Part shown: piece after piece, positions 1 to 50,149 of the stretch
Numbering within the stretch: position 1 is the first letter of the stretch
Layout: every line of letters starts with the position of its first letter
From: an uncultured Lachnospiraceae bacterium
Lineage (GTDB): Bacteria > Bacillota > Clostridia > Lachnospirales > Lachnospiraceae
DNA length: 50,149 nucleotides
Reading direction: 5' to 3'
Assembly (NCBI GenBank): GCA_947170415.1
Contig: CAMVTN010000003.1
Location: 1 to 50,149 of the forward strand
The notes under the pieces: model-generated
The model's database searches: none
Told to the model about the DNA's origin: nothing
Seen by the model: only the letters and a program-made list of their open reading frames with translations
Position numbers and translations under genes: made by a program

Positions 1-760
1 TTCCCTCATAGGTTCTGGTCGTCAGAAATGCTGATGCCGTATAGATCGTCGTAAAAAAGAAATTCATAATGCCGCAGAAAAACAGGAAAACTGCCGTTTT
101 TCCATAATTATCCTTAAATAACTTCTTTCCTATCCGGTAGTATATAAGATTCGACATTATGATCGTCACAGCTTCCATTACAGTTTTCGTCCACAAAAGA
201 GGATGAACGCCTGTAAGCTTGCACATTACCGCGTCATTTAAGGTATATGTCGCAAAAAAGTAACGCATCTCAAAGTGATCCTGCCACATTCCTGTATAAG
301 GATCATAGATATTCAGCATATCCGTCTGAAGCGAGGTTGTTGCAGTCGCCACGTAAAATGCCGCATCAAGCGTAAACTGATACGCATGAATGATCACAAT
401 AAGTTCTGCCAGTATCAGAACGGCTGCTACACACGCAAATCCCCAGTGTTCTGTCAGAAACCGTCCTATTTCTCTTAACTTTGGCACAAAGAGCCTGCGA
501 TTTAAAAAGGCTGCAGCTATGATCACCACTACCAGGATCACCGCCCATATTTCAGACAGAAGCGAAAGCGGCCGCCATTTTAGCATGATCGGGACACATA
601 CGAGTTCAAAAGTCAGATAGTAAATAAAAAAACCCGTTATAACAGAAACGGTCGCTGAAAACGGACGGTCTTTCAACCGTCCGGTCACCAGCGAGCCGAA
701 TGCTGCATAAAGTATAAAATTCAAAATTATCAGGGCTGTCAGTATCAGAAGCTGTATCAT
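1..760 (-). CDS. Multi-pass membrane protein, partial (runs off the left edge); hypothetical, possibly polysaccharide-associated
   Basis: Open frame on the minus strand from ATG at 760 to position 1 without a stop (MIQLLILTALIILNFILYAAFGSLVTGRLKDRPFSATVSVITGFF...); hydrophobic segments; absent from ORF track because it has no stop inside the window. Confidence 0.8.
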   Translation of the reverse strand, partial: MIQLLILTALIILNFILYAAFGSLVTGRLKDRPFSATVSVITGFFIYYLTFELVCVPIMLKWRPLSLLSEIWAVILVVVIIAAAFLNRRLFVPKLREIGRFLTEHWGFACVAAVLILAELIVIIHAYQFTLDAAFYVATATTSLQTDMLNIYDPYTGMWQDHFEMRYFFATYTLNDAVMCKLTGVHPLLWTKTVMEAVTIIMSNLIYYRIGKKLFKDNYGKTAVFLFFCGIMNFFFTTIYTASAFLTTRTYEG

Positions 761-772
761 GAATCCGTCCTG

Positions 773-1135
773 TCAATTTCCATTATCCGAAACCGTTGAT
801 CCTGCTTTATCCTGCATCTCCTGCATGGATTTCTCCATGGATGTGATACTGCCATAAAGAGTATTGATCTTTCGGTTCAGCGTAAATATAGCCCCGATGG
901 ATACCACTGCATATATCGCAAAAATGATATATCCGGTGATCAGAATCTTCCATTTTTTCCGATTATCCAACAGGTCCTCCTCTGTTCCGGCCGCTCCACC
1001 TGTGTGAATCTCATCATTTCCACCGGAAAATCCTCTGCGCATCATATCGAGCAGAGTATTTAACGGTCTTTCCGTCAATCCCGATGTCAATATCAGAAGC
1101 GTACCAAGCACAACCAGAACAATTCTCACGATCAT
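773..1135 (-). CDS. Small membrane protein (2 TM segments), hypothetical
   Basis: ORF 120 aa, overlaps stop/start (ATGA) with upstream fcl, same strand. Confidence 0.75.
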   Translation of the reverse strand: MIVRIVLVVLGTLLILTSGLTERPLNTLLDMMRRGFSGGNDEIHTGGAAGTEEDLLDNRKKWKILITGYIIFAIYAVVSIGAIFTLNRKINTLYGSITSMEKSMQEMQDKAGSTVSDNGN

Positions 1136-2079
1136 TTTTTCAGATCCTTTTCATCCTGTGAAAGGTACCACTCGTACTCTCTGCGGATACCTTCTTCAAG
1201 GTCAACCTTTTCTTTCCATCCGATAGAATGAAGCTTTGAAACATCGCAAAGCTTTCTGGGCGTTCCGTCCGGCATATCGGAATTCCATCTGATCTCACCT
1301 TCAAAGCCTACAACCTTCTTTACAAGCTCTGCCAGGCCCTTGATAGTGATTTCTTTACCTGTTCCGATATTCACATGCTGCTCACCGCTGTAGTTCTCTA
1401 AGAGGTAAACGCAGGCATCAGCCATATCATCCACATACAGGAACTCACGAAGCGGAGAACCTGTTCCCCAAAGCTCTACATATTCAGCATTTGCCTTCTT
1501 TGCATCGTCAAACTTACGGATCATAGCCGGCATTACATGGCTTGTTTCAAGATTGAAATTATCATTCGGTCCGTAAAGATTTGTCGGCATGCAGCTGATA
1601 AAGTCATCGCCATACTGTCTCTTGAAGAACTTGCACATTTCCATTCCGGAAATCTTTGCAATAGCATATGCCTCATTTGTAGTTTCAAGAGGTCCTGTCA
1701 GAAGTGCATCCTCCGGGATCGGCTGAGGCGCCATCTTAGGATAAATGCAGGAACTTCCGAGAAACAGAAGCTTCTTTACATGATGATCATGTGCAGCTTT
1801 TATAACATTGCACTGGATGATGGAATTAATGTAAATGAAATCAGCAGGATATGTCTGATTTGCATTTATTCCACCAACATGAGCTGCTGCGAGAACAACA
1901 TACTCCGGCTTCTCTTCTTCAAAAAAGCGAAATACATCTGCCTGGTTAGTAAGATCCAGTTCATGATGTGTACGACCAATAACGTTTGTATAGCCTTTTT
2001 CCTCAAGGCTTCTGACAATGGCAGATCCTACAAGTCCACGGTGACCTGCCACATAAATCTTTGCATTCTTTTCAATCAT
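1132..2079 (-). CDS. fcl: GDP-L-fucose synthase
   Basis: NAD-binding GHRGLVGSAI, GSSCIYPKMAPQPIPEDALLTGPLE, YAIAKISGMEMC motifs of GDP-fucose synthases; next to gmd. Confidence 0.95.
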   Translation of the reverse strand: MIEKNAKIYVAGHRGLVGSAIVRSLEEKGYTNVIGRTHHELDLTNQADVFRFFEEEKPEYVVLAAAHVGGINANQTYPADFIYINSIIQCNVIKAAHDHHVKKLLFLGSSCIYPKMAPQPIPEDALLTGPLETTNEAYAIAKISGMEMCKFFKRQYGDDFISCMPTNLYGPNDNFNLETSHVMPAMIRKFDDAKKANAEYVELWGTGSPLREFLYVDDMADACVYLLENYSGEQHVNIGTGKEITIKGLAELVKKVVGFEGEIRWNSDMPDGTPRKLCDVSKLHSIGWKEKVDLEEGIRREYEWYLSQDEKDLKK

Positions 2080-2081
2080 CT

Positions 2082-3161
2082 TTATTTAGCCTTTTTCTGT
2101 GATGCGAGATATTCTTCCGGTGTCTGACCTGTGATCTCCTTCATATCTGCATCCATCATCATCTTAACAAGACCCTTGAAATCTGTCTTTCTCTTCCAGC
2201 CAAGTTCCTTCTCTGCACGGCTTGAATCACCCCAAAGGAGCTCAACCTCTGCCGGACGGAAGTACTTCGGATTAACTTCTACGTAAACCTTTCCTGTTAC
2301 CTTATCGTAACCCTTTTCGTTTACGCCGGTGCCTCTCCATGCAAGCTCGATTCCAACAGCCTTAAATGCCTCTTCAACAAACTCACGAACAGCATGTGTC
2401 TCGTTAGATGCAAGAACATAGTCGCCCGGCTTTTCCTGCTGAAGGATTCTCCACATACCTTCTACATAGTCTCCTGCGAAGCCCCAGTCACGCTTTGCGT
2501 TGAGGTTTCCGAGCTGAAGAACATCCTGATCTCCCTTTACGATATGAGAAACAGCCTGTGTGATCTTTCTTGTAACAAATGTCTCACCACGACGAGGTGA
2601 CTCATGGTTAAAGAGGATACCATTGCAAGCGTAGAGACCATATGCCTCACGATAGTTTACTGTGATCCAGTATGAGTAGAGCTTTGCTGCTCCGTACGGG
2701 CTCTTCGGATAGAACGGAGTCTTTTCTGACTGCGGAGCTGTATCCGGGATACCTCCGAAAAGCTCAGATGTAGATGCCTGATAGAATCTGCACTTGATAC
2801 CATTCTTTTTGATAGCATCAAGGATACGGAGGGTACCGATACCTGTTGTCTCAGCTGTGTACTCAGGAACCTCAAATGATACACCTACGTGTGACTGAGC
2901 TGCGAGGTTGTAGATCTCTGTAGGCTGGATCTGCTCGATCAGTCTGTTAAGGTTACTGGAATCAGTCATATCTCCATAGTGAAGGAAAAATGTCTTATCC
3001 TTAAGTTCCTTGTTGTAGTAGAGATGGTCAATTCTCTTTGTATTGATGCTGGACTGTCTTCTGATGATACCGTGTACCTCATAGCCCTTTTCCAGAAGCA
3101 GGTCTGCAAGGTAGGAACCGTCCTGTCCTGTGATACCTGTAATAAGTGCAACGTTTCTCAT
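2082..3161 (-). CDS. gmd: GDP-mannose 4,6-dehydratase (start probably at 3161, [26 protein letters not shown] track starts at 3203)
   Basis: [23 protein letters not shown] signature; SD AAAGGA upstream of ATG 3161. Confidence 0.95.
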
Positions 3162-3231
3162 AAATAATCCTTTCATAACCGAAGCCTTTTTATACGACTT
3201 CAAACACCTCAGAACAGCTGCTGCCGTTCAA

Positions 3232-4104
3232 TTACATTTCGTCAATATATTCTCTGATGGCATCCTTCCAGTCAGCAAAACGGAAATCACCGGTAAGACG
3301 CAGCATATAATTATCAAGGATAGAATATGCCGGTCTGTCTGTGCTCTGGGGATTCATCTTTTTATACTCTTCTGTTGTAACGTGATTTACCTTTGTATTC
3401 TTGCCGGCAAGTCTAAAGATCTCTTCTGTGAAGTCAGCCCAGTTTGTATCTCCCTCACATGTTCCGTGGAACAGACCATAATTGTCTGTCGGAAGAAGAT
3501 AGTGGATCGCCTTTGCAAGTTCCTTTGTGCTGGTAGGTGTTCCGAGCTGATCCTTTACAACGCTTACTTCATCATGATTCTCACTGAGTCTGAGCATTGT
3601 CTTTACAAAGTTCTTGCCATCTCCATAGAGCCATGCTGTACGGATAGTAAAATATCTCTTTGCAAAATCACGCACGAAATTCTCGCCTGCAAGCTTTGTC
3701 CTTCCGTACATACTTACAGGTCCTGTTGTATCAAACTCTGTATACGGGCGATCTCCATCACCGCGGAATACATAATCTGTAGAGATATGCACCAGTTTTG
3801 AATCTGCTTCCGTAGCCGCGATCGCAAGATTCCTGGGACCGAGTGCATTGATCTTATATGCCAGATCCCCTTTTGTTTCCTGTTCATCAACCGCTGTGTA
3901 AGCAGCGCAATTTATGATTGCGTAGGGTTTCAGCTCTTTTGCAAGAGAAATTACCTGATCCACGTTTGTGATATCCAGTGCGTGGATGCCTTCACCCTCA
4001 GCTACATCAGTATTATAGATCTCATACTCAGTACTTCCGGCAAATTCGCGGTTTACTGCTCTTCCAAGCTGACCGTTGCTTCCTGTAACCAGCAGTGTTT
4101 TCAT
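3232..4104 (-). CDS. rfbD: dTDP-4-dehydrorhamnose reductase
   Basis: MKTLLVTGSNGQLGRAV N-terminus, STDYVFRGDG, YGRTKLAGE motifs; ORF track start 4143 is likely too long. Confidence 0.93.
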   Translation of the reverse strand: MKTLLVTGSNGQLGRAVNREFAGSTEYEIYNTDVAEGEGIHALDITNVDQVISLAKELKPYAIINCAAYTAVDEQETKGDLAYKINALGPRNLAIAATEADSKLVHISTDYVFRGDGDRPYTEFDTTGPVSMYGRTKLAGENFVRDFAKRYFTIRTAWLYGDGKNFVKTMLRLSENHDEVSVVKDQLGTPTSTKELAKAIHYLLPTDNYGLFHGTCEGDTNWADFTEEIFRLAGKNTKVNHVTTEEYKKMNPQSTDRPAYSILDNYMLRLTGDFRFADWKDAIREYIDEM

Positions 4105-4435
4105 GATAGCTTTATCCTCCGCTCTTTTTAACAGAAAGCCCAATTGCCTCCTGTCCCATGATTAACTAAGGTATTGTACCATCTTTTGTCAAGGTTGTCA
4201 CTGTTTGTTAAAAACTAGAATAAAGTGTATCCTATTTATGGTTACTGTTCACTCGCTTCCAGCTCGCTCACGTAACGGATTTTGCCAATTAAATCGCCTC
4301 CGGCGATGGGCAAAATCCAATGGCTTTTCATCTTTCTTGGTCGTAAACTCCGCAGCGTAGTGCTCCGTTTACGTGTGAACTGTTACTATTTATGAACAAA
4401 TCAGGCTCTGCCTGAAAAATCATAAGGAGCTCTTT

Positions 4436-5968
4436 ATGACCCGTAATAATGCTAAAAATCCGTTTTTTGAGTTTTTGGATAAAAACCGCATATCTCTGAT
4501 AATCGCGCTGATACACTGGATCATCACTTTCTTTACGGATAAATTTGTTTTCACAGTTTCACCCATAACTGAACCACTGAATTATTTTCCGTGCAAAATC
4601 CTGCTTTTTATCATGCTCTTCGCGATCTGGAGAGCCGTTATCAGACACACGCCTGAAACTATGAGCATCCTTAAGTATGCTGCTATCTACTTTGTTCCTA
4701 TAATTGCCGTACTTATTTTTAAGCTCCCGGAAGGATTTCTTTCAAACGACGAGACACTCATATTTCAGGAAGCATCAAACCTTGCGAGCTACACCTGGTT
4801 TTATTACATAACCACGTGGTACTACATTATTTCAATGATGCTTATCCCTGCATGGTTCGGACCGATCCTCGTCAAAGTGGCCATACAGCTTCTTGTATGC
4901 GGATACGCAGTGCACAGGCTTTCAAAGTATCTTTCTGCCAAATACGGTATGATCCAGTATCTGGCATTTATGATCCCGCCTGTGCTCGCTTATACTACAT
5001 CGGCACATCGTATCCCGGTTTACTTTTTGCTATATCTGTTTTTACTGTTCACACTGCTGATGGATAAACTTGAGGAAAAATCCATCACACGCGCAAAGCT
5101 TCTTTGGATCTTATTTCTCGGCGCAGTCCTTACCCAGTGGAGAACCGAAGGAATTTACTTTGCAGTCATACTGCCGATACTTTTATTCCTGACATATCCC
5201 GAACTCAGAAATAAAAGAAAAGCTATTACACTCATAGTTTCTGCGCTTATCATCCAGTATATCGTAGCCATACCGCAAAACGGTATCCTGCCAAACCGCA
5301 TGGACGACAAAGCCAACAACCGCATGGGTCCTTTTTATGCCTACACCATCACAAATATGATGCGACATGGTCTTGACCGCGACAAAAATAAAGACGACCT
5401 CGAAAAAGTCGCCCATTACCTTGATCTCAATACTATCGATTCTATCAATAATGACCTTGGAAACATAAATTATGAAGATGTTCTCATCCTCTATTATCCA
5501 GGTTATACAGGAAAGATAGATACTGCCACAACGGAAGATTACGAATTATACACCGAAGGGTGCAGAAACATATTTATAAACAACCCTGATGTCCTCCTAA
5601 GAACAAGGATCGGCGCTTTTGATTACGCCGCTACCCCTTATGACATCAAGTGGGAACAGGGCGGTATTAAGGGATTTGCATTGTTTATTGTAAGTATCGT
5701 CAAAACCATCGCCTATAATCTGTATATCCCGCATATTATACTTGCTCTGCTGTGCCTTTATAGTCTGATACGGAGACGTTGGTTTACTTTCTTCATGACA
5801 GGTGGACTTATCGGTCACTTTATTATCGTTTTTATCCTTGCACCGGCATCATACTTTAAGTACTATTTTCCAATATACTTCACAATGTACTTCTGGTTGA
5901 TACTTATCTTCATAAACCTTTTATGGAACCGTTTCAATCCTGACAAGAAGTTTTCATTTATCCAGTAA
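4436..5968 (+). CDS. Multi-pass membrane protein, hypothetical (glycan assembly-type topology)
   Basis: 510 aa ORF with many hydrophobic segments; located next to nucleotide-sugar genes. Confidence 0.8.
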   Translation: MTRNNAKNPFFEFLDKNRISLIIALIHWIITFFTDKFVFTVSPITEPLNYFPCKILLFIMLFAIWRAVIRHTPETMSILKYAAIYFVPIIAVLIFKLPEGFLSNDETLIFQEASNLASYTWFYYITTWYYIISMMLIPAWFGPILVKVAIQLLVCGYAVHRLSKYLSAKYGMIQYLAFMIPPVLAYTTSAHRIPVYFLLYLFLLFTLLMDKLEEKSITRAKLLWILFLGAVLTQWRTEGIYFAVILPILLFLTYPELRNKRKAITLIVSALIIQYIVAIPQNGILPNRMDDKANNRMGPFYAYTITNMMRHGLDRDKNKDDLEKVAHYLDLNTIDSINNDLGNINYEDVLILYYPGYTGKIDTATTEDYELYTEGCRNIFINNPDVLLRTRIGAFDYAATPYDIKWEQGGIKGFALFIVSIVKTIAYNLYIPHIILALLCLYSLIRRRWFTFFMTGGLIGHFIIVFILAPASYFKYYFPIYFTMYFWLILIFINLLWNRFNPDKKFSFIQ

Positions 5969-5985
5969 CAAAAACCACGAAAAAA

Positions 5986-6025
5986 TTAAGCGGAGCTGTG
6001 AATCTTTCATCACAGCTCCGCTTTC
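5986..6025. terminator. Bidirectional rho-independent terminator
   Basis: AAGCGGAGCTGTGA...TCACAGCTCCGCTTT inverted repeat between convergent genes. Confidence 0.85.
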
Positions 6026-6033
6026 CTTTTGTT

Positions 6034-6297
6034 TTATTCGCCGAGTCCGCTCTCGATCGCACTAACCAATCTTTTCAGAGCCTCACCCTCATCTTCGCCT
6101 TCACAGACCAGTTCGATTTCATCGCCACATTTCACACACGCTCCAAGAACACTCAAAACACTCTTTGCGTTTGCTGTGTTCTCACGAAACCTGAATGTGA
6201 TCAATGACTTGAACTCCATGGCTTCCTTACAGAGTATTCCTGCAGGGCGAAGGTGAAGTCCGGTCGGATTCTTTATAACGACCTTCTGACTGACCAT
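6034..6297 (-). CDS. HPr family phosphocarrier protein
   Basis: GLHLRPAG His motif and AKSVLSVL Ser-site region of HPr. Confidence 0.9.
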   Translation of the reverse strand: MVSQKVVIKNPTGLHLRPAGILCKEAMEFKSLITFRFRENTANAKSVLSVLGACVKCGDEIELVCEGEDEGEALKRLVSAIESGLGE

Positions 6298-6480
6298 ATC
6301 GCATTTCCCTCCAGTCGATTAATATCATAGGTAAGCTTTTGTCCGATTGTTTGCGATAGTTTTTTCACTCACCTATTTTTGCCGAAAGTTTCAACATTTT
6401 TGATAAACAAATTATATCATTTCCCGGCAATTTATGCAATTTAAACATAGTATACTGTATGCATTATTTATGATTCGGAA

Positions 6481-7830
6481 TTATATCACTGTTTTTTCGA
6501 TCAGCATAGCCAGCTTCTGTGCATCTGCATCAATAACCTTCTGATCCTTACCCTCGATCATTACACGAACAAGTGGCTCTGTACCTGAAGGACGGATGAG
6601 GATCCTTCCCTCTCCGGCATACTTCTTTTCAAGCGCCTGGATCGCATCTTTGATCTCAGAATACTCCAGATACTTATCTTTTTTGTGTGTAGGTACCTTT
6701 GCATTACAAAGAGCCTGCGGCAGTACTTCCATGACTTTTGCAAGTTCAGATAGCTTCTTTCCGCTGAGTTTTATCACCTCCAGTAGATGCAATGCTGAGA
6801 GAAGACCGTCTCCGGTAGTATTTTCATTCAGGAAAATAATATGACCTGACTGTTCTCCACCAAGAGATGCTCCGATTTCTCTCATATGCTCAAGCACATA
6901 TCGATCTCCAACCTTAGTCTGATCAACGCGGATTCCCTTTTCTTTACCCATGAGAAGGAAGCCAAGATTTGTCATTACAGTAACAACGATCGTGTCTCCG
7001 CTAAGAGTTCCCTGCTCCTTCATGTGGTTTCCGATGATTGCCATTATCTCGTCACCATTCACCACGTGACCATTTTCATCTACAGCAAGGAGACGATCCG
7101 CATCACCATCAAATGCAAGTCCGACATCCGCTTTTTCCATTACAACTCTTGCACACAGTTCTTCCATGTGTGTCGATCCACAGTTACTATTGATATTTGT
7201 ACCATCCGGCTGAGTGTGGATAGGTATAACCGTAGCACCAAGTTCCTGAAGTGTCTCGATCGAAGTAATATAAGATGCGCCTTCCGCACAGTCAGCAACG
7301 ATCTTAAGACCTGTAAGATCTGTGCTGATCTGACTCATGGAATGATTGATATATTCTTCTCTGGCATCTCTTCTGTACTTGATCTTACCAACACCTGAAC
7401 CTGTAGGCTTCGGAAGGTCCTTATTTCCGTTACGGATATACTCTTCTATGCGATCTTCCATCTCATCTGAAAGCTTATATCCATCACCGTTGAAGAACTT
7501 GATTCCGTTAAATTCAACAGGATTGTGTGACGCAGATATAACAACACCTGCATCAACCTTATATTTTCTGGTAAGATATGCGATTGCCGGTGTAGGCATT
7601 ACACCTACATATACTGCATTTGCTCCAACAGAACAAATACCTGCCATAAGCGCATTTGCAAGCATATCTCCTGATATACGGGTATCACATCCAACCATAA
7701 TAGTAGGACGATATGAATGTTCCTCAGTAAGAACGTAGGCGCCTGCCGCACCAAGCTGCATCGCAAGAAGAGGTGTCAACTCTGTGTTGGCAATTCCTCT
7801 TACACCGTCTGTTCCAAACAATCTAGCCAT
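6481..7830 (-). CDS. glmM: Phosphoglucosamine mutase
   Basis: [15 protein letters not shown] start, [21 protein letters not shown] motifs; SD GAAAGGA before ATG 7830. Confidence 0.97.
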
Positions 7831-7880
7831 AAATAATCCTTTCAATACTTCTGCCGTTCTATCCGGCTATTTTTCAAATA

Positions 7881-9260
7881 TTAGTCACGGGCCACAGTCT
7901 GGCTGTCATCAGTCTTTTCTGTTTCGCCGTGCTGATCAGAATTTGATTCATCCGAATCACCATTATCGGATGTATCGCCATCGCCTTTCTGCAGCAGTAC
8001 TTTAACTGTTGCATTCCCCTGAGTCACTCCACCGGGAAGGCTCAGTACCACGTTGGCATCATACAACTCAGGAGTAACATTTCCCTCAGAATCCGTTGAT
8101 ACACCGGAAAGATCTGCCGTTCCTGTAATACCGGACGGCACAAGTGTATTCAGAACTGATGAAAGTCCCTGAACATCTACTGTGAACACTCCTGCAGCAT
8201 TTTGGAATGAAGCAGTCATTCCCTCCGGAACATTTTCCAAAGTCAGATTCGAAATCGGAACATTAAGAGTCTTGTTCTGCGCTGCTTCAAGTTTTACTGT
8301 AACAGCTACTTCCGACTTTGACGAATCTACAAGATATATTCCACTCGGCAGATATCTGCTTATATCTACGGTAACTGTCACATCACCTGTCGCGCCAGTA
8401 ATATCTACTGCGCTTTCCGGTATCGAAACCGACTGGACAGATGAAAGAGTTTTCGAATCACCTGTAATATCTATGGTTTTAACAGATGTCTCTACATTTC
8501 CCGTAGCAGAATACCCTGATGCAGGCGTACCTGTATAAGCCGCAGTGAGAGAAACGGTCTTAACCTCCCAGATATCAACTGTTGCACTTGATTCCTTAAC
8601 CGACATGGTAAGTGCAGATGTATCAACAGGTTCTCCCTTTTCATTTAGAAGAACAACCGGTTCGGTTGTGTGGATCTCGCTTGTCATTCCGGAAACATTG
8701 ACTCTCACAACAGCCTTTGCTATTTCCGAAACAACCGACTCCGGTCCCGAAATCCTGACAACATTTGTAGTCAGTGATTTACTTCCCACAGTATATCCAT
8801 CCGCCACATCCCCGGTCGTTTCTACCTGAATCTTGTACTGTGACTCTTTCAGATCTTCGATCATCACAGTGGCATATTCCTGTCTTGGTGTGATGGACTG
8901 TATCCTGTCCGCATACCTTGTTGCCTTTACTTCGATCGGTACGCGGTTACCTTCCAATTCAGTCATATCTATCGTAGCTTTAAAATTATCCCTCGACAAT
9001 TCCGAAAGAACTGACCTTTCCGCACGAACACTTATAGATATCATACGGCTCGAATCCGATAGTTCAAATGCTTTTCCGCTTTCTTCCATCACAGATGCAT
9101 TTTCGATAGTAACCGGTATGGATGTGAACGGAAGTGTCATCACAGGATTATCTATGCTGACTACCACCAGCCATAACAAAAAGGCGAATAGAAGAGAAAG
9201 CAGCTTTATTCCGGGATTGGAAGTAAGTTTTTTTCCAAACTCCCTCATCGTCTGAATCAT
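7881..9260 (-). CDS. cdaR: YbbR-domain protein, CdaR-type regulator of diadenylate cyclase
   Basis: N-terminal TM then repeated beta-rich YbbR-like domains; located between cdaA and glmM. Confidence 0.9.
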   Translation of the reverse strand: MIQTMREFGKKLTSNPGIKLLSLLFAFLLWLVVVSIDNPVMTLPFTSIPVTIENASVMEESGKAFELSDSSRMISISVRAERSVLSELSRDNFKATIDMTELEGNRVPIEVKATRYADRIQSITPRQEYATVMIEDLKESQYKIQVETTGDVADGYTVGSKSLTTNVVRISGPESVVSEIAKAVVRVNVSGMTSEIHTTEPVVLLNEKGEPVDTSALTMSVKESSATVDIWEVKTVSLTAAYTGTPASGYSATGNVETSVKTIDITGDSKTLSSVQSVSIPESAVDITGATGDVTVTVDISRYLPSGIYLVDSSKSEVAVTVKLEAAQNKTLNVPISNLTLENVPEGMTASFQNAAGVFTVDVQGLSSVLNTLVPSGITGTADLSGVSTDSEGNVTPELYDANVVLSLPGGVTQGNATVKVLLQKGDGDTSDNGDSDESNSDQHGETEKTDDSQTVARD

Positions 9261-10144
9261 GAACGATCACCGCCCTTTCCTTTCCAGAAAAAGAGGCGAC
9301 GCTCTTCCGGAGTCTTTCGAACCTTATTCTGAAGTTTTGTCATGCGGGTGCGGACAAACTCTGCATCAACCGCCCTAAACAGCTCACCCTCGTACGCTAT
9401 TGATACACGTCCCGTCTCTTCGGATACGATTAGTGTCAATGAATCCGTAACCTCAGATATGCCAACGCCTGCTCGATGGCGCGTTCCCAGTTCCTTTGAA
9501 AGCTCCATATTATCCGACAAAGGCAGATAGCACGTAGCCGACACGATCCTGTCGCCGCGGATTATAACAGCTCCATCATGGAGCGGCGTATTGTGCTCAA
9601 AGATATTAATGAGAAGCTGACTCGTTACTATAGAGTCAAGATCGATACCGGTCCTCTCGTATTCATCAAGAGCATCATTCTGGGCCAGGACTATCAATGC
9701 CCCGGTTCTGGCTCTTCCCATTTCATAACATGCCTTGATGATCTCATTAACTGTCTTGTCCGAAAAACGTTCACCTGAACTCGGTGATACATTAAAAGAA
9801 ATGAAGGACCGAAAGATATTCTTTCTTCCAAGTATGTCCAATGCCTTTCTGAGCTCCGGCTGAAAAATAACAACAACCGCCATAATGGCTACATTCAGTG
9901 CATTACGCACCAGCCATATGATCGTATTCATCTGAAATACGTAAGCTACCAGAATAAAAAGAACGATCACAACTATTCCGCGGAGCAACGACCATGCCTT
10001 TGTATTCTTTATCCAAACAAGTACTTCATAGATAAGAAATGCAATAATCAGGATTTCCACATAATCCGTTGTGACCATTCTCGGTATGGAATCAAACGAT
10101 ATGAACTTTTCGAGATAACCAACAAAATTAGCGATTCCAGTCAT
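9257..10144 (-). CDS. cdaA: Diadenylate cyclase CdaA (DisA_N/DAC domain)
   Basis: DAC motifs LHDGAVII and GTRHRAGVGISE after three TM segments. Confidence 0.96.
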   Translation of the reverse strand: MTGIANFVGYLEKFISFDSIPRMVTTDYVEILIIAFLIYEVLVWIKNTKAWSLLRGIVVIVLFILVAYVFQMNTIIWLVRNALNVAIMAVVVIFQPELRKALDILGRKNIFRSFISFNVSPSSGERFSDKTVNEIIKACYEMGRARTGALIVLAQNDALDEYERTGIDLDSIVTSQLLINIFEHNTPLHDGAVIIRGDRIVSATCYLPLSDNMELSKELGTRHRAGVGISEVTDSLTLIVSEETGRVSIAYEGELFRAVDAEFVRTRMTKLQNKVRKTPEERRLFFWKGKGGDRS

Positions 10145-11133
10145 GAATCCGTCCGTCTGCGTTCTGTACGTTCAAAAGAGCGTACCCTGCTATCTACTGT
10201 GCCGCGTCCTGCAGAACTTATCTTCTTTACCGTTTTTTCCGGTGCAGAAACAGAAAGCTTTGGCACAGCTTTTACATAATAGTAATATTCATCATCTTCA
10301 AACTGCAGATATTCCGTTCTGGTATAGTCCACTGCAAGGAAGAAAAATTCGATAGCATATGCGATAGCAAAAGATACGATCGCGCCCAGCAGCAGGAATA
10401 TCAGATTCATCTGCAGATCATATATGAAGTCACCGGCAAGGAAAATTATCACATTTACTATGGATCCTGTCGCAAGAGCAATGATCCTGCTGTAATTTAT
10501 CGACAATCGTCTGATCAGATATACCACTATTACAGTGACCATAAAAGCTGCCACAGTAACCCTCATTGACCGGTTTCCTATAATCCCATTCACAAGAACT
10601 CTCACCTGATTCACAGCCGACTCTATATCAGCTCCCGCAAGCGAAGCATTATTATCTTTTACATAACCTACGGTATAGTAAACGATTGCGCCGCACGCTA
10701 CTGACACAGACGACAGTATATTGCCTCTGAGTCCTGACACAAGAGGCACCGTCGCAGGTATATTCAATGCACAGGCAAGAGGTGTCAGAAGCACTCCCAG
10801 ACCATCCTTCGGTGAAAATCTGAAGTACATCAAAAAAAGCAGTACAAACAAAATTAACACAACACCTGCGCAAACAAGTGAAAGTTTATAAAGATGGAGC
10901 ACGGTAAGGCCCGCTGCAAAAACCATTATCGCATTCACCGGCAATATAGAATTTACCAGTGCGATGACAATGACCGGCACCGGGCTATCCAGTGCTTCCA
11001 TATATCCTATGTTTTTATTAATAACCGTGTAGGTGATCAGTGCCAACAGGAATCTCAGCGCAGGTGTTATGAACACCTCGTACTTTGCATAAAACTCCTT
11101 AAGCTGGTTCCTGACCAAAAGTAAATTTGCCAT
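10141..11133 (-). CDS. Multi-pass membrane protein upstream of cdaA, unknown function
   Basis: 330 aa, ~8 hydrophobic segments, C-terminal FEDDEYYYYVKAVPK and basic tail; 4-bp overlap with cdaA. Confidence 0.8.
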   Translation of the reverse strand: MANLLLVRNQLKEFYAKYEVFITPALRFLLALITYTVINKNIGYMEALDSPVPVIVIALVNSILPVNAIMVFAAGLTVLHLYKLSLVCAGVVLILFVLLFLMYFRFSPKDGLGVLLTPLACALNIPATVPLVSGLRGNILSSVSVACGAIVYYTVGYVKDNNASLAGADIESAVNQVRVLVNGIIGNRSMRVTVAAFMVTVIVVYLIRRLSINYSRIIALATGSIVNVIIFLAGDFIYDLQMNLIFLLLGAIVSFAIAYAIEFFFLAVDYTRTEYLQFEDDEYYYYVKAVPKLSVSAPEKTVKKISSAGRGTVDSRVRSFERTERRRTDS

Positions 11134-11135
11134 AA

Positions 11136-11525
11136 TTATTGTCTTTCATATAGTGATCTAAGCTTTTTCAGTGCCTTCTGATAGATTTTGACATCCCTGT
11201 GTGCCTGTGTATATCTGTAGGAATACAGGATATATGCAAACAACAGGTAGATCAGAAGAACTACCAGGTATTCCCTGAGATATCCTTCCGCCAGACCAAC
11301 AAAATCTGTCTCATAAAACTCGGAAATAAACTCATCAAGACGGCAGAACAAGCGGATCCCAACGATCAGCACAAATGCCAGCGTAACCGACACCGCAGTC
11401 TTCAGCATATGAAAGCCAACATAATCGCTACGGAAATACTCTGTGATTGAAATGGACTTCTTTCCTTCATTTTCTTCAAAAGAAGCCATTCTGGTCATTA
11501 GTTTTATTCTTTCTTCATTCAGCAT
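11136..11525 (-). CDS. Small 2-TM protein, unknown function
   Basis: 129 aa ORF, two hydrophobic segments, tightly packed upstream of the 330-aa gene. Confidence 0.75.
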   Translation of the reverse strand: MLNEERIKLMTRMASFEENEGKKSISITEYFRSDYVGFHMLKTAVSVTLAFVLIVGIRLFCRLDEFISEFYETDFVGLAEGYLREYLVVLLIYLLFAYILYSYRYTQAHRDVKIYQKALKKLRSLYERQ

Positions 11526-11534
11526 AAGCTGTTA

Positions 11535-11945
11535 TTACCGGTTTCTCAGGAACCTCATCTTTGATCCGCTGTCAGCCTTCTTAACAGGCGCAGCCGGAGC
11601 CTCAGGTCCCTTTATGGAATCAGCAAAGCCATTTGCAACTTCCTTCTTACATTCATCGCAAAAACGTCCGGAAAGGATTGGCTTACCACAGTTCTCACAA
11701 GCGAGTTCAGATCCTTCAAGTGATTCAAATGTAAGACGTTCTTCTCGAAGCCACTGTTTGATCTGCGCAACCTCGACCTCGCATGCTTCTGCTGTAGCTG
11801 CGATAGATGTTCCCGGATTTTCCGCAATGTATGCCTTAACCGTCTGGAAAGTCTCCTCTGCTTTCTCCTGACACTGCTGACAGATTACCGGTCCTCCTAT
11901 GTAATTAAAAATTCTGCCGCATTTCCTACAGTTCTTTACATTCAT
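11535..11945 (-). CDS. Zinc-ribbon / HTH protein resembling YvyF-type flagellar operon protein
   Basis: CRKCGRIF...CQQC and CENCGKPILSGRFCDECK zinc-ribbon pairs with a central helix-turn-helix-like segment. Confidence 0.75.
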   Translation of the reverse strand: MNVKNCRKCGRIFNYIGGPVICQQCQEKAEETFQTVKAYIAENPGTSIAATAEACEVEVAQIKQWLREERLTFESLEGSELACENCGKPILSGRFCDECKKEVANGFADSIKGPEAPAAPVKKADSGSKMRFLRNR

Positions 11946-12046
11946 ATTTTCCCTCTCACTTTCCCGAAGCAGGTCTTCCCAAAATCTGCCTCACCTTCAG
12001 ACACCGTATCTGTTTATTCCCTTTTACAGATACCTGACAACAACTA

Positions 12047-12808
12047 TCACAACGATACCCCGGAGCATAACGTAAAACCATAGACTTCCTGCACTCCTGC
12101 CCCTTTTAACAGAAATGCGATCTCATCTAAAGTACTCCCTGTAGTATATATATCGTCAATGACAATCACTCGCTTTAATTTTACATCACAAGAACTTAAC
12201 TGAAAAGCCTTTTTCAAATTTTTGCGGCGTGCCTCACGGCTCAGCATTTTCTGCGGGGCAGTGTTCTTTCTGCGCTCTAAAAGCCCTGTTATCACGGGTA
12301 TTCCGAGTTCTTTTGATAACCCTTTCGCCAGCAGTTCTGCCTGGTTGAAACCACGCTCAAAAAGTCTCTTTTTATGCAGTGGAACAGGTATCAGCGCCTC
12401 GGGACGCAGGGCTTTTATCTCACGACCTCCGATCCTTGCCATGGATTGTACAAAAAAATGTGCATATTCTTTTCTGTTCCCATATTTAAATCTAAAGATC
12501 GATCTCTGCATGGCATCATTGTATATAAATGCAGAAATGCACCTGTCAAATGTATGCGAGACCGAAAGACAGTCCCTGCAATACTCTGCAGTTTCCGAAA
12601 AAAGCCTTCTCCCGCATTTTCTGCAGGACGGTTCACTTACAGTTTCAAGCTCGCCTGCACATGCCTTACATATGAGCCCGCCCCTAAACGGCAGCACATT
12701 GTCGCAAACCGGACATCGTCTGGGATAGATGAGGTCCAACAGCAATTCGTGAACCCAGTTCAGTTTCTCTTTGATCCTTACATCTATGTTCTTTCTGACC
12801 TTACTCAT
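12047..12808 (-). CDS. ComF family phosphoribosyltransferase-like protein
   Basis: N-terminal CPVC..C zinc finger, VPLHKKRLFERGFNQAELLAKGL, VIVIDDIYTTGSTL PRPP motif. Confidence 0.93.
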   Translation of the reverse strand: MSKVRKNIDVRIKEKLNWVHELLLDLIYPRRCPVCDNVLPFRGGLICKACAGELETVSEPSCRKCGRRLFSETAEYCRDCLSVSHTFDRCISAFIYNDAMQRSIFRFKYGNRKEYAHFFVQSMARIGGREIKALRPEALIPVPLHKKRLFERGFNQAELLAKGLSKELGIPVITGLLERRKNTAPQKMLSREARRKNLKKAFQLSSCDVKLKRVIVIDDIYTTGSTLDEIAFLLKGAGVQEVYGFTLCSGVSL

Positions 12809-15098
12809 CAGCCTCCTCTCCCGCCATATCGCCGCACGATTCTTTTATCCGATCCGTGAGACTTGTATACCTGACCTGTTCATGTGTATTGCCTATCATC
12901 TGCTCTATAGTTGCTCTTTTTCCGATAAGCATCACACATTTCTTTGCTCTGGTTATTCCTGTGTAAAAAAGATTACGGTTCATCAGCATTTCCGGACCGC
13001 TGAGCAGCGGCATAACTATAGCCGGATATTCACTTCCCTGAGATTTATGTATTGTTATCGCGTATGCAAGATCCAGTTCCGACCGATTTCCGGGCTGATA
13101 TACCGCTGTTCTTCCATCTTCAAATCTGACCGTAACAGTTCCCATTTCACGGCTTATCTCGATAACTGTACCCATGTCACCGTTAAATATGCCGGTTCCT
13201 GTTCTTTTTAGAGCCTTTCCCTCAATTTCCTGACTCCATTCCTGCTGATAATTATTCTTTGTCTGCATGACCTTATCCCCGAGACGCAGCAGGCCGTCTC
13301 CGGCATCTATCTCTTCTTTATCAGGCGAAGGAGGGTTCAGCGCCCCCTGCAGACATCTGTTAAGATTCTCAACTCCGAGCACACCTTTCCGCATAGGTGT
13401 AAGAACCTGTATTTCCGAAGGTTCAGCTTTCACATACGGCGGAAGTTTTTTTGAAACGAGATAAATAATACCCTCGATTATCTTCTCTGATTCATTACGA
13501 TCAAGGAAAAAGAAATCCTTGCTCTTATTATCCATAACCGGAACTTTTCCCGAAAGCACAGCATGAGCATTCATAACGATGTCACTCTGCTCTGCCTGCC
13601 GGAACACGCGGTTCAATGATATTGCGTGAAATCTTCCGGATGCGATGATATCCTTAAGCACTGCCCCGGGGCCCACACTTGGCAGCTGATGCTCATCTCC
13701 AACCATTATGAGTTTGGTTCCGACGGATATAGCTGACAGAAGCGCGTGAAACAGCCATATATCTACCATGGACATCTCGTCAACTATCACAACATCCGTT
13801 TCAAGTGGATTTTCTTCATTTCGCGCAAAGGACCGAAGCGATGTCTGCTGATCCGTTTCCTGTGGACCTCCCGAAACTTCCAGCATACGATGGATAGTCC
13901 TTGCTTCCATCCCGGCCGCTTCCGTGAGACGCTTTGCCGCACGTCCTGTCGGCGCTGCCAGCATCACATCCATTCCTTTTGACAAAAAATATCTCAAAAG
14001 AACTCTGATCGTCGTGGTCTTTCCTGTTCCCGGTCCTCCCGTCATTATAAAAATGCCGTTCTGAACCGCTTCTTCTACCGCATGTCTCTGTTCATCCGCA
14101 AGCGTAATATCATTCTTTGCTTCTATAGTCTGTATATCTCTTTCAAGTTCTTTTTCCGGAAGTTCTTCACGCAGATCAAGCTCAATGAGTTTCTTTGCGC
14201 TTTCTGCTTCCACCTGATAAAGAGATTTTCTATAGATCCTGCTTTCTTCACCCTTTTTCTTAACTACGATCCTTCTGTTCATCATCAGATCAGAAAGTTG
14301 TTCTTCTACCGCTTCCTGCTCTACCGCAAGCAAAGAAGCAGCCTCGGGCAGAAGTTTTTCTTTTGGAAGAAAGATATCTCCTTCTCCTTCTGCAAGAGTC
14401 AGCGCATACAGGATTCCCGAACGAATTCTGAAATCAGAGTGTCTGTCAATTCCCGCCCGCTGTGCAATTTCATCTGCAGTCTTAAAACCAACACCTTCCA
14501 CTTCTTCCGTCATCTGATAAGGATTCTGGGCAATTACGGTGTAAAGGCGCTCATGATATTTTCCATATATTTTTTGAGAAAGGCGATTCGAGATACCATA
14601 TTGCTGAAGGAACATCATCGCTCTGCGGATTCCGTTCTTTTCAGCAAAGGACTCAGCAATATCCTGTGCCTTATTCATGCTGATACCCTTGATCTCAGAT
14701 AACCGCTCCGGTTCTTCTTCCATTATCCTGAAAGTTTCTTCACCAAATTTCTTTACTATTCGCTTTGCAAGCGCAGGTCCTATTCCCCTGATGCTTCCGG
14801 CTGCCAGATAGCGAAGGATCGACTCCGCATCCGTCGGTTCATGGATGGTGCACTTTTCAGCTTTGAACTGCTCACCATAGCGCGCATGATAAATAAAGTC
14901 ACCCTCCGCATCCAGCTCGATACCTTCCTCAACAGCCTGTATCATGCCCACAAGGATAACTTCTCCATCCTCCGTTTCTAAATTCAAAACCGTATAACCA
15001 TTATCGGGATTTCTGTAAATGATATGCTCAACCGAGCCCTGTATAGATTCCAAAATATGTACACTCGTAAAAATGGCGGCCATAAAATTGACCGCCAC
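12801..15098 (-). CDS. recD2: RecD2-type ATP-dependent DNA helicase (start uncertain; N-terminal extension overlaps a terminator hairpin)
   Basis: GGPGTGKTTTIRVLL Walker A, DEMSMVD, GDEHQLPSVGPG, AITIHKSQGSEYP; RecD2-type HhH N-terminal region. Confidence 0.93.
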   Translation of the reverse strand: MAVNFMAAIFTSVHILESIQGSVEHIIYRNPDNGYTVLNLETEDGEVILVGMIQAVEEGIELDAEGDFIYHARYGEQFKAEKCTIHEPTDAESILRYLAAGSIRGIGPALAKRIVKKFGEETFRIMEEEPERLSEIKGISMNKAQDIAESFAEKNGIRRAMMFLQQYGISNRLSQKIYGKYHERLYTVIAQNPYQMTEEVEGVGFKTADEIAQRAGIDRHSDFRIRSGILYALTLAEGEGDIFLPKEKLLPEAASLLAVEQEAVEEQLSDLMMNRRIVVKKKGEESRIYRKSLYQVEAESAKKLIELDLREELPEKELERDIQTIEAKNDITLADEQRHAVEEAVQNGIFIMTGGPGTGKTTTIRVLLRYFLSKGMDVMLAAPTGRAAKRLTEAAGMEARTIHRMLEVSGGPQETDQQTSLRSFARNEENPLETDVVIVDEMSMVDIWLFHALLSAISVGTKLIMVGDEHQLPSVGPGAVLKDIIASGRFHAISLNRVFRQAEQSDIVMNAHAVLSGKVPVMDNKSKDFFFLDRNESEKIIEGIIYLVSKKLPPYVKAEPSEIQVLTPMRKGVLGVENLNRCLQGALNPPSPDKEEIDAGDGLLRLGDKVMQTKNNYQQEWSQEIEGKALKRTGTGIFNGDMGTVIEISREMGTVTVRFEDGRTAVYQPGNRSELDLAYAITIHKSQGSEYPAIVMPLLSGPEMLMNRNLFYTGITRAKKCVMLIGKRATIEQMIGNTHEQVRYTSLTDRIKESCGDMAGEEADE

Positions 15099-15102
15099 TT
15101 CT
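15072..15102 (-). terminator. Putative terminator after the flagellar cluster
   Basis: Minus strand GGCGG...CCGCC followed by ATTTTT. Confidence 0.55.
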
Positions 15103-15107
15103 TTCTG

Positions 15108-15533
15108 TTAAACTTCTACTGTTTTTTCCTGCTCTGCTTTATCAGCTTCTTTCTCTGCTGCACGCTTTGCATCAACTTCTTCGATAGTCATGCCCTGATT
15201 GCGTTTCATCTGTTCAAACATCTGCTGGGCAAGGCCGATACTCTGTGTTGCTGTTGCCTGTGAAGCAATCTCCTGTGCAAGATTATCCTCCCAATAACTC
15301 CTGAGAGTAGAGGACGATCCTGATTCCTCCGATTCGTCTCTCATTATCGTTTTCTGTGCGCCCTTAAAAATCTGCTCGATAAAGTATTCTTCAAATCTTT
15401 TGCAGGCTTCCAGTAATTCCGTATCAGAGGAATTTTTGTAATCCGTTTTCAGTCCGGCAGTAGCTGATGTATCAATCGCATTACGCGCAACCTGTGAAGC
15501 ATAGCTTGTTCCGATCTCACCTAAGGAAGACAT
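15108..15533 (-). CDS. Rod-binding protein (FlgJ N-terminal type)
   Basis: ACKRFEEYFIEQIFKGAQKTI and C-terminal LAQQMFEQM typical of rod-binding proteins; downstream of two rod proteins. Confidence 0.8.
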   Translation of the reverse strand: MSSLGEIGTSYASQVARNAIDTSATAGLKTDYKNSSDTELLEACKRFEEYFIEQIFKGAQKTIMRDESEESGSSSTLRSYWEDNLAQEIASQATATQSIGLAQQMFEQMKRNQGMTIEEVDAKRAAEKEADKAEQEKTVEV

Positions 15534-15555
15534 ATATAGTCACCTCCAGTCATCA

Positions 15556-16374
15556 TCAGCTCTTAAGCTGATTTGCAAGCTGCATCATCTCATCCGATGT
15601 TGTTATAGCCTTGGAATTCGACTCATATGCTCTCTGTGCAATGATCAGATTAACCATCTCATTTGCTATCTGAACATTGGATGCTTCCAGATAACCTGCA
15701 CGGATCTCAGACTTTGTCAGATTGTTATTTGTATTCTCATTTAATGCAGCACCTGAAGATCCTGTTACTGCAAATAAGCTGCTGCCAATCTTATCAAGTC
15801 CTTTTGCATTCTGGAACTGCCACAGACCGATGGTGATATTCATAGGCTTAAGCACGCCTTCATCATCCGGATACATAAGTACGCCATCATCTCCGATAGC
15901 AACCTTATCTGCTATATAATTGGCACCTATTGTGATAGGATTGCCTGCTGTATTAAGGACACGGAGTCCGTCTGATGTCGTAAGGGAAAGTGTTCCGGCG
16001 GTATTAAGAGCCCACACAAAATTACCGTTTCTGGTGTAATATGTAGTCCCATCTTCGCCTTGAATTCCAAAGAAGCCCTTGCCGTTAATGGCCAGTGCTG
16101 TATTACTATCTGATGCAGTGAACGCACCCTGTGTAAACTGCGATGTGATCGACGAGTTTCTGACACCCAGACCGATCTGCGAACCGATAGGCTTGTTTAC
16201 ACCATTTGCCGTCGTTGTTCTGGTCTGAATCGTCTGATAAAGAAGTGATTTAAACTCATTAGTCTCGGTTTTATAACCGGTCGTATTTACATTAGCCAGA
16301 TTGTTTGCGATCGTATCAACATTATTCTGCTGGGCGATCATGCCACTTGCTGCTGACCATAAAGAACGTACCAT
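15556..16374 (-). CDS. Flagellar hook-basal body protein, FlgG/FlhP-like
   Basis: MVRSLWSAASGMIAQQNNVDTIANNLANVNTTGYK and C-terminal EMVNLIIAQRAYESNSKAI. Confidence 0.93.
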   Translation of the reverse strand: MVRSLWSAASGMIAQQNNVDTIANNLANVNTTGYKTETNEFKSLLYQTIQTRTTTANGVNKPIGSQIGLGVRNSSITSQFTQGAFTASDSNTALAINGKGFFGIQGEDGTTYYTRNGNFVWALNTAGTLSLTTSDGLRVLNTAGNPITIGANYIADKVAIGDDGVLMYPDDEGVLKPMNITIGLWQFQNAKGLDKIGSSLFAVTGSSGAALNENTNNNLTKSEIRAGYLEASNVQIANEMVNLIIAQRAYESNSKAITTSDEMMQLANQLKS

Positions 16375-16432
16375 AACTAATCCTCCTACCGATGCCAAAC
16401 TCTAAAGCAGGTTCTCCGGACAAAACAGCCTA

Positions 16433-17209
16433 TCAGCTGATTCTGCCAAGATCATTAGCTGCAATCTGAAGTGTACCGTCAACAGTCTTGATCATATGCT
16501 GATTCGCCTCATACTGACGCTGAATAGCGATCATATTGACCATTTCCTCCACCACATTTACATTTGACTGTTCCAGATAACCGGAAAGTACCTGTGTCGT
16601 TGCAGCTGTTTCTGTTGCACCATCTACCGTCTGAAGAAGATTCTCTCCGTACTTCTCAAGGTAATCATAGTTCTCAAAATCAATCACACCGATTGTTGCC
16701 TGCTGGGCATTGTTTTGGAAAATCTGTCCAAAACGATTTATATATACTTCCTGTGTTGGATCGAGCGTAATGTGATTACCATTAGAATCGAGAACAAAAT
16801 CTCCGTCTTTTGTAACCAGATTTCCCTGTGCGTTAAGAGTAAACGAACCATCCCTTGTGTATTTAACGGATGTGTTTCCCGCTTTATCCGTAAACTCTAT
16901 CTCGAAGAAACCCTTATCCGTAAGTGCCAGATCAAATGTATTGTCTGTTTCATGAAGTGCACCTATAGAATAATCGGTATAATTCTCTCCAATCTTTACA
17001 CCTGGATTTGAAACTCCCATTCTTTTTGGAAGATAGTATTCAGATTTGTCCTTTATGTCGTATGCAAGTATATCACTAAAGGATTGGGATGTAGTTCCTT
17101 CTTTCTTAAATCCCGTAGTATTCACATTCGCAAGATTATTCGTCAGCGTATCCATTCTGTGCTGCTCATTGATCATGCCTGTGTACGCGGTATATAAGCC
17201 TTTTACCAT
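16433..17209 (-). CDS. Flagellar hook-basal body protein, FlgF/FlhO-like
   Basis: MVKGLYTAYTGMINEQHRMDTLTNNLANVNTTGFKKEG; C-terminal EEMVNMIAIQRQYEANQ. Confidence 0.92.
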   Translation of the reverse strand: MVKGLYTAYTGMINEQHRMDTLTNNLANVNTTGFKKEGTTSQSFSDILAYDIKDKSEYYLPKRMGVSNPGVKIGENYTDYSIGALHETDNTFDLALTDKGFFEIEFTDKAGNTSVKYTRDGSFTLNAQGNLVTKDGDFVLDSNGNHITLDPTQEVYINRFGQIFQNNAQQATIGVIDFENYDYLEKYGENLLQTVDGATETAATTQVLSGYLEQSNVNVVEEMVNMIAIQRQYEANQHMIKTVDGTLQIAANDLGRIS

Positions 17210-17235
17210 ATCCCAATCCCCCTATAATCATAAAT

Positions 17236-18237
17236 TTATGATGAGAGATCGTCTCTATATCCGGCAAGGAACTCAACGTACCGTCCGGTTCCGATCGCTA
17301 CTGCTGTCATCGGATCCTCTGCAGTCATCGTATTGATGCCTGTACGGTCAGCTATAAGTTCTTCAAGACCTCTTAAGAGGCTTCCGCCTCCTGTAAGTAC
17401 GATTCCACGGTCTGCGATATCCGCTGCCAGTTCCGGCGGAGTCTTCTCAAGTACACCATGGATTGCTTCAACTATCTGGGAAGTAGTCTCACGAAGAGCT
17501 TCCTCCGTCTCTTCGCTGGAAACCTTTATAGTCTTAGGAAGACCTGTTACAAGGTCACGTCCACGGACATCCATATAATCTACTTCCGGCATCTTAAAGC
17601 ATGTACCGATCTTGATCTTTAAGTCCTCAGCTGTTCTCTCACCGATAAGAAGCTTATGCTTCTTTCTCATATAACGAACGATAGCCTCATCAAAATCATC
17701 TCCGGCAATCTTGATGGATGTAGAAACTACAGTGCCCCCAAGAGAAATAACCGCGATATCGGATGTTCCACCACCTATATCAACGATCATGTTTCCGCAA
17801 GGTTTGCTTATATCGATCCCGGCGCCAATAGCCGCTGCGATAGGCTCCTCGATAATTGCCACATCTCTTGCACCTGCCTGATATGCAGCATCTTCAACAG
17901 CCTTCTGCTCAACTTCCGTAACACCACTCGGTACACAGACACTGATCCTCGGCTTACGCCAGATCTTCTTTCCTACAGCCTTCTCAATGAAGTGCTTCAG
18001 CATCTTTTCCGTAACGGTATAGTCTGAAATAACGCCCTGACGAAGCGGACGGACAGCAACAATGTTACCCGGTGTACGTCCAAGCATAAGTCTTGCATCC
18101 TCGCCGATTGCTCTTATTTTGTTAGAGTCACGATCAAAAGCGACAACAGAGGGTTCTTTCAGGACAACGCCCTTACCCCGAATGTAAACAAGGATACTTG
18201 CAGTGCCCAGGTCAATTCCAATATCAGTAGCGACCAT
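17236..18237 (-). CDS. MreB/Mbl rod-shape determining protein
   Basis: IGIDLGTASILVYIRGKGVVLKEPSVVA; GGGTSDIAVISLGG; order mreB/mbl-flhO-flhP as known in Bacilli. Confidence 0.95.
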   Translation of the reverse strand: MVATDIGIDLGTASILVYIRGKGVVLKEPSVVAFDRDSNKIRAIGEDARLMLGRTPGNIVAVRPLRQGVISDYTVTEKMLKHFIEKAVGKKIWRKPRISVCVPSGVTEVEQKAVEDAAYQAGARDVAIIEEPIAAAIGAGIDISKPCGNMIVDIGGGTSDIAVISLGGTVVSTSIKIAGDDFDEAIVRYMRKKHKLLIGERTAEDLKIKIGTCFKMPEVDYMDVRGRDLVTGLPKTIKVSSEETEEALRETTSQIVEAIHGVLEKTPPELAADIADRGIVLTGGGSLLRGLEELIADRTGINTMTAEDPMTAVAIGTGRYVEFLAGYRDDLSS

Positions 18238-18459
18238 TTTCGTTTTCCCCTTTCAGTGAATAACAATGATAAAGCGGAGCAAATTCCGCATTGAAAGCAT
18301 AGTAAACTAAGCGTATAAAGCTACGCATACATTGTTATTATACCCAAAAACGTCGCTTTGACAATAAAATTTTATTAATTCATAAATTCTTTGTAATTAG
18401 TAAAATTTTATTAACAATTATCCTTTGTCCGCGCTCTTAATCATGTTTTTACATTATGT

Positions 18460-21411
18460 TTATCGACCGGATCTGCGAAAGCCTTTAGCTTTAGACTTCT
18501 TTTTTTCTTCGTCCTCCGGAATGATATGTTCTGTTTTTTCAGGCTGCGCTGCTCTTCCATCACGGTCCAGCATCCTCTTTATGTATGCCCCTGTATATGA
18601 AGCCTTTATTTTAGCCACGTCTTCCGGAGTTCCTTCCGCCACGACAGTTCCGCCGCCGTCACCGCCTTCCGGTCCCATGTCCACGATATGATCACCGCAC
18701 TTTATAACATCGAGATTATGCTCAATAACAATGACCGTATTCCCGCTTTCCGACAAACGCCTGAGTATCGTTACCAGTTTCCGAACATCTTCGAAGTGAA
18801 GTCCAGTTGTAGGCTCATCAAGGATATATATGGTTTTTCCCGTACCTCGACGGCTAAGCTCCGTCGCAAGCTTTATTCTCTGTGCCTCTCCTCCGGAAAG
18901 TTCTGTACTCGGCTGACCGAGCTTCACATATCCAAGTCCAACATCATACAGCGTCTGTATCTTTCTCCTGATCGATTCGACATTCTCAAAGAACTTAAGT
19001 GCTTCCTCCACCGTCATGTCAAGAACTTCAAATATTGTCTTTCCTTTGTAATGTACTTCCAGCGTCTCCCTGTTATACCTCTGACCATGGCAGACTTCAC
19101 ACGGTACATATACATCCGGCAGGAAATGCATCTCTATCTTTACTATTCCATCTCCTGCACAGGCTTCACAACGTCCTCCCTTTACATTAAATGAAAAACG
19201 TCCCTTGGCATAACCTCTTTCTTTTGCCTCCACTGTTGCTGCAAAGAGATCCCGTATCTGATCAAATACACCTGTATAGGTTGCAGGATTTGATCGAGGG
19301 GTTCTTCCTATCGGTGACTGGTCAATAGCTATAACCTTATCGAGCTGTGAAACACCTTCTATCCTGTCATGATCTCCGGGTACGGTTAATGCACGGTTTA
19401 GCTTATGTGCAAGGCTCTTATACAGGATCTCATTTATAAGAGATGACTTTCCCGAACCCGAAACACCGGTCACCACTGTCATTATCCCCAGTGGAAGATC
19501 GACATTTACATTTTTGAGATTATGCTCTCTTGCGCCGCATATCCTGATCCAGCCCGTTGGCGTCCTGCGTTCTGCCGGAACCGGTATCGTAAGTTCACCG
19601 GACAGATACTTTCCGGTAATAGACTCAGGCACCTTCATGATCTCCTCCGCAGTACCCTGAGCCACAACTTCACCACCGTGCATTCCCGCGCCCGGACCGA
19701 TATCCACCACCTGGTCTGCCTGCCGCATCGTATCCTCATCATGCTCAACGACGATCAGTGTATTTCCAAGGTCTCTCAGTTTCTTTAATGAATTAAGAAG
19801 TTTATCATTATCCCGCTGATGCAGACCTATACTTGGTTCGTCCAGTATGTAAGCAACGCCTACAAGTCCTGAACCTATCTGTGTCGCAAGCCTTATCCGC
19901 TGAGCTTCACCACCGGACAAAGAAGCCGTGGCACGTGAAAGTGTCAGATAATCAAGTCCTACTTCCACCAAAAACTCTACTCGTGAATGGATTTCTTTTA
20001 TAACACGTTTTCCTATTATCTGCCGATGCTCATCCAGCTTCAGCTCATCCATAAACTCGAGAAGTTTTCGTATCGGCAGACTTGTCACTTCATATATGTT
20101 TTTATCTCCAACCGTAACTGCCAGAGATGTTTTCTTAAGCCTCTGGCCTCCGCAGGACTGACACGGTGTAACACACATAAATTTCTCATACTCGGCCTTA
20201 GCAGAATCAGAACCGGTCTCGCGATAGCGCTGCTCTACATTTTTTATCAGTCCTTCAAAAGGAACATCATAGACGCCTTCCGATCTCTGACCTTTATAAT
20301 GCACTTTCATTACAGCACCATCTGTGCCATGAATAAATGCTTTCCGCACCTTTTCCGGAAGTTCTTCATACGGAGTATCCAAAGAAAACTTATAATGCTC
20401 AGCCATTGCTTCCAAAAGCGCATGGGTAAAACTTCCTGCATCTTTTGATGATGCCCACCCCTGTACCTGCACGCATCCTTCATTAAATGAAAGCGACTTA
20501 TCAGGTATCATAAGGTTTTCATCAAATTCCATATGATAGCCAAGTCCCATACAGTCCGGACAATATCCGAAGGGATTATTGAATGAGAAACTGCGCGGTT
20601 CTATTTCATCTATGCTTACTCCGCAGTCAGGACAGGAAAAACTCTCCGAAAAATTCAGCGTCTCACCGTCGATCACATCTACCATCATTAGTCCGTCTGC
20701 AAGCGACAGTACATTTTCGATGGAATCCGTGAGACGACGTTCAATTCCGGGTTTGACTACCAGACGGTCTACTACGATCTCGATATTGTGCTTAATATTT
20801 TTATCAAGCGCGATCTCTTCCGTTAGTTCGTACATATTTCCATCTATACGCACACGGACATAGCCGCTTTTCTTTGCCCTGTCGAGGACTTTTTCATGGC
20901 GTCCTTTCCTTCCACGTACTACAGGTGCCAGAAGCTGGATCTTTGTCCTCTCCGGAAGCTGCATGATCTGATCCGCCATCTGATCTACAGTCTGTCTCTC
21001 GATCACCCTGCCGCACTCAGGACAATGCGGGATACCGACTCTCGCATAAAGCAGTCTGAAGTAATCATATATTTCTGTTACTGTTCCTACCGTTGAACGC
21101 GGGTTTCTGTTTGTTGATTTCTGATCGATGGAAATTGCCGGCGGCAGACCGCTTATAGACTCTACTTCCGGCTTTTCCATCTGTCCGAGGAACTGCCTTG
21201 CATAGGACGACAGTGATTCCATATATCTCCGCTGCCCTTCTGCATAGATCGTGTCAAATGCCAGAGATGATTTTCCCGAGCCGGACAATCCCGTGAGGAC
21301 TACCATTTCGTTTCGCGGGATGTCGATGTTGATCTCTTTTAGATTATGGGCCTTTGCACCACGTATTTTTATGAATTGGCTGTAGTTTTTTGTAGCTTCT
21401 TTTTTTTCCAT
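18460..21411 (-). CDS. uvrA: Excinuclease ABC subunit A
   Basis: [35 protein letters not shown], two ABC signatures LSGGEAQRI, CxxC zinc motifs. Confidence 0.98.
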
Positions 21412-21436
21412 GTTTTGTCTCCAAGTCACGTGCCGA

Positions 21437-21526
21437 TTGTATATGTTTTCTTGTCACGGCTCGGACAGACACTAAGCTCACGCACTAAGTGCTGCCGGCT
21501 GATTGTTCCAAGTAAAACATATACAA
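21437..21526. repeat. Copy D of a structured intergenic element (lacks the central hairpin domain)
   Basis: Arms TTGTATATGTTTTCTTG (21437-21453) / CAAGTAAAACATATACAA (21509-21526); core CTCGGACAGACACTAAGCTCACGCAC + TAAGTGCTGCCGGCTGATTG shared with copy C. Confidence 0.8.
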
Positions 21527-21557
21527 CCTGCACTCACGCTTACACAAATAAACATTC

Positions 21558-21571
21558 GGAACAGACGTTTG
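21558..21571 (-). promoter_or_regulatory. Putative LexA/SOS-type operator upstream of uvrA
   Basis: GGAACAGACGTTTG matches 12/14 of the Gram-positive consensus CGAACRNRYGTTCG; -10-like GATAAT/TAATAT and -35-like TTGATT just upstream on the minus strand. Confidence 0.45.
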
Positions 21572-21710
21572 TAAATGATATTATCACAGCTCCTACCCAC
21601 AATCAAGTTCATAAAAGTATTCATTTTAATTATCGAACTTATGCACGCACCTGCTGTTATCCTTCGATACCTTTCATCATCCACCCCTACGAGCTGCCAC
21701 AGCCGTCCAC

Positions 21711-21966
21711 GGCGAGGGCAGCTTGTATAGTTATTTCTTGTAGCAATTAGCCGTATGCACTTAGTGAACACGATGTCCGAATAGGAAATTTTCGCAAGCT
21801 GTTTGAGATGCGAAGCATCGAGTTTTGCGAAAATTTCCGCTCTTATGAGGACACCGCGTGAGCTTAGTGCACTACGAGCGCGGAAAGAAATCACTATACA
21901 AGTTGTACTCGCCTGCCACTGTCTGTCCAAGCGCGAAGAAAAATAACTATACAAACTGCCCTCGCC
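21711..21966. repeat. Copy A of the structured intergenic element (opposite orientation to D)
   Basis: Outer arms GGCGAGGGCAGCTTGTATAGTTATTT / rc GGCGAGGGCAGTTTGTATAGTTATTT; inner stem GGAAATTTTCGCAA (21784-21797) / TTGCGAAAATTTCC (21825-21838); apical hairpin GATGC-GAA-GCATC. Confidence 0.85.
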
Positions 21967-21983
21967 TGCCGCAAAAACGAAAT

Positions 21984-22013
21984 AACCCCGACGCTTATAA
22001 AAACGTCAGGGCT
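21984..22013 (-). terminator. Putative terminator of the GT2 gene
   Basis: Minus strand GCCCTGACG...CGTCGGGG followed by TTATTTCG. Confidence 0.6.
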
Positions 22014-22018
22014 ATAAA

Positions 22019-22783
22019 TTAACCTATGAACTTTTTAACCATGTTTTCCGTATAAGAATTTGTCCAGCGTGTTACTGTGATGCCGCCACGCTTACTTGCG
22101 CGGAAGATCAGTGCAAGTACCTGCTGGAGATACTGCATAGTAACCTTTGAACTGAGCTTTGACTCACCGCTGGTACGATTCTGGAAAGCATACGGGATCT
22201 CGATGATCGAACTGTACTCACTCATTGCCAGTACTTCGATCATGATCTTCCAGCCAACCGGTCTGAGGTCTGCATTTGCGATACATTCCTTACGGAACAT
22301 GAAAAGACCGGAAGTCGGATCACTTACTTTTCTGAGACACGGAAGAGCGATCTTTCCGATCCAGCGTGCTGTGCCGGATACAAACTTTCTGTACCAGTTA
22401 AGACCGCCGTCATCCCCACCGGGTATCAGTCTGCTGGGAATACAGAAATCTGCACCTGAACGAAGTGCTGCATACATAGGGCGAAGGATTGCAGGTGGAT
22501 GCTGCAGATCAGCGTCCATACATGCAAGAAAATCTCCCTTTGCTATACGGAAGCCTCTGATAACTGCCGTAGCCAGACCACTCTCGTTAACTCTGTGCTC
22601 ATAGCGAACACGGTCATTTTCTTCCGAAATCTTCTGAAGAACCTCCGGTGTCTCATCTGTGCTATCATCAATAAAAACTATTTCGTATTCAATTCCCTTA
22701 AGGGCATCACCGATCTGCTTAACCAGATTCTCTACGTTGCCCTTTTCATTAAAGGTCGGAACGACCACTGAAAGCATTTCCAT
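22019..22783 (-). CDS. Family 2 glycosyltransferase, polyprenol-phosphate mannosyl/glucosyltransferase-like
   Basis: LSVVVPTFNEKGNV, FIDDSTD, MDADLQHPP motifs. Confidence 0.9.
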   Translation of the reverse strand: MEMLSVVVPTFNEKGNVENLVKQIGDALKGIEYEIVFIDDSTDETPEVLQKISEENDRVRYEHRVNESGLATAVIRGFRIAKGDFLACMDADLQHPPAILRPMYAALRSGADFCIPSRLIPGGDDGGLNWYRKFVSGTARWIGKIALPCLRKVSDPTSGLFMFRKECIANADLRPVGWKIMIEVLAMSEYSSIIEIPYAFQNRTSGESKLSSKVTMQYLQQVLALIFRASKRGGITVTRWTNSYTENMVKKFIG

Positions 22784-22968
22784 TTTGTTTCCCTTTCGGT
22801 TGTTTTTTGTATTTCCCCACTTTGCACAACCTTTTTTATTATAAAGGTCACAAAATATACGTCAAGGATATTATTTCATAAACAGAACACACAAAATCTA
22901 GTCAATGTGACTTCGAATCATTATATGATGACACGAATTGCTCCGCTGCTGATCCAGTTCACGCAATT

Positions 22969-24966
22969 CTACGTAAATGAATTCAGATTTTCCCTGAGTT
23001 CCATCATCTTATCTCTGAGTTCCGCTGCCGTTTCGAAATCCAACTCTGCTGCAGCAGCTTTCATCTTCTTTTCAACCTTCTTTATGAGTTCCTCAAGTTC
23101 CTTCTTATCCATAGATTCGGGATCTTTCTTAAACTCATACTCACTCTTTGCTACAGACTTTGTAAGTGAGATAAGATCACGAACTGCTTTCTTTATAGTC
23201 TGAGGCGTGATTCCATGATCTTCATTATACTTCTGCTGGATCTCACGTCGTCTGGCAGTCTCATCGAGACATATCCTCATTGAATCCGTTATAGAATCCG
23301 CGTACATGATAACATGACCTTCTGCATTTCTCGCTGCACGTCCTACAGTCTGGATAAGCGATGTCGCAGATCGTAAAAATCCCTCTTTATCCGCGTCAAG
23401 TATCGCAACTAACGAAATCTCCGGTATGTCCAGTCCCTCACGAAGAAGATTGATGCCGACTAACACATCAAAAACATCCAGACGCATATCCCGGATTATC
23501 TCAGCTCTTTCCAGCGTATCAATATCAGAATGAAGGTAACGCACCCGTATACCTATCTCTCTTAAATAGTCCGTAAGCTGTTCCGCCATCTTTTTTGTAA
23601 GAGTCGTAACCAGTATCTTATTTTTCTTTTCTATCTCAGCATTTATCTCCTGCACGAGATCATCGATCTGACCTGCAGTCGGGCGAACATCGATAAGCGG
23701 ATCCAAAAGACCTGTCGGCCTTATCAGCTGTTCTGCACGCAGCAGCTCATGCTCTTTCTCATAATCGGCAGGGGTTGCAGACACAAACAATATCTGATTA
23801 ATGTGCTGTTCAAATTCGTCAAAGGAAAGCGGCCTGTTATCCTTTGCGCTCGGTAAACGAAATCCATATTCTACCAATGTATTTTTTCTGGAGAGGTTTC
23901 CGTTAAACATACCTCCGATCTGCGGGATGGAGATATGGGACTCATCAACAATTATCAGAAAATCATCCGGGAAGAAATCCATAAGCGTTGTCGGCGGAGT
24001 GCCTTCCGGCATGCCTTACATGGGACCTGTGTAGTTTTCGATACCGCTGCAGAAACCTGTCTCACGCAGCATCTCCATGTCAAAACGAGTCCTCTCGGAA
24101 ATTCTCTGAGCTTCTATCAGCTTATCCTCCGAACGGAAAAACTTTACTCTTTCTTCCAGTTCTTTTTCGATACGGGCGATTCCTGCCTCCATCTTTTCCT
24201 TAGGCATAACGTAATGGGATGCCGGGAATATGGAAACCTGCCTAAGTTCTTCCTTAGGTTCTCCGGTAAGAACATCGATCGTGACGATCCTGTCTATCTC
24301 ATCACCAAAGAACTCTACGCGGATAGCTGTTTCATCTTCTTCTGCAGGAAAGATCTCCAAAACATCACCATGTACACGGAAAGTTCCACGATGAAAATCC
24401 ATATCATTTCTCGTGTACTGTATTCCTATGAGCTCATGTATGACATCATCCCTGTCCTTCTCCTGTCCAGGACGCAGAGACACGATCATCGCAAGATAAT
24501 CATCCGGTGATCCCAGTCCATATATACAAGAAACAGAGGCCACGACTATAACATCCCGTCTTTCAGAAAGCGCAGCTGTGGCTGCGAGCCTTAGCTTATC
24601 AATGTTGTCATTTATAGATGAATCTTTTTCAATATATGTATCCGTCGAAGGGACATAGGCTTCCGGCTGATAGTAATCGTAGTAGGATACAAAATACTCT
24701 ACCGCATTCTCCGGAAAAAACTCCTTAAACTCGCTATATAGCTGACCAGCCAGAGTTTTATTATGGGAAATGACAAGCGTTGGTTTATTGAGCGCCGCTA
24801 TCACATTTGCCATTGTAAAAGTCTTTCCGGAACCGGTAACACCCACCAGAGTTTCACACTGGTTTCCATCCTGAAATCCCTTCACCAGTTTCTCGATAGC
24901 CTGCGGCTGGTCTCCTGTGGGTTTGTATTCGCTATGTAATTTAAATACGTTATTTTCTTTTCCCAT
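22969..24966 (-). pseudogene. uvrB: Excinuclease ABC subunit B interrupted by an in-frame TAA at 24016-24018 (two ORFs: 24016-24966 and 22969-24012)
   Basis: N-terminal ORF has [15 protein letters not shown] and [22 protein letters not shown]-terminal ORF has [24 protein letters not shown] and the UVR motif; both in the same frame, separated by TAA GGC ATG. Confidence 0.9.
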
Positions 24967-25025
24967 TCTGGCCTCTTTTTGAAAAAAGCACTGTAATTCC
25001 AACGAAATTTCTATAAGTTATAAAA

Positions 25026-25066
25026 CAAGGACGGGTCAGTAATAATCTTACCAAACCCGTCCTTGT
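25026..25066 (-). terminator. Terminator of the flavoprotein gene
   Basis: CAAGGACGGGT...ACCCGTCCTTG hairpin followed by TTTT on the minus strand. Confidence 0.8.
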
Positions 25067-25084
25067 ATGTACATTATGACTTTA

Positions 25085-27193
25085 TTACTTATCGCAATAC
25101 TCTACTGCACTGTCACTTGCTATGCCGCCGAATATAACGATATCAGCTACAGCATTTCCTCCAAGACGGTTTCCGCCGTGAACTCCACCTGTAACCTCAC
25201 CTGCCGCAAAGAGACCCGGAATAGCATTTCCGCTCTTATCAATTACCTCAGCCTTGGTGTCGATCTTTACACCACCCATGGTATGGTGGATACCGGGTGC
25301 GATCTTTATTGCATAGTAAGGAGCTACACTCAGGTCATTATCCATTCCTGTGTCACGCTCAAACTCTGCATCCTTCTTAGCAGCTACTGCCTTGTTCCAG
25401 GTATCAAGTGTCTCTGCCAGAGTTGCAGGATCCACATCGATCTGACCTGCGAGATCCTCGATCGTGTCACCCTGAACTGTAATACCGGTAGAAACATACT
25501 TTTCAATAGCCTTCAGACCATCTCTTAAGCGCTGATCAAAGATAATGTAAGCATAACCGCCAGTCTGCTCAAGTTCTGCCGCAGATACCTTATCACGTGT
25601 AAGCAGTTCGTTTGTAAATCTCTTACCTTCCTGATTTACAAGGATAGCTCCATCGCCTCGTACGCTCTCTGTGATGAGCATTGAAGTACCCTGCTCAACT
25701 GTAGGATGAAGCTGGATCTGATCGATATCAACAAGATCAGCACCTACTGCCTCTGCCATTACGATACCATCACCCATAGCACCGGGAGCACTTGTAGAAA
25801 CTGTTCCCTTAAGGTCAGAACGATACTTAACGATCATATCCTGATTATTACCGAATCCGCCTGTTGCAAGGATCACAGCTTTTGCATTGATAGTATAGTT
25901 AGCTGTCTTTCCTTCAGCCTTTACACCAACAACGGCGCCGTCTTCAAATATAAGATCTGTTGCCCTGGTCTCATACATAACGTTGATACCAAGCTCATCC
26001 ATCTTATTCAAAAATCTTGTTACAAGGAAAGCTCCGACACCGGAACCATCCTCCGGAGCATGAATACGCTGATTTGTAGCACCACCGGAGAAGCTTACCT
26101 TCGGAAGAGGTGCTCCGATGGAGTCAAGCCAGTCAATAGCTGCTGCGGACTTCTCAGCCATAATGGTAACCAGATCACGGTTGTTGATCTGATGTCCGCC
26201 TTCCATTGTATCCTCAATGAAAGTCTCAACAGAATCTTCTATTCCCTGTTCTTTCTGATAATGTGTTTCTGCTGCATTCATACCGCCTGTAGCCTTTGTT
26301 GTATTACCTCCGGCATAAGGCATCATTTCAAGCACGACTACTTTCTTTCCATTTTCAGTTGCCTTGATAGCTGCAGTCATACCTGCGCCGCCGGCACCGA
26401 CGATGCAGATATCAGCATCAACTGTTTCCTCGCTCTTAGGAGCGTTTGCATCCACTGCTTCAGCCTCAGGAAGCTTGCTGATATCGCAGCCAGCCTGCTT
26501 CAGAGCATCCTGTAATGCACGTAAGATTGCCTTACTTGTAACTGTTGCACCGGAAATAGCATCTACATTTACAGACTGTGCTGCAAGGATCTTGTCCGGA
26601 AGCATTGATACTGCAAATGTACCGATATTTTCAGTCTCATGGTCTCCAGTTACATTTAAAGATTCAATATTGTTCTCTGTAACTTCGACTTCAACCTCAA
26701 CATCGCCGCCGAAACCTTTTGCTGTTCCTGTATAAGTACCCGGGATAAACAGATTTCCGTCAGCAGCCTTCGGTCCTGATGCCACTTCCTGTCCACCTGC
26801 CTCGGCAATAGCCGCTGCCAGTGCCTCTTTTACAGCTGTACTGGTAACAGTCGCACCGGATACACCATCGATTTCTGCACTCTGTGCTGCAAGAATCTGA
26901 TTTGCAAGCTCCGGGATTGCAGCTCCACCTACATCCGGAGTCTCACCGTCTCCTGTGATAACTGCATTTGTAATACCACCGTTATCACCAATTGTCAGTT
27001 CAAGTGCTACTTTGCCACCAAAGCCGTCTGCCTCAGCAGTATAAGTGCCCGGAGTATATGCGCCCTCTGCGTTCGCAAACTGCTCCGCCTGTTTATTGGG
27101 GTTATACGTTGGCTTAATAAATGCCACTGCCAGCAATACGATCACAAATGCCACAACAGCTATAGCATCGTAAATCCTTCTTGATTTCTCCAC
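25085..27193 (-). CDS. Membrane-anchored flavoprotein: two FMN-bind domains + FAD-binding fumarate-reductase-like domain
   Basis: N-terminal TM; two SGATVTS flavinylation-type motifs; GAGGAGMTAAIKATENGKKVVVLE; VRGDGAILVNQEGKRFTNELLTRD and GGVHGGNRLGGNAVAD as in soluble fumarate reductases. Confidence 0.93.
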   Translation of the reverse strand: MEKSRRIYDAIAVVAFVIVLLAVAFIKPTYNPNKQAEQFANAEGAYTPGTYTAEADGFGGKVALELTIGDNGGITNAVITGDGETPDVGGAAIPELANQILAAQSAEIDGVSGATVTSTAVKEALAAAIAEAGGQEVASGPKAADGNLFIPGTYTGTAKGFGGDVEVEVEVTENNIESLNVTGDHETENIGTFAVSMLPDKILAAQSVNVDAISGATVTSKAILRALQDALKQAGCDISKLPEAEAVDANAPKSEETVDADICIVGAGGAGMTAAIKATENGKKVVVLEMMPYAGGNTTKATGGMNAAETHYQKEQGIEDSVETFIEDTMEGGHQINNRDLVTIMAEKSAAAIDWLDSIGAPLPKVSFSGGATNQRIHAPEDGSGVGAFLVTRFLNKMDELGINVMYETRATDLIFEDGAVVGVKAEGKTANYTINAKAVILATGGFGNNQDMIVKYRSDLKGTVSTSAPGAMGDGIVMAEAVGADLVDIDQIQLHPTVEQGTSMLITESVRGDGAILVNQEGKRFTNELLTRDKVSAAELEQTGGYAYIIFDQRLRDGLKAIEKYVSTGITVQGDTIEDLAGQIDVDPATLAETLDTWNKAVAAKKDAEFERDTGMDNDLSVAPYYAIKIAPGIHHTMGGVKIDTKAEVIDKSGNAIPGLFAAGEVTGGVHGGNRLGGNAVADIVIFGGIASDSAVEYCDK

Positions 27194-27237
27194 TTTTTAT
27201 CCTCCTTTGCCTATTCTTTATACTTTTACAGCTTCTG

Positions 27238-27537
27238 TTAAAGCGGTTTAAATTCATATTTTGAATCGACTTTTTCAAGAAACATGGCATTTTTGCGTAG
27301 ACGATAAACCGCTCCTCCCACAAGTTCGATCACTTTTGCGTCTCCTTTTGCACATTCGATATACGATTTGCAAAGTCTGTCAAAAGCATCTTCCTTCATC
27401 GGAACAAGATAGTCATGCTTCTCATGTTCTGTAGAAAGTACCGCAAACCCCTGTTTATTAAATCTGATCCCATAAAGTGTGCAGATCTCGATCCCGTTTG
27501 TTCCGTCTTCTGAAATACATGTAACCTTAAGTAGCAT
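27238..27537 (-). CDS. Hypothetical 99-aa protein
   Basis: ORF overlaps the GGDEF gene by 11 bp and precedes the flavoprotein gene. Confidence 0.7.
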   Translation of the reverse strand: MLLKVTCISEDGTNGIEICTLYGIRFNKQGFAVLSTEHEKHDYLVPMKEDAFDRLCKSYIECAKGDAKVIELVGGAVYRLRKNAMFLEKVDSKYEFKPL

Positions 27538-28363
27538 TTTCTCCTCCTCTTTCCCGTCCTCCGGATTCTTTATGATGTTCCTGTTTTATGGAGTACATTT
27601 TTGCATCTCCCTCATGTATGAGGCTGTCTATATCCATATCTTTGCCATTCGTCGAAACCTTACCGATGCTGACAGAGATCCGACTGCCGGTCGACCGGAA
27701 CATATCCTTTACGGAATAGACCATTTTATCGCACTGAGCCTGCAACTCCTCTTCATCGGGAATTCCGTCGATTATCAGTGCAAATTCATCCCCTCCAAGC
27801 CTAAATGCCGTTCCCTGAGGGAATATCTCACACATTGCCTTAGCTGTCCGGCGTAAAACATCATCTCCTCTGTTATGCCCATAACTGTCATTGATCTCCT
27901 TAAAGTGATCAAGATCCATATAAAGAAGTGTCAGAGCTCTGCCCTGAAGTTCCTGCATGTAGTTGTAGAAGAATCTCCTGTTATAAAGTCCCGTCAGCGG
28001 ATCAGTGTTCGCAGCCTGCAGTATCTTCTTTTCATAATTACGCTCCATTGTCACATCATGGAGCAGAACAAAATAACCTGCGCTGTTAAAGAAATAATCT
28101 CTGATCTCCTGCTCGATCACCACATAAATACGTTCTTTTCCGTCAACAACAGTAGTAAATTCCTGACTTACCGAATGCTTCTTTTCATTAGTTTTTTGTT
28201 CTGAAACCGCTGTGAGTTTTTCAGATTTCCATTTCCTGTAATCAAACAGAGCCAGATCCACACCGTCCATATGAAATGCCGCCTGAAAATATGAATTTAC
28301 CTGCATGGTTTCCCAGTCATTGGTGCATATAACTGAAATCCGTAACATTATGCGCCACTCCAA
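27527..28363 (-). CDS. GGDEF-domain diguanylate cyclase (5' end likely out of frame with the upstream PAS ORF)
   Basis: ANTDPLTGLYNRRFF, LDHFKEINDSYGHNRGDDVL, RLGGDEFALI; N-terminal PAS-like segment. Confidence 0.9.
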   Translation of the reverse strand: MEWRIMLRISVICTNDWETMQVNSYFQAAFHMDGVDLALFDYRKWKSEKLTAVSEQKTNEKKHSVSQEFTTVVDGKERIYVVIEQEIRDYFFNSAGYFVLLHDVTMERNYEKKILQAANTDPLTGLYNRRFFYNYMQELQGRALTLLYMDLDHFKEINDSYGHNRGDDVLRRTAKAMCEIFPQGTAFRLGGDEFALIIDGIPDEEELQAQCDKMVYSVKDMFRSTGSRISVSIGKVSTNGKDMDIDSLIHEGDAKMYSIKQEHHKESGGRERGGENAT

Positions 28364-29078
28364 CAGTTCCGATCACATCATTATGCTTATCGAAGATCGG
28401 TGACTTGTAGGTAATGAAATGCATCATTCCATCCTTAGTCTTAACCGGTTCCTCAAACACCAATGTCTTTTTTGCCGTCATGACCTCATCTTCGGATTCG
28501 TTACACACAAACTCACCGGACTCATATTCTTCCGGTGAAATATCCCATATATAGTAATGTCCCCTGCCCTCTATGTCTTCACGTTCCTTATGGACTGTCC
28601 GGGCAAAAGTCTTATTTACAAGTATATGCGCTCCCTTTTTATCTTTTACCCATACCAGCTCCGGTATGTTGTCTATCGTAGCATATAAATAGGTGTTATA
28701 AACCCACTCATAAACCTCTGTTTTTATAAGCTTGATAAGCTTTTTAATTCTAAAATTTCTAGCCTCTCGGCTTTCTTCTTTCGGCCACAGCGCTGCGATA
28801 AAATCAGGAATCTCACGTTCTTCCGTTATATTTTCTATATATACCGGATAGTATCTGTAGCACTTGTCCTCAATTTCCCGACACCTTTCAATATCCTCTA
28901 AAGATGTCGATATCAAAATGACAATACTTTCCTTTTCATACTGTATATCATCGCATGTACTCACCGTCCGAATCCTGTATTCTGTGCCTTCGATCCGCGG
29001 CACGGAGTTCAGACTTTCCTCAAGTTCCATGGAATCAGATAGGATATATATAGTTATATCAATATTACCCAGTTTCAT
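28317..29078 (-). CDS. PAS-domain sensory protein, N-terminal partner of the GGDEF ORF
   Basis: LYATIDNIPELVWVKDKKGAHILVNKTFA...FITYKSPIFDKHNDVIGTVGVAHNVTDF; likely start MKLGNIDITIY at 29078. Confidence 0.8.
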   Translation of the reverse strand: MKLGNIDITIYILSDSMELEESLNSVPRIEGTEYRIRTVSTCDDIQYEKESIVILISTSLEDIERCREIEDKCYRYYPVYIENITEEREIPDFIAALWPKEESREARNFRIKKLIKLIKTEVYEWVYNTYLYATIDNIPELVWVKDKKGAHILVNKTFARTVHKEREDIEGRGHYYIWDISPEEYESGEFVCNESEDEVMTAKKTLVFEEPVKTKDGMMHFITYKSPIFDKHNDVIGTVGVAHNVTDFSYMHQ

Positions 29079-29183
29079 TCTAAAGCTCCCCTGCTGCGAT
29101 CTGATGCAAACTGCCCATGCCACTATATGTGTTTGTATCGGCATATTTATGTCGGAATAACATATATTTTTTTGTATTTTTTA

Positions 29184-29228
29184 CGCATCAAAAAGGGCTG
29201 CACTCTCTGTTACGAAAGTGCAGCCCCC
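29184..29228 (-). terminator. Terminator of the GH43 gene
   Basis: GGGCTGCACT...AGTGCAGCCC followed by TTTTT on the minus strand. Confidence 0.85.
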
Positions 29229-29264
29229 GGCTTATTCACATGATCTACTTTTTACACAAAATTT

Positions 29265-32200
29265 TTACTTTACAGTTACTGTGCAGCTTCCGATCTTTGC
29301 TCCGTCAACATATGCTGTGATCTCTGCCTTTCCAGCAGAAACTCCGTATACATTTCCATCAGCATCGACTGTTGCTACACTTGTGTCACTGCTGCTCCAT
29401 TTGATCTCATCCTTTGCATTCTTGACTTTAAGACGGCTCACTGCGCCCTTCTTGATAGTCTTCTTTGACTGGCTGAGCTCCGGAAGCTTTACCTTGAGTG
29501 AAGCGTTCACCACTGTATCACCAAACTTAACGGTGATCTTTGTGGATCCGCTCTTCTTAACTGTGATAACACCGCTTTCACTTATCTCTGCTACATCCTT
29601 CTTTGATGATGCGAATGATGTCGGTACTGCATATGTAGTACCTGTCAGCAGTTCTGATACGTTAAATGACTTTGTGCTGTTAACTGTTGTCTTTTTAAGT
29701 GCAGGGCACTCAACATAAATCGTTAATTCTTTATTTTCACCATTCTTTCCGACGATCTCAAGTGTAACTGTACCGGTCTTCTTGATAGTGATCTTACCGG
29801 ACTTAGATACCTTCATGATCTTCTTCTCAGCCTTATCAAGAACATATTTCTTTACCTTGAAGGAAGGCTGGATCTTGTAACCCTTACTCTTTACAAGGAC
29901 TACGTTATCAGAATTTTCATCAAGAACCTTTCCTGTAAGTACCTTAGGTGCCTTGTTCTGTGACTCGGAACCACTCGGATTCTCAGGTGTCGGATTTTCC
30001 GGTGTAGGTGTCGGATCGTCCGGTGTCGGAGTCGGGTCATCCGGTGTTGTTTCAGTAAACTCAACTTCACCGTTATAGAGCTGTGCGATCTCCTTTGTAT
30101 TCAGTGTTCTGTTGAAGATAGTAAATTCATCAAGAGAACCTGTGAAGTACTCGCCGCTTCCCCAGTTTGCCTTACCGATCTGTACGATACCGTTCTCGCC
30201 AAAGATATCCTTCAGATCATAGATACTTCCAACACTTGAAACCTGCTTGCCGTTGATGTAGAGCTTAGAAGTGTGGTTAGACTCTACTACAGTTACCATC
30301 TTCCACTCGTCGCTCTTCTGGCTTGTGGTCTGAGCATTGCTCGGTCTGCCGCCGTTATTGTTGTATCTCTCTACTACAAGACTATTGTTTCTGATCGGAT
30401 CGATAACACCAAGGTATGTCTCATAATTTGAGCTCTGAGCCTTGTCACTAGGTGCAGCATAGAAGCTCCACTTTGTTGTTCCGTCCTTCTTTGTCTTACT
30501 CCAGTAGTTGATAGTGATCTCTTCCTCACCTGTAAGAAGTGATGAACCATCCTTCTTTGTGAGATTCAGCCACTGTTCTTTACCGCTGTTCAGTGTCAGA
30601 GCCTTTCCGTCATGACCGTCTGTAAGCTCATATCCGTTATTGGACTCTGCAACTGCGCCCTTTCCTGCGAAGCCGTTCTCTTCATCATCAAATGAGAAGT
30701 GAGCGATAGCTGCCTCGTTAAGAGTTGTGTCAGGATTCTCGTTTTCCTTTTCTGCAGGCCACTTATCTTCGATAGCCTTCTTCTCCTCTGCAGTGATCGG
30801 CATTGCTGTACCGTGTCTCATTGTTGCAGGGAATGAATAGTCATCAAGCTTTGTAAACTCACCGTTGTTAAGATCACTTGTTACTGCCGGATAATATCCT
30901 GCGCCTGTGCTGTACTTATCAAGGAGAAGTACCCACTTATCCTCGCCGTTAAGCTTAAAGATAGTACCACCTTCAACACCTGTGTTCGTTGTAAGGAAGT
31001 CAGAATGAATTCTTGTCCAAGGTCCGTCAAGTGACTCAGCTTTTTCAAGGAATTCATAAGTTCCCTTTGCAGGATCTGTGTCTTCCATACGAAGATCGGT
31101 GCTTCCTGTGCTCTCAACCTTTGTAAGTCTGAAGTAAACTGTCTTTCCGTTCTCAGTTACAGGACATACGGAAGTATCGATAGTGCTGATATCCTTGCCG
31201 TCCTTATTCTTCTTACTGATCCAGATCTCCGGATCTGAGAAGTTCACAAAGTCGCGGGTCTTTGCATAGTAAACGTGCTTTATGCCATCCACATCAGATG
31301 ACCAGTATACGTAATACTCTCCTGTTTCCTCGTTATAAGCAGCCTCAGGAGCCCATGCACAACCGGAATCATCTGTTGCTACTCTGATCATTCTCTGATC
31401 ACTCCAGTTAACGAGATCATCAGACTCCCAGATCATGAGTGACTTGCTGCCGCTTGTTGCAGCTCTGTTCCACTTGTCAGATCCGCCGTTAAGATTGATA
31501 GAAAGATCTGTTGCAAGGAGATAGAATCTGTCTCCGTCAGCACTTCTGATGATAAACGGATCACGAAGTCCCTTTTCACCAAGAGTAGATGTGATAACCG
31601 GAAGACCATCATTCAGTGCTGTCCAGTTATAGCCATCCTTACTGTCAGAGAAGTAGATCTGCTCTTCCTGAGGATTGCTCTCGCTTCCTGTAAAGTGAGC
31701 GAAGATATAATCTGTTGTTACTTTTTCAGCTGGAGCTGCCTTTACAATTACTGTAAATTCACGAGTCTCGCTTACATCGCCATATGTTACGGTTGCAGTG
31801 AGCTTAACCTCTGTATCCTTATCCTTACGTGTTACCTTACCTGCAGCGATCTTTCCCTCTGCCTTATCTGTTACTACAGAAGTATTGCCGGACTTCCAGG
31901 TGATCTTTGATCCGTTCTTTCCTGTTTCAGGCAGATAGATGTTGCCGCGGATATTCTTTTCATCTACGATCTCAAGAGCTGCAGCGTCAGCCTTTACTCT
32001 GTCCTCGTTAGTACCTACTGTTACTGTCATGCTGTAGGTCTTCTGATCATTAGAAAGACCTGCTGTTTCCTTTGCCTCAGTATTGTTAAATACCGGTCTG
32101 CCGTCCTTTGACCATCTTACATATGCAAGATTTGCATTTCTGCAAGGATCGTAAAGCGGCTGGACATTAGCCCATTCCCACTGATCGTTGTAGCACTTTT

Positions 32201-35200
32201 CATCTCTTGAATGATATACAAGGATCACGTTGCCGTCTTTATCAGTAGTGAAGTTGTTGTGACCCGGACCATACTCCTTATCGAGGTCCTTTGTCTCAAG
32301 AACTGCACTAGGTGCTTTCTTCCAGGAATCAGGATCAAGGAGATTCTTTCCCTTGGTAGTTGTGAGCATACCCATGCAGTACTCAGGTCCTGTTGTGGAT
32401 CCTGAGAAAGTGAGGAAGATCTTGTCATCCTTCATAAGGACACCCGGTCCCTCATCAATTCTCTGATTACCGTTTATTTCCCAGCTGTATTCAGGCTCAG
32501 TAAGAACAACTGGATCTGAAGCAAGCTTTGAAGGATCCTTCGGATCAAGCTTTGCGATCTTCAGGATGGAATCGCTTCCGCTGTTAGGCTTATAAGCCCA
32601 TACTACATAATCAGTTCCTTCTACATTGAAGGTTGTCATATCGAGTGAGAATGCATCGAAAGAATCCTTGTAGCTTCCGTCTGCATTTGTCATACGAACA
32701 GGCGTTGTCCATGATTTAGGATTCAGCATGTCGTCCTCGTTGGTGCACTTTGTAATGTAAGGACGGATAGACCATACATTGCCCTTTTCGGACTGTCCTG
32801 CAAAGAACATGTACCAGCTTCCGTTTACCTTGTGAAGCTCAGGTGCCCAGATGTGGTGACTGAGCTCACCGTTTCCTGATGCCTTCCAGATGATATTATC
32901 TTCTGCATCTGCAAGTCCCTCAAGAGTCTTGCTCTTTCTAAGTGCCAGACGATCATAACCATGTTCAACATCATGATATGCAGGCCATGAAGCTGTGAAG
33001 TAGTAATATCCATCTTTCTCGTTATAAACGATGTACGGATCTGCTCTCTGAGCAATGATAGGATTTCCGAAGTAAGAAAGCTTACCGGTAAGCTTATGAG
33101 TTCCTACACCAAGCTTAGCTGTATCTGTTACTTTATTACCTTCTTCATCATACCAGACAACCTTTGCATCTGTTTTCTTGCTGCCGTCAGAGAAAGTGAT
33201 CTCTGCCTTTGTATCAAGCTTAACAGACTCACCTGTCTTTACTGTGAGATCCTTGATCTCGCCAACCTTTACATCTGTTGCCTTTACATCTGATGTCGGA
33301 GCTACATACTTCTCTTCTTCTCCGCTCTCCGGAACGCTCTCCTTGCTTTCCTTGTAGAGTTTCTCTACCTCTGCATCTGTAAGCGCACCCTGGTAGATGC
33401 GTACACCATGTACTCCGCCCTTATAGAGCTTGTCACCTCTGTAACCGCTCTTACCGATGTATGCTGCGAGATCCTCACCGAATCCTGTTACAGTCATATC
33501 ATCAGTCTTCTCACTGCATACTTTCTTACCGTCATAGTATCCCGTGATACTGTTAGAAGAGATAACCGTTGTATAAAGATGCCAGTTATTATCAGTCTTT
33601 GTGTCAGATACTCCTGTCTCTGTTGTCCATGGTGATCCAGCGTTTCTTGACTTGGACATTACAGACTTAAAGAATCCGCTCGGGTTGCAGGGATTCAGGA
33701 TATGATAGAGTCCCGGCTGACCGCTGCTGTTCCACTTGCTTGAGTCCTCACCCATGTACATTGCTGCATAGTCACCGCTGCCTGTATCATTCTTGAGCCA
33801 GAGTGACATTGTGAGGAAGTCCTGTCCTACGAACAGTTCCTTCGGAAGCTCGATATACGCATTCTCATTTGCATTTCCGCCGGGCAGATACAGAGCACCA
33901 TTCTTGATCTTTGCGCCCTTGCCCTTTATCACAGCGTTTAAGCCATCCTCTGCAGTATTCTTGATCTCTGTGCCGCTTGCAAGCTCTGTAAGTGCATCTG
34001 TATCATACTCTGCAACAAGCTTGGTAGGCTCTGTCTGTTCTTCGCTTTCCTTCGGAAGTGTGCGTCCGTACTTTTCGCCAAGTGCGTTGTACTCATCCTC
34101 TGTGATCTGGATTACAGTACCGTGACGCATTCTTGATGCAAATGAATATTCTGTAGAATTATATCTCTTGAATTCACCGCTTGCGAGACTGTCTGTATAG
34201 GACGGATAGTATCCGATACCGCCATAGTTATCAAGGAGCAGGCACCACTTATGATCCTTATCAGCATCATCATCATTGAAACGGAACATTGTACCGCCCT
34301 CAACATGCGCCTGATTATTAAGGAACTTTGACTTTAATCTTGTCCAGGGACCGTAGAGAGAATCGGACTTTTCGATCATCTCGAACTTGCCGCCCGTAGG
34401 ATCGCCCTCATCAATGATTCCATTGTCACCTGCCTCTACCTTAGACATTCTGTAGAATACAGTCTTTCCATTCTCGTCCTTCTCAGAATTAATGGTTGTA
34501 TCAATGATATCTGTTACATCACCATTCTTATTCTTAAGTTCGATCCATTCCTTTGTCTCTGAGAAATTGTAGAAATCACGGGTTGTGCTGTAGTAAATAT
34601 GATGACGGCCATTTACATGTGAAGCCCAGAATACAAAGTATTCGCCTCTTTCCTCATCATAGAAAGCTTCCGGAGCCCATGTACATCCTGCATCATCTAT
34701 TGAAACTCTTACATGGCGCTGATTTGTCCAGTTTACGAGATCAGTAGACTCGAATACCTCGATGTACTTACTTCCGCTGTTTACTGCCTTTCCCCAGTCT
34801 CCGCTTCCGTGGATCTTTAAGTCGGTTGCGATGATGTAGAATTTATCTCCCTCAGGGGAACGGATGATGAAAGGATCTCTAAGTCCCTTTTCACCATATT
34901 TTGACTCAAAAACGGGCTTGCCATTATTAAGAGCATTCCAGTGAAGACCGTCCTCACTGTCATCGAAATAAATCTGCTCTCCATCTGATAAGCCTTCGCC
35001 CTTAAAGTTTGCGAAAAGATAGTGTGTAGTCTTTTTCTTTTCAGCAGCCTTCCTTACAGTAACCTCGATTTCCTTTGTATCTGTTACTTCACCGTAGGTA
35101 ACTGTAGCTGTGAGCTTTACAACTGTGTCTTTATCCTGACGGGTTACGACACCGGCTTTCTTCTCACCTTTATCCTTATCAGAGATCACTTCCGCATCAG

Positions 35201-36287
35201 AGGACTTCCATGTGATCTTTGAGCCCTTTTCTCCTGTCTCTGCGAGATAGATGTTTCCGCGGATATCATCTGCATTCGGAATCTCAAGTGCCTTCACATC
35301 AGCTGCTACGCGCTCTTCATCCGTAAGATTATTTTCTTCTTCCTCTTTTTCCTTAAGTGCCTTCTGAGTCTCATCAAGCTGAGCCTTTTCCTTTGCATAA
35401 AGATCAGCTATCTTTTCCTCAGAAAGTACTCCCGAATACACTTTATAATTATCCAGTGTCGCATTCAGGAACTCACCGTCATCCCAGTTTGCTTTACCGA
35501 TCTGGAAAACACCGTCGTCTCCGCCGATGCTCTTTGAAAGTTCCGGCTGACCTTCAAGTGTGCCCTTAAGCTCTCCATTCACATAGAGCTTGGATGTGTC
35601 TTTGCTTTCTGTGATAGTAACCATCTTCCATCCGGAATAGTCTTCCTTTGATACGATAGTGGGCTTTCTGCCGTTATCATTATTCCATCTCTGTACTTCG
35701 ATACTCTTCTTTGTGTCGATAACAGCAAGATATTTTTCGTGAGGGTATGATGGCTTTGCATTTTCTTTTGCTGCTGCGTAGAATGTCCAGCCCTGTTTTT
35801 CATCAGCTGTATTCTCTGCTTTTACCCAGTAATTAACGGATAATTCATCCTTACCGCTAAGTACATTCTTTCCATCTTCGCCCTTTACATCGAGCCACTG
35901 TTTCTCATTTACATCAAGCTTCAGTGCTTTTCCGCTTACGGCATCTTCTGTGAGTTCATAACCGTTCTGCGGTTTTGCTACTGCACCTGCACCCTTGAAG
36001 CCATCTTCATCATCAAAGTCAAATTCTGCTATAACAGAACTGCTGTCCTCTGATGTTTCTTCAGTTGTTTTTTCCTCCTTGGTTTCCTCTGCTGCTTCAG
36101 TTGAGGCTTCGGTAGAAGCCGACTCTCCCTTGTCCTCTTCTGCCTTGATTTCTTCTGCAGAATCGGACTCTCCTGACTTCTTTTCCGATGCCAGTACATC
36201 AGTTGCACCGACTGCGGTTCCCAGCGGTGACGCTGTCATCGCTGCCGACAGAAGCAGGACCATCAGTTTCTTTGTCCTTTTTCCCAT
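29265..36287 (-). CDS. Very large secreted multi-domain glycoside hydrolase: LamG / Ig-like / GH43 / LamG / GH43 / Ig-like / GH43 / LamG / Pro-Thr linker / Ig-like
   Basis: Signal peptide MGKRTKKLMVLLLSAAMTASPLGTAVGA (ATG at 36287); three GH43-like blocks: GEKGLRDPFIIRSPEGDKFY, IIAQRADPYIVYNEKDGYYYF, GEKGLRDPFIIRSADGDRFY; WAPE motifs; PTPDDPTPTPENPTPENP linker. Confidence 0.93.
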   Translation of the reverse strand: MGKRTKKLMVLLLSAAMTASPLGTAVGATDVLASEKKSGESDSAEEIKAEEDKGESASTEASTEAAEETKEEKTTEETSEDSSSVIAEFDFDDEDGFKGAGAVAKPQNGYELTEDAVSGKALKLDVNEKQWLDVKGEDGKNVLSGKDELSVNYWVKAENTADEKQGWTFYAAAKENAKPSYPHEKYLAVIDTKKSIEVQRWNNDNGRKPTIVSKEDYSGWKMVTITESKDTSKLYVNGELKGTLEGQPELSKSIGGDDGVFQIGKANWDDGEFLNATLDNYKVYSGVLSEEKIADLYAKEKAQLDETQKALKEKEEEENNLTDEERVAADVKALEIPNADDIRGNIYLAETGEKGSKITWKSSDAEVISDKDKGEKKAGVVTRQDKDTVVKLTATVTYGEVTDTKEIEVTVRKAAEKKKTTHYLFANFKGEGLSDGEQIYFDDSEDGLHWNALNNGKPVFESKYGEKGLRDPFIIRSPEGDKFYIIATDLKIHGSGDWGKAVNSGSKYIEVFESTDLVNWTNQRHVRVSIDDAGCTWAPEAFYDEERGEYFVFWASHVNGRHHIYYSTTRDFYNFSETKEWIELKNKNGDVTDIIDTTINSEKDENGKTVFYRMSKVEAGDNGIIDEGDPTGGKFEMIEKSDSLYGPWTRLKSKFLNNQAHVEGGTMFRFNDDDADKDHKWCLLLDNYGGIGYYPSYTDSLASGEFKRYNSTEYSFASRMRHGTVIQITEDEYNALGEKYGRTLPKESEEQTEPTKLVAEYDTDALTELASGTEIKNTAEDGLNAVIKGKGAKIKNGALYLPGGNANENAYIELPKELFVGQDFLTMSLWLKNDTGSGDYAAMYMGEDSSKWNSSGQPGLYHILNPCNPSGFFKSVMSKSRNAGSPWTTETGVSDTKTDNNWHLYTTVISSNSITGYYDGKKVCSEKTDDMTVTGFGEDLAAYIGKSGYRGDKLYKGGVHGVRIYQGALTDAEVEKLYKESKESVPESGEEEKYVAPTSDVKATDVKVGEIKDLTVKTGESVKLDTKAEITFSDGSKKTDAKVVWYDEEGNKVTDTAKLGVGTHKLTGKLSYFGNPIIAQRADPYIVYNEKDGYYYFTASWPAYHDVEHGYDRLALRKSKTLEGLADAEDNIIWKASGNGELSHHIWAPELHKVNGSWYMFFAGQSEKGNVWSIRPYITKCTNEDDMLNPKSWTTPVRMTNADGSYKDSFDAFSLDMTTFNVEGTDYVVWAYKPNSGSDSILKIAKLDPKDPSKLASDPVVLTEPEYSWEINGNQRIDEGPGVLMKDDKIFLTFSGSTTGPEYCMGMLTTTKGKNLLDPDSWKKAPSAVLETKDLDKEYGPGHNNFTTDKDGNVILVYHSRDEKCYNDQWEWANVQPLYDPCRNANLAYVRWSKDGRPVFNNTEAKETAGLSNDQKTYSMTVTVGTNEDRVKADAAALEIVDEKNIRGNIYLPETGKNGSKITWKSGNTSVVTDKAEGKIAAGKVTRKDKDTEVKLTATVTYGDVSETREFTVIVKAAPAEKVTTDYIFAHFTGSESNPQEEQIYFSDSKDGYNWTALNDGLPVITSTLGEKGLRDPFIIRSADGDRFYLLATDLSINLNGGSDKWNRAATSGSKSLMIWESDDLVNWSDQRMIRVATDDSGCAWAPEAAYNEETGEYYVYWSSDVDGIKHVYYAKTRDFVNFSDPEIWISKKNKDGKDISTIDTSVCPVTENGKTVYFRLTKVESTGSTDLRMEDTDPAKGTYEFLEKAESLDGPWTRIHSDFLTTNTGVEGGTIFKLNGEDKWVLLLDKYSTGAGYYPAVTSDLNNGEFTKLDDYSFPATMRHGTAMPITAEEKKAIEDKWPAEKENENPDTTLNEAAIAHFSFDDEENGFAGKGAVAESNNGYELTDGHDGKALTLNSGKEQWLNLTKKDGSSLLTGEEEITINYWSKTKKDGTTKWSFYAAPSDKAQSSNYETYLGVIDPIRNNSLVVERYNNNGGRPSNAQTTSQKSDEWKMVTVVESNHTSKLYINGKQVSSVGSIYDLKDIFGENGIVQIGKANWGSGEYFTGSLDEFTIFNRTLNTKEIAQLYNGEVEFTETTPDDPTPTPDDPTPTPENPTPENPSGSESQNKAPKVLTGKVLDENSDNVVLVKSKGYKIQPSFKVKKYVLDKAEKKIMKVSKSGKITIKKTGTVTLEIVGKNGENKELTIYVECPALKKTTVNSTKSFNVSELLTGTTYAVPTSFASSKKDVAEISESGVITVKKSGSTKITVKFGDTVVNASLKVKLPELSQSKKTIKKGAVSRLKVKNAKDEIKWSSSDTSVATVDADGNVYGVSAGKAEITAYVDGAKIGSCTVTVK

Positions 36288-36643
36288 AAAAAGACCTCCC
36301 ATAAGATTACAATCCGTACCTACCTCTTCGCGTGATCTTCTCCCTTAATTAGACAAATATTAATCAAAGCATGTACGAATCTTAAGACAATCTTAACAAA
36401 TCCTTTTATGTAGAACAATGTGTACGAGGTAATCTTGTTTATATTTTTATGCAAAAATAAGCGTTCTATGCACAACTAATTAAGTTAATGCATACAACGC
36501 TTAAAGTTTTTAGTATTTTTAAACAATACCAATTATTTTTATCAATAAGTCATTTTATCATTTAATACAACATACCTATACAAATGTGTATATCGGCACT
36601 CAACAGGTATGTAACAGCTTTGCATTTTTTTGTACATATCGAC

Positions 36644-37084
36644 TTATCTGCCCCTTCTCCCACGTCCGAGAAAGAACATTTTTGAGCCGGTCCCCATTTC
36701 CTTTTCTTTTTCTGCTTCTTTCTGAGCCTTTTCAGTGTAATCCCTTGCTGTTCCTGCTTCTTTTGCAAATCTGTATTTACAGTCCGCGCAGAACCTTCCT
36801 GATGTGAGAGGTTTTCCGCAATGATCACAGGTTAATCCCGTGCCGGTTATTTCAACAAACTGCAGTCTTTCTTCTCTGAGCCACTTTCTTATCCTGTCAG
36901 GAGTGACTTCACAGGTTTCAGCTGTGATATAGAGCGTGGCTCCGGGATAATCATATAGAAAGTCTTTCACTCTCTGAAAAGCGCGGTCTTCGATTTTTTT
37001 GCAGTCCGGACATATCCGGTCACCGAACCCCGGATACTGGAACAGGTGGCCACATTCCTTACAATTTTTGAGAGAGACGTCCAT
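36644..37084 (-). CDS. Zinc-ribbon/HTH protein, paralog of the 11535-11945 gene (YvyF-like)
   Basis: CKECGHLF...CPDCKK, KWLREERLQFVEI, CDHCGKPLTSGRFCADCK; C-terminal GSKMFFL vs GSKMRFL. Confidence 0.75.
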   Translation of the reverse strand: MDVSLKNCKECGHLFQYPGFGDRICPDCKKIEDRAFQRVKDFLYDYPGATLYITAETCEVTPDRIRKWLREERLQFVEITGTGLTCDHCGKPLTSGRFCADCKYRFAKEAGTARDYTEKAQKEAEKEKEMGTGSKMFFLGRGRRGR

Positions 37085-37247
37085 GGCTTCTCCTATCTGT
37101 ACACAGGTACAATAGTTGTTTTCACCTTGTGTATCGGCTTGTCTTAGGGGTGATCGTACATTGTGTTTTGTATAAAATTTAGTGCGTGATTAATGGTACG
37201 TTCAACTTTGAATAGTATATCCCGTCACGGCTCGGTAGTACGTGCCA

Positions 37248-37430
37248 GCGGTATAAATATCTCCTTCCGCGCTCGGACAGACACTAAGCTCACGCACTGT
37301 TCTCATAAACTCGGAAAAATCTGCGAAACTCGATGCTTACGCATCTCAAACAGTTCGCAGATTTTTCCTATTCGCCCAGTGTGTTCACTAAGTGCTGCCG
37401 GCTGATTGCTCCAGGAGATATTTATACCGC
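37248..37430. repeat. Copy C of the structured intergenic element
   Basis: Arms GCGGTATAAATATCTCCT (37248-37265) / AGGAGATATTTATACCGC (37413-37430) perfect; inner stem GGAAAAATCTGCGAA (37313-37327) / TTCGCAGATTTTTCC (37354-37368) perfect; apical GATGC/GCATC. Confidence 0.88.
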
Positions 37431-37499
37431 CGACACTTAGGCATCTGCACTCCACAGTAATACACTAAATTCCACGCTTCTAACGTGATTGAAACGTAA

Positions 37500-37692
37500 G
37501 TGCAGGGCATATATTTCTCTCTTGTAGAAATCAGCCGGCATCACTTAGTGAATGAGTTGACCGATTAGGTAATTTATGCGAACTGTTTGAGTCGCAACGC
37601 GACGAGTTTCGCAGAAATTACCGTTCTTATGAGGGCAACACATGAGCTTAGTGATGTCCGAGCGCGGAAAGAGAGAAATATATGTCATGCAC
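37500..37692. repeat. Copy B of the structured intergenic element (opposite orientation to C)
   Basis: Arms GTGCAGGGCATATATTTCTCTCTT (37500-37523) / AAGAGAGAAATATATGTCATGCAC (37669-37692); inner stem GGTAATTTATGCGAA / TTTCGCAGAAATTACC; apical GTCGC-AAC-GCGAC. Confidence 0.88.
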
Positions 37693-37699
37693 GCCCCTG

Positions 37700-37733
37700 T
37701 TATGCAAAAAGAGCAGTGCATGATCACACTGCT
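37700..37733 (-). terminator. Terminator overlapping the 3' end of the formyltransferase gene
   Basis: GGAGCAGTGTGATCATGCACTGCTCTTTTT on the minus strand. Confidence 0.75.
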
Positions 37734-38560
37734 CCTTCGAGACTCAGATAAAATGTATAGCCATCTTTACTGATCACGTATTCACTTTCTGCTGCTTCAG
37801 CTTTCTCGTTGTCTTTAAGGATCCTATACGCACTGATACGTCGCTCCAATCCGTCAATGACCACTCTGGGCTTCCCCATCACTTCCAGAAGATCATAATC
37901 CATTGCACGAAGAAAACGTGAAATATGAGCACCGTCCCACTCCGGATGCAGCAAGCCGTCTGCCGGTACGTCCTTTGCATAGCGGATCAAACGCCCCTCG
38001 CTTACCGGCTGAACCACTCCCTGTTTATCCGGTATTGACGATAGTGGCAATAGCTCTTTTAATGCATTGACAGCTTCCCTGTTAAGAAGTTTCAAGAGCT
38101 TAAGAGATGTTGTCTCATCTGTGACCGGTACAGATTTTTGTACGAGTATGTTGCCGCTGTCCGTTCCTGCATCTATCCTGTGCCAGGTTATACCAGCTTC
38201 CGTGTCCCCATCGTAGATCGTCCATGCTTCGGCATTTCTGCCCGGATGCGCCGGAAGCAGCGCGTGGTGGAGATTTACCATTACAAAATTATCTTTTTCG
38301 ACAACATCTGCTGGGATCAGATATGGATTATTCACTGAAAATAAAATAGCGAATTCCGTTTCTTCCCGCAGTATTCTAAATAATTCCTGTTTGCTTCCGG
38401 TTTTTGCATTATATTTTTCAGCTCTGCGCAAATCTGACGGTGTATGTCCCGTTTCCAATATTGTTATCGAAAGCTCCGGAGAATCCTTTTTTACAAGATT
38501 CACGCACTGGTACATAAGACCCGACGATCCAATGAAATAGACTTTTTTAGGCGCATTCAT
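37724..38560 (-). CDS. Formyltransferase family protein (start MNAPKKVYFIGSSG)
   Basis: VNLHHALLPAHPGRNAEAWTIYDGDTEAGITWHRIDAGTDSGNIL as in Fmt/ArnA-type formyltransferases; 14-bp overlap with the upstream adenylation gene. Confidence 0.88.
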   Translation of the reverse strand: MNAPKKVYFIGSSGLMYQCVNLVKKDSPELSITILETGHTPSDLRRAEKYNAKTGSKQELFRILREETEFAILFSVNNPYLIPADVVEKDNFVMVNLHHALLPAHPGRNAEAWTIYDGDTEAGITWHRIDAGTDSGNILVQKSVPVTDETTSLKLLKLLNREAVNALKELLPLSSIPDKQGVVQPVSEGRLIRYAKDVPADGLLHPEWDGAHISRFLRAMDYDLLEVMGKPRVVIDGLERRISAYRILKDNEKAEAAESEYVISKDGYTFYLSLEGAV

Positions 38561-40088
38561 TTCCGCTATCCTCATCCCGTACTGCCATTTCAAGAAGTTT
38601 CTTTCTGTCAATCTTACCATGAGCTGTCAGAGGGAGCTTCACATAAAATACAAATTTCTGCGGAAACATGTACTTTGGAACCTTAGCCGAAAGTACTTTT
38701 ATGATCTCATCACGACCTTCCTGTCCTTCATAACAGCAGATTATCTTCTCATTTTTCTGATCATATACACAGCAGCATCTTTCAACATTCGGTGCAGCAT
38801 TTATGTTTCGTTCGATTTCCTGCAGCTCTATTCTATGGCCGAAATGTTTAATCTGAAAATCCTTCCTGGCAACATAACAGAGTTCACCATTCTTATCATA
38901 TCTAGCCAGATCGCCTGTCCTGTATATCCTGTTTCCAAACCCTGTAAGGAAAGGATTTTGAGGAAAAGCTTCTGCGGTTTTTTCCGACATATTCCAATAT
39001 CCAAGGGCGAGGCCCGTTCCTTCTACACAAAGTTCACCAGCCACATTCGGCTTTGTGATCTTTTTACCATCCTCATCCAAAAGAAATACTCTGGTATTTC
39101 TAAATGATCTTCCAATGGGAATGATCTCATCATCTGCAAAACATCTTTTAACTTCATAATACGTGCAATTGCAGGTTATTTCTGTCGGACCATAAAGATT
39201 TACAAAACGGGCAAACGGGAAATGCTCCTGCCAATAGGTAAGTGTATGAACAGGCATTACTTCTCCGGAGAACATAAGATAGCGGAGATTTATACGATTT
39301 TCTGAACTTTCATCACCAAACACATCAAATCTGGAAATAATATTCGCTGCTGAAACAGCCCATATGAGCGTATTTATGCCTCTCTCAGACAGATACTCTG
39401 CCATCATTCCGGGCATTGCAAACATTTTCTTCGGGATGATATGGACCGTTCCTCCAACCGCAAGAGAATTGTAAATATCTTTTACAGATACATCAAAATC
39501 AAAAGGTGCCTGATTTCCAAATACACAATTTTCATCAAAATCAAAAGCATCCTTAAAAGCATCTGTAAGATCTAATACTGATTTATGAGAAATGAGCACT
39601 CCCTTCGGCACACCGGTTGATCCGGAAGTAAAGATAGTGTAGAGGGGATCCGTATCGATGACATCTTCACGTATTTCAGAAAGCACATCTTCTTCAACAT
39701 TGGATTTTTCCATAATTTCTGCTATACGCACAGCGCCTTCAACATCTTTTCCTCTTTTACGTGCATCTATGATGCACACAGGATCAAGACTGTTTATAAT
39801 GCTGTTTCTTCTGTCTTCAGGGAAATCAGGGCCTATCGATGCATAGAAGTTTCCACTGTACAGGATTCCAAAAAATGCGATAAGAGTTTCAACATTTCTA
39901 TCGATCAAAACCGCTGCCGCACGATTTCTCTCTCCAAAAGCTCTGTTTTTTGCGATCCATGATCCGACTTTTTTTGCCTCCAACACAAGCTCTGTGTATG
40001 TAAGGCTTCTCTTTTCATCTGAAATAGCGATTTTTTCCGGATAATTTGCAGCTGATTCCTCTAATAAACACAGTACACTTTCTCGCAT
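38547..40088 (-). CDS. Stand-alone amino acid adenylation (AMP-binding) enzyme, DltA/NRPS A-domain-like
   Basis: TIFTSGSTGVPKGVLISHKSV, FDFDVSVKDIY, NLYGPTEITCNCTYYEV, YRTGDLARYDKNGELCYVARKDFQIKHFGHRIE; no carrier domain. Confidence 0.92.
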   Translation of the reverse strand: MRESVLCLLEESAANYPEKIAISDEKRSLTYTELVLEAKKVGSWIAKNRAFGERNRAAAVLIDRNVETLIAFFGILYSGNFYASIGPDFPEDRRNSIINSLDPVCIIDARKRGKDVEGAVRIAEIMEKSNVEEDVLSEIREDVIDTDPLYTIFTSGSTGVPKGVLISHKSVLDLTDAFKDAFDFDENCVFGNQAPFDFDVSVKDIYNSLAVGGTVHIIPKKMFAMPGMMAEYLSERGINTLIWAVSAANIISRFDVFGDESSENRINLRYLMFSGEVMPVHTLTYWQEHFPFARFVNLYGPTEITCNCTYYEVKRCFADDEIIPIGRSFRNTRVFLLDEDGKKITKPNVAGELCVEGTGLALGYWNMSEKTAEAFPQNPFLTGFGNRIYRTGDLARYDKNGELCYVARKDFQIKHFGHRIELQEIERNINAAPNVERCCCVYDQKNEKIICCYEGQEGRDEIIKVLSAKVPKYMFPQKFVFYVKLPLTAHGKIDRKKLLEMAVRDEDSGNECA

Positions 40089-40184
40089 TTTGCTCTCCTG
40101 TTATATAAGCTTTTATTTATAATATTATAATCTACAATTAATAGTTAATTCTATAATACTCATATGCAAGAATTCGTCAAGTCC

Positions 40185-40226
40185 AAAAAAGCCTGTCAGA
40201 CACGATCGTATCTGACAGGCTTTATC
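40185..40226 (-). terminator. Terminator after the homocysteine methyltransferase gene
   Basis: AAAGCCTGTCAGA...TCTGACAGGCTTT hairpin with A/T tracts. Confidence 0.8.
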
Positions 40227-40276
40227 CAAAATGATAACTGTTTATGTTCGTTCAAGAAATCATATCCTTCATATAT

Positions 40277-41230
40277 TCAGATTTTAATCTGCTTAAATCC
40301 CTTATCTCTTAGTTCAGCGACTGCTTTGATGTCATCGGGAGAGGTTCTGCAGCATCCTCCGATGAAACCTGCACCGGCTCTTTCCCAGTCCTTTGCACGG
40401 TCAACGTAGCTCTTGCCGTCGGGAGCACCATTCCAGACTTTATTTATACCATCATAAACTTCACCGCTGTTTGGATATACACAGACAGGAACCTCCGTAT
40501 ACTTCCTGTAATTCAGGATAATGTCAGAAACGATCTCCGGAGGTGTGCAATTTACACCGATAGCCTTGAGATGTGAAAATTTAGACATTGTCTTTGCAAC
40601 TTCTTCTATATCAGTTCCATCGCTTATCTTTGTCGGTGTCTTAAATGTAAAGCTTGCCCAGAAATCACATCCCATCTCTTCCAACAGTTCTCCGACTGCC
40701 TCTGCTTCTGCGAGCTTCGGGCAGGTCTCTACAGCAAAAATCTCTGCACCTGCGTCCTTAAGGATCTCAATCCTTTTTCTATGAAAATCTTTGTACTCAT
40801 CCTTTGTAAGATCATATGAACCACTGTACTCCGAGCCATCCGCAAGATACGCACCGTAAGGTCCGATATCACCTGCGACAACAGGATACTCCGCACCCTT
40901 CTTTTCACCGGACTCTTTCCACCACTGCTCTCTGGTTTCTTTTACGATCTCGATTGATTTACGGATAAGCGCCTCTGCTTCTTCCTCGCTGTAACCCGCT
41001 TCTACAAAACCGGGAATTGTCGCCTGATAGCTGCAGCAGGTAATGACATTTGCGCCAGCTTCCATATAATCTCTGTGAATTGCCGCGATCGCATCAGGAT
41101 TTTCGCTCAAAAACTTTGCACTCCACAGTGCATCACTTACATTGTATCCACGCTTCTCAAGCTCGGTTCCCATAGCACCATCCATTACTATGAGCTTTCC
41201 ATTCTTTATAAGATCATCTATTCTTCCCAT
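40277..41230 (-). CDS. mmuM: Homocysteine S-methyltransferase
   Basis: VMDGAMGTELEKRGYN, AVETCPKLAEAEAV, IGVNCTPPE, GGCCRTSPDDI zinc-binding Cys motif. Confidence 0.95.
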   Translation of the reverse strand: MGRIDDLIKNGKLIVMDGAMGTELEKRGYNVSDALWSAKFLSENPDAIAAIHRDYMEAGANVITCCSYQATIPGFVEAGYSEEEAEALIRKSIEIVKETREQWWKESGEKKGAEYPVVAGDIGPYGAYLADGSEYSGSYDLTKDEYKDFHRKRIEILKDAGAEIFAVETCPKLAEAEAVGELLEEMGCDFWASFTFKTPTKISDGTDIEEVAKTMSKFSHLKAIGVNCTPPEIVSDIILNYRKYTEVPVCVYPNSGEVYDGINKVWNGAPDGKSYVDRAKDWERAGAGFIGGCCRTSPDDIKAVAELRDKGFKQIKI

Positions 41231-41263
41231 TTATCAATCTCCATTTTTAACGTTTATCGTTCT

Positions 41264-42685
41264 TTACTTCTCTGCCTTGCAGTCAAAGGACACAAATTCC
41301 GGTTCCTCACCACGTTCTTTCGACGGCAGATATCTCTTCCAGAAATCATCAAAGAGCCTGAATATCTCTTTATGTTTTGCCGCTATTATAAATATCGTAA
41401 TGAGCACATATACCGCAGACAGGATATCCGTAAATGCCCACAGGATATCTGCCTGAATATTATAGAAAATAACGCACGGAACCATGTAATAGATCATGTA
41501 AATCGGCATCATTTTTTTGTTCGCCTCAGAATCGCCAAACGCATAATTTACGCTCTTTTCACAGGTGTAATACATACCGATGATAGTCGTCCACGCAAAT
41601 ACAGCTATAGCTATGGCTGTAAGCTGTCCGCCGATCTTTCCATACGCAGAGGTAAACGCATAGGTTGTAAGAGCTCCGCTTGTTGCGTCACTTTCATAGA
41701 AAGAGCCTGTCATGATGATCGTAAACGCTGTGATCGAGCAGACAATCATCGTATCAAGGAAGATCTCACCCCAGCCCCAAAGAGACTGACGCACAGGATG
41801 ATCTGTTTTTGCGCTGGCATGCGCTATCATTCCGTAGCCTGTACCTGCATCATTTGAGTAAATGCCTCGGGCAACACCGTACTGGATCGCATCACGAACC
41901 GTTGCTCCAGCAAAACCGCCCATAGCAGCAGTAGGAGAAAAAGCACTCTTAATGATAAGCATCACAACTCTCGGAATCTCCTGATAGTTAAAAATGATAA
42001 CTCCGAGTCCCATGATGATGTAAAGAACTGCCATGATAGGAACAGCTTTACTCATTACATCAGAAATTCTTCTAAGTCCGCCCCAGATAGTCACAATGCA
42101 GGTTACGCCGATCACGATATCCGTGATAAGCGGATTTATGCCAAATGCCTGATTGATAGAACTCGTAACAGCTTCTGTCTGCACGCAGCAGGTCCAGGGT
42201 CCAAAAACAAAGCAAAATACAGCCAAAATGACCGCACCTTTTTTCCAGCCAAAAGCATTTTTCAGCACGAATGAGCGGTCGCAGACATATTCATCCATGG
42301 ACTTCTCGTAATGTTCTCTGTAGCGCTGACCTATAATGATCTCGCAGGCCTTTGTAGACATTCCGAAAAATGCCGAGATCCACATCCAGATAAGCGCTCC
42401 GGGACCACCGCTCACGATAGCTGTCGCAACACCACTGATATTTCCTGTTCCAATAGTATTTGCAAGCGCCGTACAAGCCGCACGGAATCCGGATATAGTT
42501 CCTGTTCCTTCGCTTTGCTTAAACATCGTGCCGTAGGTATTCTTGAAGTTAAATACCGCTTTTCTCTGATACCTGAAGGCAAAACGCACCGAAAGAATGA
42601 TTCCTGTTGCGAGAACCAGATATGTCATCCAGTTCCCCCACATGAAATCATCGATCGCATATAGAATTTCTGTAATTCTCTCCAT
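41264..42685 (-). CDS. Sodium:alanine/glycine symporter (AgcS family)
   Basis: GTGNISGVATAIVSGGPGALIWMWISAFFGMSTKACEIIIGQRYRE and FAWTTIIGMYYTCEKSVNYAFGD. Confidence 0.95.
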   Translation of the reverse strand: MERITEILYAIDDFMWGNWMTYLVLATGIILSVRFAFRYQRKAVFNFKNTYGTMFKQSEGTGTISGFRAACTALANTIGTGNISGVATAIVSGGPGALIWMWISAFFGMSTKACEIIIGQRYREHYEKSMDEYVCDRSFVLKNAFGWKKGAVILAVFCFVFGPWTCCVQTEAVTSSINQAFGINPLITDIVIGVTCIVTIWGGLRRISDVMSKAVPIMAVLYIIMGLGVIIFNYQEIPRVVMLIIKSAFSPTAAMGGFAGATVRDAIQYGVARGIYSNDAGTGYGMIAHASAKTDHPVRQSLWGWGEIFLDTMIVCSITAFTIIMTGSFYESDATSGALTTYAFTSAYGKIGGQLTAIAIAVFAWTTIIGMYYTCEKSVNYAFGDSEANKKMMPIYMIYYMVPCVIFYNIQADILWAFTDILSAVYVLITIFIIAAKHKEIFRLFDDFWKRYLPSKERGEEPEFVSFDCKAEK

Positions 42686-42788
42686 ATAATTTTCCCCATT
42701 CACCGTAGTAAAGTATATCGTATGATAACTTATATTTTCATACTATGTCAATGGGAATTGCCGATAATTATTTTTTGATTTTTTATCG

Positions 42789-43595
42789 TTACGATGCGCG
42801 TTTTTCCATAAACTGTTTCATTATAGTCTGCAGTTCCGACAGCCCCTCTGCCGTTACCTTGTCTCCGCTTTCAAATGCCATCATCTGTTTCAGAAATCCC
42901 TGCTCTCTGGTGATCCTGTAGCTCTCCGGATATACCAGTCCAAACGTAAGCGAGATATGTGTAAAAAGATGATCTATCGGGTGCTTCACATGCGCCCTGT
43001 CTACGTTTCTGCATCCAAGCGCATCTGCCAGAACTTCCGGTGTCACACGATCAACTTTAAGATTATCAATGGGGCAATCATAGATCTCATCCATCGGTAT
43101 CTCGCAATTTACTCTCAATATATCTATCTTATCCGCATCACGAAGTATATCCGTGAACATTTTCTCACGCTTCGTCATCTTTTCCGGGAGCTTAAAAACA
43201 TTATGCAGACGGATGGCTTTCTCAATGATCGCATACTCTGAGGGATCTGCTGCATAATCCCTTATTCTCATCTGCTGAGGCGCGCCTTCATCTTCGGCAT
43301 CATATTTATTGAAAAGCACATCCGCACTCATTGCCGCATGATTTACAGATATTGAATCTATAAAAGTGTGATATTTTCTCAGCTGTTCAAAACGCCCCAC
43401 ATCGTGAAGCATCCCGAGAAGCCATGCAAGATCTATATCATCCTCTGATAAGTTAATGGATCTCGCGATCCTGTCTGCAATCTCCGCAACCTTATATGTA
43501 TGCTCTATCTTCAGCGCCACTTTTATATCCGACGAATCGTACTGATCCGTGTACTTCTTAAAAACTGCGCGAACATTTTCTCTATTAATCTTCAT
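42789..43595 (-). CDS. HD-domain phosphohydrolase
   Basis: EHTYKVAEIADRIA, LLGMLHDVGRFEQ, VNHAAMSADVLF; start MKINRENVRAVFKKY with GGAGG upstream. Confidence 0.9.
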   Translation of the reverse strand: MKINRENVRAVFKKYTDQYDSSDIKVALKIEHTYKVAEIADRIARSINLSEDDIDLAWLLGMLHDVGRFEQLRKYHTFIDSISVNHAAMSADVLFNKYDAEDEGAPQQMRIRDYAADPSEYAIIEKAIRLHNVFKLPEKMTKREKMFTDILRDADKIDILRVNCEIPMDEIYDCPIDNLKVDRVTPEVLADALGCRNVDRAHVKHPIDHLFTHISLTFGLVYPESYRITREQGFLKQMMAFESGDKVTAEGLSELQTIMKQFMEKRAS

Positions 43596-43609
43596 TAAAA
43601 AACAAACCT

Positions 43610-43668
43610 CCAAAAAACTCAGCCTGCCGGATGCAATCAAAATCTTACCACATCCGACAGGCTGAGTT
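43610..43668 (-). terminator. Terminator-like hairpin with T6 tail immediately before the HD gene SD
   Basis: Minus strand ACTCAGCCTGTCGGATG...CATCCGGCAGGCTGAGTTTTTTGGAGG: 17-bp stem. Confidence 0.85.
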
Positions 43669-43703
43669 TATTAATTTATATTGTTTTAAGGATTTGGATC
43701 AAA

Positions 43704-44131
43704 TTAATGTTCTGTTTTATTGATTCGATCTATGCAATATTTCTCTACCTTTTTTATGAATTCTTCTGCAACCTCTACCTGAGTGCTTGCCTCAGCCTTA
43801 TTTGCAATATAAAAATCATCATAGTCACTCGCGTGCCTTATTTTTTCTGCTTCGTTTATTTCCGACCAAGCATCTTATCAAAGACCTCGGTCTTAACATA
43901 ATTCTTATTGAAATTAGCTATTGCATCCTTATGCTTTTTATATGACTGTCCATCCAAAGCATGAACTGCATTTATTGCATGGAATATTCCATAGTATGCC
44001 CTGTTATTTGCACCTCTGTAATCCTCTATTCCTATCAATGTTTTTGCAGAAAACACGTCTTTCTTAGCTAGTTTAATTCGATATAAACACAAATCTTCCT
44101 TAGTTCCGCAATCCTGATCATGCTGCTCCAT
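43704..44131 (-). pseudogene. HEPN-domain protein with 1-nt frameshift (intact ORF portion 43856-44131; C-terminal part continues in another frame to 43704)
   Basis: LAKKDVFSAKTLIGIEDYRGANNRAYYGIFHAINAVHAL..., then the shifted frame gives INEAEKIRHASDYDDFYIANKAEASTQVEVAEEFIKKVEKYCIDRINKTEH. Confidence 0.82.
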
Positions 44132-44456
44132 ATAGAATCACTCCATCCCTGTTTATATTATTAAAAAACGGATACGCATCTATCCATTTCAAAAATAATT
44201 CTTCACTATGAGCTATCGGGTTAATTTCAACATCATTATCCATATTAAAATCATAAGTGGCATCAAAAAGTTTAGTCTGATACTCTTTTGCCTCCAGCTC
44301 CGAAATATCCAACAATATCATGATATCAATATCGGATTCACTGTTAAAATCGCCTCTGGCATATGAACCAAACAAAATAACCTTTTTCACATGTGAACCA
44401 TATATTTTTTTTATACTTTCAATATATTCCTTTAATAAATCCATTTTATTCTCCAT
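44118..44456 (-). CDS. MNT-type minimal nucleotidyltransferase (antitoxin-like partner of HEPN)
   Basis: VILFGSYARGDFNSESDIDIMI nucleotidyltransferase signature; overlaps HEPN ORF. Confidence 0.9.
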   Translation of the reverse strand: MENKMDLLKEYIESIKKIYGSHVKKVILFGSYARGDFNSESDIDIMILLDISELEAKEYQTKLFDATYDFNMDNDVEINPIAHSEELFLKWIDAYPFFNNINRDGVILYGAA

Positions 44457-44462
44457 AGACGC

Positions 44463-44538
44463 CCCCCTTCCCGTTCAACGCCTATCTACATGTATACTTT
44501 AATTATATCATTTCATATCATAAATCCAACATAATACT
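44463..44538 (-). repeat. Promoter/leader sequence, copy 1 (upstream of MNT-HEPN)
   Basis: Minus strand TTGGAT-N16-TATAAT and GGGAAGGGGG SD; near-identical block at 49544-49617. Confidence 0.7.
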
Positions 44539-44825
44539 ACTATCACAAGCCTTACCACTTATTCCTATCCACATCGCCAAAAATAACTCCCCCTCACATT
44601 CTCTTTGACGCACGTCAAATAGAATTCAATATTCTTATCTCTTCCCTTCATCAAAGTACCGTAAGAACGTAAACATCGTACAAAAATTGCTTAAAAACCT
44701 GCACAATTCTAAAAAATGTGGTAGTATAGTACCGTTTGTTTTAATTATTGTACATTGTATTATGTATTACGGTTTCGAACAAACATTTGTACCAATTGTC
44801 CAGATACAAAAAGAAAAGAGTTATT

Positions 44826-47800
44826 ATGAGGAAATCAAAGTTTGTGAGGTGTGTTGCAGCACTAAGTGCCGCGGCACTCATATCGGGAAATATACATGGG
44901 AATGTATTTCTGACAAAGGTTTATGCAGCAGAAGCTTCGGAATTACCAGCTTCATTAAAAGATGTTGATCTCAGCATAGCAGAGGATCACACATGGGATT
45001 TCGGAAGTGACAGCCTTTCTGATACAATCCAAGGCAATACCTACCTTTATGACAATATGTTTATCGATGCTTCCGCTCCGGGTGCAAAGGCTGCTCCGAA
45101 CAGTGAGCAGTATACACAGGTAAACGCAGGTACAAAGTGTTATTTCCCTGTTAAAGGAGATGCTGTCATCACGCTCAAGGCATACAATAATGATGCCGAT
45201 CAGTTTGAAATAGACGGAAACAAATTTGAAGTGTCCGGAACTTATAATCCTTTTGAATATACCTATGAATATAAGGGTGAAGCCAAGGTTATCGAACTTG
45301 ACGTATTAAAAGACAGCAGCTATTTTGCCTCTCTTTCCGTGAAGCACTCGGACGGATCCGGTTCCGGAAGCAAAGATGATGATAATGATAATAAAGAAGA
45401 TCCCGACGATTATTCATCAAAGTTTGAATATCCGGTCGAGTATAATGTCTGGGATTTTACAGATCATGATGCGATAAAGGATGATGCAAAGTGTCTTGAG
45501 GGAAAAACTGGTTTCTTCCACTCTCTGTATGTAGATGCACGTAAGGGAAAGTTCAACCCCAGAGAAAATGGCGGAACGGACGATGCACAGGTAAATGCCG
45601 GCACAAAGATCGTTGTTCCTCTGAATAAGTCTACAAACGGCAAGGCTGAGATCAAAGTAAAGTATGTTCAGGGTGCGATCACAATAAACGGCGAAGAGTA
45701 TTCATCTGGAAGCGCATTCACTTATGAATATGCAGGTTATGGTTATGCCGTGATCGAATGTACTACAAGCACATATATTTACAGCATCAGCACTTCCTAT
45801 CCAAAGTCTGTTTTCGATACTCAGGAATCAGGTGAGATCGACGTTTGGGACTTTGGTGGAGAAGCTTCTGATATATCAGGTGCAAAAGATCATATAAGTG
45901 CAGACCAGTACGATAAAGCAACAGATCTCGTTGCTGAATACAACAAGACTAAAACTGATAAAACTACAGGCGAAACTGTTGTTGTAAAGACTGTCAGTGA
46001 AGCATTTGCCGGAAACGGAAAACTGGTTGTAGACGATCTGACTCTTAGCTACGCTGTCGGAGACAGGATCTATACAGCAGACGGTGTTGGAAATACTCAG
46101 CCTGCAACTGCTAAAAAAGGTAAATACACATTTGATGACGGTTATTCTTCAAACGGTTATTACTACGCAAACGGTAATGGCGGTTCTGACAGAAGATATG
46201 TGGAGATCGCAAATGTTAAGGCCGGAAACATCATTGATATCTATATGGATTCAAAAAACAGTGATGAAACAGCTCATTTTGTAAACTCCTCTTCTGATCA
46301 GGATGAAGTATTTACTGTTTCTACCAAACCTGCAAAATATGAATTTATAGCGCAGAATGACGGCACTTACAAGATTTATACAGAAACAGCAAATAACGGT
46401 AAGATCGATGTATTCCGAGTTGTAAGACGTACAGATACTGTAGTTCAGGGTAAAGTCGACTTTGGCGCTCTCTCTGCACCGGCGAATTATAAGATCGTTC
46501 TTAAAGACACTGCATCAGGCGAAGAGAAAGAAGCAGAGATAGATGCTGACAATAACAGATATGCCGCATATATCAAGTCAGGTCATACATATAAAGCATC
46601 TATTAGAAATGCAGCAGGATTTGCTGTTACAGATGCAACATCTACTGTAAAGGCTAATGAATCAGACGCTACATCACGTACTACACACGATCTCTCTATC
46701 GAGAGCAGAGATACAGTAACCGTATCCGGTAAAGTTACCGGATTTGACGATGGTTTTGATATATCTAAGTCTGGACTTGTCTTCACTGACAGCACTGGCA
46801 GCGAGATCATCGCTCTTTTTGATAAAGATGGAAATTATACTGCAGAACTAAATACAAATACAGATAATACAGTTTCTCTGTATAACTGCTATGATTACGC
46901 TCTTATTGGCAAGAATACAGTTAAAGCTGATGCTGAAAAGACTGTTGATCTTACGGTTGATAAGGCCGAAGTATACAGTGTTTTCGGTAAACTCCTCAAT
47001 GTTCCTCAGGATAAAAATGTGACAAAGATCACATTTACCAATACTACAGATAAGCAGACTTACATCGGAGACGTTAAGGATCAGAAGTACACTGCAAATC
47101 TTAGAAATGGAACATATACTGCAGCTGTAGATAATGGAGAATTAACCACAAAGACAAAGATTGTTGTAAAGGACGCATTTACAGAAAAAGATCTGTATTT
47201 TAATGCTGCTAAAACTTATACATCCGTTGGAGACGCTTCAGATGTATATGTCGGATATTCTGACAAGACATTGAATTTCGATTCTGTACAGGAAGCTGTC
47301 GATGCAATAACTGCAACACGTAAAGGTACAGGCAGGATCACTCTTCATATTGCTCCCGGCACTTACAGAGAGCAGATCGTGATCGATACTCCAAATCTGA
47401 CACTTAAGGCTGATGACGGAAATGTAAAACTTACCTGGTACTACGGTATCGGTTATGTTTATTACAGTGCAAAAGAAGGATACTACGATCCGGAAGCTGC
47501 TTATAATAAGCAGAATAAGGGCAGCGTTGATAAGTGGGGTGCTTCCGTATATGTAAAGAGCAATGCCAAGGGCTTTGCTGCTGACGGTATCACTTTTGAA
47601 AATTCATTTAACAGATATGTTACTGAAGAAGAAATCGCTGATGGCGCAGAAGCTTCAACAGATGCATATCCGGATACAAAGATCACATTAAAAAGAACTG
47701 CCGGAACAGATGTAAGAACAACGACAGCTACCGAGCGTGCAACAGCTCTTGCTGTAGATGCTTCAAATACAGAATTCACTAATTGTACATTCCTTGGAAG

Positions 47801-49376
47801 CCAGGATACCCTGTACACCCACAAGGGAACGACCGGATACTTCAAAAATTGTACTATCGCCGGAAACACAGATTATATTTTCGGATATGGCGATTACGTT
47901 TTTGAAAGCTGCGTACTCAAATATGAGGGATACAGTGATGCAAATAAAAAGCATGCCTACATCACAGCAAACAGAGGTGAGGCTGCGAAGTATGGTTATC
48001 TCTTTAATAATTGTGTGATCACAGGTCCTTCAGATGGATTATCACTTAGCGGAAATTATTTAGGAAGACCATGGGATGCTCAGGCCAAGGTAACTTTTAA
48101 GAATACTAGTATCGTCAAAGACGGTCTGGTACTTGATCAGGGCTGGGCAAGCATGAGCGGCCGTATGCCCCAGGATGTATCTTACAGAGAATATGATACA
48201 GAAGAAGCAGGCAAAGTTGTAACTCAGGCCAAGCGTGTTATCAAAAACAAGGACAAGAAAACAAAGATCGTACTCTCAACAGCTAACAGCGGAAAGATCT
48301 GTGACGCTGAAGCTGATCTCGGATTTACAGCTGATGATTATTTCACTTCATGGAAACCTGTAAGTTTTGTAACTGACGAGATCGAAAATGCTATTTCAAA
48401 GGGAAAAGCTAAAGATTATCAGTACTATACAGTTTATTTCAAGGATGAAAACGGTAATGACCTTATTATGCCGGAGACTCATCTCGGAAAAGTAAACTCT
48501 AAAGCAGATGCTTCTGATGTTGCTGATATGATCAATGGTTATACCTTTGTAAAGGGAAATTCTGTGACACTGTCATCTGCTAAGTCTGAGAATATCATCT
48601 GCACTTACAAAAAGGCTGATACTACCTATACAGTTGTACAGGCTGATAGAAAGAGCGGAAAGATCCTGGCAAAGAAGCTCTATACCGGAGCGTATGGCAC
48701 AACAGTTAACATAAATCCGGCTTCACTCGAAAAGATCAGTGGATACAGACTTTGCAGCAAAAGTGTTAAGACAATGATCCTGAAATACGCTGAATCAAAT
48801 GTAGTTATCTTCTACTACGATGAGGGTCAGGAAACTCCGACTCAGCCTGAGGCTCCTGCAGACCCGAGTGATCCGACACAGCCGGAGAATCCTTCACAGC
48901 CGGAAACTCCGTCTCAGCCTTCTAAAGCTGAAACTACTGTTACATCCGATCTCGGAAACGGGGTAACTGTGACCAGACCTGTTCATCTTCCGTACAACGG
49001 CAAGAAATACAGCAGCAACAAAGATCTTGGAATTATCATTAACTATAATGGTCAGACCTATACAGGAAATGATATCAAGCTCAAGGTTACCGGAAGCAAG
49101 AATGTCGGAACTATAAAAGTACAGCTGAAATCTATAAAGGGCGTAAAGACGTCCAGAAAGGATTTCAAGGGTACTGATTCATTCGATATCACTATTGATG
49201 CCTTCAAAGTAACGGACAGCAATATCGCTTCAAAGAAGGTTTCTAAGGGAATCCTTAGAAATATCAAGGTAACGATCAACGGTAAGGCAAAGAGCATACC
49301 GAAGAAGATGTACTCTCAGGATGGAAACATCGTTACTTTCAGCGGAAACTTTACCGGACAGATCACATTAGATTGA
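44826..49376 (+). CDS. Secreted multi-domain pectinesterase (CE8)
   Basis: Signal peptide MRKSKFVRCVAALSAAALISGNIHGNVFLTKVYAAEA; GSQDTLYTHKGTTGYFKNCTIAGNTDYIFGYGDYVFESC and YLGRPWD pectinesterase motifs; N-terminal WDF-type repeats, PTQPE linker, C-terminal Ig-like region. Confidence 0.94.
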   Translation: MRKSKFVRCVAALSAAALISGNIHGNVFLTKVYAAEASELPASLKDVDLSIAEDHTWDFGSDSLSDTIQGNTYLYDNMFIDASAPGAKAAPNSEQYTQVNAGTKCYFPVKGDAVITLKAYNNDADQFEIDGNKFEVSGTYNPFEYTYEYKGEAKVIELDVLKDSSYFASLSVKHSDGSGSGSKDDDNDNKEDPDDYSSKFEYPVEYNVWDFTDHDAIKDDAKCLEGKTGFFHSLYVDARKGKFNPRENGGTDDAQVNAGTKIVVPLNKSTNGKAEIKVKYVQGAITINGEEYSSGSAFTYEYAGYGYAVIECTTSTYIYSISTSYPKSVFDTQESGEIDVWDFGGEASDISGAKDHISADQYDKATDLVAEYNKTKTDKTTGETVVVKTVSEAFAGNGKLVVDDLTLSYAVGDRIYTADGVGNTQPATAKKGKYTFDDGYSSNGYYYANGNGGSDRRYVEIANVKAGNIIDIYMDSKNSDETAHFVNSSSDQDEVFTVSTKPAKYEFIAQNDGTYKIYTETANNGKIDVFRVVRRTDTVVQGKVDFGALSAPANYKIVLKDTASGEEKEAEIDADNNRYAAYIKSGHTYKASIRNAAGFAVTDATSTVKANESDATSRTTHDLSIESRDTVTVSGKVTGFDDGFDISKSGLVFTDSTGSEIIALFDKDGNYTAELNTNTDNTVSLYNCYDYALIGKNTVKADAEKTVDLTVDKAEVYSVFGKLLNVPQDKNVTKITFTNTTDKQTYIGDVKDQKYTANLRNGTYTAAVDNGELTTKTKIVVKDAFTEKDLYFNAAKTYTSVGDASDVYVGYSDKTLNFDSVQEAVDAITATRKGTGRITLHIAPGTYREQIVIDTPNLTLKADDGNVKLTWYYGIGYVYYSAKEGYYDPEAAYNKQNKGSVDKWGASVYVKSNAKGFAADGITFENSFNRYVTEEEIADGAEASTDAYPDTKITLKRTAGTDVRTTTATERATALAVDASNTEFTNCTFLGSQDTLYTHKGTTGYFKNCTIAGNTDYIFGYGDYVFESCVLKYEGYSDANKKHAYITANRGEAAKYGYLFNNCVITGPSDGLSLSGNYLGRPWDAQAKVTFKNTSIVKDGLVLDQGWASMSGRMPQDVSYREYDTEEAGKVVTQAKRVIKNKDKKTKIVLSTANSGKICDAEADLGFTADDYFTSWKPVSFVTDEIENAISKGKAKDYQYYTVYFKDENGNDLIMPETHLGKVNSKADASDVADMINGYTFVKGNSVTLSSAKSENIICTYKKADTTYTVVQADRKSGKILAKKLYTGAYGTTVNINPASLEKISGYRLCSKSVKTMILKYAESNVVIFYYDEGQETPTQPEAPADPSDPTQPENPSQPETPSQPSKAETTVTSDLGNGVTVTRPVHLPYNGKKYSSNKDLGIIINYNGQTYTGNDIKLKVTGSKNVGTIKVQLKSIKGVKTSRKDFKGTDSFDITIDAFKVTDSNIASKKVSKGILRNIKVTINGKAKSIPKKMYSQDGNIVTFSGNFTGQITLD

Positions 49377-49409
49377 CATTTGTCCTACCGCATTTGCAAT
49401 TAAAATAAG

Positions 49410-49535
49410 CTATTTATAAGAAACAGGAGCAATCGGACTGATTGCTCCTGTTTTGACTATATTTTTCTCATGAACCGCAAACGGAAGCAAACATAACAGC
49501 AACCCTAGTACAAAAACCGATAACCATTTTTTCAT
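49410..49535 (-). CDS. Possible 41-aa ORF with a signal-peptide-like N-terminus
   Basis: ATG at 49535: MKKWLSVFVLGLLLCLLPFAVHEKNIVKTGAISPIAPVSYK*; preceded by GGGGG SD and the promoter block at 49544-49617; overlaps the terminator. Confidence 0.4.
   Translation of the reverse strand: MKKWLSVFVLGLLLCLLPFAVHEKNIVKTGAISPIAPVSYK
49421..49456. terminator. Terminator after pectinesterase
   Basis: AACAGGAGCAATCggactGATTGCTCCTGTTTT perfect hairpin. Confidence 0.9.
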
Positions 49536-49543
49536 GATCAGTA

Positions 49544-49617
49544 CCCCCTTCCCACCAAGTGCTTATCTGTAGGAATACTTAAATTATATCATCTCATATC
49601 ACAAATCCAACAAATAC
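49544..49617 (-). repeat. Promoter/leader sequence, copy 2
   Basis: About 80% identical by eye to 44463-44538, including TTGGAT...TATAAT and GGGAAGGGGG. Confidence 0.7.
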
Positions 49618-49728
49618 TGCACTGCAAAAATATTTCTGCCAAAAACTCCCGATATAAGACATTTTTCATACCTTACATCAGGAGTTGATCGTCCCAAGTT
49701 ATTCTATTGTCTTTATCGTGCGTTCAGC

Positions 49729-50082
49729 TTACAGATTCTTCTGGAGTTCCATTACGGCCTGAAGCGACATTTCTGTAACGCTCGCTACATATTCGGGTGA
49801 ACTTCCAGATTTGAGCAAGTTCCTTGCAATGTTCTCTGATACACTCTTTGTTACGGTTGTGGTGACACTTGCTGTCACACTTTCAGTAACAGTTTTCGTT
49901 GTTTCAGCAACTTTTTCAGCTATTGCATCCAGTTTTTCTTGTTCGATTATCTGCTCTACTTGTGTCTTCATAAGCATCCTCCTTATCTTTTTTGCAAAAG
50001 GTTTTAATATCACCTTATCACAAAAAACAAGTAACCCCTTTAATACAAAAACTCTTTGACGTTCATCGTCGATATTGTCCAA
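49729..50082 (-). CDS. C-terminal part of an Rpn/PD-(D/E)XK transposase-nuclease-like protein (probable fragment, continues out of frame toward the right edge)
   Basis: RVFVLKGLLVFCDKVI...KIRRMLMKTQVEQIIEQEKLDAIAEKV...NIARNLLKSGSSPEYVASVTEMSLQAV tail; TTG-only start; LIIVPLTYKRKEDKQKE* in another frame immediately upstream. Confidence 0.5.
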   Translation of the reverse strand: MDNIDDERQRVFVLKGLLVFCDKVILKPFAKKIRRMLMKTQVEQIIEQEKLDAIAEKVAETTKTVTESVTASVTTTVTKSVSENIARNLLKSGSSPEYVASVTEMSLQAVMELQKNL

Positions 50083-50149
50083 AAGATTGATTACTCTTTC
50101 TGTTTATCCTCTTTCCTCTTGTATGTGAGAGGAACAATTATCAGCTGCA

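Follow-up and report, generated by a model that had tools for sequence, protein, structure and literature searches.

The window, which is the whole stretch of 50,149 nucleotides analysed here, belongs to a rumen bacterium closely related to Lachnospiraceae bacterium NK4A144 and contains copies of a hairpin repeat of about 200 nt. Copy C occupies positions 37239-37439 on the minus strand and consists of a core (37267-37411) between two arms (37239-37265 and 37413-37439); it scores 156.3 bits with R1, a covariance model built from 20 aligned core copies of the same genome, A, B and C included. Across an unstranded spacer (37440-37499) it faces copy B on the plus strand (37500-37692; 153.2 bits), with its core at 37525-37667 and its arms at 37500-37523 and 37669-37692. 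Copy A, also of full length and on the plus strand (21711-21913; core 21741-21883; 154 bits), is the head-to-head partner of a shortened copy D on the minus strand (21430-21533; R1 match at 21455-21508, 44.9 bits). In copy D the arms and the outer core are retained and the inner rod is gone, and the orthologous site in NK4A144 is occupied by a full-length copy. A second, partial right end adjoins copy A on the plus strand (about 21917-21966), its arm being the better match to the left arm of A (96% over 26 nt). The original prediction had recognised A, B and C, which needed only small changes of their boundaries and whose conserved segments do follow the block order given; it had missed the shortened copy D as well as the pairing of D with A and of C with B.

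The strand of B and A is predicted to fold into one long rod, with energies mostly from -80 to -113 kcal/mol for full copies and of -67.5 kcal/mol for a copy cut without its left arm. From the outside inward, the arm is followed by AATCAGCC opposite CCGAGC, GGCAGCACTTAG opposite CTTAGTGCTGTCC and GTTGTCC opposite GGACAAT, and further inward by GAATAG opposite TTATGAG, the inner stem, CTGTYTGA opposite GAGT and the apical stem. Within the GGCAGCACTTAG/CTTAGTGCTGTCC stem, the pairing of GCAC with GTGC is replaced by TTCT/AGAA in some copies. Asymmetric internal loops of fixed sequence are formed by AAUCAGCC/CCGAGC, by GAAUAG/UUAUGAG and, at the apex, by CUGUYUGA/GAGU. In copy B, the conserved 5' side of the apical internal loop, CTGTTTGAG, lies at 37583-37591 (+), its last G pairing into the apical stem, and the 3' side, CGAGT, at 37603-37607 (+). 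The loops are invariant beside stems that change and still pair.

An RNAalifold consensus of 20 copies from the window's own genome comprises 44 pairs, and at 26 of these both sides have changed with pairing preserved. For 73 copies (68 distinct), 96.6% of the pair cells are paired and double changes occur at 31 of the 44 pairs, which bears out the covarying stems of the original prediction far above two controls: 310 doubly changed cells were observed in the 68 distinct copies versus 69.9 ± 8.1 in shuffles, and when the partner was slid by 1-3 columns the pairing fell to 27-41% and the double-change cells to 15-38. Selection on the fold is therefore well supported by fixed loops that stand beside compensated stems. 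On the strand of B there are 114 G.U cells versus 14 A.C cells, and per pair position only 19 versus 10; because this asymmetry per position is modest and the fold was predicted with G.U allowed, the choice of strand is suggestive only.

When copy B was used as a BLAST query against its own genome, 28 matches were obtained. Further copies, anticipated by the proposal of a family, were also found with R1, which matched 27 times in the window's genome (G000), 25 times in NK4A144 (G013) and 28 times in Lachnospiraceae bacterium MC2017 (G030); the 20 sequences used for building the model match by construction, and the remaining copies are independent of it. The distribution is patchy among near relatives: R1 matched three times in genome G039, a fourth close relative, and detected no copy in most of the genus. 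Among 117 relatives, the element was found in 19 genomes from 4 of 65 genera, a count that weak or diverged copies may escape.

An exact search of a species-level genome collection with the apex pattern (CUGUYUGAG, a stem, CGAGU) matched at least 117 stretches. At 55 of 120 motif sites, z was below -3 and the number of pairs enclosing the apex exceeded that in all 25 shuffles. The record titles place these 55 sites in Bacillota, Bacteroidota, Actinomycetota, Desulfobacterota, Pseudomonadota and Aerophobetes; long hairpins that share the apex thus occur in no fewer than six phyla. Some other motif sites are plain chance matches, for example inside coding sequence, and the GC-rich Betaproteobacterial copies mostly fail the shuffle test, though they recur as dimers. 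Several distant loci match R1 over its full length (L090, E = 6e-7), with E-values that are inflated because the loci had been picked by the apex motif. The hairpins of all these phyla likely share common descent. The Betaproteobacterial copies are traversed by long open frames that reappear from locus to locus and might receive an annotation as hypothetical proteins (L088, L093, L101, L107, L110, L130, L133, L135, L166, L168, L178, L184 and L188); the example that was read passes through the element itself.

Copies usually occur as head-to-head dimers, the two partners being separated by a short spacer. In three Lachnospiraceae genomes all 15 close pairs, which represent about seven independent sites, have the orientation (-)(+) with their 5' ends facing, as do D-A and C-B in the window. 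The same arrangement holds for 14 of the 15 inverted close pairs in loci that carry the motif and lie beyond the close Lachnospiraceae group. Such loci contain six more close pairs in direct orientation, and two tandem arrays account for five of these. Tandem direct arrays are seen at L128 (7006-7565; four copies with a period of 178 nt) and at L146 (873-1285; three copies, about 206 nt). Single copies can be decayed dimers, because at site C6 relatives keep different halves: G000 and NK4A144 retain one copy and an apparent relic of the partner's arm, and G030 the partner plus a truncated copy.

The outer arm, of roughly fixed length (18-26 bp) and weak consensus, is more variable than the core yet self-complementary. 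In the window's group, the two arms of a copy are 86% complementary over 26 nt, compared with 64% for arms of different copies, and own-arm complementarity lies above the cross mean in 71 of 71 copies. The arms had been described as self-complementary and unrelated between copies; the first statement holds, the second is too simple, the left arms being 68% alike. Similarly, among 19 copies of genome G012 the cores are 89% alike and the left arms 68%, in agreement with the earlier view that a MITE with fixed terminal repeats would look different. The two arms of a G012 copy match at 92% over 18 nt, where complementarity stops sharply, and in G031 the arms of the copies examined are similar. Three G012 copies (L303, L304 and L321) are flanked on either side by one half of a GGGGGACGGTCC repeat, a repeat that forms inverted pairs. 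At L344 in the same genome, a GGGGGACGGTCC repeat without the element carries one arm-like sequence and either has not yet received the element or has lost it by deletion; the ACAT in the comparison of L344 with L321 fits a duplication or a deletion repeat alike. In Acidaminococcaceae, several copies lie between terminator-like arms with A- and T-tracts. It is possible that in some lineages, namely Acidaminococcaceae and the three G012 copies, arms derive from palindromic targets, as had been suggested; either insertion at a hairpin tip or copying of one flank would explain these settings.

Comparison of orthologous sites revealed loss and exchange. At site C44 a copy is present in G000 and G030, and NK4A144 keeps one arm alone, a state that represents a deletion because G030 is the more distant relative. 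At C17 the copy is present in G000 and NK4A144 and G030 keeps one arm, for which deletion is the simpler reading. G000:C130, G013:C22:12518 and G030:C15:48877 are one orthologous site with similar flanks and very different yet paired stems, and stem types were thus exchanged or evolve fast. No clean pre-insertion site was found, both element-free orthologous sites (C44 and C17) keeping an arm; none was recovered for the G012 copies, intergenic sequence being too diverged in the relatives compared, and no target-site duplication was recognised at the junctions read. Mobility of the hairpin repeat is well supported, as it is multi-copy, patchy, and lost and exchanged between near relatives.

Rfam 15 gave no match in the window at the gathering threshold, and a permissive search that admitted E-values of up to 5 yielded a single match, attributable to chance. 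This is in line with the earlier statement that the element is not a known Rfam family. In 36 loci with related hairpins Rfam matched only four tRNAs and one SAM riboswitch and never an element, and motif and topic searches of the open-access literature yielded no account of the element. The proposed undescribed family of structured RNA or ssDNA is upheld as regards its copies, its covariation and its absence from Rfam; that it is a patchy, dimeric, dispersed repeat had been overlooked. The hairpin repeat shares covarying stems and invariant loops with catalogued structured RNAs (Rfam 15), but it is multi-copy and mobile and lacks a family match. As for an intrinsic terminator, no T-run directly follows B or C.

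REPs measure 20-40 bp and carry a conserved terminal tetranucleotide, the GTAG or CGTC tag, and the CGTC repeats are without a known dedicated transposase (PMC3733652), a trait that the hairpin repeat shares. Like REPs, REPINs and BIMEs, it forms many intergenic hairpins, often close together in opposite orientation, with single copies beside dimers. It differs by its length of about 200 nt, by several invariant internal loops and by having no recognised conserved tag; right ends read CACGTC in some copies and CACGTA in others. The hairpin repeat thus resembles REPINs in occurring intergenically both as inverted dimers and as single copies, but not in size, in a GTAG or CGTC end or in association with a RAYT (Y1). 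We therefore do not call it a REPIN and class it as a variant among the bacterial interspersed hairpin repeats. Hairpin-forming bacterial MITEs include ERIC, YPAL, NEMIS, RUP and Bcr1 (PMC3733652). These too have 70-300 bp, are intergenic and non-coding and fold strongly, but MITEs possess fixed terminal repeats, whereas in the hairpin repeat the arms are most variable and the inner loops fixed. In a kink-turn, tandem sheared G.A pairs adjoin an asymmetric three-nucleotide bulge. In the sequence of the apical loop GA stands opposite GA, so that tandem sheared G.A pairs would be possible, but the bulge would have about five nucleotides instead of three. Integron attC sites, which have GTTRRRY/RYYYAAC core sites and an integrase, are long imperfect hairpins with conserved unpaired features and variable stems, as is the hairpin repeat. 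However, attC sites lie in direct order and the hairpin repeat head-to-head, and visual inspection of the right end of B revealed no GTTRRRY.

The copies are intergenic and have no fixed orientation relative to neighbouring genes, which makes a cis-regulatory RNA unlikely. A dedicated adjacent gene was rejected, as the largest recurrent ORF cluster (13 loci) contains a frame through the element itself; a second recurrent cluster near elements comprises 8 loci. Among the neighbouring gene families, no recurrent neighbour was identified as a possible mobiliser. A RAYT or other Y1 transposase was discarded in this role, showing no association with copies across relatives, and no ORF with a HUH motif was tied to the elements. 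In G012, about 65 inverted pairs of GGGGGACGGTCC repeats have varied interiors (e.g., C4:3233-4206 and L335-L354), and interspersed with them is a Y1 transposase gene (C4:3703-4029), an arrangement that would be expected for a RAYT and its REPINs. Plasmids and phages gave no DNA match to the element. Cargo between far-apart (-)(+) elements was also dismissed, since pairs further apart have mixed orientations. Single genes lie between (-)(+) elements about 1 kb apart at L158 (5250-5864, presumably NYN-like) and L381 (9253-10164, presumably DUF2971-like), possibly by chance.

In our best reading, the hairpin repeat has a REPIN-like organisation but is far larger and has RNA-like conserved internal loops. 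With a probability of roughly 60%, the copies are non-autonomous mobile repeats on which a trans-acting enzyme acts by recognising the fold, with arms re-made or captured at insertion. Such an enzyme would recognise mainly the loops, on single-stranded DNA or RNA, and would spread the element; stems would then be free to drift while pairing holds. The outer arm would be re-made or captured at insertion, and re-making would leave arms that differ more between copies than the cores do, yet are each self-complementary. A new class of structured mobile elements spanning phyla, in which an enzyme would recognise the internal loops of a folded single strand (kink-turn-like at the apex) and locus-specific, self-complementary arms of fixed length would be rebuilt from target DNA whenever the element inserts, is conceivable but rather doubtful.

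A structured RNA useful to the host, as regulator or scaffold, could have reached many copies by duplication, its fold being selected for the host; strong covariation with invariant loops is what functional RNAs show, and the strand of B is rich in G.U. Such an origin appears unlikely given the patchiness even among near relatives (28 copies versus 3 or 0), the copies lost or shortened at orthologous sites, and the inconsistent orientation and gene context. Alternatively, the paired changes might be mutational and not selected, if template switching within a palindrome copies one of its arms onto the other and so leaves even old repeats able to pair. Template switching creates and maintains hairpins with multi-base compensated changes (PMC8794818), and the outer arms diverge in blocks yet match. 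However, homogenisation of arms should erase the asymmetric, non-complementary loops and the G.U pairs, yet both are still found in 68 distinct copies, and the apex is shared by several phyla. We regard this explanation as distinctly unlikely for the repeat as a whole, and template switching may act on the outer arms and help to keep them matched.

Head-to-head dimers with decayed single copies, and the three G012 copies inside RAYT-type REPINs, would suit an oversized REPIN moved by a RAYT-type Y1 transposase, an option that is very unlikely: Y1 transposases are missing from the window's genome (76% complete, 27 copies) and from G031 (82% complete, 16 copies), 17 transposase matches occur in G032, where no copy was detected, and none of the six transposase loci read has the element motif alongside. 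A classical MITE, with terminal inverted repeats that serve as recognition sites for an insertion-sequence transposase, is highly improbable. The roughly fixed arm length, the absence of coding capacity and the similar arms in G031 agree with it, but arms less alike than cores (68% versus 89%) are the reverse of a MITE, and the junctions read bear no recognised target-site duplication.

A large, strongly covarying hairpin repeat that occurs in at least six phyla and is absent from Rfam constitutes a gap in the catalogue, and covariation taken as proof of a host RNA must be separated from covariation that a mobile hairpin maintains through its life cycle. For non-autonomous mobile repeats, a route to the mobilising activity is offered because genomes with 15-28 copies neighbour close relatives with none. 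Other repeats are present in the window as well. A repeat of about 50 nt at 22919-22971 has many matches in G013, G030 and G039 at 77-93% identity, and intergenic direct repeats of 69 nt, which are 80% identical and start with CCCCCTTCCC, lie at 44463-44531 and 49544-49612.
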